Shown here one piece after another: positions 1 to 64,000 of a stretch of DNA of 64,000 nt. This DNA is from Chelatococcus asaccharovorans (GTDB lineage Bacteria > Pseudomonadota > Alphaproteobacteria > Rhizobiales > Beijerinckiaceae). The stretch covers positions 124,001 through 188,000 of the forward strand of contig NZ_QJJK01000011.1 in assembly GCF_003201475.1 (NCBI RefSeq). The letters are read 5' to 3'. Position 1 is the stretch's first letter. Every line of letters starts with the position of its first letter. The notes under the pieces are model-generated. The model was not told the origin of the DNA and made no database searches. It saw only the letters and a list, made by a program, of their open reading frames with translations. The position numbers and the translations under genes are program-made.

Positions 1-2
1 CC

Positions 3-1529
3 CGCGAGATCGAGCTGAAGCTCCTGGCCGCGCCCGGCATGCTCGAACAGATCCATGATGCCCCTTTTATCGTTCAGCATGCGCGGAACAAGGGGACGGT
101 GCGGCATCTGGAAGCCGTCTATTTCGACACGCCGGACCATCGGCTCGCCGCACATGGTGTTTCGCTGCGGGTGCGGCGAAGCGGCAAGCGCTGCATCCAG
201 ACCATCAAGCTGCCCCCCGACGTCAGCCAGCTGAGCCGCCCGGAATGGGAAACGCCCGTTTCCGGCATGGAGCCGGACCTCAGCCTGTTCCCCCTCTCCG
301 ACATCGGCGACCCGATCGCCCATCTTGCCGCCGACGCGATCGCACCCGTGTTCACGACGCGTGTACGCCGCCGGACGCGGACCATCGCGCTTCGCAACGC
401 GACGATCGAGCTCGCTTTCGACGAGGGCACGATCGAGGTGGCGGACAGGCAGGCTCCCATCAACGAGATCGAGCTGGAGCTCAAGGCAGGCGATATCGGT
501 GCGCTTTACGACTTCGGGCTCGCGCTTCTCGATCTCGCGCCGCTCCAGGTCGGCAGGGAAAGCAAGGCGGAGCGTGGTTACGCCCTTGCCCTCGGCACGG
601 AACCGGCTGCCAATCGCGCCGGTCCCTCCGATCTCACCGCCGAGGACAGCGTCGACACGGCCATCGCCAAGCTGCTGTCGGGTTGCCACGCCCATATGGT
701 TCGCAACGCGGCGGCCGCAGCGCACGGCAAGGCGCCCGAGGGCGTGCACCAGATGCGGGTCGCCCTGCGGCGCCTGCGCACCGCGCTGGCACTGCTTCAC
801 CGCGAAGTCCCCGCCCCCTGCCTGAAAAGTCTGTCCGCAGAGGCCAAAGCCATCGCGCAAGCGCTCGGCGATGCACGCAACTGGGACGTGTTCCTGACCT
901 CGACCGTGCAGGGCATCGCCGCGGCAGGGCTGCCAGGGTTCGATGCAGAGGCGCTGCGTGCCGCCGCCGAACCGGTCCGCCAGCAGAGCTACACAGCCGT
1001 GCGCGCCATGCTGGCGGCCGAGCGGACGAACCGCTTCTCATTGTCGCTCGGGCAGATCGTGGCACGCCGCGCCTGGCGCAACGCCATCGACAGCGAAACC
1101 CTGAACGTCTTGACCGAGCCGGTTGCAGCGCTGGCCGAGCGCGCGCTGTCCCGCTTGCATCGCAAGGCCCTCAAGCAGGGCGCGGGCTTTCGCAATCTGG
1201 AGCCGGAGGCCCGGCATGGCCTGCGCCTGACATTGAAGAAGCTGCGCTACGCCGCGGAGTTCTTCCTGCCGCTCTTCCCGGATGACAGCCATGCCAAGGC
1301 CTATCTGAAGCGGCTTGCCAAACTGCAGGATGCCCTGGGCGTCGACAATGATGTCACCACGACAGACCAGCTTCTCGAGGCTATCGCCGCGCGGTCCCAG
1401 GCGCCGGCCGTCCACCGGGCGATCGGCCTCATGACCGGCTGGTTGGAGCGGGACCGCATCGAGGCGATGAAGTCCCTGACCGGCCGGTGGAGGGCCTTCA
1501 AGGCGACCGAGCCGTTCTGGAAGGCCTGA
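3..1529 (+). CDS. CYTH and CHAD domain protein, 5' end missing
   Basis: The open frame is already running at the window edge. The codons before the first ATG (position 39) read REIELKL, the ExExK signature that opens a CYTH domain, so the true start lies upstream of the window. The CYTH part (triphosphate tunnel metalloenzyme fold) covers about the first 200 residues. A CHAD domain follows, with its typical histidine-rich helices (HQMRVALRRLRTAL near residue 240, RHGLRLTLKKLRYAAEFF near 400). In the family CYTH binds triphosphate or polyphosphate with divalent cations, and CHAD binds polyphosphate granules. A role in polyphosphate handling is inferred from the family. It is followed by a convergent YeiH-type gene, so no operon partner is visible. 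Confidence 0.9.
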   Translation, partial: REIELKLLAAPGMLEQIHDAPFIVQHARNKGTVRHLEAVYFDTPDHRLAAHGVSLRVRRSGKRCIQTIKLPPDVSQLSRPEWETPVSGMEPDLSLFPLSDIGDPIAHLAADAIAPVFTTRVRRRTRTIALRNATIELAFDEGTIEVADRQAPINEIELELKAGDIGALYDFGLALLDLAPLQVGRESKAERGYALALGTEPAANRAGPSDLTAEDSVDTAIAKLLSGCHAHMVRNAAAAAHGKAPEGVHQMRVALRRLRTALALLHREVPAPCLKSLSAEAKAIAQALGDARNWDVFLTSTVQGIAAAGLPGFDAEALRAAAEPVRQQSYTAVRAMLAAERTNRFSLSLGQIVARRAWRNAIDSETLNVLTEPVAALAERALSRLHRKALKQGAGFRNLEPEARHGLRLTLKKLRYAAEFFLPLFPDDSHAKAYLKRLAKLQDALGVDNDVTTTDQLLEAIAARSQAPAVHRAIGLMTGWLERDRIEAMKSLTGRWRAFKATEPFWKA

Positions 1530-1640
1530 TAGCAACCTGCGATGAGGTCGATTCGGGCGTTGGTCAAGCCCGCGTGGCGCCTGAGCGTCGCCCAGGCGCG
1601 GATGCGTCAGCATCTTCGCGCTTTGGTATGATGTCCCTCG

Positions 1641-2690
1641 TCAGAGGCTGATGGAAATATGCGTCACCAGTGCATAGCTCATGAGGAGCAGCGCCCCCAT
1701 CGATGCGAGCACCGCAATCGTCGCGCGTAAGCCGGTCTTGCGCAGGCTGCTGACATTCACACCAAGCCCGAGCGCCGCCATCGCCAGCACCGTGAAGACC
1801 GTGGCGATCTGGCGGATCATCGGGATAATCGCGTCCGGGATCAGCCCCAGGGAACGCGCGACGCTGAGCACCGCAAAGCCGATGACGAACCAGGGAACCA
1901 GCTTGAAGAAGGACAGGCGAACCGCCCCGTGGCTCGTATCCCGCGATGCCAGCGCAGCGGCGAAAACGACCGGTCCGAGCATCAACACCCGGACGAGCTT
2001 CACCAGCGTGCCGATCTGCGCGCTGACGAGACCGACCGGCATGGTCGCGGCAAGGACCTGCGGCACCGCATAGACCGTGAGGCCGGCCATGGCGCCATAT
2101 TGCAGCTCGCTCATGGCCAGAAGCGGCACGCTCAGCGGCAGGAGCAGCACCATCACGACACCGAGCAGGGCCGTGAAGGCGACGGCCGCGGCGACGTCGT
2201 TGCCATCCGCCCGCATGACCGACGCGACGGCGGCGATCGCCGAATTGCCGCAGATGGAATTGCCGCAGGCAATCAGCACCGCCATGGTGTGCGGCAATCC
2301 CGACAGTCGGCTCAATCCGTAGCTGACGATCAGCGATGAGACCACCACGCCCGCGATACCGATGAGAAGCGGCCCTCCCGCGGCGATGATCGACGTGGCA
2401 CTCAGCGACGCGCCCAGCATCATGACGGCCACTTCGAGCAGAGTCTTGGCGCTGAAGAGGATGCCCGGGGTGAAGACCTTGCTGGGCGTCCAGACGGCGC
2501 GGATGCCGGCGCCGAGCAGAATGGCCAGGACGAGCGCCTCGATATAGGGATGCCCGCTGATGCGGTATTCGACAGCCTCGACCAGCCAGGCCATGCAACC
2601 GATGGCCGCGCAGAGCGCGACGCCTGGCAGGAGAGTGAAGGCGGGGTGGTGGCGCCGATCCGAAGTGAGCGCAGACACGATGGAGACCAT
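1641..2690 (-). CDS. YeiH/UPF0324 family inner-membrane transporter (putative sulfate exporter)
   Basis: The 349-residue protein is almost entirely hydrophobic, with about ten predicted membrane helices. It carries family-typical stretches such as PGILFSAKTLLEVAVMMLGA (near 75-95) and GNSICGNSAIAA (near 142-153). It belongs to the YeiH family, annotated as putative sulfate exporters; the real substrate is rarely proven. The start is the ATG at 2690. A longer reading in another frame over the same DNA is a shadow. It is transcribed divergently from the LysR gene 81 bp away, the usual arrangement of YeiE-type regulators with YeiH, so that regulator probably controls it. Confidence 0.88.
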   Translation of the reverse strand: MVSIVSALTSDRRHHPAFTLLPGVALCAAIGCMAWLVEAVEYRISGHPYIEALVLAILLGAGIRAVWTPSKVFTPGILFSAKTLLEVAVMMLGASLSATSIIAAGGPLLIGIAGVVVSSLIVSYGLSRLSGLPHTMAVLIACGNSICGNSAIAAVASVMRADGNDVAAAVAFTALLGVVMVLLLPLSVPLLAMSELQYGAMAGLTVYAVPQVLAATMPVGLVSAQIGTLVKLVRVLMLGPVVFAAALASRDTSHGAVRLSFFKLVPWFVIGFAVLSVARSLGLIPDAIIPMIRQIATVFTVLAMAALGLGVNVSSLRKTGLRATIAVLASMGALLLMSYALVTHISISL

Positions 2691-2771
2691 GGCCGCAATG
2701 TGAATTGATTTCAGCGGGATGCAAACGCATAGTTTTCATCTCGACATGACTTTTCTTCATACGGATGCGCC

Positions 2772-3692
2772 ATGGCGCTCAACCTGCACCTTCTGCGCCT
2801 GTTCACGACGGTTGCCCAATGCGGGAGCTTCTCCCGCGCGGGCGATGCACTCGCCATCAGCCAGTCGGCCGTCTCCAAGGGCGTCCGCGAGTTCGAGCGC
2901 CAGGTGGGCATCGCCCTCCTCGATCGCACCCGCGGCGTCGTTCTGACGGACGCCGGCCAGGCGCTCCTCCACCACGCAACCCTTCTCTTCACCATCGAGC
3001 GCGGCGCGGAGGCGGAACTGCAAGCCTTCCGCGGCATCGAGCGCGGCGGCTTGCACATCGGCGCGAGCACGACCATCGCCACCTATATCCTTCCCCCCAT
3101 CCTTGGCCTCTTCCACGAGGTCCACCCGACGATTCAGTTGCGATTGACGAGTGCCAACACGCGCGACATCGCCAATCTCCTGACCTCCCGCTCGATCGAC
3201 CTCGCCTTCGTGGAAGGGCCCGTCGATCTTCCCGGCCTGACGCTGACGCACTGGCGCGTTGATGAACTCGTCATCGTCTCGGCCCCATCCCATCCCCTCG
3301 CCATGGCGCGGAAGGCAACGGCGCGGGACCTGGCCCAGCACCGCCATATCGTCCGCGAACACGGCTCCGGCACCCGCGATGTCGTTGACAGCGCGCTCCG
3401 CGATCTCGGCGTGGTGCCCGTCGAGACCATGGAGGTGGACAGTACGGCAGCGATCATGCAGGCCGTCGCCGCGGGCCTCGGCATCGCGGTGATCTCGCGG
3501 ACGGCCGCCGCCGATATGCTCGCGCTCGGCAAGCTGCAGATCATCACCGTGCCCGGCGTGACCATTGGGCGTTCATTGAACCGGCTCGCCATCGCCGGGC
3601 GCCCGCTCTCATCGGCGGCGCTGATGTTCGATCGCTTCGCCGAAAGCGCTGACCTGGGCCCCAAAAAACAACAGATTGATTATGTTATTTAA
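2772..3692 (+). CDS. LysR family transcriptional regulator, YeiE/CysB-like
   Basis: This 306-residue regulator starts with the LysR winged helix-turn-helix (residues 1-60, with LFTTVAQCGSFSRAGDALAISQSAVSK). A periplasmic-binding-protein-like effector domain follows, containing the EHGSGTRDVV loop typical of the CysB/YeiE branch. It is divergent from the yeiH-like gene, so it most likely controls that exporter and itself. Known relatives respond to sulfur compounds or sulfite; the effector here is not known. The last codons run into an AT-rich stretch, giving an unusual KKQQIDYVI tail. Confidence 0.9.
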   Translation: MALNLHLLRLFTTVAQCGSFSRAGDALAISQSAVSKGVREFERQVGIALLDRTRGVVLTDAGQALLHHATLLFTIERGAEAELQAFRGIERGGLHIGASTTIATYILPPILGLFHEVHPTIQLRLTSANTRDIANLLTSRSIDLAFVEGPVDLPGLTLTHWRVDELVIVSAPSHPLAMARKATARDLAQHRHIVREHGSGTRDVVDSALRDLGVVPVETMEVDSTAAIMQAVAAGLGIAVISRTAAADMLALGKLQIITVPGVTIGRSLNRLAIAGRPLSSAALMFDRFAESADLGPKKQQIDYVI

Positions 3693-3699
3693 TTAAATA
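3686..3699. promoter_or_regulatory. Perfect AT-only palindrome at the end of the LysR gene
   Basis: Fourteen bases made only of A and T (TATTTAATTAAATA) form a perfect palindrome. It spans the LysR stop codon and opens a stretch of about 45 bp far richer in A+T than its surroundings (to about 3730). It lies just before a small unknown gene at 3745 and could be its promoter or UP region or a protein-binding site. No run of T after a GC stem is present, so it is not a classical terminator. Confidence 0.35.
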
Positions 3700-3744
3700 T
3701 ACAAATATGATTGACTGTATGGAGAATTCACCGAATGGCTCCGC

Positions 3745-4074
3745 ATGATCCTGACCATCACGCACAACCTCGCAAGACTGTTGAGCCTGGCCTTTGAGCC
3801 TCCCGTCACTCCGTCGTCAGGGGTGAGCGACCGCTGGGCCGGACGACGGCTGACGATCATCGCCCTCGACGGGGCAAAGCTGACCGTCAGGGACGAACGA
3901 GACGCCGTCGTTACACTTCCTCTCAGTTACGGCCTCGAACAGGCCCTCGCCAATGCCATGCGTGACACCGGCCGCACGGATCCCGCAGGCTTCGTTCTCC
4001 TGCGCGAGCCGTTCGACGTGGACGGCCTGCCGTTCTGGCAATGGGCCGTGCTGCCGCATCCCTTCGAACTCTGA
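3745..4074 (+). CDS. Hypothetical protein upstream of nikR
   Basis: The open frame encodes 109 residues starting at ATG 3745. I do not recognise the family. The middle (GRRLTIIALDGAKLTVRDERDAVVTL, read here as two short segments) looks like a small beta barrel, and the C-terminus ends VLPHPFEL. There is no signal peptide, membrane helix or metal motif. It is followed 136 bp later by nikR in the same orientation, so it may be co-transcribed with the nickel regulator. A longer nikR reading frame overlaps its 3' part, but that extension looks non-coding. Codon usage fits the neighbours, so I treat it as a probable gene. Confidence 0.5.
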   Translation: MILTITHNLARLLSLAFEPPVTPSSGVSDRWAGRRLTIIALDGAKLTVRDERDAVVTLPLSYGLEQALANAMRDTGRTDPAGFVLLREPFDVDGLPFWQWAVLPHPFEL

Positions 4075-4210
4075 GATTGCGGCTTGCATCACCGCCGGCA
4101 AACACCCCTCTCTTGACACGCATCCCCGCAAGGCGGAGCACAGAACGCGGATAGTCGCCATGCTGTCGGCGACGGTCGCAAGAGACGGTCGCAAGAGAGG
4201 ATGCCGCGCG

Positions 4211-4687
4211 ATGCAACGGATCACCGTGACGATTGACGACGACCTGCTGGTCGCTATCGACGCGCTCTGCGCGCGCAAGGGGTATCAAAGCCGCTCGGAA
4301 GCCCTGCGTGACGTCATCCGTGCCGAGTTTTCACGCGAGGAGGCCATGGCGGAGACGCTGCCCGGCAAATCGCGCGGCCACGGCGTGCTGTCCTATGTCT
4401 ACGATCACCACACCCGGGCGCTCGCCAGCCGCCTGACGTCGAACCACCACGAGCATTCCGACCTGTCGGTGGCAACCATGCATGTGCATGTCGATCACGA
4501 TCACTGCCTGGAGGTGTCAATTCTGAAGGGCCCCGTCCAAGCCATGCAGCATTTCGCCGACAGCGTCTCAAGCCAGCGGGGCGTCCGCCACGGCCATCTG
4601 CATGTCATGCCGGTGGGTGTCGACGACACCCATGATCATACGCACGCCACGGGGCATTCCCACGGCCACCATCATCACGATGACTGA
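4211..4687 (+). CDS. nikR: Nickel-responsive transcriptional regulator NikR
   Basis: The 158-residue protein opens with a ribbon-helix-helix DNA-binding domain (MQRITVTIDDDLLVAID, 1-45). An ACT-like tetramerisation and nickel-binding domain follows. Aligned with E. coli NikR, the high-affinity nickel ligands are all present as His80, His91, His93 and Cys99. C-terminal to the conserved HFADSVSSQRGVRHGHL segment is a histidine-rich tail (residues 141-156) absent from the E. coli protein. The start was chosen at ATG 4211, because this is where homology to NikR begins. It lies directly before nikABCDE and a perfect NikR operator, so it should repress nickel import when nickel is plentiful. Confidence 0.96.
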   Translation: MQRITVTIDDDLLVAIDALCARKGYQSRSEALRDVIRAEFSREEAMAETLPGKSRGHGVLSYVYDHHTRALASRLTSNHHEHSDLSVATMHVHVDHDHCLEVSILKGPVQAMQHFADSVSSQRGVRHGHLHVMPVGVDDTHDHTHATGHSHGHHHHDD

Positions 4688-4783
4688 CGAACGGTGAACG
4701 GAGCGCACGCTGCCGCGCATTTCATGGAAATGCGGCAAACCATAGTTTTACACGATGTTTCGCTGCCATCGCCGGAATCCCGA

Positions 4784-4812
4784 TTGCGCCACGAGTATGA
4801 AGTTTCTATAAA
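4784..4812 (+). promoter_or_regulatory. Predicted nikA promoter overlapping the NikR operator
   Basis: A -35-like TTGCGC (4784-4789) and a -10-like TATAAA (4807-4812) are separated by exactly 17 bp, with nikA starting at 4855. The -10 lies inside the NikR operator, so NikR binding would block RNA polymerase. The -35 is a weak match; the placement rests on spacing and on the operator. Confidence 0.55.
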
Positions 4813-4822
4813 ATCATCATAC
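4795..4822 (+). promoter_or_regulatory. NikR operator
   Basis: GTATGA (4795-4800) and TCATAC (4817-4822) are separated by exactly 16 bp. This is the consensus operator of E. coli NikR with both half-sites perfect. It lies between nikR and nikA, 32 bp before the nikA start codon. Confidence 0.95.
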
Positions 4823-4854
4823 TTGAGTGCAGCAATGACAGGTGGGGCTCGGCA

Positions 4855-6441
4855 ATGCGCAAGCTGTTCGGGATACTCGGTGGGGTGGGTTTCTTATTCG
4901 CTGCGGCATGTCTGACACCCGCCCAGACAGCGCAGGCGCAAACGCTCAACTTCTCCTGGCCGCAAAATGTCGGCCCACTCAATCCCCATCTCTATTCCCC
5001 GAACCAGATGTTCGCGCAGGCGATGGTCTATGAGCCGCTCGTGCGCTACCGGGCCGACGGCAAAGTCGTCCCGTGGCTGGCACAGTCCTGGGACATCTCG
5101 GAGGACGGCAAAAGCTATACCTTCAAGCTGCGGCCCGGCGTCAAATTCTCGAACGGCGAGCCGTTCAACGCTGAGGCGGTCGTCGCGAATTTTGATGCGG
5201 TCCTCGCCAACCGCAAACGCCATGCCTGGCTTGAGCTCGCCAACCAGATCGTCAAGGCCGAGGCCCTCGACGATGCGACCGTACGCCTGACCCTGAAGGA
5301 CGCCTATTATCCGGTCCTCCAGGAACTGGCGCTGCCGCGGCCGTTCCGCTTCGTCGCACCGTCCCAGTTCGGCGAGAAGGGCGGCACCATGGATGGCATC
5401 AAGGCGCCGATCGGCACCGGCCCCTGGACGCTCGATGCCACGAGCCTCGGCGAACACGACGTCTTCAAGCGCAACGCCAACTACTGGGGCGAGAAGCCGG
5501 CCTTCGAGCAGGTCGTCGTCAAGGTTATTCCCGATCCGAACACCCGCGCCATCGCCCTGGAGACCGGTGAGATCGATCTCATCTACGGCTCCGACGGCCC
5601 GATCTCGCCGGACACCTTCGCGCGCTTCCAGAAGGGCACAACCTACAACACGCGCATCTCCGGCCCCTTGGAGACGCGGCCGCTGGCCATCAACACCAAC
5701 CGCGCGCCGACCAACGAGCTCGCAGTGCGCCAGGCCATCAACCACGCCGTCGACAAGGACACGATGATCAAGACGGTGCTGTATGGCACCCAGAAGCGCG
5801 CCGATACGCTGTTCGCGCCCAACGTGCCCTATGCGGATGTCGGCCTGAAGCCCTATGCCTTCGATCCCGCCCAGGCCGCCGCCCTCCTCGACAAGGCCGG
5901 CTGGGTGCTCGCGCCCGGCCAGGCCATCCGCGCCAAGGACGGCAAGCCGCTCGCGATCGAGCTGAACTATGTCGGACCCGACGCGGTCGCGAAGTCGATG
6001 GCCGAGGTCATCCAGGCGGATCTGCGCAAGGTCGGCATTGATGTCGTGCTCGTCGGCGAGGAAGAGAGCAGCGTCTACGCCCGCCAGCGTGACGGGCGCT
6101 TCGGCATGATCTTCAACCGCACCTGGGGGGCACCCTACGATCCGCATGCTTTCCTCAGTTCCATGCGTCTGCCCTCCCACGCGGACTATCAGGCGCAGCT
6201 CGGCCTGCCCGACAAGGCTGAGATCGATGCCGACATCGGCGCGGCCCTCACCTCGACGGACGAGGAGAAGCGCCGGGCGCTCTATGCCAAAATCCTGACC
6301 AGCCTCCATGAGCAGGCGGTCTACCTGCCGCTGACCTATGTGACGGCGATCGCCGTCGCCAAACCGGCACTCGGCGAGGTCCCCTTCGGCGCCATGTCGA
6401 GCGAGATCCCGTTCGAAGCCATCAAGCCCGCAAACCGCTGA
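4855..6441 (+). CDS. nikA: Nickel ABC transporter, nickel-binding periplasmic protein NikA
   Basis: This 528-residue protein has an N-terminal signal peptide (about residues 1-29, ending AQTAQAQT) and the full dipeptide/nickel-binding (SBP_bac_5) fold. It matches E. coli NikA closely through [66 protein letters not shown] and [13 protein letters not shown]. The last of these carries the histidine that coordinates the nickel complex. It is the first gene of nikABCDE, 8 bp before nikB, and sits just behind the NikR operator. It should capture nickel, probably as a chelate, in the periplasm and hand it to NikBC. Confidence 0.96.
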
Positions 6442-6448
6442 GCCGCCG

Positions 6449-7390
6449 ATGGCCGCGTTCATCATCAGGCGCATCCTGCTCCTCGTCCCGATGCTGCTGG
6501 GAGCCTCGCTGGTCATCTTCCTGATGCTGCGGCTCGGGCCGAGCGACCCGGCGCTCGACTATCTCCGCCTCTCGCGCATCCCGCCGACCGACCAGGCGCT
6601 TGCCGAAGCGCATGCCATGCTCGGCTTGGACAAGCCGCTGCTGACGCAATATTTCGTCTGGCTGTGGGATGCGCTGAGGCTCGATTTCGGCACCTCCTAC
6701 GCCTTGCAGCGCCCCGTTTTGCCGGAGGTCTTGCATTTCCTGCCGGCGACGCTGCAGCTCGCCGGCATCGCGCTGGCCTTCACGATGCTCGTTTCCGTGC
6801 CGCTCGGCATGTGGGCGGCCCGGCATCGCGACCAATGGCCGGATCAGGTGGTGCGCGGCATTGCCTTCCTCGGCGTCTCCATGCCCAACTTCTGGCTCGG
6901 CTTCCTGCTGGTCCTGCTGTTCTCGCTGCAGCTCGGCTGGCTGCCGCCGATGGGGCGCGGCACCGCCGCCAATCTCGTCATGCCGGTCATCGCCGTATCC
7001 TTCATGTCGCTGTCGATCAACGCGCGGCTTCTGCGCGCCAGCATGCTGGAGGTGGCCGGGCAGCGGCATGTCTATTACGCGCGGCTCAGGGGCTTGAGCG
7101 CGGGCAAGGTCGAGCGGGGCCATGTGCTGCGCAATGCCATCCTGCCCATCATCACCGCGACGGGCATGCATGCCGGCGAGCTCATCGGCGGCACGCTGGT
7201 CATCGAGAGCGTATTCGGCTGGCCGGGGCTCGGCCGCTATGCCGTCTCGGCCATCTTCAACCGCGATTATCCGGTCATCCAGTGTTTCACATTGATGATG
7301 GTGCTGATCTTCGTGCTGTGTAACCTCCTCGTCGACATCTTCTACGCCTGGGCCGATCCACGCATCCGCCTCAACGCCGGGAGCGCCTGA
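6449..7390 (+). CDS. nikB: Nickel ABC transporter permease NikB
   Basis: A 313-residue inner-membrane permease of the DppB/OppB type, with about six helices, beginning [20 protein letters not shown]. The cytoplasmic ATPase-coupling loop reads [25 protein letters not shown]. The C-terminus carries the usual [23 protein letters not shown] segment. Its stop shares one base with the nikC start, indicating translational coupling. With NikC it forms the channel for nickel import. Confidence 0.94.
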
Positions 7391-8268
7391 TGGCAGCGAT
7401 CGCCGATCACGAAGGCTCCGCCGTCGCATCGCCGCGCGGGTTCTTCTCAAACATGCGCATGAGTGCCCGGATCGCCTGCGCCCTCGTCGCGATCCTTCTC
7501 ATCACCGCCGTCGCCGCGCCTCTCGTCGCGCCCTATGATCCGAATGCCGTCGACCTGCCGGGCCGCCTCCAGGGGCCGAGCCTCGCCCATTGGCTGGGCA
7601 CCGATCATCTCGGCCGCGACATGCTTTCCCGCCTGATCTACGGCTCACGCGTCTCGCTCGGCGCGGTGGCCATCGCACTCACCGGCATCATCGCGCTCGG
7701 CATCGCCATCGGCGGCACCTCGGCCGTCCTCGGCGGCCGCGCCGACCAGTTCATCATGCGCTGCTGCGATGTGTTCCTGACATTCCCGACCATCGTGCTG
7801 GCGCTGTTCATGGTCGGCATGCTGGGCACGGGCCTCGTCAATGTCATCATCGCGATCGTGCTGTCGCACTGGGCCTGGTATGCCCGCATCGTGCGCGGGC
7901 TGGTTCTGTCGTTCAAGCGACGCGACTTCGTGCTCGCCGCGCGGGTCGCCGGCGCGAGCCGGACGCGCATTTTCATCGAGCATCTGCTGCCGCCGACCTT
8001 CGCCCAGCTCGTCGTGCTGGCGACGCTCGACATCGGCCATATCATGCTGCACGTCTCCGGCCTGTCGTTCCTCGGCCTCGGCGTGATGGCGCCGACAGCG
8101 GAATGGGGCGTCATGATCAACGACGCGCGGCAGTTTGTCTGGACGGAGCCGATGCTGCTGTTCTGGCCGGGATTTGCGCTGTTCGTGGCGGTGGCGGCGT
8201 TCAATCTCGCCGGTGATGCCATTCGCGACAAGCTCGACCCGCATCTCGCAGCGGAGCACCAGCACTGA
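7390..8268 (+). CDS. nikC: Nickel ABC transporter permease NikC
   Basis: A 292-residue DppC-type permease with five to six membrane helices, preceded by about 30 cytoplasmic residues. Visible family segments include [21 protein letters not shown], the coupling helix [20 protein letters not shown] and [16 protein letters not shown]. It overlaps nikB by one base and nikD by one base, inside the nikABCDE operon. It partners NikB as the second half of the membrane channel. Confidence 0.94.
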
Positions 8269-9050
8269 TGCCGACGCTCACGATCGACGACCTCGGCATC
8301 ACCACACAGCGGCACGGCCGGGACATCGCGCTGGTGGACGGGCTCACGCTCACCCTGGAGACGGGGCGCATCCTCGCACTCGTCGGACCGAGCGGTTCTG
8401 GCAAATCCCTGACGGCGAGCGGCGCGCAGGGTGTCCTGCCGGCCGGGGTGAGCCGCCGCACCGGTCGCGTTCTCCTGGACGGCGTGGAACAGCGCCCTTC
8501 CCTCATCCGCGGCCGCACCATCGCCACCATCATGCAGAACCCGCGCAGCGCCTTCAATCCGGTGAAGACCATGCGCGCCCATGCGCTGGAGACGCTGACC
8601 GCCGTCGGCCACCGGGACGCCGGCTCCGAAGACACGATCCGTGACACCATGGCGGAGGTCGGGCTTGACGATCCCGCGCGCGTTCTCGGTCTCCACCCGT
8701 TCGAGATGAGCGGCGGCATGCTCCAGCGCATGATGATTGCGCTCGCGCTTCTGACCCGCGCACCGTTTCTCTTTGCCGACGAGCCGACGACGGACATCGA
8801 TCTCGTCGTGCAGGCGCGCCTGCTCGACCTCATCGAGCGTGTCGCGCGCGAGCGTCATCTCGGCGTCCTTCTCATCACCCACGACATGGGCGTGGTGGCC
8901 CGCCTTGCAGACGACGTTCACGTGATGAGCGCGGGCCGCATCGTCGAGCGCGGCTCGGTGCGCGCGATCTTCGACGCGCCCGCACATCCCGTCACGCAGA
9001 GCCTCATCGCGGCCCATCTCGCCCTTTATGTCGACGAGGAGGCCGCGTGA
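8268..9050 (+). CDS. nikD: Nickel ABC transporter ATP-binding protein NikD
   Basis: A 260-residue ATPase with Walker [12 protein letters not shown] (near 43), ABC signature [15 protein letters not shown] (near 148) and Walker [13 protein letters not shown] followed by the switch histidine in LLITHDMG. The protein is short, as NikD proteins are, and lacks the C-terminal oligopeptide extension. It starts on the last base of nikC and overlaps nikE by four bases (GTGA). With NikE it powers nickel import. Confidence 0.93.
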
Positions 9051-9856
9051 CGCCGCTTATCGAAGCGCGCGGCCTCGGCCGCAGCTATCGCACCTTTTCG
9101 CTCATGGGCAGCGCCGCGCCGAAGGTGGTGCTCGACGGCATCGACCTGACCATTCGGCCGGGCGAAACGCTTGGCCTGCTCGGCCGCAGCGGCTGCGGCA
9201 AGAGCACGCTCGGGCGCCTGATCCTTGGCCTGGAGAAGCCGGACCGCGGCGACATCCGCTTCAGGGGCACCGCGCTCGGCGCGCTCGACAGCGCCGGCCT
9301 CGCCGCCTTTCGACGCGCCGTGCAGGTGGTGTTCCAGGATTCGCTCGAGGCCGTGAACCCGCGGCATAACGTGGAGCGCATCATTGCCGAGCCCCTGCGT
9401 CATCTCACCGATCTCAACCAGGAGCAGCGCGCCGCGCGCGTCCGCGAGCTCCTTCTGGAGGTGGGCCTCACGGCTGACGATGCGACGAAACTGCCCGTGC
9501 AGATGAGCGGCGGACAGTTGCAGCGTGTCTGCATTGCGCGGGCCCTGGCGCCGCAGCCCGAGCTTATCGTGCTGGACGAGGCGGTGTCGAACCTCGACCT
9601 CGTGCTGCAGATCCAGACCATCGATCTGTTCAAACAGATCCAGGAGGCGCGCGGCACGGCCTTTCTCTTCGTCACCCACGACCTCAGGCTCGTCCATCGC
9701 TTCTGCGAACGGGTCGTCGTGATGGACGGCGGGCGCATCGTCGAGGACGTCCCGGTGACCCGGCCGCTTCACTTCACCCACCCTGCCGCGCGCGCCCTGC
9801 AGGGCGCGGTCCTGCCGGCGCGGCCGACCCGACGTCACGAACAGCCGACAGTCTGA
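9047..9856 (+). CDS. nikE: Nickel ABC transporter ATP-binding protein NikE
   Basis: A 269-residue ATPase, starting with GTG within the nikD stop overlap. It has Walker [17 protein letters not shown]-loop [14 protein letters not shown], signature [15 protein letters not shown] and Walker [13 protein letters not shown]. This DEAVSNLD form is typical of NikE. It is the last gene of the nickel operon; the next gene is convergent. Confidence 0.93.
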
Positions 9857-9913
9857 TCGAGCGCGCCGCGCAACACCGTCGTCGCGCGCACGGATGAGGG
9901 GGCGAAAGACCGC

Positions 9914-10327
9914 TCAGCCGATGGCATCCAAACCCGCACGGGCAGCAGCGATATCGGTCTCCGCGTCGCCGCCGCTGACGCCGATGCCGCCGGCGACGGC
10001 GTCCTCGATCGCGATCGGCAATCCGCCCGGCAAGGGCGACAGCCGGCCGCCGAACTGGATATTGGCCCCGAACCCCGGCTGGCCGGGCTGTACGACGGCG
10101 GCGAGCTCATGGGTCGCACGCCGGTGCGCGGCCGCCGTCCAGGCCTTGTTGACGGCCATCTCGACGGTCGTCTGCCGGGCATTATCGTCGCGCAGCAGCA
10201 CAAGCGGCGTACCGCTCGCGTCGGTCACGCAGACCGCTAGCGCATGGCCGCGCGCGGCGCCCACGTCCAGCGCCGCCGTTGCCGCCTTCAGGGCTTCCGC
10301 CGTCTCGATGCTCAGGATCTGTCGCAT
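9914..10327 (-). CDS. GlcG/HbpS family heme-binding-like protein
   Basis: The 137-residue protein has the GlcG/HbpS (DUF336) fold. An N-terminal helix is followed by VCVTDASGTPLVLLRDD, then NKAWTAAAHRRAT, and finally GGLPIAIEDAVAGGIGVSGG, the classic glycine-rich end of the family. Members bind heme or small ligands, or accompany glycolate and diol metabolism; the role here is unknown. It lies 10 bp after the ATPase gene of the MalFGK-like importer and is probably its last operon gene. There is no signal peptide. Confidence 0.85.
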   Translation of the reverse strand: MRQILSIETAEALKAATAALDVGAARGHALAVCVTDASGTPLVLLRDDNARQTTVEMAVNKAWTAAAHRRATHELAAVVQPGQPGFGANIQFGGRLSPLPGGLPIAIEDAVAGGIGVSGGDAETDIAAARAGLDAIG

Positions 10328-10337
10328 TGCGATCGCC

Positions 10338-11537
10338 TCAATGGCCGACCGCGAGGCCCGACGCCACGTCGAACCAGCGCGTGCGGCCGGGGTAGGACGC
10401 CTTGAGACCCACGGTCTCGCCGGGCTGGGTCGTGACTTCAGCCGGCAGAAAGGCGGTGACGAGCGTGTCGCCGATATCGGCGCGCATCAGGCAGCGCGAG
10501 CCGAGAAACTCGACGGTCCGCACCACCCCGGTCAACTCGGCCTCGGGGATTGGGCACAGCACGAGATCCTCCGGACGGATGCCGGCGCAGAGCCCGCCGG
10601 GCCCTGCCTTCACGGTCGGCGGAAGCGCAATCGCGACGCCCTGCCCGCGCAACCGGCCGTCACCGATATCGCCGTTCAGGATGTTCATGCCGGGCTCGCC
10701 AAGAAAGCGCGCGACGAACAGATTGGCCGGCCGGTCGTAAAGCTCGCGCGGCGCACCCACTTGCTCGATGCGCCCGGCCGACATCACGGCGATGATGTCC
10801 GAGAGCGTCATCGCCTCGCCCTGGTCATGGGTGACATAGAGCATGGTGGCGCCGAGCCGCTGGTGAAGATCCTTCAGCTCCGAGCGCATCTGCACCCGCA
10901 ATTGCTGGTCGAGGTTGGAGAGCGGCTCGTCGAGGAGATAGATGGTCGGCGTGCGCACCATCGCTCGCCCGAGCGCGACGCGCTGGCGCTGGCCGCCGGA
11001 GATCTCGCGGGGGAAGCGCGCGAGCAGCTTGTCGAGGCCGAGCATCCGCGCGGCGTCCGTCACCTTGCGGGTAACCTCGGTCTCGGTGGTGCGCCTGCGC
11101 TTTGCCCGCAAGGGGAAGGCAATGTTCTCGAAGATCGTGAGATGCGGATAGAGCGCATAGGACTGGAACACCATGGCGATGTCCCGGTCCGCCGGAGGAA
11201 CCGTCGTCACGTCCCTGTCACCGATATAGATGTGGCCCTGGCTCGGCAGTTCGAGCCCGGCGATCATGCTGAGCGTCGTCGACTTCCCGCAGCCGGAAGG
11301 GCCGAGCAACGTCACGAACTGTCCCGGCGCAATGGTGAGGTTGACATCGGCGACCGCCGCGACCGAGCCGAAGCGCTTGGCGACATCGACGAAGCGGACC
11401 GAACGCGCGGACTGGCCCACGGCGCGTGATGCGATATCCTGGCTGTGCACGTTCATTCCTTGGATCTCACCTTGCAGAATTGCGTCTTGCGGAATGTCAT
11501 CCGGCTGGCGGCTGGCGCGGACGGCGGCGGGGGTCAT
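10338..11537 (-). CDS. ABC transporter ATP-binding protein, MalK/UgpC type
   Basis: A sugar-type ATPase with Walker A LLGPSGCGKSTTL, Q-loop FQSYALYPHLT, signature ISGGQRQRVALGRAMVR, Walker B IYLLDEPLSNLD and a C-terminal regulatory TOBE domain containing CAGIRPEDL. The longest start (11537) overlaps the upstream permease stop by four bases. Homology begins only at SVRFVDVAKRFG, so the ATG at 11456, preceded by an AAGGTGAG-like ribosome site, is an alternative. It is the energy-coupling subunit for the two permeases and the binding protein upstream. The substrate is inferred as a sugar, sugar acid or polyol because of the enolase-superfamily and GMC enzymes nearby. Confidence 0.92.
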   Translation of the reverse strand: MTPAAVRASRQPDDIPQDAILQGEIQGMNVHSQDIASRAVGQSARSVRFVDVAKRFGSVAAVADVNLTIAPGQFVTLLGPSGCGKSTTLSMIAGLELPSQGHIYIGDRDVTTVPPADRDIAMVFQSYALYPHLTIFENIAFPLRAKRRRTTETEVTRKVTDAARMLGLDKLLARFPREISGGQRQRVALGRAMVRTPTIYLLDEPLSNLDQQLRVQMRSELKDLHQRLGATMLYVTHDQGEAMTLSDIIAVMSAGRIEQVGAPRELYDRPANLFVARFLGEPGMNILNGDIGDGRLRGQGVAIALPPTVKAGPGGLCAGIRPEDLVLCPIPEAELTGVVRTVEFLGSRCLMRADIGDTLVTAFLPAEVTTQPGETVGLKASYPGRTRWFDVASGLAVGH

Positions 11538-12367
11538 CCCTTCACCGAGCCTTCCGAGAAGCCGCCGATCAGATAACGTCGATAGACGAGGAAGAGGACG
11601 ATCGGCGGTAGCGTGGCGATGACCACCCCGGCCATCAGTGCGCCCCAGTCCCGGCCGTGGAAGCCCTGGAAGAAGATGAGGGCGACCGGCAGCGTCCTGA
11701 GATCAGGCGATTCCACCATCGTTGTCGCCGTGATGTAGTCGTTCCAGGCATAGAGGAAGCCGAAGGCCGCAGCCGCGATCAAGGCCGGGCGCGCCCCGGG
11801 GATGATCACCTTCCACACCGCCTCGAAGCGTGAATAGCCGTCGACGAGTGCGGCCTGTTCCAGCTCGCGCGGCACGGTGGCGAAATGCGCCCGGGTCATC
11901 CACACTGCAAAGGGAATGACATGGGCGGCATAGAGGATCGGCAGAGCGAGCCGCGTGTCGAAGATCCCCAGCCTGACGAAGATCACCTGCGTCGGCAGGA
12001 GCAACGCGTAGCTCGGGATCGACATGACGCCCATGAAGAGGACGAGCAGCGCGCGCTTGGCCGGAACAGGATAGCGCACCAGCGCGTAACCCGCCGTGCC
12101 CCCGACCGCGACCGCAAAGGCGACGGAGACCACCGTGTAGAAGGCGCTGTTGAGGAAGCTCCACTGCACCCCTTCCGCGACGAGGCGCTGGAAATGCATC
12201 AGCGTGGGCTCATCGGGGATGAGACGCGGCGGCACCGCGAAGATGTGGTTGTCCGACTTCAGCGACGTGGACAGGGCCCAGATGATCGGGCCGAGCACGA
12301 CCACCGAGGCCAGGGCCGACGCCGCGAGAAGCGCCGCGCGACCCGTCAGACGCATGCCCTGGTTCAT
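11534..12367 (-). CDS. Carbohydrate ABC transporter permease, MalG/UgpE type
   Basis: A 277-residue permease with six predicted helices and the EAA coupling loop EQAALVDGYSRFEAVWKVI (near 178-196). It overlaps the upstream permease and the downstream ATPase gene by four bases each. It forms the channel with its MalF-type partner. Confidence 0.92.
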   Translation of the reverse strand: MNQGMRLTGRAALLAASALASVVVLGPIIWALSTSLKSDNHIFAVPPRLIPDEPTLMHFQRLVAEGVQWSFLNSAFYTVVSVAFAVAVGGTAGYALVRYPVPAKRALLVLFMGVMSIPSYALLLPTQVIFVRLGIFDTRLALPILYAAHVIPFAVWMTRAHFATVPRELEQAALVDGYSRFEAVWKVIIPGARPALIAAAAFGFLYAWNDYITATTMVESPDLRTLPVALIFFQGFHGRDWGALMAGVVIATLPPIVLFLVYRRYLIGGFSEGSVKG

Positions 12368-13293
12368 CCCTCACCGCCCTTCTTGTTGCCGAGGAGTTGG
12401 ACATAGCCAACGATGAGCACGAGATTGATCAGGAACATCACCACCGCGATGGCATTGCCGCGTCCCTGGTCGAGTTCGACGAAACCGGTGAGATAGAGCT
12501 GGTAGGCGAGCGTCGTCGTGGAATGGATCGGCCCGCCCGAGGTCAGCCCGATGATGACCTGGACCTCGTTGAAATAGCTGATCGTCAGCATCGACAGGAC
12601 GATGAGGATCGACGGCGCGAGCAGCGGCACGGTGATGCGCGAGAAGCGCTCCATCGCCGTCAGCCCGTCGACAGCGGCCGCCTTGTAGAGATCCTTCGGT
12701 ATCTGGCCGAGGCCCGCCGTCAGGATGATGGCGGCGAAGGCGAAGGTCCGCCACACCGCGACCGCGATCACCGTCGGCATCGCCCAGGTCGGGTTGGACA
12801 GGAGATTGGCGGGCGGCATGCCGAATGTGGCGAGGATGGAGGCAAACAGACCTCCCGGTGACGGCAGCAGAATCCATTTCCACAACAGCGCGACGACGAT
12901 CGGGCTCATCGCCCACGGCACCAGCAGGATTGTGAGCAGGATGCGGCCGCGCGCGCCGAGCTCGCGCACCGCCAGCGCCGCGAGCAGCGCCAGCGGAACG
13001 GCGAGCGCCAGCGCCCCGAAAGTAAAGATGAGCGACCGGCCAATCGCCTCCCAGGTGAGGGGGTCCGCAAAAAGAGACCTGAAATTGTCGAGCCCTGCAA
13101 AACCTTCGTCGCCGAAGAAGAAGATCTTGCGCAGGCTCGAATAGAAGCCGAAGAACGCCGGCAATATATTGACGGCGATGACGACGAGCACCGCCGGACC
13201 GACCAGCGTCGTCCCGACGCGGCGCCCGGCGCGCGCCGCATCTTCGATCGACCGGGTGAAAGGCGTCGTACCAGACGCTGGAACGCTGACCAT
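12364..13293 (-). CDS. Carbohydrate ABC transporter permease, MalF/UgpA type
   Basis: A 309-residue permease with an N-terminal cytoplasmic stretch, six membrane helices and the EAA loop YKAAAVDGLTAMERFSRITV. It follows the solute-binding protein gene by 13 bp and overlaps the next permease by four bases, so the four genes form one operon. Confidence 0.92.
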   Translation of the reverse strand: MVSVPASGTTPFTRSIEDAARAGRRVGTTLVGPAVLVVIAVNILPAFFGFYSSLRKIFFFGDEGFAGLDNFRSLFADPLTWEAIGRSLIFTFGALALAVPLALLAALAVRELGARGRILLTILLVPWAMSPIVVALLWKWILLPSPGGLFASILATFGMPPANLLSNPTWAMPTVIAVAVWRTFAFAAIILTAGLGQIPKDLYKAAAVDGLTAMERFSRITVPLLAPSILIVLSMLTISYFNEVQVIIGLTSGGPIHSTTTLAYQLYLTGFVELDQGRGNAIAVVMFLINLVLIVGYVQLLGNKKGGEG

Positions 13294-13306
13294 CTGTCGT
13301 GGTTTC

Positions 13307-14608
13307 CTACCAGTTGAGCGTCGTCTTGGCGCGCGCGAGGATCACCTCGACCTTCTCGTCCGTGCCGATGATCTCCTGCAGAGACGTATTGAGCACCGAG
13401 AAAATCTTAGTGATATCCGGCACGCGCTGCGGGAAGACGAAAGCGCCCTTGCCCGACAGAAGCTCGTAGAAATTCCGCGTGACGGCGGCCTCGGGCTTCT
13501 CGAACCACGGATCCTTCATGACGGAGCGTCGATCGGGAATGAGGCCCGCGTCCTTGGCCCAGCGCATCGAGGCGGCGGGTGTGTACAGCGATTCGAGGAA
13601 GGCGGCCGCCGCCTCCTTGTTCTGCGAGGTGGCGGCGAGGCCAACCGTCCAGTAAGGCCCAAGGAGCACGGCCGGCGGGCGCCCACCGAAGGACGGCCAG
13701 GCGGAAACGGCGAGTTCCTTCGGGTCGTAGCCGGCCGCGATCTTCTGATATTGCTGAAAGCGCGGCGCAAAAGCCTGCGCCATGGCGAAGCGGCCGGCGG
13801 CGAACTGGTCCTGGATGTCGTCGCCCATCGCGTTCAGCAGGGTCTTCGACACCGCGCCCTTGGCCACAAGCGCGCGCACCACATTCGCCGTCTCGATCGC
13901 CTGCGGGCCGGTGAGATTGAGGCGCCCCGTCGTCTTGTCGAAGATCTCCGGGCCGAAGCCCGACATGATGTTGATGAAGGCCGAGACGCTGTTGTCGCTC
14001 GTCGGCAGGCCGAAGCCGATGCGATCCCCCTTCGTGAGCTTGGCAGCGGCATCCGTGAAGGTCTCCCAGGCGAGCGGCGGCGCGTCGAGGCCGATCTCGC
14101 GCAGAGTGTCCTTGCGATAGAAGATGATCTGCGCGGGCGATGGCCAGATCGGCAACGACACGCGCTTGCCGTCGAAGACCGACTTCTGCGTGAAGACCTC
14201 GAACATGTCCGGCAGCGCATCGCGCTTGAAGTCCGGCGTCAGCACCTCGTTCAGGTCCGCAAGCCCTTTGCGGTCGACGACGAGGCTGAGGAAGGTGTCG
14301 CGCAGCCACACAAGATCCGGCGCACGCTTCTGCGCGACCGCGGCCACGAATTTTGTTTCGAGTTCCTGGAAAGGCTGCGGCTCGACGACGACCTTGACCT
14401 TGTTCTTCGCCTCGAATTCATCGATCAGCGTCTTGAAGACCTTCTCGCGCGGCGACTGTCCTTCCGCGCTCATGAAGGTCCAGATGCGGACGGTGCCCGC
14501 GCCCTGCGCAAAGCCCGACCGCGCAATGAACGGCATCGCGACACCCGCCGCGAGACCGCCCTTGAGTGCCGATCGACGATCGATCAGCCTGGATCCTGTG
14601 CCTGCCAT
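13307..14608 (-). CDS. Extracellular solute-binding protein, family 1, Tat-type signal
   Basis: A 433-residue binding protein of the MalE/UgpB class. The N-terminus has a twin-arginine motif, DRRSALKGGLA, then a hydrophobic stretch and a cleavage site near ARSGFAQGAG, so it is probably exported folded by the Tat system. The body shows IDEFEAKNKVKVVVEPQPFQ and ADLNEVLTPDF. It is the first gene of the importer operon. An 11-bp sequence 35 bp before the start codon is repeated at the GntR promoter, suggesting GntR control. Confidence 0.9.
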   Translation of the reverse strand: MAGTGSRLIDRRSALKGGLAAGVAMPFIARSGFAQGAGTVRIWTFMSAEGQSPREKVFKTLIDEFEAKNKVKVVVEPQPFQELETKFVAAVAQKRAPDLVWLRDTFLSLVVDRKGLADLNEVLTPDFKRDALPDMFEVFTQKSVFDGKRVSLPIWPSPAQIIFYRKDTLREIGLDAPPLAWETFTDAAAKLTKGDRIGFGLPTSDNSVSAFINIMSGFGPEIFDKTTGRLNLTGPQAIETANVVRALVAKGAVSKTLLNAMGDDIQDQFAAGRFAMAQAFAPRFQQYQKIAAGYDPKELAVSAWPSFGGRPPAVLLGPYWTVGLAATSQNKEAAAAFLESLYTPAASMRWAKDAGLIPDRRSVMKDPWFEKPEAAVTRNFYELLSGKGAFVFPQRVPDITKIFSVLNTSLQEIIGTDEKVEVILARAKTTLNW

Positions 14609-14643
14609 ATCCCCATATCCTCCCTGACGGACAGATTCTCGTC

Positions 14644-14654
14644 CTGTCTGACTA
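14644..14654 (-). promoter_or_regulatory. Candidate GntR operator upstream of the solute-binding protein gene
   Basis: The minus-strand sequence TAGTCAGACAG is identical to the one at 15414-15424 in the divergent promoter of the GntR gene. It contains the GTC-N-GAC hyphenated dyad common to GntR/FCD operators. It lies 36 bp upstream of the start of the importer operon and downstream of the gntR stop codon. Confidence 0.55.
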
Positions 14655-14680
14655 CTTTTCTGAGCGCCGATCCGGCTCGC

Positions 14681-15379
14681 CTACAGGCGCAGTGTTCCGA
14701 GAAAGCGCGCCCGGCCGTTCAACAGATGGCGGCGAATCGCAAAGCGTGCCTGGTCGGGCTTGCGTTCGGCGATCGCCTTGATGATCTCGCCATGCTCCGC
14801 CGCGATGATTTCGCGGCGCTCGCTGAGCGTGAGAATGCCGCGTTCACGCGTCTGCCCGCTCCAGCGAAAGATGTGATTGGCCAGTGCGCCCACGCCGTCC
14901 AGGAGCTTCAGGTTGTGCGCCGCGACGGCAATGGACCGATGAAATTCCGCGTCCTCCGCCTGGCCGTGCTCGCTTTCGAGCGTCGCCATCAAGGCCTCCT
15001 GCGCGGCATGAATGCGCGCGAGATCAGCGTCGTCGCGCCGCTCTGCCGCCAGCGCCGCGACCTCGCTCTCGAGCGCGACGCGGAACTCGTGCCAGTCGAT
15101 GAGATCCTGGACCGAATCGATCGCCGAGAGGCGTACGAGCTCCGCCGGCAGCGCCTTTGCCGTGTAGGTGCCGGAGCCGCGGCGCGAGACCGCCCGCCCC
15201 TCCGCCCTCAGGCGCGCCAATGCTTCCCGGATGCTGGCACGCGAGAGGCCGAAACGTTCCACGAACTCACTCTCCGACGGCAGACGACTACCCTCGGGCA
15301 CGTTCTCACGGTCGATGTAGGCGACGAGATGCCTGTAGGCCGCATCGACCCGGCTCTCCTGCTCGCTGATATCGGACAT
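14681..15379 (-). CDS. GntR family regulator, FadR/FCD subfamily
   Basis: A 232-residue regulator with an N-terminal winged helix (RLPSESEFVERFGLSRASIREALARL, given here as the region 28-55). A C-terminal all-helical FCD ligand domain has metal-type histidines in DAEFHRSI, EHGEII and RRHL. It lies between the importer operon and the divergent enolase-superfamily gene. Two identical 11-bp sites flank it, one before each transcription unit, so it is the likely local repressor. The effector is probably the transported substrate or its dehydration product. Confidence 0.9.
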   Translation of the reverse strand: MSDISEQESRVDAAYRHLVAYIDRENVPEGSRLPSESEFVERFGLSRASIREALARLRAEGRAVSRRGSGTYTAKALPAELVRLSAIDSVQDLIDWHEFRVALESEVAALAAERRDDADLARIHAAQEALMATLESEHGQAEDAEFHRSIAVAAHNLKLLDGVGALANHIFRWSGQTRERGILTLSERREIIAAEHGEIIKAIAERKPDQARFAIRRHLLNGRARFLGTLRL

Positions 15380-15413
15380 TGACGCGCTCCAAGTTATCGG
15401 ACTACAACGATAC

Positions 15414-15424
15414 TAGTCAGACAG
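15414..15424 (+). promoter_or_regulatory. Candidate GntR operator in the divergent promoter region
   Basis: TAGTCAGACAG lies in the 107-bp gap between the gntR start (15379) and the enolase-superfamily gene (15487). The same 11 bases occur in the opposite orientation before the importer operon at 14644-14654. Confidence 0.55.
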
Positions 15425-15486
15425 ATCGGCGTTGACAAGTGCCTTTGCACAGAACCGACAAACGCCGCGGACGGAGACCGCCCACC

Positions 15487-16689
15487 ATGAGCACACCGAC
15501 GGCAGCACGGCCAGGCAGCCGCATCACACGCGTCGAGATTCACGAATTTGAGTATATGGTCGAAGGCCTTGGCCGTGATGCCAGCGGCAACCGCTGCGTC
15601 ATGAAGGGCGCCACCAGCGCGGTGCCGTCCTTCGCGCTGTCGATTGAAACCGCCGACGGCCAGCGGGGCGAATATTGCACCGCGCATAGCGGCAAGAACG
15701 GCGTTCTTGTCGGACAGGTTCGCGGCCTCGCCGCGCATATCCTGGGTGAGGATGCCGAGGCGCGCGAGGCCATCTACAACAAGCTCAAGCGCATGCACCG
15801 GCATTTCATGGCGGTCGGACATTCCGCGCTCGATATCGCGCTGTGGGATCTTGCCGGCAAATCGGTCGGCAAGCCGGTCTGGCGGCTGCTCGGCGGCTAT
15901 CGCACCCGCCTGCCCACCTATGCGAGCACGCTCAACGGCGGGCGCGCCGGCATCCTGGACAGCAAGGAGGCCTATGCCGATTTTGCCGAGGAATGCCTGG
16001 AGCTCGGCTTCCGCGGCTACAAGATCCATGGCTGGGGCGAAGGCGACCGGCACGAGGAGGCGGCGAACCTGCTCCACTGCGCGGCGCGCGTCGGCGACAA
16101 GATGACGTTGATGTATGACGCCGCCAGCGAGCTCAAGACCTTCGCCGACGCCATCTATGTCGGCAAGGCCTGTGACGAGGGCAACTACTACTGGTACGAG
16201 GACCCGTTCATGGACGCCGGCTGGTCACCCCATGCCGCGCGCCAGCTCAAGGAGCACGTGAAGACGCCGCTGCTGCTGACCGAGCATGTGCGGGGGCTTG
16301 AGGCCAAGGTGCCGTGGCTGACCGATCGCGCCACGGATTTCATCCGCACCGATCCCGATTACGACATGGGCATCACCGGTGCCATGAAGATCGCCCATCT
16401 CGCCGAGGCCTTCGGGCTCGATTGCGAGATCCACGCCGCCGGCCCGTCGCAGCGCCATTGCATGGCGGCGATGCGCAACAGCAACTGGTACGAGCTGTCG
16501 CTGGTCGCGCCGGGCGTGCGCAACCCCATGCCGCCCGTTTTCGGTTCCGGCTACAGCGACGAGCTGGAGGCGATCGGCGCGGATGGCTGCATGCCCGTCC
16601 CCGAAGGCCCCGGCCTCGGCGTCGATTACGACTGGGACTACATCGCCCGGCACCGCAAGGCGCTCCACGTCTTCACGCCTGAGGGCTGA
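15487..16689 (+). CDS. Mandelate racemase/muconate lactonizing enzyme family protein (probable acid-sugar dehydratase)
   Basis: A 400-residue enolase-superfamily enzyme. The N-terminal capping domain runs to about residue 135. The barrel then shows YKIHGWGEG, with a KxH pair on the second strand, the metal ligands MYDAASEL, WYEDPF and LLTEHV, and a late CEIHAAGPSQRH histidine. This set fits acid-sugar dehydratases or racemases; the exact substrate cannot be read from sequence. The start was placed at ATG 15487 rather than the longer 15439 reading. It is divergent from gntR and 58 bp before the GMC oxidoreductase gene, suggesting a two-step oxidation and dehydration route. Confidence 0.85.
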   Translation: MSTPTAARPGSRITRVEIHEFEYMVEGLGRDASGNRCVMKGATSAVPSFALSIETADGQRGEYCTAHSGKNGVLVGQVRGLAAHILGEDAEAREAIYNKLKRMHRHFMAVGHSALDIALWDLAGKSVGKPVWRLLGGYRTRLPTYASTLNGGRAGILDSKEAYADFAEECLELGFRGYKIHGWGEGDRHEEAANLLHCAARVGDKMTLMYDAASELKTFADAIYVGKACDEGNYYWYEDPFMDAGWSPHAARQLKEHVKTPLLLTEHVRGLEAKVPWLTDRATDFIRTDPDYDMGITGAMKIAHLAEAFGLDCEIHAAGPSQRHCMAAMRNSNWYELSLVAPGVRNPMPPVFGSGYSDELEAIGADGCMPVPEGPGLGVDYDWDYIARHRKALHVFTPEG

Positions 16690-16747
16690 AGACGTCGCCG
16701 AGGCGTGACCGCCGCGTACGAAAGACCAGGTTCCTCAAGAGCACATC

Positions 16748-18478
16748 ATGACGCAGCATTGGGACTTCATCATCGTCGGCGGCGGCTCCGCCGGCTGTGT
16801 CCTCGCCAATCGCCTGTCGGCCCGGAGCGCCAACCAGGTGCTCCTGCTCGAGGCGGGCGAGGACCATCTTCCCGGCCAGGAGCCGGACGAAATCAAGGAC
16901 GTCTATCCCTATCGGGCCGCCTTCAACGCCAATTATCAATGGCAGGGCCTGAAAGCCTATTTCGAGCCCGTGCCGCACAACGACCCACGCCGGCCGCCGC
17001 TGAAGCCCTACGGCCAGGCGCGCGTCATGGGCGGCGGCTCGACCATCAACGGCGAGCTCGGCAATCGCGGCACGCCGGACGACTATGACGAATGGGCGGA
17101 GCTTGGCGCAGCCGGCTGGGACTGGGCCTCGGTCCTGCCCTATTTCCGCAAGCTCGAAACCGACCTCGACTATACCGGCCCGCTCCACGGCACGGATGGC
17201 CCCATCACCATCAGCCGCGTGCCCGAGGCGGTCTGGCCGGGCTTTACGAAGGCCGCGGCGGGCGCCTTCAAACGGCTGGGCTATCGCAATATCGAGGACC
17301 AGAACGGCTGCTTTGACGACGGCTGGTTCCCCATGGCCCTGACGACCGACCGCAAGCAGCGCCGGTCGGCGGCCATGGGCTATCTCGACGCGGCGACCCG
17401 CGCCCGCCGGAACCTGACGATCCGCGCGCGCGCCGTCGTCTCGCGCATCGTGATGGAAGACGGCCGCGCAGTCGGCGTCGAGGTCAATGGCGAGATCGTT
17501 CGTGGCCGGGAGATCATCCTCGCGGCCGGGGCGTTGCGCTCGCCGGCGATTCTGCTGAGGGCCGGCATCGGCCCCGCCGCCGATCTGCGCGCCACAGGCA
17601 TCCCCGTCGTCCATGACCTGCCCGGCGTCGGCGCCAACCTGCAGGAACATCCGTCGATGTCGATGTCGGCCTGGATCAAACCCGGCGCGCGCATGGGCGA
17701 GACCCCGCGCCGCCATGTGCAGATGGCGTTGCGCTACACCTCGGACATGCCGGATGCGCCCGCCAACGACATGTTCACCGTCGTCGTCGCGAAATCCGCC
17801 TGGCACCCCATCGGCCGGCGGATCGGCTCGCTGTTCAGCTGGATCAACAAGCCCTATAGCCAGGGCTGGGTGAAGCTGACCTCGCCCGATCCCAATGTCT
17901 ATCCGGAAGTCGCCTTCCAGCTCTTGACGGACCCACGCGACCTCACGCGCATGAAAGCCGTCTTCCGCCGGATGGCGGCGGTCTTCGCGACGCCGGAGAT
18001 GCGGGTGGCCGCGCTCGACCCCTTCGCCTCAACCCATGGGGCCATGGCCGCGCTTGTCGGACAGATCAGCGCCCGCAACTGGCTGATGACCATCGGCCCC
18101 GCGCTCCTCACCGACGGGCCGGCGGCGCTACGCCGGCAGGTCATAGAGCGGCTCTTGGCGCCCGGCCCGGCGCTCGCGGCGGTTCTGGCGGACGACGACC
18201 TCCTGGAGGCCACCGTCCGCAAACACACCATCGGCGGCTGGCACGCCTCCGGCACCTGCCGCATGGGCGATCCCGGCGATCCGCTGGCGGTGGTCGACGC
18301 GAGCACGGGGCGCGTCATCGGTGTCGAGGGCTTAAGCGTTGTCGACGCCTCGGTGATGCCGACCGTGCCCCGCGCCAACACCAACCTGCCGACCATCATG
18401 ATCGCCGAGAAGATGGCCAACCAGATCCTGGCGCGCCACCAGAGCGACAAGGCCCGGAGCTACCAGCTGTCGGCTTGA
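16748..18478 (+). CDS. GMC family FAD-dependent oxidoreductase (choline dehydrogenase-like)
   Basis: A 576-residue flavoenzyme with an N-terminal ADP-binding motif VGGGSAGCVLANRLS, the GMC signature region ARVMGGGSTINGELGNRG, a second signature near GALRSPAILLRAGIGPA, and the catalytic histidine and asparagine in GGWHASGTCRMG and RANTNLPTIMIAEK. The family oxidises alcohols such as choline, glucose or polyols. It follows the enolase-superfamily gene and may act on the same substrate. There is no signal peptide. It is followed by a repeat-filled gap. Confidence 0.88.
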   Translation: MTQHWDFIIVGGGSAGCVLANRLSARSANQVLLLEAGEDHLPGQEPDEIKDVYPYRAAFNANYQWQGLKAYFEPVPHNDPRRPPLKPYGQARVMGGGSTINGELGNRGTPDDYDEWAELGAAGWDWASVLPYFRKLETDLDYTGPLHGTDGPITISRVPEAVWPGFTKAAAGAFKRLGYRNIEDQNGCFDDGWFPMALTTDRKQRRSAAMGYLDAATRARRNLTIRARAVVSRIVMEDGRAVGVEVNGEIVRGREIILAAGALRSPAILLRAGIGPAADLRATGIPVVHDLPGVGANLQEHPSMSMSAWIKPGARMGETPRRHVQMALRYTSDMPDAPANDMFTVVVAKSAWHPIGRRIGSLFSWINKPYSQGWVKLTSPDPNVYPEVAFQLLTDPRDLTRMKAVFRRMAAVFATPEMRVAALDPFASTHGAMAALVGQISARNWLMTIGPALLTDGPAALRRQVIERLLAPGPALAAVLADDDLLEATVRKHTIGGWHASGTCRMGDPGDPLAVVDASTGRVIGVEGLSVVDASVMPTVPRANTNLPTIMIAEKMANQILARHQSDKARSYQLSA

Positions 18479-18534
18479 GGCGGGTGATCGTCCGCTCCGA
18501 TTGAGGGGATGACACGAGGGAGCAGTCGCGCCGA

Positions 18535-18592
18535 TCCCTCCCCCTCGGGGAGGGTGGCCTCGCGTCAGCGAGGTCGGGTGGGGTAACCCGGC
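18535..18592 (+). repeat. Intergenic palindromic repeat, family B
   Basis: A compact hairpin unit (CCCTCCCCCTCGGGGAGGG, then TGGCCTCGCG, CAGCGAGGTCGGGTGGGG) with near-perfect internal complementarity. The same unit occurs at 29957-30012 and, in inverse orientation and shortened, at 30071-30117. It is non-coding and of REP/RPE type. Confidence 0.75.
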
Positions 18593-18627
18593 CACAACGC
18601 TGAAGTTAGGCCAGCACGAGAACCTCC

Positions 18628-18769
18628 GTGTCATCCCCGGCGGTGGCCAAAGGCCGCCGGGAAGGGGATCCATGGGAGAAGATCCATGAGAAGAGGATCC
18701 ATGAAGCTCGGCGCGCTCGATCTCTGGATCCCCTTCCCGGGCTGCTGCGCAGCCCGCCGGGGATGACAC
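18628..18769. repeat. Large inverted intergenic repeat, family A
   Basis: The outer arms GTGTCATCCCCGGCGG (18628-18643) and CCGCCGGGGATGACAC (18754-18769) are perfect inverted copies. Inside, each arm continues with a secondary hairpin and a GGATCC-containing segment (GGGAAGGGGATCCA against TGGATCCCCTTCCC). Variants occur at 21259-21376, 29887-30210 and 36968-37113. With the family B unit it fills the gap 18479-18817, which holds no gene. Confidence 0.8.
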
Positions 18770-18817
18770 GAGCGCGAGAATGCGCCCTCAAGTTGAATGT
18801 CGATTGATCCTCGCCGC

Positions 18818-19996
18818 CTACTCCTCAGCGCCGTCGTAGCGGGCGCGGGGGCGGATGAGCCGTCCGTCCGCGAGCTGTTCCAGCGCATGGGCGATCCATC
18901 CGGCCGTACGGCCGACTGCGAACAGCGTGAAGGCCGCGCCGCGCGGCAGGCCCAAGGCACGCCTGAGGGAAACAAGCGCGAAATCGACATTCGGCCGCTT
19001 GCCGAGCGCGCCGACAGCGGCGATGAGCGCGTCACGCTCACCATCAGACGGCAGCCGGCCGAGCAGCGCGACCGCGCGCGGGTCGCCATCCGGGTAAAGC
19101 GGATGGTCGAAGCCCGGCAGGAGGTCGCCGCGCCACAGGCGCTCGTCGACCACGCGCGCGGCATCCCCCGTGCGCTCGATCTCGTCGAACAGGATTTCGA
19201 CGAGGCTCGTGGTGCCGCCGTGGCGCGGTCCGCTCAGGGCCGCGAGCCCGCCGACGAGCGCGGCCGCGAGCGAGGCGCCGGTGGACGCGACGACGCGCAC
19301 GGCAAAGGCGGATGCATTGAGCTCGTGGTCCGCCAGGAGAACGAGCGCCGCGCGCAGGTGATCGACCCGCCGATCGCCCGGATCAAGCCGCCAGGCCTCC
19401 GCCAATACCGCCTCGATCGGTGCGGTGCTTGGCGCACGGCCGACCGCGGCGCCGGCCATCGTCCGCAGCAGCGCAGCGCCAGCGGGCCAGATGAGACGCG
19501 GTTCGCGCCGCCAGAGCGTCGCGCTCGCGCCGGGCATCAGCGGCAGGAGTGCCGTGCATCGCTCCGGCAGGGGGCGCGCCGCCATCAACCGCGAGAGTTC
19601 ATCCCACGCAGGCTCCACCGCCGGCAGGGGCGCCGCGAAGGGATCGCTGTCGCCGCAGCCCCAGAGCAAGGCGGCCACCGCCTCGAAGGAGGCAGTCGCC
19701 GCGAGCTCCAGCGCGTCATGGCCACGGTAGCTCAACCTGCCGCCTTCGATGCGCGTGATATGCGACGTAAGCACGGGCACACCCCAGTCGAGGGTGCTCG
19801 CCGCGATACGCTCAGGCTTCCGCCCCCGCCGCTTGCGCGTCACGAGGCCGTCGATATCGGTGGCGCTGTAGAGGCTGCGTCGCGGATCGCCCGCATCCGG
19901 CACGGCCCGCACCAGCCCTCGGCTCACATAGGCATAGAGCGTTGCGCGGCTGACACCGAGCCTCTCCACCGCCTCGCCCGCGTCGATGACGTCCAC
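18818..19996 (-). CDS. Citrate synthase family protein with N-terminal helix-turn-helix
   Basis: The 392-residue protein joins a MerR/excisionase-like helix-turn-helix (residues about 5-55, DAGEAVERLGVSRATLYAYV plus the SLYSATDIDGL wing) to a citrate synthase domain (about 75-390). Citrate synthase residues visible are His224 (ADHELNAS), His259 (GPRHGG), His298 (GFDHPLY) and Asp338 (RPNVDF). It is divergent from a second, HTH-free citrate synthase gene, with AT-rich dyads between them. HTH-citrate synthase proteins are known as a family, but their DNA-binding role is unproven. It may be an enzyme that senses acyl-CoA or oxaloacetate and regulates its partner. Confidence 0.87.
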   Translation of the reverse strand: MDVIDAGEAVERLGVSRATLYAYVSRGLVRAVPDAGDPRRSLYSATDIDGLVTRKRRGRKPERIAASTLDWGVPVLTSHITRIEGGRLSYRGHDALELAATASFEAVAALLWGCGDSDPFAAPLPAVEPAWDELSRLMAARPLPERCTALLPLMPGASATLWRREPRLIWPAGAALLRTMAGAAVGRAPSTAPIEAVLAEAWRLDPGDRRVDHLRAALVLLADHELNASAFAVRVVASTGASLAAALVGGLAALSGPRHGGTTSLVEILFDEIERTGDAARVVDERLWRGDLLPGFDHPLYPDGDPRAVALLGRLPSDGERDALIAAVGALGKRPNVDFALVSLRRALGLPRGAAFTLFAVGRTAGWIAHALEQLADGRLIRPRARYDGAEE

Positions 19997-20010
19997 GGCA
20001 CTGACCTTAT

Positions 20011-20034
20011 ATTGATAATATCAATCAATATTGA
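20011..20034. promoter_or_regulatory. Candidate operator dyads between the citrate synthase genes
   Basis: ATTGATA-A-TATCAAT (20011-20025) is a perfect 7-1-7 inverted repeat. It is immediately followed by the perfect palindrome TCAATATTGA (20025-20034). They lie in the 85-bp gap between the HTH-citrate synthase and its divergent paralogue, an AT-rich island in GC-rich DNA. The HTH-citrate synthase is the obvious candidate ligand. Confidence 0.55.
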
Positions 20035-20081
20035 CGATATGCATCGTTGGATCAAGTTATCTCCGACAAAGGAGACAAGCA

Positions 20082-21158
20082 ATGTCTGTTGGACTTGATG
20101 ACGTTGTCGCGGCCGAAACCGCCCTGAGCCATGTCGATGGCGAGGCCGGACGCCTGATCATCCGTGGCTTCGACCTCGAAGAGCTCGCCGGACGCCAGAG
20201 CTTCGAGGCGGTGTCGAGCCTGTTGTGGCGCGATCTGGCCGCGGCCGGCGACGCAATGGCCGTTCGCCACGCGCTCGGCGCGGCGCGCGTCGCAGCCTTC
20301 CCGATCGCCGAGCGCCTCCTGCCGATGAGCGCCGGCTTGAGCCCCGTGGAAGCGCTGCGACTGATGCTGTCCGGGCTGTCCGATGCCTCGCCCATTCCGG
20401 GCCATGTCCTTGTGACGGCGGCCATGCCGGTCTTCGTCGCCGCCATCACCCGCCATCGCGACGGATTGGCCCCGGTCGCGCCGGACGCGGCGCTGGGACA
20501 GGCGGCGGACTTCCTGCGCATGCTGCGCGGCCAGGCGGCATCGCCCGCAGAGATCCACGCGCTCGATACCTATCTCGTCACGGTCATCGACCATGGTCTC
20601 AACGCCTCGACCTTCACGGCGCGGGTCGTCGCGTCGACACGCGCGGGCATGGTCTCGTCGGTCATCGCAGGCCTTTGTGCGCTCAAGGGGCCGCTGCACG
20701 GCGGTGCCCCCGGCCCCGTGCTCGACATGCTCGATGAGATCGCCACGCCCGAGCGGATCAGGCCATGGCTCGAACAGGCGCTCGATAACGGCGAGCGGCT
20801 GATGGGCTTCGGCCACCGGGTCTACCGCGTGCGCGATCCCCGCGCCGATGTCCTGAAGCACGTGGCCGCGACACTGCGCGCCGGCGCCAACCGTATCCAG
20901 TTCGCCGATGAGGTGGAAAGGGCCGCGCTCGCCATCCTGGCGGAGCGCAAGCGCTCACGCCCGCTGCAGACCAACGTCGAGTTCTATACGGCACTCGTGC
21001 TGGAGGCCCTGGCCTTGCCGCGCGAGACCTTCACGCCCGTCTTCGCGGTGGGACGCGTCGCCGGCTGGGCGGCCCATGTCCTGGAGCAGGAAGCGGCGAA
21101 CCGCCTGATCCGCCCGCAATCCCGCTATGTCGGCCCCTTGCCGAAAAGAGCGGCTTAA
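20082..21158 (+). CDS. Citrate synthase/methylcitrate synthase paralogue
   Basis: A 358-residue citrate synthase-fold enzyme, shorter than the classical 430-residue type and without an HTH. Conserved histidines are His171 (DHGLNAS), His206 (GPLHGG) and His245 (GFGHRVYR). The usual catalytic aspartate position reads Glu300 (TNVEFY), a change common in the short citrate/methylcitrate synthase group. The start at ATG 20082 follows a GGAGACAAGC ribosome site. The reaction is probably condensation of an acyl-CoA with oxaloacetate or another 2-oxoacid. It is divergent from the HTH-bearing paralogue, so the two may form a hetero-oligomer or a regulatory pair. Confidence 0.87.
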   Translation: MSVGLDDVVAAETALSHVDGEAGRLIIRGFDLEELAGRQSFEAVSSLLWRDLAAAGDAMAVRHALGAARVAAFPIAERLLPMSAGLSPVEALRLMLSGLSDASPIPGHVLVTAAMPVFVAAITRHRDGLAPVAPDAALGQAADFLRMLRGQAASPAEIHALDTYLVTVIDHGLNASTFTARVVASTRAGMVSSVIAGLCALKGPLHGGAPGPVLDMLDEIATPERIRPWLEQALDNGERLMGFGHRVYRVRDPRADVLKHVAATLRAGANRIQFADEVERAALAILAERKRSRPLQTNVEFYTALVLEALALPRETFTPVFAVGRVAGWAAHVLEQEAANRLIRPQSRYVGPLPKRAA

Positions 21159-21258
21159 GTCGGGACGAAGGCGCTCGCGCGCTCGGCCCGTGTTATCCTC
21201 GGCGACGCGCTGCCTGACAAAACGCTGATTAAATCTGGCCCGCTGGGTTCCATCCTCA

Positions 21259-21376
21259 GTGTCATTCCCGGCGAAGGCCGAAGGCCTGAGGGAAGGGAAT
21301 CCAGCTCACTTTTCAGGAGAGGTCGTGGTCATGGATTCCCTTCCCGGGCTGCTACGCAGCCCGCCGGGAATGACAC
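21259..21376. repeat. Large inverted intergenic repeat, family A variant
   Basis: The outer arms GTGTCATTCCCGG (21259-21271) and CCGGGAATGACAC (21364-21376) are inverted copies. The inner segments GGGAAGGGAATCCA and TGGATTCCCTTCCC are also complementary. It lies between the convergent ends of the citrate synthase and DapA-family genes. Confidence 0.8.
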
Positions 21377-21384
21377 GTAGGCTC

Positions 21385-22305
21385 TCAACCCGTCAGGCCC
21401 CAGCGCGCCATCTCGCTCTTCAGGATGTCCTTGTCGGCGGGATCGAGCACCGGCAGGCCGGGCAGGCGCACCGGGCCGACCGCCAGGCCGAGAAGGCCGA
21501 GCGCCTCCTTGACCACCGTGACATTGGCCCCGTTGCCGTATTTGGTGCGCAGGATCTCGAAGCGTGCGATCTCGGCCACGCGTTCGCGCGCCTGCGCATA
21601 GTCGCCGGCCTCCAGCGCGGTGTGGATCGCCAGGGAGCGCTTGGGGTCGACATTGACGAAGCCCGAGGTGAAGCCGCGCGCGCCGAGCGCATAGAACGGC
21701 GCCGCCCATCCCTCGGCCAGCCCGCAAACCCAGATCGCCGTCTCGGCGCTGCTGGCGCGCACGCATTCCGCCAGCAGCATCAGATTGGTCGTGGCGAATT
21801 TCACGCCGGCGACGTTGGGGTGATTGGCGATCGACAGGAGATCGTCCGGCTTCATCGCGTCCGAGCGCACATAGGCGACGAGCGGCAGCTCGACCGCATC
21901 GGCGATCGCGCGGAAATAGGCCGCCTGCGCCTGGGGTGCTGCAAAGGGATCGAGCGGCTGATGCGACATGACCGCATCCGCGCCGATCTCCTTGGCGCGG
22001 CGCCCGAGCGCAATGGCCTCCTTGAGCGAGCGCCCGACGGCTGCGGTCACGCGGCTGCGGCCGGCGGTCGTCGCAACAGCCGTGTCATGGACGAGGCGCA
22101 CCTCATCCGGCGTCAGCGCGTAGAACTCGCCGGTATTGCCGGCGGCGACCACGTTATGGATGCCACCCGCGACGATTCGCTCGACGATATCGGCCAGAAG
22201 TGCGCGATCGACAGCCCCGTCACTGCCATAGGGCGTGACGTGCACGCCGGAAATTCCCGCGAGCGCCGTCCGCAATGCTGATCCCGATCCGTTGGCGTTT
22301 CCCAT
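21385..22305 (-). CDS. Dihydrodipicolinate synthase (DapA) family aldolase
   Basis: A 306-residue TIM-barrel Schiff-base lyase. The family residues are Lys169 (VAGVKFATTN), Tyr145 (PLVAYVRS) and the substrate loop GNTGEFY (56-62). Because it sits with a GntR regulator, divergent from a galactonate-dehydratase-like gene, a 2-keto-3-deoxy sugar acid aldolase or dehydratase role is more likely than lysine synthesis. It follows the gntR gene by 11 bp in the same operon. Confidence 0.87.
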   Translation of the reverse strand: MGNANGSGSALRTALAGISGVHVTPYGSDGAVDRALLADIVERIVAGGIHNVVAAGNTGEFYALTPDEVRLVHDTAVATTAGRSRVTAAVGRSLKEAIALGRRAKEIGADAVMSHQPLDPFAAPQAQAAYFRAIADAVELPLVAYVRSDAMKPDDLLSIANHPNVAGVKFATTNLMLLAECVRASSAETAIWVCGLAEGWAAPFYALGARGFTSGFVNVDPKRSLAIHTALEAGDYAQARERVAEIARFEILRTKYGNGANVTVVKEALGLLGLAVGPVRLPGLPVLDPADKDILKSEMARWGLTG

Positions 22306-22316
22306 GTCCTCAACTC

Positions 22317-22991
22317 CTAGCGGCGTTCGAACGCCGTCTGTACGTGCTGCTTGCCTGACCGGACGATGTGATCGCGCATCGCCCGCTCCGCGCCGTCTTC
22401 ATCGCGCGCTTCGAGAGCGGCCAAAATGGCCAGATGCTCCACGAGCGCACGACCACGCTCGTCCCTGTCGCCGAGCAGGAAGCGCCGGGCGGCCTTGTCG
22501 TAGATCAACTGCCCGACGAGGAGACGCTTGAGATAGTGGCAGCCGGACGCCGCGTGGATCGCGTCGTGGAACGCCTCGTTGAGCTCGATAAGCCGGCTGA
22601 CCGCACCTGACTGCGTCGCCTTCTTCATCCCCTCGGTGATTCCACGCAGATTGTCGAGCGCCTCGTCGGTGATGCGGGCGGCCGCAAGGCGCGCCACCAT
22701 GCTTTCGAGCGCCGCGCGCGCCAGCGCCATCTCCTCCGCCTGCCCGGCATCGAAGGTGACGCGGATGCCGCGCCGCGGCTCGGTCCTGACCAGCCCCTCG
22801 AGCTCAAGCCGGCGCAGCGCCTCCTTCAGCGGCGTGGTGGAGACGCCGAGCTCGGCCGCCACCTTGCGCTCGTTCAACAGCATGCCCGTCGGCAACTGCC
22901 CCGCGATGATAGCCTGGCGCAAGCGTTCATGGACGTGCTCGCGCAGGCCCTTCAGCAGGTTCGGATCAAGGGTCTCCAACGGGCGTTGCAA
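22317..22991 (-). CDS. GntR family regulator, FCD subfamily
   Basis: The winged helix (LLNERKVAAELGVSTTPLKEA region) is followed by an FCD ligand domain. The frame is open back to a TTG at 23069, but that codon lies inside a perfect palindrome that looks like the operator. I prefer the TTG at 22991, preceded by GAAGAGG at 5 bp, giving 224 residues, the usual family length; the start is uncertain. It is the first gene of a two-gene operon with the DapA-family aldolase and divergent from the dehydratase/importer operon, which it probably represses. Confidence 0.82.
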   Translation of the reverse strand: MQRPLETLDPNLLKGLREHVHERLRQAIIAGQLPTGMLLNERKVAAELGVSTTPLKEALRRLELEGLVRTEPRRGIRVTFDAGQAEEMALARAALESMVARLAAARITDEALDNLRGITEGMKKATQSGAVSRLIELNEAFHDAIHAASGCHYLKRLLVGQLIYDKAARRFLLGDRDERGRALVEHLAILAALEARDEDGAERAMRDHIVRSGKQHVQTAFERR

Positions 22992-23056
22992 GAAGGCCTC
23001 TTCAAAAGCCGCCCGCGACGTCGCGGGCCAATGGATTGATGTCTGATATATTGCGA

Positions 23057-23070
23057 CTTGATATATCAAG
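23057..23070. promoter_or_regulatory. Perfect 14-bp palindrome, candidate GntR operator
   Basis: CTTGATATATCAAG is a perfect palindrome in the divergent gap between gntR/dapA-like and the dehydratase gene. A partial copy (CTGATATATTG) lies just to its left at 23043-23053. The pattern resembles FadR-subfamily operators. Confidence 0.6.
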
Positions 23071-23275
23071 ATTCATGAGCTAGGTCTAGTCACAGACGCG
23101 ATCGATGCTCGGCGATCGGCGTGCGCCGGAATTCGCGGCAGCCCAGAGCTTCGGGCTGCCCCTGGCTTCAGGCGCGGATCTGTTCAAGGCAGAGCTCATG
23201 CGGGCCGACAGCACCGCGGGCGAGCTGCCGCGATAGGGCCCACATCAAGAAGCGACGGGCAATTGGAGGGCGCAC

Positions 23276-24478
23276 ATGAAGATCAATCGCCTGCGGACCT
23301 TTATGACGCGCGACAAGGACCGTCCGCGCCTTCTGGTCGCAATCGATACCGACGAGGGAATCACCGGCTGGGGTGAATGCTACAACCACGGGCCGGACCG
23401 TGCGCTCGCGCCGCTGCTCGACTATCTCTACACCTTCCTCGAGGGCCGCGATCCCCGGCGCATCGAGTTCATCATCCAGTATCTTCTCCAGCAGTCGCGC
23501 TTTCCACCGGGCGCCATGACCCTTGCGGCAATCTCGGCGATCGACCATTGCCTGTGGGACATTTCCGCCAAGGCGCTCGGCGTGCCGGTCTATATGCTGC
23601 TCGGCGGCAACGCGCGGGACCGGGTACGCGTCTATGCCGGCGTCTATACCGCCCCCGACGCGCCCGCCGCACGGGATGAATTCGACCGGCTCAATGAAGG
23701 TTGGGGCTTCACCGCCTTCAAGCTGAGCCCCTACCGCATCAATATCCATCAGAACAGATGGGGTGAAGTTGTGCGCACGAGCGCGGAATACTTCCGCAGC
23801 CTGCGGGAAACCGTGCGCAACGACTATGAAATCGCCTTCGACGCCCATGCCCGCATCTTCGAGCCGCATCAGGCCGTGCAGCTCGGCAATGCGCTTGCGC
23901 CTTACGATCCCATGTTCTTCGAGGAGCCGGTGCGGCCGGAAAACGTGGAAGTCTGGGGCGACATGAAGCGCCAGATGGCCTGCACGCTGGCGACCGGCGA
24001 GTCGCTCTACAACCGCTTCGAGTTCCTGCGGCTCCTGAACGTGCGCGGCGCCGACATCATCCAGCCGGATATCTGCGTCATCGGCGGCCTCCTGGAGATG
24101 CGCAAGATTGCGGCGATCGCCGAGGCGCATTATGTGACGGTTGCCCCGCACAATCCGATGGGACCGCTGGCCACCGCGGTCAACCTGCATTTCTCCGCCG
24201 CCCAGCCCAACTTCCGCATCCTGGAATACCGCCTGCCGCAGGGGCCCGGCTACTTCCTGCAGGGCGGCGGCGAGGAAAAGCCCGTGGAGCGCGAGGGCCT
24301 GGAGGGCACCTGGTACATCAAGGATCCCTATCTGCCGAAGGACGGCTATCTCGAACTCAGGCCGGACAGGCCGGGCTGGGGTGTCGAGATCGATGAGGAC
24401 GTTCTCAAGACCGATGCCTATGTGCATTGGGAGCGGCGTGTCGCGACGCGCCCGGACGGCTCGACCGCCTTCCCGTGA
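23276..24478 (+). CDS. Enolase-superfamily dehydratase, galactonate dehydratase-like
   Basis: A 400-residue enzyme close in plan to D-galactonate dehydratase. The N-terminal cap contains ITGWGECYNHGP. The barrel shows FKLSPYR, metal ligands IAFDAHARI, FFEEPV and ATGESL, and the histidine of VAPHNPMGPLA. It would dehydrate an acid sugar to the 2-keto-3-deoxy acid, which the neighbouring DapA-family enzyme could process. A GGAGG-like site precedes the ATG at 23276. It is followed after 189 bp by a Dpp-type importer operon, presumably for the substrate. Confidence 0.86.
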   Translation: MKINRLRTFMTRDKDRPRLLVAIDTDEGITGWGECYNHGPDRALAPLLDYLYTFLEGRDPRRIEFIIQYLLQQSRFPPGAMTLAAISAIDHCLWDISAKALGVPVYMLLGGNARDRVRVYAGVYTAPDAPAARDEFDRLNEGWGFTAFKLSPYRINIHQNRWGEVVRTSAEYFRSLRETVRNDYEIAFDAHARIFEPHQAVQLGNALAPYDPMFFEEPVRPENVEVWGDMKRQMACTLATGESLYNRFEFLRLLNVRGADIIQPDICVIGGLLEMRKIAAIAEAHYVTVAPHNPMGPLATAVNLHFSAAQPNFRILEYRLPQGPGYFLQGGGEEKPVEREGLEGTWYIKDPYLPKDGYLELRPDRPGWGVEIDEDVLKTDAYVHWERRVATRPDGSTAFP

Positions 24479-24667
24479 AGCCCGCACCTCACATTCAGCC
24501 GCAACCGGCCATTGGCCACGCCGGGATTTGCGGTATTCTTTTCAATCAAGGGCGGGCCACGCAACGAGCCCGCCCCCGATAATCAAGATCAAGTGCCAAT
24601 TCCAAGATCACGTGCATCGAAGGGCAAAAATGCCCGGCACCATCAGTCCATCGAGGGAGGACACCTT

Positions 24668-26251
24668 ATGAGATACCGACTTCTGGCCGGGCTCGCGGCA
24701 GTGGCGCTGATCACCGGCGCCGGCGGCGCCTTTGCTGCGTCTCCACCCAACGCGCTCGTCATAGGGACCAATCTCGGCGCCATTCCGGCGCTCGATCCGG
24801 CCGCCATCAACGCGCGCACGGTGTCGGAAGTCGTCTCGAACCTCTATGACAACCTGGTCATGGTGAACCCGGACGACCTCACCACCATCCGGCCGATGCT
24901 GGCGGAGAAGTGGACGATCTCCGACGACAAGCGCACGATCACCATGACGCTGCGCAAGGACGCCACGTTTGCCTCCGGCAATCCCGTGACGGCCGAGGAT
25001 GCGGCCTGGACCATCCAGCGCGTCATCAAGATGGGCGCCGTCGGCTCGACAGACATCGCGCTCTGGGGCTTCACCAAGGACAATGTGGACAGCCTGGTCA
25101 CGGCGACCGACCCGCAGACGCTCGTCATCAAGCTGCCCGAACCGGTCTCGACCGATCTCGTGCTCTACTCACTGGCCGGCGCCTCGCTCGGCATCATCGA
25201 CAAGAAGACGGCGCTCGCCAATGAGAAGAATGGCGATCTGGCGCAGAACTGGCTGAAGAGCAACAGCGCCGGCAGCGGTCCCTTCAAGCTCACGCAATGG
25301 CGGCCGAACGACATCCTGCTGACGGATGCGCGCGCCGACTATTGGGGCGGTGCCCCGGCGATGAAGCGCGTCGTCATGCGCCACGTGCCGGAATCCGGCA
25401 ACATGCGTCTGCAGCTCGACGCCGGCGACATCGACGTCGGCCAGTATATGGCGAGCGGCGACATCGAGGCGCTCGAGGCAAAGGGCGCGACGATCGATCC
25501 CGGCCCAGGCCTCGGCTTCTACTACATCGCCATGAACACCCAGGATCCGGACCTCGCCAAGCCGAAGGTGCGGGAAGCGTTCCAGCACATCCTCGACTGG
25601 AAGCCGCTGGCTGCCACGACGATGAAATATAACGGCTTTCCGTGGCAGTCGATCATTCCGAAGGGCATGGCCGGCGCGCCGACGACTGAGCCCACCGGTC
25701 ATGAATACGACCCGGAAAAGGCCAAGAAGCTCCTCGCCGAGGCCGGCTATCCCAACGGCCTCAAGAAGACGCTCTACCCCTCGTCGGATGCGCTGCTCAA
25801 GATGGCCGTCGCGCTCCAGGACAGCGCGCGCAAGGCCGGCGTCGAGTTCGAGATCGTCCCCGGCGAGCATACGCCCGATTTCCGCGCCCGGAAGTTCCAG
25901 GTGCTGGTCGGCAATTCCGGCACCCGCCTGCCCGACCCCTTCGGCACGCTCGTCCAATATGCCTATAACCCGGACAATCGCGACGAGGCGAAGCTCGGCG
26001 GCTATTACCTCTGGCGTACCGCGCTCGAGGCCCCGGAGCTGCTGAAGCTCGTCGATGAGTCGAAGGCCGAGACCGATCCTGAAAAGCGCAAGGCGATCTT
26101 CCAGCAGGTCGACAAAGGCTATCAGGCGCTCCCACCCTCGCTGATCATCACCCTGCAGCGCACGGACCCCTATGTCATCAAGAAGGGCGTGACAGGTTAT
26201 GTCGGTCACCCCACCTGGTCGACACGCTGGTTTGACGTGAAAAAGAACTGA
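24668..26251 (+). CDS. Peptide/nickel-type ABC transporter substrate-binding protein
   Basis: A 527-residue SBP_bac_5 protein. The signal peptide covers about residues 1-23 (LLAGLAAVALITGAGGAFAA). The family start VIGTNLGAIPALDPA follows, and later LQLDAGDIDVGQYMASGDIE. The start was put at ATG 24668 after a GAGGGAGGACA ribosome site, not at the longer reading. It heads a complete five-gene importer (24668-29881). Given the upstream dehydratase, the ligand may be an oligosaccharide or acid sugar rather than a peptide. Confidence 0.92.
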   Translation: MRYRLLAGLAAVALITGAGGAFAASPPNALVIGTNLGAIPALDPAAINARTVSEVVSNLYDNLVMVNPDDLTTIRPMLAEKWTISDDKRTITMTLRKDATFASGNPVTAEDAAWTIQRVIKMGAVGSTDIALWGFTKDNVDSLVTATDPQTLVIKLPEPVSTDLVLYSLAGASLGIIDKKTALANEKNGDLAQNWLKSNSAGSGPFKLTQWRPNDILLTDARADYWGGAPAMKRVVMRHVPESGNMRLQLDAGDIDVGQYMASGDIEALEAKGATIDPGPGLGFYYIAMNTQDPDLAKPKVREAFQHILDWKPLAATTMKYNGFPWQSIIPKGMAGAPTTEPTGHEYDPEKAKKLLAEAGYPNGLKKTLYPSSDALLKMAVALQDSARKAGVEFEIVPGEHTPDFRARKFQVLVGNSGTRLPDPFGTLVQYAYNPDNRDEAKLGGYYLWRTALEAPELLKLVDESKAETDPEKRKAIFQQVDKGYQALPPSLIITLQRTDPYVIKKGVTGYVGHPTWSTRWFDVKKN

Positions 26252-26272
26252 CGTTTTGCTTCGAGGCGCCGG

Positions 26273-27319
26273 ATGACGACTTACGAAGCCTTCAACAGAC
26301 CGCAACGTTTCCTGCGCCTGCGCCAGTTCTCGGGCAAGGCCGTCTCCATCCTGGTCACGCTGGTCGGCCTTCTGCTGCTGACCTTCACGATGGGGCGGCT
26401 CCTGCCCGCGGACCCGGTCCTTGCCGTCACCGGCTCGGAGGTGGACAAGGCCACCTACGAGCGCGTCTACAACGAGCTCGGCCTCGGCGAGCCGATCTGG
26501 CGGCAGTTTGCATCCTACATCGGCCGGATGCTGACCGGTGACATGGGACAATCCCTGACCACCGGCCGGCCGGTCGCACAGGATCTTCTCACGGTATTCC
26601 CCGCGACCATCGAGCTCGCCCTCGTCGCGATGCTGTGCGGCACGCTAATCGGCGTTCCGCTCGGCATCGTGGCGGCCGTCAACCGTGGCAAGCTGATCGA
26701 CCATATCGCACGGATTGTCGGCCTCGCCGGCCATTCCATCCCGATCTTCTGGCTCGGCCTGATGGCGCTCTTTGTCTTCTACGCGAAGCTGCGCTGGGTC
26801 GGCGCTTCCGGGCGCATCGACATCCTCAACGAGGGGCTGGTGCCGCCGATCACGGGGCTCATGCTGCTGGACACCGCCCTGCAGGGGGAATGGGACGTGT
26901 TTCGCGACGCGCTGTCCCATATCATCCTGCCCGGCGCCATCCTCGGCTACTATTCAGTGGCCTATATCAGCCGGATGACCCGCAGCTTCATGCTCGAGCA
27001 GCTCGGGCAGGAATACATCATCTCCGCGCGTGCCAAGGGGGTCTCGCGCCGGCAGATGATCTGGAGCCATGCCTTCAAGAACATCCGCGTCCAGCTCCTC
27101 ACCGTGATCGCGCTGACCTTCGGCGGATTGCTCGACGGCGCGGTGCTGATCGAAACCGTGTTCGGCTGGCCGGGCCTTGGACAGTATCTCACCCGGGGAC
27201 TGAAGATGAACGACATGAACGTGGTGATGGGCGCGGTGCTGCTCATCGGCATCGTCTTCCTGACGATCAACATCATCTCCGACAAGCTCTACCGCATCCT
27301 GGACCCGCGTACGCGATGA
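26273..27319 (+). CDS. ABC transporter permease, DppB type
   Basis: A 348-residue permease with six helices. It has LPADPVLAVTGSEVDKATYE in the periplasmic region, the coupling loop ISARAKGVSRRQMIWSHAFKN and the terminal FGWPGLGQYLTRG. The stop overlaps the next start by four bases (ATGA). Confidence 0.92.
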   Translation: MTTYEAFNRPQRFLRLRQFSGKAVSILVTLVGLLLLTFTMGRLLPADPVLAVTGSEVDKATYERVYNELGLGEPIWRQFASYIGRMLTGDMGQSLTTGRPVAQDLLTVFPATIELALVAMLCGTLIGVPLGIVAAVNRGKLIDHIARIVGLAGHSIPIFWLGLMALFVFYAKLRWVGASGRIDILNEGLVPPITGLMLLDTALQGEWDVFRDALSHIILPGAILGYYSVAYISRMTRSFMLEQLGQEYIISARAKGVSRRQMIWSHAFKNIRVQLLTVIALTFGGLLDGAVLIETVFGWPGLGQYLTRGLKMNDMNVVMGAVLLIGIVFLTINIISDKLYRILDPRTR

Positions 27320-28239
27320 CGGCGATCATGACATCCTCCGGTGCGCGGCCGAAAAGCTGGCTCAAGACCGATACCCCGAAGGACGCCTTCCAGGCCAGCG
27401 TGCAGCAGCTCTACCAGGGCTGGCGCCGCTTCACGATCCATCCGCTGGGGCTCCTGGGGCTCGGCATTATCCTCCTTCTCATCGCCACCGCCATCGCGGC
27501 CCCCTGGCTCACCCCTTACGATCCCGCCGCCCAGGACATGATGGGCCGGCTGCAGCCGCCCTCCGCGGCCCATTGGCTCGGCACGGATGAATTCGGGCGG
27601 GATGTTTTCACGCGGGTGGTCTACGGCGCACGCACGACGCTCTACATCATCATGCTGGTCACCATCATCGTGGCCCCGATCGGCCTGATCATCGGCGCCT
27701 GTGCCGGCTATCTCGGCGGCTGGGCGGACGAAGTGCTGATGCGCGTCACGGACATCTTCCTCTCCTTCCCAGGCCTCGTGCTGGCGCTCGGCTTTGCGGC
27801 GGCGCTCGGACCGGGCATCACCAACGCCATCATCGCCATCGCGCTCACCGCCTGGCCCCCGATGGCGCGTCTGGCCCGCGCCGAGGCGCTCTCGCTGCGC
27901 AACGCGGATTTCATCGCGGCCGTGCGCCTGCAGGGGGCCTCGAGAACGCGCATCATCACGCGCCACATCCTGCCGATGTGCCTGCCGTCGGTGATCGTGC
28001 GCATCACCCTCAACATGGCGGGCGTCATCCTGACGGCGGCGGGCCTCGGCTTCCTCGGCCTCGGCGCGCAGCCCCCGATGGCCGAATGGGGCGCCATGGT
28101 CTCCACCGGCCGCGAATACATGCTGGATTCCCCATGGGTCGTGGCCGCGCCCGGCATTGCCATCGCCGTGGTCAGCCTCGCCTTCAACCTCGCCGGCGAC
28201 GCGCTGCGCGACGTGCTCGATCCGAAGGGTGGCGAATGA
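27316..28239 (+). CDS. ABC transporter permease, DppC type
   Basis: A 307-residue permease starting at the ATG that overlaps the previous stop; longer readings in this frame overlap the upstream gene. It has an N-terminal cytoplasmic tail, HWLGTDEFGRDVFTRVVYGAR, the coupling helix AAVRLQGASRTRIITRHILP and LGFLGLGAQPPMAEWG. It overlaps the ATPase gene by four bases. Confidence 0.92.
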   Translation: MTAIMTSSGARPKSWLKTDTPKDAFQASVQQLYQGWRRFTIHPLGLLGLGIILLLIATAIAAPWLTPYDPAAQDMMGRLQPPSAAHWLGTDEFGRDVFTRVVYGARTTLYIIMLVTIIVAPIGLIIGACAGYLGGWADEVLMRVTDIFLSFPGLVLALGFAAALGPGITNAIIAIALTAWPPMARLARAEALSLRNADFIAAVRLQGASRTRIITRHILPMCLPSVIVRITLNMAGVILTAAGLGFLGLGAQPPMAEWGAMVSTGREYMLDSPWVVAAPGIAIAVVSLAFNLAGDALRDVLDPKGGE

Positions 28240-29117
28240 TGGACACAGCGAAGACCGCGACCAACCCTCTGATCGAAGCCAAAAATCTGCGCATCGCCTT
28301 CGGGCGCGGCGAGGCGGCGGTGGAGGTCGTGCACGGCATCTCGTTCACCCTGGGGCGCGAGAAGCTCGGTATCGTCGGCGAATCCGGCGCCGGCAAGTCG
28401 ACCATCGGCCGCGCGATCATGCGCCTGTCGCCACCGGGGGCGCGCGTCACCGCCGATCGGCTCACCTTCAAGGACGTGGACCTGCTCAAAGCGAGCGAGA
28501 AGGAGATGATGCGCCTCAGGGGCCGGCGCATCGGCCTCATCCTGCAGGACCCGAAATATTCGCTCAATCCGGTCGTGCCGGTGGGGGAGCAGATCGCCGA
28601 GACGTGGCGGCTGCATCATCCGGGACGCGCAGGCGCGCGCGAGGCGGCCGAGCGCACGCTGTCGATTCTGGAGGCTGTGAAGATCCGCGATCCCAGGCGC
28701 GTCGCGAAGCTCTATCCGCACGAGATTTCCGGCGGCATGGGCCAGCGCGTGATGATCGCCATGATGCTCATCGCCGGTCCCGATGTGCTCATTGCCGACG
28801 AGCCGACGTCGGCGCTCGACGTCACCGTGCGGCTCGAGGTGTTGACGCTGCTCGACGAGCTCATCGAAAGCCGCGGCCTCGGCCTCATCCTGATCAGCCA
28901 TGATCTCAATCTGGTGCGCCGCTTCTGCGACCGCGTCGTCATCATGTATGCCGGGCGCATCATGGAAACGCTGAAGGCCTCCGAGCTCGACAAGGCCGAG
29001 CATCCCTATACGCGCGGGCTCCTCGGCTCCCTGCCCTCGATCCACAGCGAGCAGCGCCGCCTGCCGGTGCTCACGCGCGATCCGGCCTGGCTTCTGGGAG
29101 CGGGAGCGGCGCGATGA
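28236..29117 (+). CDS. ABC transporter ATP-binding protein, DppD type
   Basis: A 293-residue ATPase with Walker [14 protein letters not shown], signature [16 protein letters not shown] and Walker [14 protein letters not shown]. The C-terminus has the [13 protein letters not shown] oligopeptide-transporter segment. The start at 28236 is the first of two tandem ATGs overlapping the dppC stop. One of only two peptide-family ATPases in the window besides NikDE. Confidence 0.91.
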
Positions 29118-29881
29118 TCGAGGTCAGGGATCTCAACATCCGCTTCGCCCATGACGCGCCACTCGTGGTCGCAGGCCTGTCGTTCAAGGTCGCGACCGGC
29201 TCGACCTTCGGCCTTGTCGGCGAGTCCGGCTGCGGCAAGTCCACCGTGCTGCGGGCGCTGGCCGGCCTCAACACCACCTATGACGGCGAGATCCTGCTGG
29301 ATGGCACGCCGCTGCCGCCGCACCGTCCGAAGACCTTCTTCAAACGCGTGCAGATGGTCTTCCAGGACCCCTACGGCTCGCTCCATCCGCGCCAGACCAT
29401 CCAGGCGCAGTTGCTGGAGCCTCTGCGCAACCAGGGGATCCACAAGCCCCTCAGCGTCGTCGGCGAGGCGCTCGAATCCGTCGGCCTTCCCCGCGCCGCC
29501 GCCTTCCGCTTTCCGCATCAGCTCTCGGGGGGCCAGCGCCAGCGCGTCGCCATCGCCCGCGCGCTGATGCTCGAACCTGAGGTGCTGCTGCTCGATGAAC
29601 CGACATCGGCGCTGGACGTCTCGGTCCAGGCGGAGATCCTCAACCTGCTGATGGACCTGCGCGATGCGCGCAATCTCACCTTCGTGCTGGTGAGCCACGA
29701 CCTCGCGGTCATCGCCCATATGTGCCACGACATCGCGGTGATGCAGGGTGGCCGCATCGTCGACAGCTTCGACGCCGCACAGTTGCGCGCCGGCACACTC
29801 AACCATCCCTATACGCGCGAGCTGCTGACGGCGAGCGAGGCCTATGGCGAGGGGCCCGCGCCGCAGGTTGAGCTGGCGTGA
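29114..29881 (+). CDS. ABC transporter ATP-binding protein, DppF type
   Basis: A 255-residue ATPase with Walker A GESGCGKSTVLRA, Q-loop MVFQDPYGSLHPRQT, signature LSGGQRQRVAIARAL and Walker [15 protein letters not shown]. It ends after HPYTRELLTAS, so it is shorter than the usual 320-residue DppF and lacks the C-terminal extension. It closes the importer operon and is followed by a repeat cluster. Confidence 0.91.
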   Translation: MIEVRDLNIRFAHDAPLVVAGLSFKVATGSTFGLVGESGCGKSTVLRALAGLNTTYDGEILLDGTPLPPHRPKTFFKRVQMVFQDPYGSLHPRQTIQAQLLEPLRNQGIHKPLSVVGEALESVGLPRAAAFRFPHQLSGGQRQRVAIARALMLEPEVLLLDEPTSALDVSVQAEILNLLMDLRDARNLTFVLVSHDLAVIAHMCHDIAVMQGGRIVDSFDAAQLRAGTLNHPYTRELLTASEAYGEGPAPQVELA

Positions 29882-29886
29882 AGCGT

Positions 29887-30210
29887 GCAGGACTGGATCC
29901 CCTTGCCTTGGGCTGAAGCCCTCGCCGGGGATGTCACCCGAGAACCGCCGCCCCTGATCCCTCCCCCTTAGGGGGAGGGTGGCCTCGCGACAGCGAGGTC
30001 GGGTGGGGGTACCAGGCCGAAAGCTATGCTCCGGCCGCCATGCAACACTTACGCCCAGCCGGCGGGTCGACCCCACCCGGCGCCTATGGCGCCACCCTCC
30101 CCCAAGGGGGAGGGATCAGCGCCGCGTCCCGGGCAGCGAGGATCGGCGCGGCTCATCCCGCATGTCGTCCCCGGCGTCGCACAGCGACGGAAAGGGGATC
30201 CATCACCAGC
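29887..30210. repeat. Composite cluster of intergenic palindromic repeats (families A and B)
   Basis: The gap 29882-30238 holds no gene. Family A half-elements lie at each side: GGATCCCCTTGCC and CCGGGGATGTCAC near 29895-29938, and GTCGTCCCCGGCGTCGC with GGAAAGGGGATCCA near 30164-30204. Between them are a full family B hairpin at 29957-30012 and an inverted shortened copy at 30071-30117. The whole cluster is roughly mirror-symmetric. Confidence 0.72.
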
Positions 30211-30238
30211 GCAAATGCTTGTCGAGCGCGGTGCTATT

Positions 30239-31015
30239 CTAATGCCCGGCGGGAAAGCCGAGCTCCGTATAGATCCGCCGGCAGTATTCGCCGAAGTTCT
30301 CATGCGTCTTCAAGGCGACGGTGCGTTCGCCGGGGAAGGTAATCGGGAAATAATCGGCCATGCGGGCGGGGCCGGCCGTCAGCACGGCGCAGTGGGTGCC
30401 GAGGAACACGGCTTCCTGGATGCTGTGGGTGACGAAGATGATCGTCTTGCCGCTCTCGCCCCAGATCCTGAGCATCTCGATATGCATGAGCTCGCGCGTC
30501 ATGGCGTCGAGCGCGCCGAAGGGCTCGTCCATGAGGATGAGTTTCGGATCATGGATCAAGGCGCGGGCAATGGCGGCGCGCTGCTGCATGCCGCCTGAGA
30601 GCTCCTGCGGGTACTTTTCCGCGAAGCCGCCGAGACCGACCATGGCGAGGAGGTGTTTCGCCCGCTCACGCGCCTCGCGCATCGGCAGGCCGACGATCTC
30701 CGCCGGCAACAGCACATTGTCCATGATGGTGCGCCACTTCAGAAGCAGCGCCTGCTGGAACACCATGCCGACGTCCCGCCCGGGGTTGAACGGCGTGTCC
30801 GCATTGCCGATCGCCACCGTGCCGCCATCGGCCGTGTGCAGGCCGGCAAGGATCTTGAGCACCGTGGTCTTGCCGCAGCCGGAGGGGCCGACGAGCGAGA
30901 CCATCTCGCCCTCGGCGATATCCATGGTCACGTCCGAGACGGCGAGGAATTCGCGCGCCCCGGAGCCATAGACCTTGCGCACGTTGCGCAGGCTGATGAA
31001 GGGCTCCCCGCTCAT
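30239..31015 (-). CDS. ABC transporter ATP-binding protein, SsuB/TauB/ThiZ type
   Basis: A 258-residue ATPase with Walker A GPSGCGKTTVLKI, signature LSGGMQQRAAIARAL and Walker B LILMDEPFGALD. The start at ATG 31015 overlaps the upstream stop by four bases; a longer reading would run through the previous gene. It belongs with the permease at 34133-34948 and the binding protein at 35957-36967, although these are separated by three enzyme genes and by strand. Confidence 0.9.
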   Translation of the reverse strand: MSGEPFISLRNVRKVYGSGAREFLAVSDVTMDIAEGEMVSLVGPSGCGKTTVLKILAGLHTADGGTVAIGNADTPFNPGRDVGMVFQQALLLKWRTIMDNVLLPAEIVGLPMREARERAKHLLAMVGLGGFAEKYPQELSGGMQQRAAIARALIHDPKLILMDEPFGALDAMTRELMHIEMLRIWGESGKTIIFVTHSIQEAVFLGTHCAVLTAGPARMADYFPITFPGERTVALKTHENFGEYCRRIYTELGFPAGH

Positions 31016-32076
31016 GCCAGCCACCGCGCGAGATTGGCCCGGACGAAGTCGTCGTCGCCGAGATCGGCATGCTCCACGCGCACGCGGTCGATCTCGGCCT
31101 TCTGGCCCGGCCCGAGGCCCTCTTCGGGATCGAGACACCAGATGCCCTCGAGCAGACCTTGCAGGCGCAGGATCTCGTGGCAGCCGGCAATGCAGCCGTG
31201 GAAGTTATTGGCCACGTCGAAGAAGGCGGCGTTGCAGTCCGTCACGCGCGCGTCGAGCGCCAGCAGGTCCGCATCGACATGGCCCGCCTCGCGCGCCGCG
31301 CGGCAGCGCTGCATCAGCTCCACCGCCTTCGATGTCCAGACCGACCAGTGGCCGAGCAGGCCGCCGCGGAAGCGCACGCGCGCCGTCTCGCCGTTGCCGC
31401 GGCGCACATCGAAGGGCGTCACCAGATCGAGCACGATGTGGTCATCGTTGCCAGTATAGAGCGTGACGCGATCCTCGGCGCGGGCCAGTGCCACGCCGCG
31501 CGCGACATCGAGCGTGCGATAGCGGTGGAAGGGTGCCACCTTGATCGCCACCACATTGTCGATCGCCGCGAAGCGCTGCCAGAAATCGACGCCGAGCGTC
31601 ATGCCGCCGACGGCGCTCTGCAGATAGAAGCCGATGAGCGGGATCTCCCGCGCCACCGCCTCGCAATGGGCGATCAGCGCATCGACGCTGCTGCCCTTCA
31701 TCGCCGCGAGGCTGAGGAGGCCGGCGTGGTAGCCATTGGCGACGGCGATCTTCGCCTCGCTGATCGCCTGGTCGGTCGTGCCGCAGAGGCCCGCGACCAT
31801 GACCAGCGGCCGGTCCGTCCAGGCCCGCGCCGTCTCGGCGGCGAGCTTCAGCACCGGCTCGTAGAGCCCGACATCGCGGATGGCGAATTGTGTGGTGTGC
31901 ACACCGACGGCGAGCCCACCGACGCCCGCGTCGAGATAATAGCGCGTCAGGGCACGCTGGCGGCGCTCGTCGAGCTGGCGCCCCGCATCGAGGGCCAGCG
32001 GATGCGCCGGGATGACGGCGCCTTCACGCAGAAGGCCGAGAACGTCCGGGCTCAGGTCCGTGTGATGCAATCCCAT
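31012..32076 (-). CDS. DapA-superfamily (dihydrodipicolinate synthase-like) enzyme
   Basis: A 354-residue TIM-barrel protein, longer than DapA. The Schiff-base lysine is in VAIKVAPFHRYRTL and the catalytic tyrosine in IPLIGFYLQSA, so it should be a lyase or aldolase on a 2-oxo acid. The start was taken at ATG 32076, preceded by AAGAGG at 7 bp; an in-frame ATG at 32121 is possible. About 55 extra C-terminal residues follow the barrel, including ANNFHGCIAGCHEI. It is inside the TetR-regulated cluster and shares four bases with the ATPase gene. The substrate is unknown. Confidence 0.8.
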   Translation of the reverse strand: MGLHHTDLSPDVLGLLREGAVIPAHPLALDAGRQLDERRQRALTRYYLDAGVGGLAVGVHTTQFAIRDVGLYEPVLKLAAETARAWTDRPLVMVAGLCGTTDQAISEAKIAVANGYHAGLLSLAAMKGSSVDALIAHCEAVAREIPLIGFYLQSAVGGMTLGVDFWQRFAAIDNVVAIKVAPFHRYRTLDVARGVALARAEDRVTLYTGNDDHIVLDLVTPFDVRRGNGETARVRFRGGLLGHWSVWTSKAVELMQRCRAAREAGHVDADLLALDARVTDCNAAFFDVANNFHGCIAGCHEILRLQGLLEGIWCLDPEEGLGPGQKAEIDRVRVEHADLGDDDFVRANLARWLA

Positions 32077-32236
32077 GATCAAGCCTCTTGCTTCAGCCTC
32101 TGCAGCAGTCCATCGCGCCATCCTGGACTATTCCCGCGAACGCCGGTTCGCCGGACATGGTCCAAGTCCTTATCTCTACGCATTGGCTTCACGCGAACCG
32201 GTTTCCACTTCGCTTGACAATGCTCCTGAGCCGCCC

Positions 32237-33085
32237 TCAGCCGTATTCGGGCCCGGCGCCGGCCATGAATTCTTCACCGATACCAGCAACATGATGCGCA
32301 CCGCGCAGCATGCGCAGGAACGGGCGCTCCTCGACGAAGCCACGCGCAATCAGATGCGCGCGCAAGACGCCGCGATCCGCCGCGAGATCGATCACCAATT
32401 CGCCGGCCTCGCCGGCCAGAATGTCATCCACCAGCGCCGTCGCACGCGCCTCGTCGGGCGCGAGGATCGGGCCGAGCTGGCGCGCCTTGCGGCCGTCGCG
32501 CACCAGCGCAATCGCCTCGCCTTTCCTATAAAGCTGCGAGCCCGCGCGGCCCGCCATCTCAGTCAAAACCGCCGCGCGGCTGAAACCGAAGGCGGCCGCG
32601 TCGGCCGCGACGAGCGCCGCGACATCCCCCGCCCCGCACCCACGCGGCGTATCCGGCTTCGACAGGCCAGCCGCCTTGCGGCGCAGACGCACGAGTTCGC
32701 CCGCCGGCCGGAAGCCCAGCTGCTCATAGACCGTGGCGCCTGCCGGGGTCGCATCGAGCCAGCAGGTCAGGGACCTCTGGTCGGCAACGTCGAGGCAATG
32801 CCGCATCAGCGCCGTCGCCAGCCCCCGGCGACGCCAGTCCGCATGGACCAGCACGAGGCTGATCCAGGCAGCGGACGCATAGGGCAAGAGCGCGGCAGTG
32901 GCCACCACCGGGCCATCAGGGGCGCGCGCGGCGAAGACATCGGCCATCGCCAGAAACAGCCGCCAGTCATCCGCCGTCTGGTTCCAGCCGGCGGCGTCGG
33001 ACAGGGCAAGCCCCGCCGCCGCCTCGCCGGGCTGGAGACGGCCAAGGCTGACGCCGTCCAGGGTTATGGCCTCAGTAGCGCCCAT
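32237..33085 (-). CDS. Two-domain GNAT acetyltransferase
   Basis: A 282-residue protein. The N-terminal GNAT domain (about 1-130) has the acetyl-CoA loop [20 protein letters not shown] and the end [12 protein letters not shown] second, divergent GNAT-like half (about 150-270) ends in [14 protein letters not shown], as in YitH-type two-domain acetyltransferases. The acceptor is unknown. The gene overlaps the SDR gene upstream by 14 bases, so it belongs to the same operon as the importer. It lies 160 bp before the DapA-like gene. Confidence 0.8.
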
Positions 33086-34136
33086 CCCGCACCTCGAATT
33101 TGGTCGGCTTGCCGTGGCTTGGCATCTCGCGCGCCACCCAGTCGGCCGTCCATTCGATCATCTGCGCGGTCGAGACAATCGGCTCCCCGAACAGGCTCAC
33201 CGCAAGCGAGGTATCGGTGAGCCAGGCGGTCGGCGCCTCCGTGCCGGTGATGACGGGGGTCGTGCCCAGCCGCTCGCCCATGCGCACGGCGAGATCGCGC
33301 ACCGCCAGGATTTCGGAGCCGCTGACATTGATCGGGGTCGTCGGCGTGGTGCAATGCTTCAGGCAACGCAGAGCCTGGGCCGAGGCATCCCCCTGCCAGA
33401 TCACATTGACATGGCCCATGGTGACGTCGATGGGCTTGCCCGCGAGGACCTTCGTGGCGATGTCGTGCAGCACGCCGTAACGCATGTCGATGGCATAGTT
33501 CAGCCGGAAGAGCCGGCCCGGCGTGCCGAACTTTCCCGAGAAATACTCGAAAAAGCGCTCACGCCCCACGCAGGACTGGGCATATTCGCCCGGCGGATCG
33601 GCGGCGACGCTCTCATCGGCGCCGCGCCCGTCCACGGGCACGAAGGGATAGACGCAGCCCGTGGAGAAGGCGACGATGCGCGAGCCGCGGAAAGCCTGCG
33701 CCACGATGCCGGGCACATGGACGTTCATCGCCCAGGTCAATCCAAGATCACCACCGGCACCGAACTTGCGCCCCGCCATGAAGATGATGTTGTCGACCTT
33801 GGGGAGCGCCGCGACGGCCGCCTCGTCGAGAAGGTCGCAGACGATGGTCTCGATGCCCCGCGCCTCGAGCGCGTCCTTCAAGCCGGGCTCGGAGAAGCGC
33901 GCCACGCCGATGACACGCCTGTGCGGCGCGGCCGCCTTGGCGAGACCGGCGACAGTCGGCCCCATCTTGCCGCCCACCCCGACGATCATGATGTCGCCGT
34001 CGACATCAGCGAGATCATCGATCAGGGCCTGCGAGGGCCGGCACAGCAGATCGTCGAGTTCGGCGATCGACGTGATGCGCGCCGGCAGGGATGTGGCCGT
34101 CAGCACGGAAGGCGTGGTTGTCACGATGGACCTCAT
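33072..34136 (-). CDS. Extended SDR (NAD-dependent epimerase/dehydratase-like), catalytic Lys missing
   Basis: A 354-residue protein with a Rossmann motif GVGGKMG (53-59) after about 45 extra N-terminal residues. The SDR strand [12 protein letters not shown] follows. The YxxxK position reads Tyr185-A-Q-S-Cys189, so the usual catalytic lysine is a cysteine. The C-terminal half keeps the substrate-domain layout (PINVSGSE). It may be an atypical reductase or epimerase, or a non-catalytic NAD sensor. It overlaps the permease gene by four bases and the GNAT gene by 14. Confidence 0.82.
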
Positions 34137-34948
34137 TGAATGCGGACATCCCTCACGATCACCAGCCGCTCCAGCAGGAGCACCAGCGCGTACAGCAGGA
34201 CACCGAGAAGCGTGAGGAGGATGACGGCCATCAGCATGGCCGGCGTGTCGAGCGATGCCTGCACCTGGATCATCAGGTAGCCGAGGCCGCGCTCCGAGGC
34301 GATGAACTCGCCGACGGTGGCGCCCGCAACCGCCAGGATGGCGCCGACCTTCATGCCCGAGAACACGTAAGGCAGGGCGCCGGGGAGCTGGATCTTGCGG
34401 AACAGCTGCCAGCGCGTGCCCTTGAGCGAGCGCACGAGATCGAGCAGGTCGGGATCGACCTCACCGAGGCCGCGCGCCGTCGTCAAAAGGATCGGGAAGA
34501 AGCAGATGCTGAAGGCAATCAGAATATTCGGGACGATGCCGTAGCTGAACCACACGATGAACAGCGGGCCGAGCGCCACCTTCGGAATCATGTTCAAGGT
34601 CACGAACAACGGCAGGAAGATCAGCGCCAGCCAGCGTGACCATGAGAACATCAACGCCAGGGTCACGCCGATGAAGACACCGAGCGCGTAGCCGCCGAAT
34701 ATTTCCGTAGCGGTGACAAGGGTATTCGAGACCCAGGCGTACTGGGCCGAGCCGAGCGTCGCCAGCGTCGCCGCAGGCGACGGCAGGATGAAGGCGGGTA
34801 TGGCGAACCAGTCGACCGCCCATTGCCAGAAGGCGAGGACGGCGAGATGCACCGCGACGATGACGCCGATGCGGCCGGCTGAACGCCAGCGCGCCGCGAT
34901 CACCTCGGCGGACTGGTCGCGGACGAGAGGGATAGTTTGCTCCGACAC
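34133..34948 (-). CDS. ABC transporter permease, SsuC/TauC/ThiX type
   Basis: A membrane protein with six helices and the coupling loop [36 protein letters not shown] (about residues 160-195). I chose the GTG at 34948, which has AAAGGA 8-9 bp upstream and gives 271 residues. The longer ATG at 35005 lies inside a perfect dyad that looks like the TetR operator. It is the first gene of the operon running down to 30239 and forms the channel for the importer whose binding protein is encoded divergently at 35957. Confidence 0.88.
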
Positions 34949-35000
34949 CGTTCCCGTTCCTTTCAGGATTGCAGGAAGGCTAGCGGAAGCGAACGCAGAT

Positions 35001-35018
35001 ATCAACTAGATAGTTGAT
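35001..35018. promoter_or_regulatory. Perfect 8-2-8 inverted repeat, candidate TetR operator 1
   Basis: ATCAACTA-GA-TAGTTGAT is a perfect dyad between the tetR stop codon and the permease operon. Its core CAAC-Y-A-N2-T-R-GTTG recurs at 35734-35747 upstream of tetR. This geometry resembles RutR-type operators. Confidence 0.7.
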
Positions 35019-35674
35019 TATTTGATGAGGATCGAGCTCATCACAAGGTCGACGATGTGGCGACGCCGCGCCTTCAAGGCGGCCTGTGCCATGAGGTCTT
35101 TCTTGAAGATCGCCGACAGCGTCGGCGCATTGGAAAAGTAGAAATAGCCGAGGCCGGCGATCGAAATATAGAGCTGCATCGGGTCGATCCCGGGCCGGAA
35201 AACGCCCGCCGCCGTGCCCTTTTCCAAGGTTTCGGCAATCAGCGCCACGAAGGGCGAATGCATCTCCGGCAACATCGACGACGACCGTACGTGGGTGGCG
35301 CCATGGCGGTTCTCGTCGTTCAGCAGCGCCACGAAATCGGGATGGTCCTTGAGATGGTCGAACGACGTCTCGATCAGGCGCTTGATGGCTTTGTCCGGCG
35401 CCAGGCCGCGCAGATTGAGCGTACGCTCCTGCGCGCGGATCTCGTCGTAGATCCATTCGAGGACGGCGAGATAGAGGCCGTCCTTGTCGCCGAAATAGTG
35501 ATAGACGAGTTGCTTGTTGACCCCGGCGCGCGCCGCGATCTCATCGACCCGGGCCCCGGCCAGCCCCTTCTGCGCGAATTCGACGCGGGCGGCCGCCATC
35601 AGGGCCTGCCGGCTCGCCACGGGGTCGCGCCGGGCACGCGGCCCCCGGGTTCCCGTACTGATCACCTCAGCCAT
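35018..35674 (-). CDS. TetR family transcriptional regulator
   Basis: A 218-residue regulator. The N-terminal HTH region (about residues 22-65) contains VDEIAARAGVNKQLVYHYFGDKDGLY, followed by a TetR ligand-binding domain. The start at ATG 35674 follows a strong AAGGAGG site; a longer reading to 35770 includes the promoter. It sits between the permease/enzyme operon and the divergent binding protein gene. Matching dyads on both sides suggest it represses both units and itself. The N-terminus has a basic GTRGPRARRDP arm. Confidence 0.9.
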   Translation of the reverse strand: MAEVISTGTRGPRARRDPVASRQALMAAARVEFAQKGLAGARVDEIAARAGVNKQLVYHYFGDKDGLYLAVLEWIYDEIRAQERTLNLRGLAPDKAIKRLIETSFDHLKDHPDFVALLNDENRHGATHVRSSSMLPEMHSPFVALIAETLEKGTAAGVFRPGIDPMQLYISIAGLGYFYFSNAPTLSAIFKKDLMAQAALKARRRHIVDLVMSSILIK

Positions 35675-35733
35675 CACGACCTCCTTCAGCGCTGCTCGCC
35701 CGCCGGCGAGCTTATCACTTCGTCGCAAATTAC

Positions 35734-35747
35734 CAACCAACTGGTTG
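35734..35747. promoter_or_regulatory. Inverted repeat, candidate TetR operator 2
   Basis: CAACCA-AC-TGGTTG is a perfect 6-2-6 dyad in the gap between tetR and the divergent substrate-binding protein gene. It matches the core of the dyad at 35001-35018. A TTGACG box that could be the -35 of the rightward promoter begins 8 bp further on. Confidence 0.65.
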
Positions 35748-35956
35748 AAAAGTATTTGACGCCCTCGCACGGGGTTGGTAGCGATTTATGGATCGCGCGA
35801 CAAGCACGACGGCCATGGGACCACAATGGCCATGGGACCAAGATGGCCGTGAGACCACAATCGCGACACAGAGGCCCGACCGCCGTCATCCCGTGCGGGA
35901 GAAACCAGCCGCTCGTGATGTATCGGCGCGCTTTCGACGAACAGAGGGGAATTGTC

Positions 35957-36967
35957 ATGAAGATTGTCCAGATGATCGGCACCGCCGTGCTGGCTTTGTC
36001 CGTCGCCAGCGGTTCAGCTCAAGCCGCCGAGAAGCTCAACCTCATCCTCAACTGGACACCGACGGCCGACCATGCACCTTATTACTACGCGAAGGCGCAG
36101 GGCTGGTACGAGAAGGCGGGCATCGACCTCAACATTGAGGTTGGCAAGGGATCGGGCGTCGCCGCGCAGAAGGTTGGCGCCGGCCAGTCCGAGCTCGGCA
36201 TCGCCGATCTCGCCACGGCCATCGTGGCGCGTGGCAAGGGGGCCGACGTCGTCGCCGTGATGAGCGTCTACGCCAACACGCCGCAGGGCTTCTACTGGCT
36301 GAAGAGCTCGGGCATCAACGGCGCCAAGGATTTCCCCGGGCACAAGATCGGCAATCCTCCAGGCGATGCCTCGCGCGTGATGTGGCCGGCCTTCGCCAAG
36401 GCCGCCGGCATCGATCCGAAGGCGGTGAGTTTCGTCAATATCACCCCCCAGGCCAAGATGGCCTCGCTGAAGAGCAAGGCCGTCGACATCATCAGCGACT
36501 TCTATAACGAGCATGACCTGAAGGTGCGCGAGTTCGGCGCCGATCTCGGCTATCTCCCGTGGAAGGACGTGGGCCTCAACCCCTACGGCAATTCGATCAT
36601 CGTCAACGGCGCCTATCTCGCCAAGAACGAGAAGGTCATCGATGCCTTCGTGAAGGTCAGCCAGAAGGCGTTCGCCGCCTGCGTCGCCGATGTCAATCCG
36701 TGCCTCGACGCGCTGATCGCTGCCACCTCCGGGCTCGACCGGCAGGTGCAGACCAACCAGTGGGAGCGCATCAAGGAGATGATGACGGACGAGTTCACCG
36801 TCGCCAAGTCGCTCGGCTGGATCGACGCCGACCGCGTCAAGAAGGACTACGAGCTCGTCTTGACGATGATCGGCCTCGACAAGCCCTTCGACGCCACGAC
36901 CATCGTGACCACAAAGTTCCTCGATCCGTCGGTGAAGATGGACGCGAGCAAGGTGAAGAAGCAGTAG
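35957..36967 (+). CDS. ABC transporter substrate-binding protein, NMT1/THI5-like
   Basis: A 336-residue exported protein with a signal peptide (about 1-23, ending GSAQAA). The NMT1/THI5 start LNLILNWTPTADHAPYYYAKAQGWYEKAGID then covers about residues 27-58, as in binding proteins for thiamine pyrimidine precursors, riboflavin and related small molecules. The start at ATG 35957 is where the signal peptide begins; a much longer open frame upstream overlaps tetR and is not used. Its permease and ATPase are in the operon on the other strand. The ligand is unproven. Confidence 0.88.
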   Translation: MKIVQMIGTAVLALSVASGSAQAAEKLNLILNWTPTADHAPYYYAKAQGWYEKAGIDLNIEVGKGSGVAAQKVGAGQSELGIADLATAIVARGKGADVVAVMSVYANTPQGFYWLKSSGINGAKDFPGHKIGNPPGDASRVMWPAFAKAAGIDPKAVSFVNITPQAKMASLKSKAVDIISDFYNEHDLKVREFGADLGYLPWKDVGLNPYGNSIIVNGAYLAKNEKVIDAFVKVSQKAFAACVADVNPCLDALIAATSGLDRQVQTNQWERIKEMMTDEFTVAKSLGWIDADRVKKDYELVLTMIGLDKPFDATTIVTTKFLDPSVKMDASKVKKQ

Positions 36968-37113
36968 GTCATTCCGGGGCCTCGCGTCAGCGAGGAGCCC
37001 GGAATCCACGAACACCGGATCTAACAAGAAGACGCGTCGGGCCGGCAGTTTCCTGGTTTGCCTTCGTGTTCATGGATTCCGGGCTCGGGCCCATCGGCCC
37101 GCCCCGGAATGAC
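36968..37113. repeat. Inverted intergenic repeat, family A variant
   Basis: The arms GTCATTCCGGGGC (36968-36980) and GCCCCGGAATGAC (37101-37113) are perfect inverted copies. The inner segments GGAATCCACGAACAC and GTGTTCATGGATTCC are also nearly complementary. The gap lies between convergent genes and has no coding content. Confidence 0.78.
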
Positions 37114-37181
37114 GATGCGGTTCCTTCGGGACATCACGACGATGGCGTGGCCACAGTCCCGACACTGGATGGCCGGATCTC

Positions 37182-38102
37182 TCAATAGCCCGTCGTGCGG
37201 TCGACAAGGCCACGCGGCGGCTTGCCGTTTCGCAGCGCCTCGATCGCTTGCGCCACCTGCGCGGCGGCCGTGGCCGGAACCGTCCAGCTCGCGGCATGCG
37301 GCGTGACGGTTATCGCGGGATGGGTCCAGAACGGATGCTCGGGCGGCAGGGGCTCCTGCCAAAAGACATCGAGCGCCGCGCCGGCAAGATGGCCCGCGTC
37401 GAGGAGCGCGAGGAAATCCGCCTCGACGAGATGCTCGCCACGGCCGGCATTGATCAGATAGGCCCCTTGCGGCAATTGCCCGAGGGTCGAACGGTCGAGA
37501 AGGTTCTCTGTCGCGGCCGTCTGCGGCAGGAGCGAGACGAGAATATCGCTCTGCGCCAGGCAGGCGAAAAGCCCATCATCGCCCGCGAAGACCTCGACGC
37601 CCTCAACCGGGCGGCCACGCCGGCTCCAGCCGCTCACGGCATAGCCGAGCGACAGGAACTGCCGCGCACAGGCCTGGCCGAGTTCGCCCATGCCGAGGAT
37701 GCCGATGCGCGCGGGGCCGACATCGGGGCGCTGCCAGCGGCGCGCCCGTTGATTGGTCAGCATCTCCTCCCAGCGGCGATGGTGGCGCAGCGCGGCGAGA
37801 ACGACATATTGCACCATGTTGCGCGTCAGGGACGGGTCGATCATGCGGACGACCGGCAGGTTTGTCGGCACGGTCGGGTCCGAGAGAATATGGTCGACGC
37901 CGGCCCCCAGCGAGAAGATGCCCTTGAGATTGGGGAAACGCGCGATAACGCCTCTGTCCGCCGCCCATGTCAGCACGAACTCGACATCCTCGATGGGTCC
38001 GGTCTCCGGCCAGACATGCACATCGAGATCCGGGCAAGCGCAGGCAAGCGCGTCCAGCCAGGCGGCCACAGGCGCGGTCTTGCGGATGATGACGAGGCTC
38101 AC
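37182..38102 (-). CDS. D-2-hydroxyacid dehydrogenase (GhrA-like glyoxylate/hydroxypyruvate reductase)
   Basis: A 306-residue NAD(P)-dependent dehydrogenase. The Rossmann motif is GILGMGELGQACARQF (near 136). Catalytic residues are Arg in INAGRGEHL, Glu in DVFWQEPLPPEHPF and His in TPHAAS. The short N-terminal domain and DVFWQEPLP are typical of the GhrA branch. It would reduce glyoxylate, hydroxypyruvate or a related 2-oxo acid. It overlaps the FAD oxidoreductase gene by four bases and is the last gene of that operon. Confidence 0.88.
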   Translation of the reverse strand: MSLVIIRKTAPVAAWLDALACACPDLDVHVWPETGPIEDVEFVLTWAADRGVIARFPNLKGIFSLGAGVDHILSDPTVPTNLPVVRMIDPSLTRNMVQYVVLAALRHHRRWEEMLTNQRARRWQRPDVGPARIGILGMGELGQACARQFLSLGYAVSGWSRRGRPVEGVEVFAGDDGLFACLAQSDILVSLLPQTAATENLLDRSTLGQLPQGAYLINAGRGEHLVEADFLALLDAGHLAGAALDVFWQEPLPPEHPFWTHPAITVTPHAASWTVPATAAAQVAQAIEALRNGKPPRGLVDRTTGY

Positions 38103-39235
38103 GGTGTCCTCCCTGGCTCGGCGGATTGTTGTTGAAAGCGATCCGGACGGAAGGCTTCAACGGGTGTGGAACTGCGACCCTCACAGATCAGTTCGCAAAG
38201 CACCTCGCCAACGGCCGGCGCGATCTGAAAGCCACCGCCGCTGAAGCCGAAAGCATGGAAAAGGCCCGGCACGTTTGCACTTTCGCCGATGAAGGGGTTC
38301 TTGTCGGCCGTATAGCCTTCGATGCCGGCCCAGATGCGGATGACGCGGGCGTGACGCGTTGCCGGCAGGATGGCCGCGGCGCGGCCGCCGATGCGCGCCA
38401 GCGCGCCACTGTCGGGGCGGGACGCCCCGTCGCCGCTCGCCACGCCGAAGCCGCCGCCCATCACGAGATTGCCGCGCTCGACTTGCCGTCCGTAGAAGCC
38501 GCCCCCTTCGATGCCGATATTGACGCTGACGATCGGCGGCAACGGCTCGGTGACGAGAATGGTCGGGTAGTCGAAGCGCATCGGAATGTCGTCTCCGAGC
38601 GCCGCCGCGATCCCGGCGCCCCAGGCCCCCGCGGCATTGACCAGCCGGCGTGCGCGTACCGCGACAGCATCGCCGCAGCGCAAGAGAAAGCCATCACCTT
38701 CGCGCGTGATCCCGGTCACCGGGCAACGCTCGATCACCTCACAACCGGCCTGCCGCGCCGCCTGCGCATAGGCGGCCGCGACGAGGCGCGGGTTGGCCTG
38801 CCCGTCGCCGGGACAGAAGGAGCCGCCGATGATCTCCGGCCCGAAACAGGGATAGCGCTCGCGGAACGCCCTGCCCTCCAGGATCTCGAGCCCGAGGTCG
38901 AAATCGGCGACACGCGCGGCATAGGCCGCCAGCGCGGTGAGGTCGGCCTGGGAGCGCGCCAGCTTGATATGGCCCGACCGCACATATTCGCCGTCGATGC
39001 CGATCTTTGCCTTGAGATCCGCCCAGATGGGATGCGCCCGCGCAGCGAGATGGAGTTGCGCCGGCGAGCGGCCCTGCCGGCGGACGCCGCCGAAATTGAC
39101 GCCACTGGCCCGCGAGCCGCCGAGATCACGCTCCAGCATCACCACCGCCACGCCGCGCTGGCGCAGCGCAAGCGCGGTCGCGCTGCCGATCAGCCCGGCA
39201 CCGACGACCGCAACATCCGTATCGAAATTCTTCAC
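38099..39235 (-). CDS. FAD-dependent amino acid oxidase/dehydrogenase subunit (DAO family, HcnC-like)
   Basis: A 378-residue flavoprotein with an N-terminal VVGAGLIGSATALALRQRG dinucleotide motif and the DAO-family C-terminus IWAGIEGYTADKNPFIGES. It lies downstream of an HcnB-like FAD protein and an HcnA-like 2Fe-2S protein with four-base overlaps. This is the composition of heterotrimeric dye-linked dehydrogenases (hydrogen cyanide synthase, hydroxyproline dehydrogenase, opine oxidases). It would be the subunit that oxidises an amino or imino acid. The HCN synthase function itself cannot be claimed. Confidence 0.85.
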   Translation of the reverse strand: MKNFDTDVAVVGAGLIGSATALALRQRGVAVVMLERDLGGSRASGVNFGGVRRQGRSPAQLHLAARAHPIWADLKAKIGIDGEYVRSGHIKLARSQADLTALAAYAARVADFDLGLEILEGRAFRERYPCFGPEIIGGSFCPGDGQANPRLVAAAYAQAARQAGCEVIERCPVTGITREGDGFLLRCGDAVAVRARRLVNAAGAWGAGIAAALGDDIPMRFDYPTILVTEPLPPIVSVNIGIEGGGFYGRQVERGNLVMGGGFGVASGDGASRPDSGALARIGGRAAAILPATRHARVIRIWAGIEGYTADKNPFIGESANVPGLFHAFGFSGGGFQIAPAVGEVLCELICEGRSSTPVEAFRPDRFQQQSAEPGRTP

Positions 39236-40629
39236 GGCTTCGCCTCGTCGAAAACGAGAGGCATGGGCGCGAGAGGCATCGGCTTGATCGGCGCCTGGCC
39301 GCGCAGACGGCCGACGTCGCCCGGCGATCGTCCGCTATGGTGGGCCAGGAGCGCGCGGGCCGCCGGCCCGCACATCCGCCCCTGGCAGCGCCCCATGCCG
39401 ATGCGGGTCAGGGCCTTCAGCCGGTTCAATTCATCGACGCCATCCTCACGGCAGGCGGCGCGCAGGGCGCCGACCGTGATCTCCTCGCAGCGACACAGAA
39501 TGACGTCGTCGGCGAGCGCGAAATCGGCCGCGACAGGCTCCGGAAAGGCCCGCCTGATCCCTGCGCGAAAACCGCGCCAGCGCCCGACCCTGGCCTCGAG
39601 CGCGCCCGTGGCTGCCCCATCAACGCCGAGGCCGGCGTCTTCGCACAGGGCGAGAGCCGCCCGCGTGCCGGCCGCCTCGGCGGCATCCGCGCCGAGAATG
39701 CCCGCCCCGTCGCCCCCGATATAGACGCCTGCAACGGACGTGCGCCCGGTCGCATCGCTTGCGGGCAGGCTCTCGTGTTCCGCCGCGCTATAGCTGAAGC
39801 GGCATCCCAGGAGATCGGCGATCTGGGTTTCCGCGCGCAGGCCGTAGCCGAGCGCAATGGCATCGCAGGCCACCCGGCCCTCGCCCGCAGGCGTGCGCCA
39901 GACAAGGCGCTCAACGCGCTCCGTACCCTCGGCCGCCATGGGGATCGCGCCATTGACAATCATGATCCCCCGCGCCTTGAGCCATGCGACGTAATAGAGG
40001 CCCTTCGCCAGCGTGGCCGGCTGGCGCAGCATGGCCGGCGCCCCGGCGATCTGGTCGGTAAAGCGCGCGCTATCGAGGATGACGGCGATGCGGGCACCGG
40101 CCTTGGTATATTGATAGGCGACGAGATAGAGCAGCGGCCCGGTGCCGACGAGCGCGACCGTCTCGCCGATGGTGCATCCCTGCGCCTTCAACGCGATCTG
40201 CGCCCCGCCCATGCTGAAGACGCCCGGCAGCGTCCAGCCCTTGAAGGGATAGATGCGATCGGTCGCGCCGGTCGCCAGCACGAGATGGCTGAAGGGCACC
40301 GTCGCCGGCCCGGCGTCGCCCATGACATGCAGTTCGCCAGGCACGGCATTCCAGACGAGCGTCCGCGGGCGATAGTCGATGTGCGCGCGAAGCGCCGCGA
40401 ATGTCGCGTGCAGTCGTTCTGCCTTCCCGGCCTCGAAGCCGTAAAGCGCCTTGCGGCTCCGGCTGAAGGCGGCCGGCGGCTGCCGATAGATCTGGCCGCC
40501 CGCGCGCTCGCCTTCATCGAGGACGACCGGGCGCAGACCGGCAGCAACGAGCGCCTCCGCGGCCCGGATGCCCGCAGGGCCGGCACCGACCACGACCGGC
40601 CTGATCTCCGGGGAAGGCCGGCCGCTCAT
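39232..40629 (-). CDS. FAD/NAD-binding oxidoreductase with BFD-like 2Fe-2S domain (HcnB-like)
   Basis: A 465-residue protein. The first dinucleotide motif is VVGAGPAGIRAAEALVAAGL and a second is VALVGTGPLLYLVAYQYTKAG. The C-terminal BFD-like [2Fe-2S] domain has four cysteines in DDVILCRCEEITVG and GRCQGRMCGPA. The start at ATG 40629 matches homology and overlaps the 2Fe-2S gene by four bases. It is the electron-transfer subunit of the predicted heterotrimeric dehydrogenase. Confidence 0.87.
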   Translation of the reverse strand: MSGRPSPEIRPVVVGAGPAGIRAAEALVAAGLRPVVLDEGERAGGQIYRQPPAAFSRSRKALYGFEAGKAERLHATFAALRAHIDYRPRTLVWNAVPGELHVMGDAGPATVPFSHLVLATGATDRIYPFKGWTLPGVFSMGGAQIALKAQGCTIGETVALVGTGPLLYLVAYQYTKAGARIAVILDSARFTDQIAGAPAMLRQPATLAKGLYYVAWLKARGIMIVNGAIPMAAEGTERVERLVWRTPAGEGRVACDAIALGYGLRAETQIADLLGCRFSYSAAEHESLPASDATGRTSVAGVYIGGDGAGILGADAAEAAGTRAALALCEDAGLGVDGAATGALEARVGRWRGFRAGIRRAFPEPVAADFALADDVILCRCEEITVGALRAACREDGVDELNRLKALTRIGMGRCQGRMCGPAARALLAHHSGRSPGDVGRLRGQAPIKPMPLAPMPLVFDEAKP

Positions 40630-40907
40630 GTCCCTGGAAGCCCTTCGATCACGAAGGCCATGCCGTCTTCCAGCAGCGTCGAACAGGCGCGCACCGCCGG
40701 ACCAGCCTCGGTCACCACCCAACAATCCTGGCAGGCGCCCATCAGGCAGAAGCCCGCGCGAGGCTGGTGCTCGAATTCCGATGTTCGCAGATGACCGGCT
40801 TGTGTCAGAACGGCCGTCAGCACGGTATCACCCAGCTTGCCCGTAAAGCGCTGCCCATTGATGAAGAAGGAAATAGACGGCCGGTCCTGGTCAACCGCGC
40901 GACGCAT
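40626..40907 (-). CDS. Small (2Fe-2S)-binding subunit (HcnA-like)
   Basis: A 93-residue ferredoxin-like protein with the cysteine pattern of the family: FCLMGACQDCWV and a fourth Cys in VRACST. The start at ATG 40907 was chosen by comparison with HcnA-size proteins; a longer frame is open but overlaps the flavoprotein gene heavily. It overlaps the GlpD-like gene by 17 bases and the FAD subunit by four. It is the third subunit of the predicted dehydrogenase. Confidence 0.87.
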   Translation of the reverse strand: MRRAVDQDRPSISFFINGQRFTGKLGDTVLTAVLTQAGHLRTSEFEHQPRAGFCLMGACQDCWVVTEAGPAVRACSTLLEDGMAFVIEGLPGT

Positions 40908-42486
40908 GGCGGCCCTCACCGGTTGCGACCGACGAAGGATCTCCGCCGGCGCCCGGCACGCTGTAAAGCCTGTCGAGCATGGCGCGATAGCCGGAGACCT
41001 CGGCCTTGATCCGCACGTCATCCCAGCCAAGCATGGCGGCCATGGCCTCCGCCGCCGGCGCGGCTGCGGCCCGTCCCTGGTCGGCCGACCACGCGAGGCC
41101 GGTGCGACGCAGCAGTACGTCCTCCAGCGTCTGCGCCTGCTCGACGCCGACCGCATGACGGACGTCGGCAAGCGTGGTGGACGCATCGGGTTCGAGGCGC
41201 GCGGAATTGGTGTTGTCGGGGAATTGCAGCGCGGCCCGTGACAGGGTGCCCGGCTCGCCGGACGGTTTCACGAAGCGCGCGGCCGCGGCGACAAGATCCT
41301 GCCCCGTGGCACGGTGCGCGCCGAGCGAGCCGTTGGTGAGCGCGAACAGGCCCGACAATCCCTCTGCCGACAGATCATGGATCTTGCGGTTGCGGGCGCC
41401 CATGGGCAGGCCCGGCTCGTAGGTCAGCGGCCGCACGCCCGCCCAGGTGGACACCACATCGCTCCGCGTGATGCCGAGCCCCGGCACGAGATGGTTGGTC
41501 TCGGCGAGCAGGAACTCGAGATCGGCAGCATCGACGGCAATGGCGTCCCGGTCGCCCTCATACAGCGTCTCGGTCGGACCGAAGAAATGCAGGTCGCGCC
41601 AGGGCATACAGTAGAACGGCCGCCCGGCGCGGGTGACGCCGGCGACGCCATGGCCTTGGCATTCCGGCGGCAGCTTCACGACGATATGCGCGCCCTTCGT
41701 GCCCGTTATCTTCGGCGACACGGGCTGCCCGGTCAGCGCATTGACGTCGTCGACCCAGATGCCGGCGAGATTGAGAACCACGGGCGCTGAAACCGTGGCC
41801 TGCTCGCCCGTGCCGGCATCGGCCAGCGTCACGCGCCAGGCCTCGCCATCGCGCTGCACACCGACGGCTGGCGTATAATTGCGCGCGACAGCTCCGAGCC
41901 GCTCGGCGTCGCGCACCATGTCGATCGCCACACGCTCCGGCCAGTCGATCTGGTATTCGGTGTAGCAGGAGACCGCGCGGAGTTTGTCGAGATCCCGGAG
42001 CCATGGCACAAAGGGCTGCTCGGCCAACGCCTTCTGCGCCGGCACGCGTTCGTAATCCAGCGGCACACCGCCCTCGCCCAGGCTGCGCAGCAGGAGGAAG
42101 GCGCTGTCCACCTGCCACGGCGCATAGGGCCCGCCGTGATAGATGGGATAGTGCATGCGGATCTTGCGGACGCGCTCAGGCTGCGTCTTCACGAAATCGC
42201 TGCGCACCGCCATCGAGCGGCGCACCGTATTGACGGCCTTGATGAATCGGTCCGGGTGCCAGAGAAACGTCGTCAGCGGCCCGCCCGGCACGAGATAGCG
42301 CAGGCCGCAGTGGAGAAGGCGGCTCGAGCGCGCGGTGCTGCCGGAGCCGAAATCGCCCTTCTCGAAGAGCGCGACCGAATAGCCCTGCGCGGCAGCCTGC
42401 TGGGCAGCGGCCGCGCCATTTATGCCGCCGCCGACGACGACGATGTCGAAGCGGCGACGATTCAATGATGCCAGAGACGGTCTCAT
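40891..42486 (-). CDS. GlpD-like FAD-dependent glycerol-3-phosphate dehydrogenase/oxidase family protein
   Basis: A 531-residue protein with an N-terminal VVVGGGINGAAAAQQAA motif and the GlpD features FGSGSTARSSRLLHCGLRYL, GTKGAHIVVKLP, STWAGVRPL and a C-terminal helical domain. GlpD transfers electrons from glycerol 3-phosphate to quinone. The local context (amino-acid-type dehydrogenase and peptide-type importer) suggests it may act on another hydroxy or amino compound. It is first in the operon that continues to 37182. A 76-bp gap separates it from the binding protein gene upstream. Confidence 0.82.
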   Translation of the reverse strand: MRPSLASLNRRRFDIVVVGGGINGAAAAQQAAAQGYSVALFEKGDFGSGSTARSSRLLHCGLRYLVPGGPLTTFLWHPDRFIKAVNTVRRSMAVRSDFVKTQPERVRKIRMHYPIYHGGPYAPWQVDSAFLLLRSLGEGGVPLDYERVPAQKALAEQPFVPWLRDLDKLRAVSCYTEYQIDWPERVAIDMVRDAERLGAVARNYTPAVGVQRDGEAWRVTLADAGTGEQATVSAPVVLNLAGIWVDDVNALTGQPVSPKITGTKGAHIVVKLPPECQGHGVAGVTRAGRPFYCMPWRDLHFFGPTETLYEGDRDAIAVDAADLEFLLAETNHLVPGLGITRSDVVSTWAGVRPLTYEPGLPMGARNRKIHDLSAEGLSGLFALTNGSLGAHRATGQDLVAAAARFVKPSGEPGTLSRAALQFPDNTNSARLEPDASTTLADVRHAVGVEQAQTLEDVLLRRTGLAWSADQGRAAAAPAAEAMAAMLGWDDVRIKAEVSGYRAMLDRLYSVPGAGGDPSSVATGEGRHASRG

Positions 42487-42562
42487 GGTTTTATTTAGCC
42501 AATACTCAGCGTTACCAACATGGCCTAACGCAAGTCTAGTGTCAGGCCTATTGCCAGGCCTA

Positions 42563-44125
42563 TTACTTGGTGAGCGTCGTCTTCTCGGTGATCAGCGGCC
42601 CGTAGGACAGGGAGCCATCGAGCTTGTAGCCGTAGTCGAGACCGGCGCGGCGCGCCCAGACGAGTTTCTGCTCGAACAGCGGCACCGCGCAGACGTCGGC
42701 GATGATCTTCTCCTGGGCCACCTTCCACAGCTTGATCTGCTTGGCCTGCTCGATCTCCTCGGCGGCTTCGTCGATCTCCTTGTCGGCAACCTTGCAGTGC
42801 GAGAAGTTCGTCACCGCCGTCGGCGTGCCGACGGCGCTGCCGGAATGGTAGAATTCCTTGAGGTAATTGCCGGCGACCGGGAAGCGCGAGGCGCCGTAGA
42901 CGACGATATCGCTGAGGTTCTGGCGGATCTGCTGATGGTAAGTCGCGTGTTCGACGACATCCATCTCGATGTCGATGCCGACTTTCTTGAGCTGCGACTG
43001 GACGATCTGTGCCGGGCCGAGGCTGGTGACGTTCTGGCTGGCGATGACCTTCAACTTGAGGCCGTCGCCGTAGCCCGCCTCCTTGAGGAGTTGCTTGGCC
43101 TTCGCGGGATCGTAGGCGGGCAGCTTGGCATCGGGATCGGCGCCCAGCGTCGCCGTCGGGAAGATGGTCGTCGGCAGCGTCGACACGAGACGGCCCTTGA
43201 AGTCGACCACCTGCTGGGTGTCGATGGCATGCGCGATGGCCTGCCGGACGCGGATATCATCCAGCGGCTTGTGCGACATGTTGAGATAGGCCGTGCCCTG
43301 ATAGGCAGGCTCCATCACGTCCAGGACCGTATCCTTCAGGCCCTTCATGCGCTCGGCCCACTTCTGATCCTGGCGACCATAGATAAGGTCCAGTTCACCA
43401 GATGTATAGGCAAGGTCGCGGCTCGCGTCCGAGCGGATATAGCGATAGATGATCTTGTCGATCTTCGGCGTGCCGCGGAAATAATCCTTGTGCGCCTTCA
43501 GCGTCACCGACTGGCTGGCCTTGTAGTCATCAAAGGCGAAGGGGCCGGTGCCGACGGCCTTGGTGCGGAAGTCGTCGCCATACTGCTCGACGGCCTTCTT
43601 GCTGACGATGAACCCGCCCTGGAAGTTGACGAGAGAATAGAGGAGCGACGACGAAGGCTTCTTGAGCGTGATCTTCACGGTGAGCGGGTCGACAGCCTCG
43701 ACTTTCTCGATATTCGCGAAGTCGGAGGAGAATGAGGAACGCTTCGGATCAGCCGCGCGCTGCAGCGAGAACACGACGTCGTCGGCCGTCAGCGTGCCGA
43801 AATCACCATGGAACTTGACGCCCTCGCGCAGCTTGAACGTCCAGACCTTCTTGTCATCCGAGATCGTCCAGCTCTCGGCGAGATCCGGCTCGATGTCATC
43901 GAGGCTGACCGAGCCGGGCTTGAAGCGTACCAGCCCGTCGAACATCCAGGCCAGCAGGATCTTCTCCTGGGTGGCGGCGCCACGGTGCGGATCGAGCGTC
44001 CCGAGATCAGACGCCGCCATGCCCACGGACAGCACCTTGTCCTGCGCCAGCGCGGGCGCGGCATGAAGAAGAGCGACCGCGCTGATGGACAAGCCAAGCG
44101 CGACGATGGCCGATTTCAATTGCAT
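42563..44125 (-). CDS. Peptide-type ABC transporter substrate-binding protein
   Basis: A 520-residue SBP_bac_5 protein with a signal peptide (about 1-27, ending APALAQD). Family segments are VGMAASDLGTLDPHRGAATQ and LPTTIFPTATLG. Its probable permeases are the divergent DppB/DppC genes at 44948-46767, with the XRE-cupin regulator in between. No ATPase gene is present nearby. It probably imports the substrate oxidised by the dehydrogenase operon downstream. Confidence 0.88.
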   Translation of the reverse strand: MQLKSAIVALGLSISAVALLHAAPALAQDKVLSVGMAASDLGTLDPHRGAATQEKILLAWMFDGLVRFKPGSVSLDDIEPDLAESWTISDDKKVWTFKLREGVKFHGDFGTLTADDVVFSLQRAADPKRSSFSSDFANIEKVEAVDPLTVKITLKKPSSSLLYSLVNFQGGFIVSKKAVEQYGDDFRTKAVGTGPFAFDDYKASQSVTLKAHKDYFRGTPKIDKIIYRYIRSDASRDLAYTSGELDLIYGRQDQKWAERMKGLKDTVLDVMEPAYQGTAYLNMSHKPLDDIRVRQAIAHAIDTQQVVDFKGRLVSTLPTTIFPTATLGADPDAKLPAYDPAKAKQLLKEAGYGDGLKLKVIASQNVTSLGPAQIVQSQLKKVGIDIEMDVVEHATYHQQIRQNLSDIVVYGASRFPVAGNYLKEFYHSGSAVGTPTAVTNFSHCKVADKEIDEAAEEIEQAKQIKLWKVAQEKIIADVCAVPLFEQKLVWARRAGLDYGYKLDGSLSYGPLITEKTTLTK

Positions 44126-44147
44126 TTTTATTCACCCCTGTGAAGAA

Positions 44148-44759
44148 CTAGTCGCTGCTCAATGGAACGGCGGCGACAACCCAAATAACTTCTGCCCGCG
44201 TCTGACCGGGATTACGCCATCTGTGAGGCGCTTTACTGTGATAGCGGAAACTATCACCCGGATTGAGCATGAAGGCCTTGTCCTCGATCCAGAGCTCGAG
44301 CTGTCCTTGCAGAACAAGACCGACCTGCTCGCCACGCTCGATAGTGAAGAGCTCCTCGCCCGTCGAGCCACCCGGCTCGATATAGGCGCGATAGACGTTG
44401 ATACCGGCCGAGGGCTGCGGCGTGACGATCACCTTCTCGATGCCCTTCTCCGGCGCATTGAGCGAGGGATGGCTGCCGGCCCGCGCGACAATGCCCTTCT
44501 CGTCGACGCTGGGCGCCTCGCCGAATTTCAGCAGCGTCTCGGACGGAACCTGGAGCGCATCGGCAATGAGCCGCAACACCCTGACCGAGGGCGAACTCAG
44601 TCCCCGCTCGATCTGGCTGACGAGACCGACGGAAAGGCCGCAGGTCTGTGAGAGTGCCGAGATGGAAAGACCACGCTTTTTCCGCGTCTGCCGAATCTGC
44701 TGCCCAAGCCACAGGTCGGCGACGCTCCGCGCTTCATAAGTCGTCACTTTGCCTTCCAT
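44148..44759 (-). CDS. XRE family regulator with C-terminal cupin domain
   Basis: A 203-residue regulator. The N-terminal Cro/C1 HTH (about residues 15-68) contains KKRGLSISALSQTCGLSVGLVSQIERGLSSPSV. A cupin sensor domain follows (about 110-195, with GEQVGLVLQGQLELWIEDK and LNPGDSFRYHSKAPHRWRN), as in PuuR-type regulators. It lies 22 bp before the binding protein gene, on the same strand, and is divergent from the permease genes. It is the likely regulator of both units. Confidence 0.9.
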   Translation of the reverse strand: MEGKVTTYEARSVADLWLGQQIRQTRKKRGLSISALSQTCGLSVGLVSQIERGLSSPSVRVLRLIADALQVPSETLLKFGEAPSVDEKGIVARAGSHPSLNAPEKGIEKVIVTPQPSAGINVYRAYIEPGGSTGEELFTIERGEQVGLVLQGQLELWIEDKAFMLNPGDSFRYHSKAPHRWRNPGQTRAEVIWVVAAVPLSSD

Positions 44760-44820
44760 CTCCTGAACCCGCTGCCGTCACATTGATGAAACGCTCGCAT
44801 TTGTGACTACATCATTCAAG

Positions 44821-44831
44821 TGAAAATTTCA
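44821..44831. promoter_or_regulatory. Short dyad in the XRE-cupin/permease divergent gap
   Basis: TGAAA-A-TTTCA is a perfect 5-1-5 inverted repeat in an AT-rich part of the 188-bp divergent gap. Repressors of this kind often bind such sites. The evidence is limited to its position and symmetry. Confidence 0.35.
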
Positions 44832-44947
44832 TATTGACGATGATATCACCCGCCCCCTAAGGTGACGGTCATTCGCAGCTATCGGTGGTACATGCGCTCA
44901 CGCTCCTTCCGCTCGCCTCGCGGCCGCGGTTGCCGCAAGGCGGCGCC

Positions 44948-45904
44948 ATGCCGTGGGGACAGACGAGGCCCGCATCCGTGTTGACCTTCATTCTCAAGCG
45001 GCTGCTTGTGGCCATTCCGACCCTGCTCGGCGTACTCACCGTCGTGTTCTTCGTCGTGCGCGTGGCTCCCGGCGACCCCGCCATCGTCATTCTCGGCGAA
45101 TCCGCGAGTGCCCCGGCGCTTGAGACATTGCGAGAGCAGCTCGGGCTGAACCGGCCGCTGATCGAGCAGTATTTCTCGTTTCTCGGGTCCGTGCTGCAGG
45201 GTGATCTTGGCCGCTCCATGATCAGCAACCAGCCGGTGCTCACGGAAGTCTGGCGCGTCTTGCCCTATACTTTCGAATTGACCGGGGCGGCGCTGCTGAT
45301 CGGTGTCATCTTCGGCGTGCCGCTCGGCGTGATTTCGGCGCGTTACCGCAACGGCTGGGCGGACTACGTCGTCCGTTTCTTCTCGTTGCTCGGCCTGTCA
45401 TTCCCCGCGTTCATCTCCGCGATCCTGCTTCTCCTGGCCTTCGCCATCACCATTCCGCTCTTCCCGGTGATCGGCGAGGCGAGCTATGCCGATCCGGCAC
45501 AACGCCTGCGGGCGCTCAATCTCGGCCTGATCATGGTGGCCTATATCACCCGCGTCAGCCGCTCGAGCATGCTCGCGGTGATCAACCAGGACTACATCCG
45601 CACCGCGCAGGCCAAGGGCGTGCCGCCCGGCGTCGTCGTCGGCCGCCACGCCCTGCGCAATGCGCTGATCCCTATCGTGACGGTCATCGGTCTTTATCTC
45701 GGTGTGCTCATCGGCAATTCGGTCTTGACGGAAATCGTCTTCAACAGGCCGGGCCTCGGCAAATTGATCGTCATCGCGCTCAACCAGCGCGACTATCCGA
45801 CGCTGCAGGCGATGCTGGTGATCTATGCCGTCTTCATCGTCCTCGCCAATATTCTGACTGACCTCATCTATGGCGTCATCGATCCGAGGGTTCGCAACAA
45901 ATGA
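44948..45904 (+). CDS. ABC transporter permease, DppB type
   Basis: A permease of about 318 residues with six helices. Segments include FILKRLLVAIPTLLGVLTVV, the coupling loop RTAQAKGVPPGVVVGRHALRNALIP and FNRPGLGKLIVIALNQRDYPTLQ. The start is uncertain: ATG 44948, GTG 44978 (just before LTFILKRLL, where family homology begins) and GTG 44885 are all in frame. It overlaps dppC by four bases. No ATPase gene follows. Confidence 0.88.
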   Translation: MPWGQTRPASVLTFILKRLLVAIPTLLGVLTVVFFVVRVAPGDPAIVILGESASAPALETLREQLGLNRPLIEQYFSFLGSVLQGDLGRSMISNQPVLTEVWRVLPYTFELTGAALLIGVIFGVPLGVISARYRNGWADYVVRFFSLLGLSFPAFISAILLLLAFAITIPLFPVIGEASYADPAQRLRALNLGLIMVAYITRVSRSSMLAVINQDYIRTAQAKGVPPGVVVGRHALRNALIPIVTVIGLYLGVLIGNSVLTEIVFNRPGLGKLIVIALNQRDYPTLQAMLVIYAVFIVLANILTDLIYGVIDPRVRNK

Positions 45905-46767
45905 GCGCAGTTCCCGAGATCCGCAGGTCGGCCGGCAGCAAGGTCTGGCGCTGGGTCCGCCGCAACAAGGCGGCCTCGCTCGGCGCCACCATCATGGTCA
46001 TCGTGACGCTGGCGGCGATCCTCGCTCCGTGGATCGCCCCCTATGACCCGGACGAGCAGAACATCATCCTGAACCTGGGGCCGCCCACGGCGGAACACTG
46101 GCTCGGCAACGACACCTACGGGCGCGATACGCTGTCGCGCATCATCTGGGGCGCGCGCGTGTCGCTCTTCGTCAGCATCACGTCGATCTCGCTCGCCATG
46201 GTCATCGGCGGCGCGTTCGGCGTGGTCGCCGGCTATTTCGGCGGTCGCACCGATCGCATCATCATGGCCTCTATGGACGTCCTCCTGTCCTTCCCCAGCC
46301 TGGTGATGGGTTTGCTGGTCGTCGCCGTGCTCGGCCCCACCATGATGAACCTCATCGTCGCCATCGCCTTTACCGCCATCGCGCCTTTCGCGCGGATCGC
46401 CCGGGCGCCGACGCTGTCGATCAGGAACCGCGAATTCGTGGAAGCCGGACGCACCATCGGCTTTTCCGATCTCAAGATCATGGTGCGCTACATCATCCCG
46501 AACATCGCCGACGAGGTCGTCGTGCTCGGCACCCTGTGGCTCGCCACCGCCGTCCGCACGGAAGCCTCGCTCTCCTTCATCGGCCTCGGGGTGCGGCCGC
46601 CGACGCCGACCTGGGGCGGCATGATCCGCGACGGCTTCGAGAACATGCTCGATGCCCCCTGGCTCGTCATCTTCCCGAGCCTCGCCATCCTCACCGTCAT
46701 GATTGCCCTCAACCTGCTTGGCGACGGACTGCGGGACGCGACCGATCCGCGCCTGCGCCACGAGTGA
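45901..46767 (+). CDS. ABC transporter permease, DppC type
   Basis: A 288-residue permease with HWLGNDTYGRDTLSRIIWGAR, the coupling helix EAGRTIGFSDLKIMVRYIIPN and LSFIGLGVRPPTPTWGGMI. It pairs with the DppB-type gene it overlaps. It is followed by MmgE/PrpD, an enzyme gene, where ATPase genes would be expected. Confidence 0.91.
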   Translation: MSAVPEIRRSAGSKVWRWVRRNKAASLGATIMVIVTLAAILAPWIAPYDPDEQNIILNLGPPTAEHWLGNDTYGRDTLSRIIWGARVSLFVSITSISLAMVIGGAFGVVAGYFGGRTDRIIMASMDVLLSFPSLVMGLLVVAVLGPTMMNLIVAIAFTAIAPFARIARAPTLSIRNREFVEAGRTIGFSDLKIMVRYIIPNIADEVVVLGTLWLATAVRTEASLSFIGLGVRPPTPTWGGMIRDGFENMLDAPWLVIFPSLAILTVMIALNLLGDGLRDATDPRLRHE

Positions 46768-46802
46768 GTGCGTCCCGAAGCGACAGCAGGAATGAGGCTG
46801 CG

Positions 46803-48227
46803 ATGACAGCGCCGGCCATTGCAGACGTCCTCGCACAGTTTGTATGCGGTCTGACGCCGGCGGACATTCCGGCCGTGGTGATGGAGCGGGCGCGCCATCT
46901 CATCCTCGACGGTATCGGCACGGGCATCGCGGCCCGCGCCCGCGGCATGGATGAGGCATTCGTCGCCGCGCTCACGTCACTGGCCGGTGCGGGCGCGTGC
47001 TCCGTCGTCGGCCATGCGGAACGGTTCCAGCCGCGTGACGCGGCGCTGCTCAACGGGCTGCTGATCCACAGCCTGGAGTTCGACGACACCCATATGGGCG
47101 CCGTCCTGCATCCGACCGCAACCGCCTTCGCCGCGGCCTTGGCCGCAGCCGAGATGACAGGCGCGGCGGACGACGCTCTCGTCACAGCCTATGTCGCGGG
47201 GCTCGAATGCAGCACCCGCGTCGGCGCGCTGGCGCCGGGCGCGTTCCAGGCGGCCGGCTTCCACCCGACCGGCGTGGTCGGCGTTTTTTCCGCGGCGCTC
47301 GCCGCCGGCAAATTGCTCGGGCTCACGGCCCAGCAGCTTGTGGATGCCCAAGGCCTCGCCCTGTCGATGGCCTCCGGCTCGATGCAGTTCCTGAGAGGTG
47401 GCGGCGTCGGCAAGCGCTTCCACGCCGGCTGGGCCGCGCAATGTGGCCTCCTCGCCGCGTCGCTGGCACGCGAGGGCATCGCCGGAGCACAGGGCGCTTT
47501 TGAAGGCCAGCACGGGCTGTTCGCCAGCTTTACGCATGCGCCCATGCCGGCAGATCAAGCGGATGCGATGCTGGCGACCCTCGGCGCCAGCTGGGAAACC
47601 CTCGCCGTCGCGGTGAAACCGTTTCCCGCCGCCTACTACACCCATGCCTGCATCGAGGCGGCGATCGATCTCGCGCTCACCCACGCCATCGACATCAAGG
47701 CGATCGCCCGCGTCGAGGCGCGTGTTCCGCCGCCCGTCCTGCCGAAGATCGCCGAGCCCAAAGCGGCGAAGGCGCAACCTGCAGGCGTCTCGGAAGCGCA
47801 ATTCGCCCTCCCCTTCCTGGTGGCCACGGCGTTGGCGGCGCGGCGCTTCGGCCTCGGCGAGCTGACGCCGGAGCAACTGGCGGATCCGGCGATTCTCGAC
47901 CTTGCCCGGCGTGTCACCTGCATGGGCGATGCCACCCTGGACTTCCCGCGCTACTACGGCGGCGCGGTCACGGTGGTGCTGGACAACGACAGCCGCCTCA
48001 CCAAGCGCATCGCGATCAATCTTGGCGCAAAGGACCGGCCGGTCGATCTGGATTTCATCCTGACGAAATTCGCGGGCAACTGCGAGCTGGCAGGGCTGAC
48101 GTCCTCCGAGGTGCTCGCCACACGCATCGGCCATGACATCAGGGGCCATGACATCAGGGGCCATGACATCAGGGGCCATGACATCAGGGGCCTCGTGGCG
48201 GCGACGGGTGATCACGGCCCCGCCTGA
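46803..48227 (+). CDS. MmgE/PrpD family protein with C-terminal GHDIR repeats
   Basis: A 474-residue member of the MmgE/PrpD (2-methylcitrate dehydratase) family. It shows the N-terminal helix ARHLILDGIGTGIAARARG, HSLEFDDTHMGAVLHPTAT (active-site region) and KRFHAGWAAQCGLLAA. Many members have other substrates, so methylcitrate dehydration cannot be assumed. The C-terminus ends in four in-frame copies of GHDIR encoded by a 15-bp tandem repeat, which is not a family feature. The start at 46803 follows an AATGAGGCTG region 35 bp after dppC. Confidence 0.86.
   Translation: MTAPAIADVLAQFVCGLTPADIPAVVMERARHLILDGIGTGIAARARGMDEAFVAALTSLAGAGACSVVGHAERFQPRDAALLNGLLIHSLEFDDTHMGAVLHPTATAFAAALAAAEMTGAADDALVTAYVAGLECSTRVGALAPGAFQAAGFHPTGVVGVFSAALAAGKLLGLTAQQLVDAQGLALSMASGSMQFLRGGGVGKRFHAGWAAQCGLLAASLAREGIAGAQGAFEGQHGLFASFTHAPMPADQADAMLATLGASWETLAVAVKPFPAAYYTHACIEAAIDLALTHAIDIKAIARVEARVPPPVLPKIAEPKAAKAQPAGVSEAQFALPFLVATALAARRFGLGELTPEQLADPAILDLARRVTCMGDATLDFPRYYGGAVTVVLDNDSRLTKRIAINLGAKDRPVDLDFILTKFAGNCELAGLTSSEVLATRIGHDIRGHDIRGHDIRGHDIRGLVAATGDHGPA
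48129..48188 (+). repeat. Four 15-bp tandem repeats in the MmgE/PrpD gene
   Basis: GGCCATGACATCAGG is repeated four times without mismatch (48129-48143, 48144-48158, 48159-48173, 48174-48188). The repeats are in frame and encode GHDIR four times near the C-terminus. Copy number is likely variable by slippage without shifting the frame. Confidence 0.93.
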
Positions 48228-48378
48228 GATCGCGAGAAAGCCCCCGCGGTCAAGGCCGGACCCGCCAAATTGACGGCGGACGCGTCCTCGGCAATCTTCG
48301 CGTCGTTTCATTTCCCGTCGCGCGCCGCGCCAAGGCGGGCTATGTCTCGCACTTCGGATAATTTCAGGTTGAGCGCCC

Positions 48379-49632
48379 ATGACCACAGATGCAACAGCCC
48401 CCTCCCCCATCGATCCCGTGAAGCTCGACAAGCTCGCGGAAGTGGCCGTGAAGGTCGGGCTCGGCCTGCAGCCCGGCCAGAATCTGTTTCTCACGGCGCC
48501 GATCGTCGCCCTGCCCCTGGTGCGGCGTATCACTGAGCATGCCTACAAGGCCGGCGCCGGCCTCGTCACACCGTTCTTCTCCGATGAGGCGATGACGCTC
48601 GCCCGCTTCCGCTACGCGCCCGACGAGAGTTTCGACCGCGCCACCGGCTGGCTCTACGATGGCATCGCCAAGGCCTTCGCCGAGAATACCGCGCGTCTCG
48701 CCATCGTCGGCGACAATCCCATGCTCCTCTCGGGTGAGGACCCGGGCAAGGTCGCCCGCGCCAACAAGGCGAATTCCGTCGCCTATCAGCCGGCGCTGGA
48801 GAAGATCGCCGGCTTCGACATCAACTGGAATATCGTCGCTTTTCCCGGCGCGTCCTGGGCGGCGCAGGTCTTCCCGGGCGAGGACGAGGCCACCGCGGTG
48901 GGCCGGCTCGCGGATGCCATCTTCGCGGCGTCGCGCGTCGATGCTGGCGATCCCGTCGCCGCCTGGGCGGCGCATAACGCGGCGCTCAACACCCGCACCC
49001 GCTGGTTGAACGAGCGCCGCTTCAGCGCCCTGCATTTCAAGGGCCCCGGTACGGACCTGACGATCGGCCTCGCCGACGATCACGAATGGCAGGGTGGCGC
49101 CTCCAAGGCCAAGAACGGCATCGTCTGCAACCCCAATATTCCGACCGAGGAAGTCTTCACCACGCCGCATGCGCATCGGGTAGATGGCTATGTGCGCAGC
49201 ACCAAGCCGCTGTCGCACCAGGGCACGCTGATCGACAACATCGCAGTGACATTCGCGGGCGGGCGCATCGTCGATGCGACGGCAAGCCGCGGCGCGGAAG
49301 TGCTGAACAAGGTGCTCGATACCGACGAGGGCGCGCGGCGTCTCGGCGAGGTCGCCCTCGTGCCGCATTCCTCGCCGATCTCGAAGAGCGGCATCCTGTT
49401 CTACAACACTCTGTTCGACGAAAATGCGTCCTGCCACATCGCGCTCGGCCAGTGCTACTCGAAGTGCTTTCTGGACGGTGCGAAACTGACGCCGGACGAG
49501 ATCGCCGCCAAGGGCGGCAACAAGAGCTTCATCCATATCGACTGGATGATCGGTTCGGACGAGATCGACATCGACGGTGTCGGCGCGGATGGCAGCCGCA
49601 CGGCCGTCTTCCGCAAGGGCGAATGGGCCTGA
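48379..49632 (+). CDS. M29 family aminopeptidase
   Basis: A 417-residue thermophilic-type metalloaminopeptidase (AmpS/PepS family). The N-terminal domain contains VAVKVGLGLQPGQNLFLTAP. The C-terminal catalytic domain has the metal-binding pattern NIPTEEVFTTPHAHRVDGYV, ALVPHSSPIS, NTLFDENASCHIALGQ and FIHIDWMIGS. It would release N-terminal amino acids from imported peptides. It lies downstream of the permease and MmgE/PrpD genes and 10 bp before a GNAT gene. Confidence 0.9.
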   Translation: MTTDATAPSPIDPVKLDKLAEVAVKVGLGLQPGQNLFLTAPIVALPLVRRITEHAYKAGAGLVTPFFSDEAMTLARFRYAPDESFDRATGWLYDGIAKAFAENTARLAIVGDNPMLLSGEDPGKVARANKANSVAYQPALEKIAGFDINWNIVAFPGASWAAQVFPGEDEATAVGRLADAIFAASRVDAGDPVAAWAAHNAALNTRTRWLNERRFSALHFKGPGTDLTIGLADDHEWQGGASKAKNGIVCNPNIPTEEVFTTPHAHRVDGYVRSTKPLSHQGTLIDNIAVTFAGGRIVDATASRGAEVLNKVLDTDEGARRLGEVALVPHSSPISKSGILFYNTLFDENASCHIALGQCYSKCFLDGAKLTPDEIAAKGGNKSFIHIDWMIGSDEIDIDGVGADGSRTAVFRKGEWA

Positions 49633-49642
49633 CGACACGACC

Positions 49643-50092
49643 ATGCTGATCCGCCCCTCCACGCCTGATGACCAGCCGCGGCTGTTCGAGATCTGGGACA
49701 CCGCCGTTCGCGCGACGCATGACTTTCTCGCGCCGCGTGATCTGGCCACGATCGCCGCGATGGTACGCGACGAATATCTGCCGACAGCCAAAAACCTGGC
49801 CGTCGTCGTGGACCACGGCGGTCAGGCCTTCGGCTTTCTCGGCCTGAACGGCAGCCACATCGACAGCCTGTTCGTGCATCCCGACCGTCACGGACAGGGG
49901 GGCGGCCGGGCGCTGGTGGAATGGGCGGCGCGCAGCCGGGCCGCCCTGTTCGTCGACGTCAACGAGCAGAACAAGGGCGGCCGACTGTTCTATGAACGGC
50001 TCGGCTTTGTCGAGGTCGGCCGCTCATCCCGGGACCATGATGGCCGTCCTTACCCGCTGCTGCATCTCAGGCGGGCGCTGCGGGCGGCGTGA
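49643..50092 (+). CDS. GNAT family N-acetyltransferase
   Basis: A 149-residue acetyltransferase. The acetyl-CoA-binding loop is VHPDRHGQGGGRALVEWAA and the end NKGGRLFYERLGFVEVGRSSRDHDGRPYP matches YjaB/PhnO-size GNATs. The start was placed at ATG 49643, 10 bp after the aminopeptidase stop. The acceptor is unknown, perhaps a small amine. Confidence 0.85.
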   Translation: MLIRPSTPDDQPRLFEIWDTAVRATHDFLAPRDLATIAAMVRDEYLPTAKNLAVVVDHGGQAFGFLGLNGSHIDSLFVHPDRHGQGGGRALVEWAARSRAALFVDVNEQNKGGRLFYERLGFVEVGRSSRDHDGRPYPLLHLRRALRAA

Positions 50093-50268
50093 CCTAATCT
50101 CCCCCTCGGCAACGCCGGCGCTATGACCTCCGCCCCCGCATGGGCAAACGGGCCCCAAAAAACCCGAGTTGACAGCGTGCCCTTCGATGAATGAGCCTGC
50201 ATGTTTCCTGTCGCCGTGACGGCAAGCTTCTTGCCTTTCGGCCAAGGTTAACGCGTGGGGAGTGTGGC

Positions 50269-51297
50269 ATGTGCCGACTGAAGGAATTCCGGTTGTTCGT
50301 CGCGGCCTTCGAGGAAGCCTCGTTCTCAGCCGCCGCCCGGCGCGAGAACGCCACGCAGTCCGGGGTTTCCCAGCACATCCAGCGCATGGAAGAGAGCCTG
50401 AAAGTCCGGCTTTTCCACCGCCGCGGCAAGCGTGTGGTGCCAACCCCGGCGGGGGAAGCCTACTACAGGCATTGCGTAGAGCTTCTGCGCTCCCATGCCG
50501 ATGCCCTGCGCGATCTGCAGCGCTTCCGTGGCGAGGAGGGTGAGCTCCGGGTCGGCGTCACGCCCTGGATCGCGCGGCACGTAATGCCAGCCGCGCTCGA
50601 TCGCTTCGTCAACGTCTACCCGAACGTCTCGCTGATCATCATCGAGGACGAGAACCATTCCCTCGCCGAACGCGTGAAGCGCGGCGAGTTTTCCTTCGTG
50701 GTGATGCCGGAGACCGACCTCGCCGAGAACGCGACCGTTCTTTTGGAGAGCCCGGCCTATCTCGCCTATTGCCGGAGCCGCGAAGCGGCTATGCGGGATC
50801 TCAACCTGCCCGGCCAGCTGTCGCGCCTCAAGCTCGTGGTCTCGTCGAGCTGGAGCCGCTGGCGCAAGGTCGTCGACCGCTATCTCGCCGATCACAACTG
50901 CGAGCCGCGCCAGGCGATCGAGATCACCTCCCTATCGGCAGCAATCAAGGTTTTGATCAATTCCGACTGGTGTTCGATCTTGCCCGGCCTCACGGTCTGG
51001 GCGGATTCCGACCGCGACCGCGTTGCCATGAGGCTTCTGCCCAACGGGCCCGTATTCCGGATCATGTCCGTATGCGCCAACCGCCCCCTGTCGGAGGCGG
51101 GCAAGACCTTTCATGCCATGCTCGCCGAGGAGGTGACCTCCCTCGGACGGCGTGGACTTGGGCAGCAGGGACTCGGGCAGCCTGCCCTGCCGGAGCCCAA
51201 GCGGGCGCGCGCGAGCAAGGTCGCCCCACCCGCGCGCTCCGCCGCCAAGCGAATGGCCGGGGACGCCGCCGTTATTCGCCCCAAACGTCCCGCATGA
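50269..51297 (+). CDS. LysR family transcriptional regulator
   Basis: A 342-residue regulator. The HTH (CRLKEFRLFVAAFEEASFSA region, 2-60) is followed by a LysR effector domain with LRVGVTPWIARHVMPAALDRF. A basic low-complexity tail of about 30 residues (EPKRARASKVAPP) is unusual. The start at ATG 50269 is preceded by GGGGAG; an earlier in-frame ATG (50191) is less likely. It converges on the dipeptidase gene and overlaps its 3' end by 26 bases. It is a candidate regulator of the hydantoinase operon. Confidence 0.87.
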   Translation: MCRLKEFRLFVAAFEEASFSAAARRENATQSGVSQHIQRMEESLKVRLFHRRGKRVVPTPAGEAYYRHCVELLRSHADALRDLQRFRGEEGELRVGVTPWIARHVMPAALDRFVNVYPNVSLIIIEDENHSLAERVKRGEFSFVVMPETDLAENATVLLESPAYLAYCRSREAAMRDLNLPGQLSRLKLVVSSSWSRWRKVVDRYLADHNCEPRQAIEITSLSAAIKVLINSDWCSILPGLTVWADSDRDRVAMRLLPNGPVFRIMSVCANRPLSEAGKTFHAMLAEEVTSLGRRGLGQQGLGQPALPEPKRARASKVAPPARSAAKRMAGDAAVIRPKRPA

Positions 51298-52282
51298 TGC
51301 GCAGCCAGTTCTTCGACATGATCTTGTCAACGTCGCTTTCGGGCACGCCGCGCGCCTTCAGGCGGTCGAACATGGCGCTGACCTTGCTCATCGTATTGAT
51401 GCCGTCGGTGGCGCGGTTCTCGTAGGTATACCAGTCGCCCATCGGGCCGGTGACATTCGGATAGATGCCGTGCTGGCCCCACATCTTCGCCCAGCCTTCG
51501 GGATTGGGCGGGAAGCCCTCGGGAATGTCGCCGCCGAATCCGACATGCTCGACGCCGGCGACCTTGATGAGATGCATGAAGTGGTCGACGACATCCTCGA
51601 CTGTCGGCATCCTGTCGAAGCGCAGCAGCGGCGGCCAGGCGACAGCGCCCGTCAGGCCGCCCTTGTCGGCCACGGCGCGGATCAGAGCATCGGTCTTGTT
51701 GCGCGGGCTCGGATGAAGGGCGTAGGCATTGGCGTGGCTGAAGACCAGCGGACGCTTCGCGGCGGCGATGAAATCCGCGCTGGTCTTCAGGCCCGAATGC
51801 GACAGGTCGACGATAATGCCGTTGGCCTCCATGGCCGCAAGCCAGGCCCGCCCTGACTCGGTCATGCCGCGGTCGCCGTCATTGACGAAGGACGCGCCAT
51901 AGCCGAAAGCGTTCCGCTCGTTGTAGGTCGGCTGCATGATGCGCATGCCGAGACGCTTGAAGGTGCCGAGGAGCGCCACATCCCCCTCCACCATCAGCGA
52001 GTTCTGCGAGCCGATGATGATGCCGACGAGACCTGCCGCGTGCGCCGCCTCGATTTCGGCGACGCTCGTCACGATCGTCGCGAGATCCGGCATCGCCGCA
52101 ACGGTCTTGCGCAGCTCCTCGAGCTGCAGCAGCGCGTCGTGCAGGCCGGCCTGAGGACGCGTAGCGGTCAGGTTGATCGCCGAGACGCCGCCATCGAGGG
52201 TGCGCTGCATCTGTTCGCGCGTTACAGCCGCACAATTGAGCCCGTCTATGATCAAAGGCTTTGCATTGGGGGCGTGCGTCAT
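51272..52282 (-). CDS. Membrane dipeptidase (M19 family)-like protein, HxD motif replaced
   Basis: A 336-residue amidohydrolase-fold protein of the renal dipeptidase family. It shows GIIIGSQNSLMVEGDVALL, the zinc-ligand histidine region IVDLSHSGLKTS and KRPLVFSHANAYALHPSPRNK. The N-terminal metal motif, normally DGHND, reads DGLNC (Leu15 and Cys17 in place of His and Asp). The start was taken at the second of two tandem ATGs (52282) behind GGAGG; the frame is open to 52306. Last gene of the hydantoinase/importer operon, 96 bp after dppC. Confidence 0.86.
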   Translation of the reverse strand: MTHAPNAKPLIIDGLNCAAVTREQMQRTLDGGVSAINLTATRPQAGLHDALLQLEELRKTVAAMPDLATIVTSVAEIEAAHAAGLVGIIIGSQNSLMVEGDVALLGTFKRLGMRIMQPTYNERNAFGYGASFVNDGDRGMTESGRAWLAAMEANGIIVDLSHSGLKTSADFIAAAKRPLVFSHANAYALHPSPRNKTDALIRAVADKGGLTGAVAWPPLLRFDRMPTVEDVVDHFMHLIKVAGVEHVGFGGDIPEGFPPNPEGWAKMWGQHGIYPNVTGPMGDWYTYENRATDGINTMSKVSAMFDRLKARGVPESDVDKIMSKNWLRIMRDVWGE

Positions 52283-52378
52283 CATTTCCTCCATGAGGCT
52301 TTTCAAGAACGGATCGGAAGGGGACGGCCGGCCTGTCGCGATGACGCCGGCGCGGCCGTTGCAGTCAGCGGCAGGACA

Positions 52379-53275
52379 TCATGTCTGCTCGTTCGCCAGC
52401 CGGGGATCGAGCGCATCGCGCAAGGCGTCGCCCAGCATGTTGATGGCAAGGATGGTGAAGGTGATCGCGGCACCGGGGAAAACCGAACTCGCCCAGGCCG
52501 TCTGAACGTATTTCTGGCCCTCGCTGATCATGCCGCCCCAGGTCGGGGTCGGCGGCTGCACGCCGAGCCCGAGAAAGCTCAGCGTCGCCTCGATGAGGAT
52601 CATGCGCGAGAGCTCGTAGGTGGCGACGACGATCAGCGCGGACAGGACATTCGGCGCGATATGCTTCAGGATGATGCGCATCGGCGAGGCGCCTATGGCG
52701 CGGGCGGCCTCCACATATTCGAGCTCGCGTACGGATATGACGTCGGCGCGCACGATGCGGGCAATCTGCGGCCAGGCGGACACGCCCATCAGCACGATGA
52801 GAACCGGCACCGAGGCCCCGACGGCGGCGGTGACGGCGATGACGAGAAGAATGACGGGAAACGAGAGCTGCGCATCGATGGCCCGCAGAACCAGCGCATC
52901 GACCCAGCCACCGGCATAGCCGGCGATCAGACCCAACACGGTGCCGATCACGCAGGCGATGATCACCGCCGCGAGCGAGATCGCCAGCGTCACCCGCGTG
53001 CCATAGATGATGCGCGAGAGGATATCCCGCCCGAGCTGGTCCGTGCCCAGCCAGTTGTTGCCTTGGCCGGTCAGAAAGGACGGCGGGCGCAGGCGCCTGA
53101 CGATGCTCTGATGATAGGGATCGAGCGGCGCGAACAGGCCCGGAAACAACGCACAGAGCAGCACGACGACAAGGAAGATGAGGCTGATCAGCACGACCGG
53201 CGACCGCAGTTGGCGTCCCAAGGCCAGGAGCTTGGGATTGCGGGAGCGCGCCACAGTCAAGGTCACAGCGCTCAT
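52379..53275 (-). CDS. ABC transporter permease, DppC type
   Basis: A 298-residue permease with NWLGTDQLGRDILSRIIYGTR, the coupling helix EAARAIGASPMRIILKHIAPN and [19 protein letters not shown]. It overlaps the DppB-type gene by four bases. No ATPase gene follows; the next gene is a dipeptidase. Confidence 0.91.
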   Translation of the reverse strand: MSAVTLTVARSRNPKLLALGRQLRSPVVLISLIFLVVVLLCALFPGLFAPLDPYHQSIVRRLRPPSFLTGQGNNWLGTDQLGRDILSRIIYGTRVTLAISLAAVIIACVIGTVLGLIAGYAGGWVDALVLRAIDAQLSFPVILLVIAVTAAVGASVPVLIVLMGVSAWPQIARIVRADVISVRELEYVEAARAIGASPMRIILKHIAPNVLSALIVVATYELSRMILIEATLSFLGLGVQPPTPTWGGMISEGQKYVQTAWASSVFPGAAITFTILAINMLGDALRDALDPRLANEQT

Positions 53276-54189
53276 CTCAGCCTCACGCGCGGATCGAGAA
53301 CAGCATGGATGAGATCGGCTGCCAGGTTGGACAGCACGAAAATGACAGCGAAAAAGAAGACAACAGCCTGAACCACCGGATAGTCCCGCGCATAGATGGC
53401 CTGGATGGCGAGCCGTCCAACCCCGGGCCAGGCGAAGACCGTCTCCGTGACGATGACACCGCCCATCAAGACGCCGAACTGCAGCGCGACGATGGTGACA
53501 ACCGGGATCAGCGCATTGCGGACGGCATGGTGCAGGAGCACGGCCATCTCCCCCAATCCCTTGGCGCGGGCCGTGCGGACATAGTCCTGGCGGATCGTTT
53601 CCAGAAGGGTCGAGCGCATCACGCGCGTCACCAGCGCAAGCATCGTCGAGGCGAGCGTCGTCGCCGGCAGGATGAGATGCCAGATCGTGCCGCTGCCGGT
53701 GCTCGGCAGCCAGCGCAACCAGACCGAGAAGATGATGATGGACAAGATGCCCCAGTAGAAGGTCGGGACCGCCTGTCCGAAGGCAGTGACCCCGCGCACC
53801 GTGAAATCGAGCGGCGAGTTGCGAAAGTAGGCGGAGGCGATACCTGCCGGGATCCCGATGATGACCGACAGCGCCAGGGTCGCCAGGGCGAGTTCGAGCG
53901 TCGCCGGAAGACGCTCGACAAGAAGATCGACCGCAGGCTCCTGAAAGCGCAATGAATTGCCGAAGTCACCGCGCATCACGCGTTCCGTGAAGACGAAGAA
54001 CTGCTCCACAACCGGCCGATCAAGCCCGTTCTGCTCGCGAAACGCCTGCCGCGCCTCCTCGGAGGCGTCGATCGGGAGGAACAGGTCCACCGGATCGCCG
54101 CTCAGCCGCGTCAGCAGAAAGCACGCCACCAGGATGCAGAAAAGGGATGGCAGCGTGTAGAGGATCCGTCTGATCACGTAACCGAGCAT
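53272..54189 (-). CDS. ABC transporter permease, DppB type
   Basis: A 305-residue permease with RLSGDPVDLFLPIDASEEAR in the periplasmic part, the coupling loop RTARAKGLGEMAVLLHHAVRNALIP and FAWPGVGRLAIQAIYARDYPVVQ. It follows the binding protein gene by 121 bp and is coupled to dppC. Confidence 0.91.
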   Translation of the reverse strand: MLGYVIRRILYTLPSLFCILVACFLLTRLSGDPVDLFLPIDASEEARQAFREQNGLDRPVVEQFFVFTERVMRGDFGNSLRFQEPAVDLLVERLPATLELALATLALSVIIGIPAGIASAYFRNSPLDFTVRGVTAFGQAVPTFYWGILSIIIFSVWLRWLPSTGSGTIWHLILPATTLASTMLALVTRVMRSTLLETIRQDYVRTARAKGLGEMAVLLHHAVRNALIPVVTIVALQFGVLMGGVIVTETVFAWPGVGRLAIQAIYARDYPVVQAVVFFFAVIFVLSNLAADLIHAVLDPRVRLR

Positions 54190-54310
54190 GGCGCCCTCTG
54201 TTCACGAGGCTTGAAAGCAGCCGGTCCTGACAGGCCAGGCCCGGCCAAGATGTGACCCTGCCCCGGGACGCCGCCGCGACAGGGATGGCAGTAACGCTGA
54301 GGACACAAAA

Positions 54311-55849
54311 TCAGGCCATGGACATGCCGTAGAGCGTCCAGCGCTGATCACCGCGCGGCAGGAAATCCTTCACGCGGTCGGTCACGCCATAGAGGTCAAC
54401 CGCCTGATAAAGGAACAGTACAGATGCTTCGTCATGCATGATCTGCGCCGCCTTCTTATAGATCTCCGCGCGCTTTACCGGATCGACCTCCTGGGCCCCG
54501 GCATCGATCAACTTGTCGATTTCCGGGTTTGCGAGATAGGAGTAGCGCCAATCCGAGCGGTATTGCGCCCATTGCGGATCGGGATCATCGGCCGGCGCAA
54601 GGCCCACGAAGCCCATAGGCGCAAGTTCGCGCGCGCTCAGCTGCCGCAGGAATTCTCCCGCTTCCAGCGAGACCATCTCGGCCTTCACCCCGACCTCGGC
54701 GAGCATGCCGGCAACCGCTTCGGCCACTTCGCGATCCTGGGCATAGCGACCCGTCGGGAATTTGAAGGTGATCGTCAGGCCGTTCGGGAAGCCGGCCTCC
54801 GCCAAAAGCGCCTTGGCCTTCGCGGGATCGTAGGGATAATCCTTGACGGCTGGATCGAAGCCGATCTGCTCCTTGCGCAGGATCTGGCCGCTCAAGAGCC
54901 GCCCCTGGCCTTGCAGGAGGCTGTCGAGAATAGCCTGTTTGTCGATCGCGTAATTCAACGCCTGGCGCACGCGCTTGTCGTGCAGCGGGCCGGGGTGCTC
55001 CGGCAGGTTCGACAAGCCGATGGTAAAGATGCGGTAGCTCGGCACGGAGACCACACGCAGGCCTTTCTGGGCCTTGATCTGCGCGGCTGCCGAGATCGGG
55101 ATGTTGGTGGCGATGTCGTATTCGCCCGCAAGCAGGCCGTTGGTGCGCGCCGTATCATCGGGAACGGGGCGCCAGACGAGCTTCTTGATGCCTTCCGGCA
55201 CCTTGCCCCAATAGTTCGGGTTCGCGTCCATGACGATTCGATTGTCGCGGATCCACTCCGTCAGGACATAGGGACCGGTGCCGATCGGCTTCTTGCCGAA
55301 GCCTTCCGCCCCACCGGCCTCCGCCCAGTACTTCGGCGGCACGATGTAAATCTGACTGAGGATGAGATGAAGCGCCGGATAGGGATGCTTCAGATAAAGC
55401 TTGACCGTATAGTCGTCGACTTTTTCCGCGCGGTCGATCGGAGCCGAGTAGCGGCCATAGGCCGGCGTTGTCTTGACGTCTGTGAATATCTTGAAGGTAT
55501 TGACGACGGCATCTGCGTTAAAGGCCTCGCCGTTGGTGTATTTCACGCCCTTGCGGAGCACGATCTTGACCGTCTTCGGGTCTTCGAGCGCGAAACTCTC
55601 GGCGAGGACCGGCTCGGTCTTGTTGGTCTTGGGATCGACCCAGAACAAGGACTCGACGATGGCGCTGCCGACGTTGATCTGCTCCTGCGTGGTCGAAAAG
55701 TTCGGCCACAGGGAAACGGGGTCGAAGCCTTGCGCAACGGTCAAGGTCCCCGCGGGGAGTGCCATGGCCTGCGAGCCGCGGCCGAGGATGCCTGCCATCA
55801 GCGCCTGCCCGGCAAGCGCCGCGTTGAAGGTACGTCTGCTGATCTTCAT
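54311..55849 (-). CDS. Peptide-type ABC transporter substrate-binding protein, Tat-like signal
   Basis: A 512-residue SBP_bac_5 protein. The N-terminus MKISRRTFNAALAGQALMAG has a twin-arginine pattern, suggesting Tat export. The body shows VLAESFALEDPKTVKIVLRK and PIGTGPYVLTEWIRDNR. It lies 48 bp after hyuA in the operon and probably brings in the hydantoin, oxoproline or peptide-like substrate. Confidence 0.89.
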   Translation of the reverse strand: MKISRRTFNAALAGQALMAGILGRGSQAMALPAGTLTVAQGFDPVSLWPNFSTTQEQINVGSAIVESLFWVDPKTNKTEPVLAESFALEDPKTVKIVLRKGVKYTNGEAFNADAVVNTFKIFTDVKTTPAYGRYSAPIDRAEKVDDYTVKLYLKHPYPALHLILSQIYIVPPKYWAEAGGAEGFGKKPIGTGPYVLTEWIRDNRIVMDANPNYWGKVPEGIKKLVWRPVPDDTARTNGLLAGEYDIATNIPISAAAQIKAQKGLRVVSVPSYRIFTIGLSNLPEHPGPLHDKRVRQALNYAIDKQAILDSLLQGQGRLLSGQILRKEQIGFDPAVKDYPYDPAKAKALLAEAGFPNGLTITFKFPTGRYAQDREVAEAVAGMLAEVGVKAEMVSLEAGEFLRQLSARELAPMGFVGLAPADDPDPQWAQYRSDWRYSYLANPEIDKLIDAGAQEVDPVKRAEIYKKAAQIMHDEASVLFLYQAVDLYGVTDRVKDFLPRGDQRWTLYGMSMA

Positions 55850-55897
55850 GCCTGTTCCCCTTTTTCCTTCTTGTGTTGTGACAATCGACCTCTCGCG

Positions 55898-58030
55898 TCA
55901 GCTCATCCGCTTCGGCGTGTTGAGATCGAGGAAGATCGCGCCGAGCGGGTCGATGCGCACCGAAGCGGATGGACCTGCAACGATGGTGCATTCCCGCTCC
56001 TCGATCACCGCAGGGCCGGCGAAGCTCATGCCAGGCGCGAGTTGGCCGCGGTCGTAGATGGCCGTTTCGACATAGCGGCCGAGCTCCGGGAAGAACACCG
56101 GGCGCCTGCCCTTCACCTCCGGTACCCCCGGCGCAACCGCCTGCGTCGCAGCGGCTCCGCTCTGCAGGACGGACGGTCCCGAGACGGTCATGCGACAGGT
56201 AATGAGCTCGACCGGCAAATGGTCATGAGCATGTCCGTAGCGCAGGCGGTGCGCCGCATAGAAGGCCTGGGACATGCCCTCAAGATCTCCCGTCGCGAAG
56301 GTGGCCTCGTCGATCTCCACCGCGACCTCCCGACCCTGGCCGAGATGGCGCAGATCCATGAAACGGCGGATGATCGGGGTCTCGCCCGCGCCGACACCGG
56401 CCTCGCGCAGGATCGCGAGCCCTTCTTCCCGCATGTCCTCATAGACGGCCGTCACCCGCGGCCAGTCCGCCTTGTCGAGGCTTGTGACATGCGAACGCGC
56501 GAGATCGAAGGCCACCGAACTCGCCACGAGGCCGTAGGCGGAGGCGGCGCCGGCGCCGGGCGGCACCACGACGCCCTTCATGCCAAGCGCCCGCGCCAGT
56601 TCATAGGCGTGCACCGGCCCCGCCCCGCCGAAGGAGAACAGGTAGAAGTTGCGCGGATCTTCCCCGCGCTCGGCGATATGCACCTTGCAGGCCGCCAGCA
56701 TGTTCTCGTTGACGACGCGGAACACGCCTTCCGCGCAGCGTTCAACCCCGAGGCCGAGCGGTTGGCTGAGCCCGGTTTCCACCGCGCTCCAGGCCGCGCC
56801 CGCATCGAGCTTCATGTCGCCGCCGAGGAAGTTGTCGGGATTGAGGTATCCGAGCACCAGATTGGCGTCCGTCACGGTCGGTGCCGTGCCGCCCCGGCCA
56901 TAGCAGGCCGGCCCCGGCGCCGAACCGGCACTGCGCGGACCGACCGCGAGCAGGCCGAGCCCGTCGGCCTGCGCGATGCTGCCGCCGCCGGCGCCGATCT
57001 CGATCAGTTCCACCACCGGAATACGGATGGGCAGGCCGCTGCCCTTCTGGAAGCGCGAGACCCGCCCCACCTCGAACACATTGGATTTCTTGGCCTCATG
57101 GTTGATGACGAGGCCAATCTTGGCCGTCGTTCCGCCCATGTCGAAGGTGACGAGATTGGGCATGCCCATGCGTCGGCCATATTCGATCGCGGCGAGAACG
57201 CCCGCCGTCGGCCCGGATTCGAGCATCCGGATCGGCAGTTGCTTCACGGTCTCGGCGCTGGACACGCCGCCGGACGAGACCATGATATGGAGCGGCCTGA
57301 CGTAGCCGCGTTCCCGCAGGGTTTGCGTCGTCGCGTCGAGATAATGGCTGACGATCGGCTGCACATAGGCATTCGCCAGCGTCGTAGTGCTGCGCTCGTA
57401 TTCGCGGATCTCCGGCGAGACCGTGCTCGAACAGCTGATCAGCAGGCCGGGTATCTCTTCCCTGAGGATGTCCGCGGTGCGGCGCTCATGCACGGGATTG
57501 CGGAAGGAATGGAGATAGACGATGGCAACGGCCTCGACCTTCTCGGCCACCAGCCTGCGCGCGAGAGCGCGCACCTCGTCCTCATCGAGTGGCACCAGCA
57601 CATTGCCGTCGCGGTCCAGCCGTTCCGTCACGTCAAAGCGCAGATCCCGCTCCGCCAAGGGCGTCGGCATCTCCATCTGCACGTCATAGTTGTCGTAGCG
57701 CAGCTCGGTCGCCATCTCGACGGTGTCGCGGAAGCCCTTCGTCGCGATCAGCGCGGCGCGCGCGCCGCGGCGCTCGATGAGCGCGTTGGTGATGAGCGTG
57801 GTGGCGTGAACCGCGATCTCGAGGGCGTCGGCATCGACGTCCAAGCCGCAGAAGAGTTCGCCGCCGAAGAGTTCGGAGAGCCCCTGGCGCACGCCCTCGG
57901 CCGGATCATGCGGCGTCGTGAGGCATTTGGCGATGGTCTGCCGGCCCGATTCGGGGTCGAGCAGCACGAAATCCGTGAAGGTCCCGCCAATATCGAAGCC
58001 TAAGCGCAATGTCCTGGTCATGTCCGTCAC
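55898..58030 (-). CDS. Hydantoinase/oxoprolinase HyuA-type subunit
   Basis: A 710-residue protein with the N-terminal ATPase-like motif FDIGGTFTDFVLLDPESG (13-30), the second phosphate motif VTFDMGGTTAKIGL (near 300) and IGAGGGSIAQAD. It belongs to the HyuA/5-oxoprolinase N-terminal family, which couples ATP hydrolysis to ring opening of hydantoins or 5-oxoproline, or to carboxylation in acetone carboxylases. It overlaps hyuB by four bases. A 5-oxoprolinase or N-methylhydantoinase reaction is inferred; the substrate cannot be read from sequence. Confidence 0.9.
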   Translation of the reverse strand: MTDMTRTLRLGFDIGGTFTDFVLLDPESGRQTIAKCLTTPHDPAEGVRQGLSELFGGELFCGLDVDADALEIAVHATTLITNALIERRGARAALIATKGFRDTVEMATELRYDNYDVQMEMPTPLAERDLRFDVTERLDRDGNVLVPLDEDEVRALARRLVAEKVEAVAIVYLHSFRNPVHERRTADILREEIPGLLISCSSTVSPEIREYERSTTTLANAYVQPIVSHYLDATTQTLRERGYVRPLHIMVSSGGVSSAETVKQLPIRMLESGPTAGVLAAIEYGRRMGMPNLVTFDMGGTTAKIGLVINHEAKKSNVFEVGRVSRFQKGSGLPIRIPVVELIEIGAGGGSIAQADGLGLLAVGPRSAGSAPGPACYGRGGTAPTVTDANLVLGYLNPDNFLGGDMKLDAGAAWSAVETGLSQPLGLGVERCAEGVFRVVNENMLAACKVHIAERGEDPRNFYLFSFGGAGPVHAYELARALGMKGVVVPPGAGAASAYGLVASSVAFDLARSHVTSLDKADWPRVTAVYEDMREEGLAILREAGVGAGETPIIRRFMDLRHLGQGREVAVEIDEATFATGDLEGMSQAFYAAHRLRYGHAHDHLPVELITCRMTVSGPSVLQSGAAATQAVAPGVPEVKGRRPVFFPELGRYVETAIYDRGQLAPGMSFAGPAVIEERECTIVAGPSASVRIDPLGAIFLDLNTPKRMS

Positions 58031-59715
58031 TCGGCCTCCGGCACGACGCCATAGAGTTCCGCCGCCTTGGCCCGGCTGACGAAGCCCTTGCGGATATCGG
58101 CCGCCAGCGCCGCCGGATCGCGCCGCGCGGGATCGCCGTAACCACCACCACCGGGCAGTTTGAGCGTCAGTTCCTGGCCCTCCTGCAGCGTGAAGGGTTC
58201 AAACGGCGCCTGTTCGCCATCGATCATGAATTCGCCCTTGCCGCCTGGCAGGCCGCCATCGAGGCCAGGCGGCGGAAAGAAGACCTTGTCCGGGCGCAAG
58301 GTGAGATTGGCCGGCCCGCGCAGGGTCCGCACCCGGATGATCTGCCCGAGCCCGCCGCGGAATTCCCCCGCGCCGCCGGAATCGGGGGCCATGGAGCGTT
58401 CCGTGACGACCAGCGGCGCCCGATTCTCGATGATCTCGATGGGCGTGAGGCTGCCGTTGCCGGGGAAGGCCATAGTCGGGAAGCCATCCTTGCCCATGAC
58501 CGCCCCCGTGCCGCCGTTGGGCAGCACGTGGACCGAGAAGGGCTCGTTGGCCGCATCACGCCCGGAGCAGGTCATCCACCAGAAGGAACCTGAACCGGCC
58601 TGGACGCGATCCGGCACGAAAGGCCTGAGCGCGCCGAAGATGGCGTTGTGCAGGTGGAAGCTCGTCATCGAGCGCGCCCGCACCGGCGCCGGGAAGCGCG
58701 CGTTCAGGATGGAGCCCTCGGGCGCCACCGTCGTGACGGGGCCGAACAGCCCCTCGTTGTTGGGAACCGTAGGAACCAGCGCGCATTTCACGGCGAACAT
58801 GGAATGGGCGTGGGTGACGTTCAGCACGCAATTGATGGAGGCATCAGCCCGCTGATCGTCCGAGCCCGTATAGTCCAGGATCATCGCATCGCCGCGCACC
58901 TTAAGATTGAGCTTGATGCGTGTCGGCTTGCGGAAGCCGTCACATTCGATCTCGTAGGGGTAGTCACCATCCGGCAGGGCAGCGATGGCATCGTGCATGG
59001 CGCGTGCGGAACGCGTCAGGATCTGGTCGGCGACCTCATCGAGGGCCGCCGCGCCATAGTCGCCGATGAACTGCGCGATCCCCTCCTCGACCACCGTCGC
59101 CGCGCCCGTCATGGCGCCGAGGTCGCCGAGTACGAGGCGCGGATGGCGGGTGTTCGCCGCGATGATGTTCATGACCGGTCGATTGGCAACGCCGGCCTCA
59201 TAGATCTTGCAGGGGGGAAGCCGGATGCCCTCCTCGTAGACGTCACGGGCCATCAACTCGTCCATGCGCCCGCCGACATCCGAGACATGCGCCGCGGCCG
59301 CGAAATAGGCGACGATCTCACCGCCGTGGAAGATCGGCTTGATCACGTAGAAGTCCGGCAGGTGGCCGTGGCAGATCCAGGGATCGTTGGTGAACAGGAC
59401 GTCGCCGGGCTTCAGGCTATCGGGCGGAAAGTCCTGCAGCATGGTGCGCGCCGCGCTCGGCAGGGAGCAGGTGAAGGCAGGCACGCAGATCTGCGCCTGG
59501 GCAATCGAACGCGCGTGCCGGTCGAGGAGAATAACCGCATAGTCACGGGAATCGGCGACAATTGTGGAAAACGCCGAATGAAGCAGCGCGATATCTGCCT
59601 CATCCATAATAGAAATAAGCCTGTTCCACAAAATCTGCAGATGTATGGGATCAAGGGCGCGGTTTTTACCAACGTCAACTTCGGGATATTCAACCTGGAT
59701 CGTCGTCATCATCAA
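58027..59715 (-). CDS. Hydantoinase B/oxoprolinase HyuB-type subunit
   Basis: A 562-residue protein of the hydantoinase B family. It shows LDPIHLQILWNRLISIMDEA at the start, FTNDPWICHGHLPDFYVIKP and HVSDVGGRMDELMARDVYEEG (metal-type histidines), and the C-terminal KLPGGGGYGDPARRDP. It is the first gene of the operon hyuB-hyuA-SBP-dppB-dppC-dipeptidase. The start is one of three tandem ATGs at 59715. The 460 bp upstream hold no convincing gene. Confidence 0.9.
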   Translation of the reverse strand: MMMTTIQVEYPEVDVGKNRALDPIHLQILWNRLISIMDEADIALLHSAFSTIVADSRDYAVILLDRHARSIAQAQICVPAFTCSLPSAARTMLQDFPPDSLKPGDVLFTNDPWICHGHLPDFYVIKPIFHGGEIVAYFAAAAHVSDVGGRMDELMARDVYEEGIRLPPCKIYEAGVANRPVMNIIAANTRHPRLVLGDLGAMTGAATVVEEGIAQFIGDYGAAALDEVADQILTRSARAMHDAIAALPDGDYPYEIECDGFRKPTRIKLNLKVRGDAMILDYTGSDDQRADASINCVLNVTHAHSMFAVKCALVPTVPNNEGLFGPVTTVAPEGSILNARFPAPVRARSMTSFHLHNAIFGALRPFVPDRVQAGSGSFWWMTCSGRDAANEPFSVHVLPNGGTGAVMGKDGFPTMAFPGNGSLTPIEIIENRAPLVVTERSMAPDSGGAGEFRGGLGQIIRVRTLRGPANLTLRPDKVFFPPPGLDGGLPGGKGEFMIDGEQAPFEPFTLQEGQELTLKLPGGGGYGDPARRDPAALAADIRKGFVSRAKAAELYGVVPEAE

Positions 59716-60116
59716 TCCGCAATCAAGCCCGGCGTGTCCACTCGAGCTCCAAGATTAGGATCGAATAAGAAAATCCGTCCAATTATAAATCAAGGCATAG
59801 GATATCAGGATTCCCGATGATTAAGGCCCATGCGTCCGATGCCGGGTTAATGGGCAAGGCCGAGGCATCACGGGTTGGGCGGCGCATCTGCAGACGACTA
59901 ACATTCTGATTTTCAACGCGAAAATTATCGGCAGACGAAACGGTCCCGGACGCAACATTTGGGCACGGTCCATCATCGCCTGTGATATGCGGGGCGCAGC
60001 GCACAGCAGAACCTGCACGGGGGGATCGAAGGCCCCGGTGCCGCGCGCGCTCCCGATGATCCCGCGCAGTCCGGCGTGCCAGCACAACTTTTCCTGGGTC
60101 GTACCGAAGCTGGCGA

Positions 60117-60145
60117 TTGACAGTGACCCCACCCCTTCCTTATAT
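60117..60145 (+). promoter_or_regulatory. Predicted sigma-70 promoter of the tRNA-Met gene
   Basis: A perfect -35 TTGACA (60117-60122) and TTATAT (60140-60145) are separated by 17 bp and end 30 bp before the mature tRNA. The rest of the gap 59716-60175 shows only short, unconvincing open frames. Confidence 0.75.
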
Positions 60146-60175
60146 CGCATCCGCGTCGATGCCATCGCATCGGTT

Positions 60176-60252
60176 GGCGGAGTAGCTCAGCTGGTTAGAG
60201 CAGCGGAATCATAATCCGCGTGTCGGGGGTTCGAGTCCCTCCTCCGCTACCA
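60176..60252 (+). tRNA. tRNA-Met (anticodon CAT)
   Basis: The 77-nt sequence folds as a tRNA. The acceptor arms are GGCGGAG and CTCCGCT, closing with a G-T pair. The D-arm is GCTC/GAGC. The anticodon stem GCGGA/TCCGC encloses CAT at 60210-60212. The T-arm contains GGTTCGAGTCC, and CCA is encoded. Its GGAATCATAATCC anticodon region matches alphaproteobacterial elongator tRNA-Met; tRNA-Ile with a modified CAT anticodon is less likely. The 3' half also encodes, on the other strand, the end of a recombinase, so it is the attachment site of an element. Confidence 0.95.
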
Positions 60253-61867
60253 ACGTCATAGACGACGCATCCGAGCCGATCAGGCTCGCCAAGTGTCCGT
60301 TGATGCTTACCTCATATTCCTCCCCTGCACGGCGTGGATTGACAACCACGCTCTCGACAAGAGCGTGAAATGGTTCGGCCAGATCGAGGCTGATCTCGCC
60401 GTCTCTCGCCACGATTACCGCCAACGCCTCCATGTTCTCCCGGAAGCGCTCAACGGCTTGCGGCCGAAGTTCGATGACATTGGTGGTTTGACCGGCCAGA
60501 GCCAGCTCAGCCGTGAACTTCTCTTTGTCGGCGGGCAGCTCGACCATACGTTCGGCGACGTCCTCCTCCGAGATCACGCCCTTGGCAAGGGCATCGACCA
60601 GCCGCTTGATTGCAGCATTCGCGTCCGCCAGTCCTCGCTCGATCCGAGCCCGGTCACGTCGAGCCCCGGCCTCGGCCTGGCGCCGCTCCTCACGATAGGC
60701 CTCGACATACTCCTTAATAAGTGTCGGGCTCGCCAGCTGGATCCGGAGGGCGTCGACGACCAGCCGCTCAATCTTCTCGACGTAGTACCTCGCGCCGTTG
60801 TCGCAGGCCTTGCTTTCTCGCTGGGTGCTGCATTGAATGCGCGGCCCCGAACGATCCCGACCAATGATGGTCATCCCGCCGCCGCAGCCGCCACATCGCA
60901 GCAGCCCCGACAACAGACGCTTTGACCGCGGCGCGTGAGCGGCATGTGCGCCCCCTCGGCTTTCCTTCCGACCGCGAACAGCATCAAAAGTTTCCTGATC
61001 CACGATCCGGAGATGCGGGGCATCCGACGCGAGCCATTCGCACTCAGGATTGACACGCGACACCCGGCGGCCGGTGTTGGGATCCTTGACCATCCGGACG
61101 CGGTTCCAGATGTTGCGGCCGACGTATAGCGGGTTCTGCAGAATGCCGTGCCCACGCTGGCGGTTGCCATTTATGGTGCTACCGTTCCATCGCTGTCCCC
61201 GCGGCGGCGGCACGCCTTCGCTGTTAAGCTTGGCAGCAATCGTCCTCGGCGACACGCCTGATCGATATTCCCGAAAGATCCGTTGAATGATCGCGGCCTC
61301 TTCCGGCACGATCTCCAGCTCGCCCGGCTTGCCCGAAACAGGACGATAGCCGAAGGCCCGACCGCCAGCATGGCGACCGTCGCGCACGACGCCCTGCATG
61401 CCACGTCGCACCTTCCGTGCCCCCTCCTCCCGCTGCATCTGGCCCACGAGCCCGTGGATGCCGATGGCAGCTGTGTCCACGCGCCCGCCATTGACGGCGA
61501 CGATCTCAATACCGAGGAACTCAAGCTGCTTGTGGATGCCCGCGAGGTCCGCCATACCGCGAGATAGGCGGTCCAGCGCCTCCACGACGACAACATCCAC
61601 GCCACGGGCGCGCGCAAGAGGCCGTAGTTGATCGTCGTCACCATTACCTCTCGCCCGTTGGTCAGCTCGACAACGGACCCAGGCTCCGCGGTGCGAGCGC
61701 ATCTTCTTCTTCTCGCAACTCCGCCGGCGGCGATGGCAGCAGTCATGGTCATCTCGGTGGTCTCCTCGGTTCTGGGGTGCCCCCGCTCGGCACGCGCACA
61801 GAGCACAAAGCGGCCGAGCGGGGGGTGTTGCAGAGTTGCCCAAGTCAGGCAAATCAGCTAACACCAT
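60209..61867 (-). CDS. Large serine recombinase, N-terminal catalytic region lost
   Basis: The 552-residue frame keeps the back half of a resolvase domain (VDVVVVEALDRLSRGMADLAGI, near 90-112), the Recombinase domain (AFGYRPVSGKPGELEIVPEE to NPLYVGRNIWNRV), a zinc ribbon (CGGCGGGM, then CST) and a C-terminal coiled coil. The first 80 or so residues do not resemble a resolvase: no YxRxSxxxQ segment with the catalytic serine is present in any frame. A different frame over 61752-61613 looks coding (MTMTAAIAAGG, VVELTNGREVMVTTINYG), as if another gene start were fused on. The last residues VAEEGLEPPTRGL are antisense to the tRNA. Probably a pseudogene. Confidence 0.75.
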   Translation of the reverse strand: MVLADLPDLGNSATPPARPLCALCACRAGAPQNRGDHRDDHDCCHRRRRSCEKKKMRSHRGAWVRCRADQRARGNGDDDQLRPLARARGVDVVVVEALDRLSRGMADLAGIHKQLEFLGIEIVAVNGGRVDTAAIGIHGLVGQMQREEGARKVRRGMQGVVRDGRHAGGRAFGYRPVSGKPGELEIVPEEAAIIQRIFREYRSGVSPRTIAAKLNSEGVPPPRGQRWNGSTINGNRQRGHGILQNPLYVGRNIWNRVRMVKDPNTGRRVSRVNPECEWLASDAPHLRIVDQETFDAVRGRKESRGGAHAAHAPRSKRLLSGLLRCGGCGGGMTIIGRDRSGPRIQCSTQRESKACDNGARYYVEKIERLVVDALRIQLASPTLIKEYVEAYREERRQAEAGARRDRARIERGLADANAAIKRLVDALAKGVISEEDVAERMVELPADKEKFTAELALAGQTTNVIELRPQAVERFRENMEALAVIVARDGEISLDLAEPFHALVESVVVNPRRAGEEYEVSINGHLASLIGSDASSMTLVAEEGLEPPTRGL

Positions 61868-61926
61868 AATTAAAGCCTGACCTTTGGCGAAAGTAAATGT
61901 ATTTTACATTACATTGGGAAAAAAAC

Positions 61927-62217
61927 ATGATTGATCCTCCTCGCTGTCGAGCGGCTCGGGCAATCCTGGGCTGGTCGCAGGCCGACTTGTGCGCTGCGGC
62001 TAAGGTGGGGCGAGCCACACTGACCGATTTCGAAGCGGGAAAGCGGACACCTTACGAGCGCACGCTACGTGATATCCAAGCCGCCCTCGAAGCGGCCGGC
62101 ATCATCTTCATCGACGAGGATGCGACCTCCGCAGCAGGCGGCCCCGGCGTCCGTCTCGCGAAGCGGCAGGACGAAGGCATCCGGCCCGACGAGTTGACGA
62201 GTGCAAACGATGGGTAG
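61927..62217 (+). CDS. XRE family helix-turn-helix protein
   Basis: A 96-residue protein with a Cro/C1-type HTH in its first 60 residues (CRAARAILGWSQADLCAAAK, then VGRATLTDFEAGKRTP). It is a typical short accessory repressor. The start was taken at ATG 61927; an ATG 30 bp upstream is in frame. It overlaps the signal peptidase gene by eight bases. It begins 60 bp from the remnant recombinase gene, divergently. Confidence 0.85.
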   Translation: MIDPPRCRAARAILGWSQADLCAAAKVGRATLTDFEAGKRTPYERTLRDIQAALEAAGIIFIDEDATSAAGGPGVRLAKRQDEGIRPDELTSANDG

Positions 62218-62773
62218 CATACGAGCCCTAGCGATCTCTATCGTCCCGGCTGTGCTTGCCATAGCAGTGACGACGACGATGGGAGCTGACAGCATGTGGC
62301 CCAACTATCCCAAGGGTTCGACCATTGAGATCATTCCCGTTCAAGAATGGCAGCGACCGATTGTGACCGGCGATGTAATCGCCTTCCTTCCGGAACAATA
62401 CCGCGCTGTCTGGATCAAACGGGTGGCCGCTGTCGGGGGCGACAAAGTGCAGATGAAAAAGGGCGTTCTTTATGTGAACGACAAGCCCATCGATCGGAAG
62501 CGGCTCCCAAATCGCGACTACATAGCTGCTGGGAAACCTAAAAAAGGCGTCGCGTGCTTTTCTGAGCAGGCCCAGGCCGGCCCGTTCGAGGTGTGTGAGA
62601 TCGCCGGAGAAACAGGCTACTGGGATACGACCTACGTCAACACTGTCCCGCCCGACTCATATTTCGTTCTCGGTGACAATCGCGACAATTCGACCGATAG
62701 TCGGGACGATCGCGTCGGCTTCGTCGACCGCAAGTCGGTTTTAGGTGTGGTGGCGAAATCAACTAAGGCGTGA
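62210..62773 (+). CDS. Signal peptidase I (S26 family)
   Basis: A 187-residue LepB-type peptidase with one N-terminal membrane segment (about 5-25). The catalytic serine is Ser28 in ADSMWPNYPKG and the general-base lysine is Lys70 in WIKRVAAVGGD. The later box LGDNRDNSTDSR is intact. It is shorter than chromosomal LepB and is encoded in the accessory region, so it may be a specialised peptidase for element-encoded exported proteins, such as pilins of a conjugation system. The start at ATG 62210 overlaps the XRE gene; 62201 is also in frame. Confidence 0.88.
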   Translation: MGSIRALAISIVPAVLAIAVTTTMGADSMWPNYPKGSTIEIIPVQEWQRPIVTGDVIAFLPEQYRAVWIKRVAAVGGDKVQMKKGVLYVNDKPIDRKRLPNRDYIAAGKPKKGVACFSEQAQAGPFEVCEIAGETGYWDTTYVNTVPPDSYFVLGDNRDNSTDSRDDRVGFVDRKSVLGVVAKSTKA

Positions 62774-62776
62774 GCC

Positions 62777-63067
62777 ATGACCCACCTCGCGAGCCCCCAC
62801 GTCCCCATCCGGCCAGAGGAAACCGTGATCACGGCGGAGCATCATTGGCAGGATGATCCTTCGATCATGGAGCGGATGAATTATCTGACTTACGACTACC
62901 TCACCAAGATCGCCATTGCTCTCGAGGGATGGGCCGTCCTTTTCCAAGATCCAGCCGATGGCCGCTATTGGGAACTCACGCACCCACTTGGCCACATGCA
63001 CGGCGGAGGCCCGCCCCGTCTTTGCAACATCACTGCTGACGAGGCAGGCAGGCGCTACGGCGTGTGA
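62777..63067 (+). CDS. Imm27-like immunity protein
   Basis: A 96-residue protein with the Imm27 hallmark PADGRYWELTHPLGHMHGGGPPRL (about residues 60-83, conserved WELT and HGGGPPRL) preceded by LRPDETV-like IRPEETVI. In the family these are predicted immunity proteins of polymorphic toxin systems, also found as orphan genes. It lies 3 bp after the signal peptidase gene in the same direction. No cognate toxin gene is visible in the window. Confidence 0.7.
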   Translation: MTHLASPHVPIRPEETVITAEHHWQDDPSIMERMNYLTYDYLTKIAIALEGWAVLFQDPADGRYWELTHPLGHMHGGGPPRLCNITADEAGRRYGV

Positions 63068-63310
63068 GGCGCAATGAAATCGATGACCCCTCACCCGAGC
63101 CTCTACGTCCCCATAACCCCCGTCCGCGTGCCTAGATGACCTCCACCAGCTTCAAGGCCGCATATGCGCTGCCTACAGCCTCTTGGACTTCCTTCTCAGC
63201 CACGTCACAGCCCGCGCCGGCCCCGCCTCGCACAGCTACAAGATCTCCCGCCGGATAGCGGCGGCACGCCGCGCAGAGCCTCGCCTGGCGAATTGAGCAA
63301 AAGCGACAGT

Positions 63311-63817
63311 TTAGGTGGGTGCTAGACCGACTTCTTTCAGTAATGTCAACGCCGCTTCGAGACGACCGTTGCCTGTCTTACCAGCTTTCCGCACCTTAAT
63401 TTCGGCACGCCAATCAGCGACCTTTTCCTCGAAGGCAAGCCAATGAATAGTGGCCGCGAGCTCAAGAACAGTGGACGTGCAGCCCGCGAACTTTGCGAGT
63501 AAGCGCCTGGCATCCCCGGAACTCAGCGACCCGAGAGTTTCAGGGGCTTTGCTTCGGGTTTTGAACGTGCTGTAAGGTGCCCCATCGTTCAATCGGAAGC
63601 TCACCTCTTCTTCAACTCGGCCCCAGAACTTCGCATCCGTCACAGCGTCCGAAAGCGCTTCAGAATACGGCCCATAGTGGTGATATTCGAACGGTACGTC
63701 GCTCTTCATGCCAAGCCTATCAAGTAGATAGACCACTTTTTGGAGGCGGATGCGGCCAACTAGTGCTCCGTCTGACAACGCAACTACCCCGACCACCAAG
63801 TCATCAAGTTGCGGCAT
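63311..63817 (-). CDS. YwgA-like protein of unknown function
   Basis: A 168-residue protein with a YwgA-like N-terminal pattern: GRIRLQKVVYLLDRLGMK followed by FEYHHYGPYSEALSDAV. YwgA-type and related proteins are uncharacterised and are sometimes next to toxin or defence genes. The start was placed at ATG 63817 behind GGGAGAG; the frame is open to 63844. The start overlaps by 14 bases the end of another gene coming from the right edge, so the two are translationally coupled. The 243 bp between this gene and the Imm27-like gene hold nothing I recognise. Confidence 0.65.
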   Translation of the reverse strand: MPQLDDLVVGVVALSDGALVGRIRLQKVVYLLDRLGMKSDVPFEYHHYGPYSEALSDAVTDAKFWGRVEEEVSFRLNDGAPYSTFKTRSKAPETLGSLSSGDARRLLAKFAGCTSTVLELAATIHWLAFEEKVADWRAEIKVRKAGKTGNGRLEAALTLLKEVGLAPT

Positions 63818-64000
63818 GGCTCTCTCCCGTGACATTGAGGACACTTACCCGATCGCTCTCATTAGCAAAGTAATAACGTAGTATTTCTTGCTCTTGATAG
63901 AGGGCCGCCACCGGCTTTGATAAGGATGTGATGTCAACAACCTTCCCTCCATCGCGCCGAATATGAACGCGCTTATGGGGCTTTACAGTTTCTTTGCTCG
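63804..64000 (-). CDS. Unknown protein, 5' part beyond the window
   Basis: On the minus strand one frame is open from the window edge to a TGA at 63804. The visible 64 residues (starting SKETVKPHKRVHIRRDG and ending VLNVTGESHAAT) have normal amino acid composition and no stop. The stop overlaps the start of the YwgA-like gene by 14 bases. I do not recognise the family. The pair may be a two-gene module. Confidence 0.6.
   Translation of the reverse strand, partial: SKETVKPHKRVHIRRDGGKVVDITSLSKPVAALYQEQEILRYYFANESDRVSVLNVTGESHAAT

Follow-up and report, generated by a model that had tools for sequence, protein, structure and literature searches.

The citrate synthase paralogue with an N-terminal helix-turn-helix (HTH) domain in the window (the whole 64,000-nucleotide stretch of Chelatococcus asaccharovorans DNA analyzed here) is very likely a one-component transcription factor, which would act on a 26-bp operator between its own gene and a divergent citrate synthase gene, use the citrate-synthase pocket as a sensor, and control both genes. 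The gene architecture, the conservation of the putative operator (hereafter, the element), and its linkage to the gene family were established by comparison. The region contains the following features:

18818..19996, minus strand: HTH-citrate synthase gene (ORF of 392 aa, GTG start)
18818..19783, minus strand: citrate synthase domain with H259, H298, D338, R307, R363, and R382 (Pfam and alignment)
19781..19816, minus strand: linker, residues 61-72 (AlphaFold pLDDT <50)
19817..19996, minus strand: winged HTH, residues 1-60 (profile matches and AlphaFold model)
Within 19817..19996, minus strand: recognition-helix region, about residues 16-27 (SRATLYAYVSRG)
20003..20008, minus strand: Shine-Dalgarno-like AAGG(TC) of the HTH gene, abutting the putative operator (read from the sequence)
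20009..20034, minus strand: putative operator TCAATATTGATTGATATTATCAATAT, 26 bp, with three half-sites TCAA / TTGA / TCAA (exact match to the family consensus)
20011..20025, no strand: perfect 7-1-7 dyad, which is not what is conserved among the sites (pattern scan and site alignment)
20012..20028, no strand: inverted repeat TTGAT-N7-ATCAA, half-sites 2 and 3 (alignment of 163 sites)
20025..20034, no strand: 10-bp palindrome TCAATATTGA, half-sites 1 and 2 (sequence and alignment of sites)
20070..20074, plus strand: Shine-Dalgarno-like AGGAG of the HTH-free citrate synthase gene (read from the sequence)
20082..21158, plus strand: PRK12350-type citrate synthase paralogue without the HTH, 358 aa, with Glu for the catalytic Asp (NVEF) (NCBIfam and alignment)

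The preliminary description of this DNA had placed a MerR/excisionase-type HTH ahead of an apparently complete catalytic domain, and a winged HTH followed by a full PF00285 domain with intact active-site residues was indeed found. PF00285 covered residues 71-384 (E 1.1e-61; 209.3 bits against the Pfam cut-off of 27), and residues 6-53 gave HTH_17/MerR matches below the cut-offs of Pfam (HTH_17, E 9.2e-5; 23.1 against 27 bits); of 72 family members aligned, 71 gave an HTH_17 match at E<=0.01 (best E 2.1e-12). In the AlphaFold model, the winged HTH consisted of helices 6-13 and 17-25, strands 31-34 and 37-44, and helix 45-69, and a citrate-synthase fold followed after the linker (mean pLDDT 93.1). 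Foldseek matches of the HTH model in the PDB were all weak: SoxR was the best (E 0.011, no E-value being <0.001), and GlnR-DNA (TM 0.66), BldC, and phage Xis were found with MarR-family chains interleaved. The HTH profile gave no match among PDB chains at E 0.01. When 168 distinct proteins from 176 loci were aligned (L092 and identical proteins were left out), the citrate-synthase domains of the family had a median identity of 42%, yet L20, Y21, V24, S25, and R26 of the recognition helix were invariant in 168/168.

From motif and spacing relative to the E. coli and pig citrate synthases, we take H259, H298, and D338 to be catalytic and R307, R363, and R382 to bind carboxylate. All six were kept in 160 of the 168 proteins. 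The second His and the Asp were lost, with all three arginines kept, in L015, L016, and L049; other changes affected the second His (L146, L157, and L164) or one Arg (L185 and L186). L016 is a second HTH-citrate synthase of the same genome (G000:C10:286955-288100, on contig C10), and both it and L015 of a relative keep the element; no divergent citrate synthase was found at these two loci. An opine-dehydrogenase-like ORF (by eye) adjoined this second HTH-citrate synthase (L004), and a similar ORF was near the HTH gene of L105.

These active sites bear on a different reading, in which the protein would mainly be a functioning citrate or 2-methylcitrate synthase isoenzyme and the HTH would serve autoregulation only, without metabolite sensing. 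We consider this unlikely. The six residues intact in 160/168 speak for it, and selection could keep enzyme activity rather than sensing; on the other hand, the degenerate sites of L015, L016, and L049 suggested that catalysis is dispensable in at least some members. The gene pair in the window also resembles Caulobacter citB and citC, two neighbouring citrate synthase paralogues of which, in an E. coli gltA mutant, CitB was functional and complemented but CitC did not, as far as the available text of PMC7083601 describes. The likeness lies in the pairing of paralogues. No operator or HTH is mentioned in that portion of the source; if CitC is an HTH member, its failure beside a functional CitB would favour a regulator over an isoenzyme.

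The HTH-free paralogue proved to be divergent from the HTH gene across an AT-rich, dyad-bearing gap, as originally described: the product of the plus-strand gene scored 420.6 bits, above the 332 that NCBIfam sets as cut-off for PRK12350, and the GC content was 0.30 at 20000-20059 against 0.63-0.80 in the flanking coding windows. The same cut-off was exceeded in 1 of 14 control genomes. Glu replaced the catalytic Asp of the partner enzyme in 128 of the 129 loci with a partner-type match of at least 250 bits, whereas the Asp was kept in 165/168 HTH members. Mycobacterial CitA (PDB 8gmk, 6wgy, and others) was the closest solved structure to the window protein, and the titles of its PDB entries name pyruvate-bound and citrate-bound forms. 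By alignment, CitA and the PRK12350-type partner both have Glu at the catalytic Asp position; unlike the HTH protein of the window, CitA and the PRK12350 citrate synthases carry no HTH and are enzymes rather than regulators. Another, higher-scoring citrate synthase of this genome was found on contig C3. The gene pair is flanked by a dispersed palindromic repeat (GGGCTGCTNCGCAGCCCGCCGGG.ATGACA; 18739-18761 and 21346-21368, plus strand) within flanks of about 18620-18770 and 21255-21378, with 17 genome copies at <=2 mismatches (control, 0).

Both dyads that had been described in the gap were present, and only one of them belonged to the conserved element. The family consensus was TCAATNTTGATN7ATCAAYNT, with half-sites TCAA, TTGA, and TCAA at positions 1-4, 7-10, and 20-23 of the 26 bp; half-sites 1 and 3 formed a 19-bp direct repeat. 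Across 163 aligned sites, the TTGAT-N7-ATCAA repeat was paired at 5/5 positions in 125 and at 4/5 in the other 38. What these alignments show to be conserved is the 10-bp palindrome together with a third half-site. The perfect 7-1-7 dyad was ruled out as the operator because all seven pairs occurred in only 1/163 sites, and it belongs to the window's own site: it gave one match in the window at <=2 mismatches (0.03 expected), its exact form was unique in the genome, and 10 further places matched at 1-2 mismatches. The 3' end of the element was a median of 18 nt (range, 1-64; 12 in the window) upstream of the position aligned with residue 1 of the window protein, and its 5' end preceded residue 1 of the partner citrate synthase by 47-172 nt (117 loci); a protein bound at this position would sit at the transcription or translation start of the HTH gene itself. 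On the gene side, information fell to about 0.05 bits within five bases of the element; upstream, the first five bases carried 0.4-0.9 bits and those beyond them mostly <0.3, with 0.4-0.5 at -21 and -24.

Of the 176 HTH-gene loci in which conservation was assessed, relatives supplied 10, a search of the order 86, and contigs of named genomes 80 (the best of 398); these loci were merged into 169 distinct upstream regions. The pattern TCAATNTTGATNNNNNNNATCAAYNT was found at <=2 mismatches in 163/169, exactly in 100, and 11 of the 26 positions were invariant in the 163 aligned sites; reversed-pattern and reversed-sequence controls gave 0/169 even at 5 mismatches. Since the pattern was defined on this set itself, loci fetched later weigh more. 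Among class loci fetched after the pattern had been fixed (29, of which L257 was dropped at a contig edge), the element was found at <=2 mismatches in 23/28, and both controls gave 0/28 at 5 mismatches; the five misses were L233 (an extra spacer base), L235 (3 mismatches), L244 and L249 (4), and L256 (HTH not aligned). A further 25 plasmid loci were chosen by hand from the 60 listed among 81 matching records; 22 of them had the element and L202, L206, and L212 did not. Chance as the source of the element was ruled out by the backwards, reversed-pattern, and reversed-sequence controls.

The six misses among the 169 upstreams were L049, L101, L104, L148, L163, and L165. L148 was counted because its site runs beyond the scanned stretch, and it was not among the misses of a later 227-locus set; L049 and L101, the latter with a complete active site, were without the element. 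Spacer variants were one base longer (L104 and L233) or shorter (L202), and no match at <=4 mismatches was found in L206 and L212, whose identity to the family is among the lowest. In L163 and L165 (genomes G347 and G372), a different palindrome, TGATCAA(C/T)GTTGATCA, was found upstream of the HTH gene in place of the element; a TRAP-transporter-like ORF (by eye) precedes the HTH gene in L163. Where the divergent citrate synthase pair was conserved, 118 of 120 distinct upstreams kept the element at <=2 mismatches, and comparative footprinting of the gap was thus positive.

Within the HTH, Asn at residue 23 was accompanied by an ACG flank (TTGACGTCAAT...) before the element in 27/27 cases, against 2/189 with Tyr. 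The Asn clade includes L208, L214, L215, and L223, and the ACG flank may be a changed or added contact. As proof of contact, this association was rejected: residue 23 changed once on the tree, so that the link to ACG is not independent evidence and carries little weight.

The element was also specific at the genome level. Among 397 genomes from the order, 56 contained the exact element, each of them once (backwards control, 0), and by coordinates 53 of the 56 sites adjoined the HTH gene. The exceptions were G391, in which the protein had no match at E 1e-45, and a single site in each of G347 and G372 (two genomes of one genus), where it lies between coproporphyrinogen-oxidase-like and AbrB-like ORFs (by eye). 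Expressed by genome, the exact element occurred in 55/90 with a protein match (E<=1e-45; a partial match in G396, a genome outside the locus set, was included) against 1/307 without (Fisher p 4e-42, descriptive only because the genomes are related); many of the 35 genomes with the gene and without the exact element have it with 1-2 mismatches. In the C. asaccharovorans genome, there were only two sites at <=2 mismatches (0 and 1; none at 2), one before each HTH-citrate synthase gene. A regulon beyond these two genes was therefore not found at <=2 mismatches; at 3 mismatches, 19 further sites appeared against 1 control match, and weak extra targets are possible.

The TTGAT half-site invites the alternative that another regulator with TTGAT/ATCAA half-sites, such as one of the FNR/FixK type, reads the element and that the HTH protein does not bind it, which appears highly improbable. 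The half-site is identical to that of the FNR/FixK box, TTGAT-N4-ATCAA, and the sites of G347 and G372 away from the HTH gene and beside the two ORFs named above would suit such a factor. The spacer is 7 in the window, not 4, and the N7 form was found in 163/169 upstreams; the FNR box has no counterpart of the first half-site of the element, which lies outside it. A genome usually contains numerous sites for an FNR-type factor, in contrast to the single exact site beside the HTH gene in 53/56 genomes, and the element accompanies this gene in Betaproteobacteria and, with a shorter spacer, on one Deinococcus plasmid. That the element instead represents the core promoters (-35/-10) of the two divergent genes, which would overlap there and be preserved for the sake of RNA polymerase, is scarcely credible: TTGACG at 20030-20035 (plus strand) could serve the citrate synthase gene as its -35 box, but a consensus scan of 19900-20120 called its one promoter-like site elsewhere, eleven invariant bases in three half-sites at a fixed spacing fit a core promoter poorly, and the exact element was absent from 306/307 genomes without a protein match.

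Plasmid loci of Burkholderiaceae separated the regulator gene from its presumed site. In six of the 25 examined (Burkholderia cepacia, B. multivorans, B. cenocepacia, Paraburkholderia hospita, P. sprentiae, and Caballeronia sp. SBC1; the P. hospita record was unannotated and its layout was judged from ORFs), the HTH gene was the last gene of an SDR-MFS-VOC operon, and no site at <=2 mismatches was found directly before it. Two oppositely oriented sites were located in the promoter region of the operon, which is shared with a divergent D-glycerate dehydrogenase gene. By this comparison, the element goes with the regulator rather than with the start of its gene.

The divergent partner was also exchanged. 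By similarity, it was a class III CoA-transferase in 35/176 loci (PF02515 was confirmed on both tested), and other partners were MFS with 2-hydroxyacid dehydrogenase, or 2-hydroxyacid dehydrogenase with FAA-hydrolase family and SDR genes. On the Deinococcus plasmid, where the spacer is one base shorter, an HMGL-like enzyme was divergent, the relatives of which are homocitrate, isopropylmalate, and citramalate synthases. On a Roseomonas plasmid (L207), a DUF2332 gene faced the HTH gene across the exact element, which suggests that this gene, the function of which is not known, is linked to the same signal. In a FastTree phylogeny of the citrate-synthase domain, there were at least 5 switches between a citrate synthase and a CoA-transferase as partner, and the element was kept at <=2 mismatches in 138/142 distinct proteins with a citrate synthase partner and 39/39 with a CoA-transferase partner. 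Among 217 distinct proteins from 227 loci, the element was found at <=2 mismatches in 206, at 3 in 1, and at no fewer than 4 in 10; for this count, any locus exceeding 3 mismatches beside the gene was scanned over its full length at <=1 mismatch, which brings in the operon cases. A conserved wider operon was rejected because the genes beyond the pair differed in the eight loci compared (by eye, protein starts), three rhizobial loci among which resembled each other beyond the pair.

The preliminary description had suggested a metabolic enzyme that binds its own promoter and couples the acyl-CoA or oxaloacetate level to transcription. An operator in the protein's own divergent promoter was strongly supported by comparative genomics (163/169 upstreams, 23/28 later loci, the genome-wide linkage, and the operon loci), and for the HTH-citrate synthase family this candidate is supported as well as comparison alone allows. 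A possible coupling to oxaloacetate or acyl-CoA is suggested by the retained active-site residues and the kinds of adjoining genes.

From these data, we infer DNA binding, the dimer geometry, the sign of regulation, the ligand, and any remaining catalysis, and the mechanism beyond binding is conditional throughout. Judging from the fold, a dimer would be held together by the citrate-synthase domain, bind the three half-sites at 20009-20034, and control both divergent genes. Because the element ends 12 nt before the start codon of the HTH gene and abuts its ribosome-binding site, binding should shut off this gene (autorepression), and the partner citrate synthase would be repressed or activated from the same operator. 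The retained pocket (three arginines and His/His/Asp) may sense an oxaloacetate-like 2-oxoacid and/or acyl-CoA and alter the affinity for DNA, by which production of the partner enzyme would be matched to substrate supply.

In comparison with known systems, the HTH-citrate synthase resembles the MocR/GabR regulators, in which, according to the accessible part of PMC5320631, a GntR-type winged HTH is fused to an aminotransferase-like domain, an enzyme fold used as a sensor, and the binding motifs, of two to four repeats, show symmetry of the direct and/or inverted kind. Pfam gave HTH_17/MerR with citrate synthase in place of the GntR HTH with aminotransferase fold, so that both the HTH family and the enzyme (citrate synthase instead of aminotransferase/PLP) differ, and active-site residues are mostly intact in HTH-citrate synthases. 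By analogy with MocR, the protein would belong with the known one-component regulators that have an enzyme-derived sensor. Among the weak Foldseek matches of the HTH model, SoxR, GlnR, and BldC are MerR-family regulators, and MarR-family chains were interleaved with them. The GlnR/TnrA box is TGTNA-N7-TNACA, and TTGAT-N7-ATCAA of the element has the same layout. Unlike in the MerR family, the effector part would be a whole citrate synthase domain behind a flexible linker, a third half-site is conserved in the element, and the MerR and HTH_17 matches of the window protein were below the Pfam cut-offs. A literature search (titles and the beginnings of abstracts among the matches listed, with most subscription journals outside its coverage) found no description of the fusion as a regulator or of its operator.

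Taken further, we lean towards the view that the HTH-citrate synthases form an undescribed, widespread family of transcription factors with the citrate-synthase fold as metabolite sensor, in which one near-invariant operator would be kept in Alpha- and Betaproteobacteria (with the shorter spacer in Deinococcus) and the controlled enzymes (citrate synthase, CoA-transferase, HMGL-like condensing enzyme, and 2-hydroxyacid dehydrogenase modules) would be exchanged. As most members retain their active-site residues, the switch might respond to substrate turnover and not to occupancy alone. If this view is right, many "spare" citrate synthases of bacteria would be gene switches, present annotation would mislead metabolic models, and the failure of some paralogues to complement citrate synthase mutants could be explained. 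An enzyme fold of central metabolism would also be added to the enzyme-derived sensor domains. The element provides a ready-made operator candidate, which would bring the partner enzymes, some of which have no known substrate, under one shared signal.
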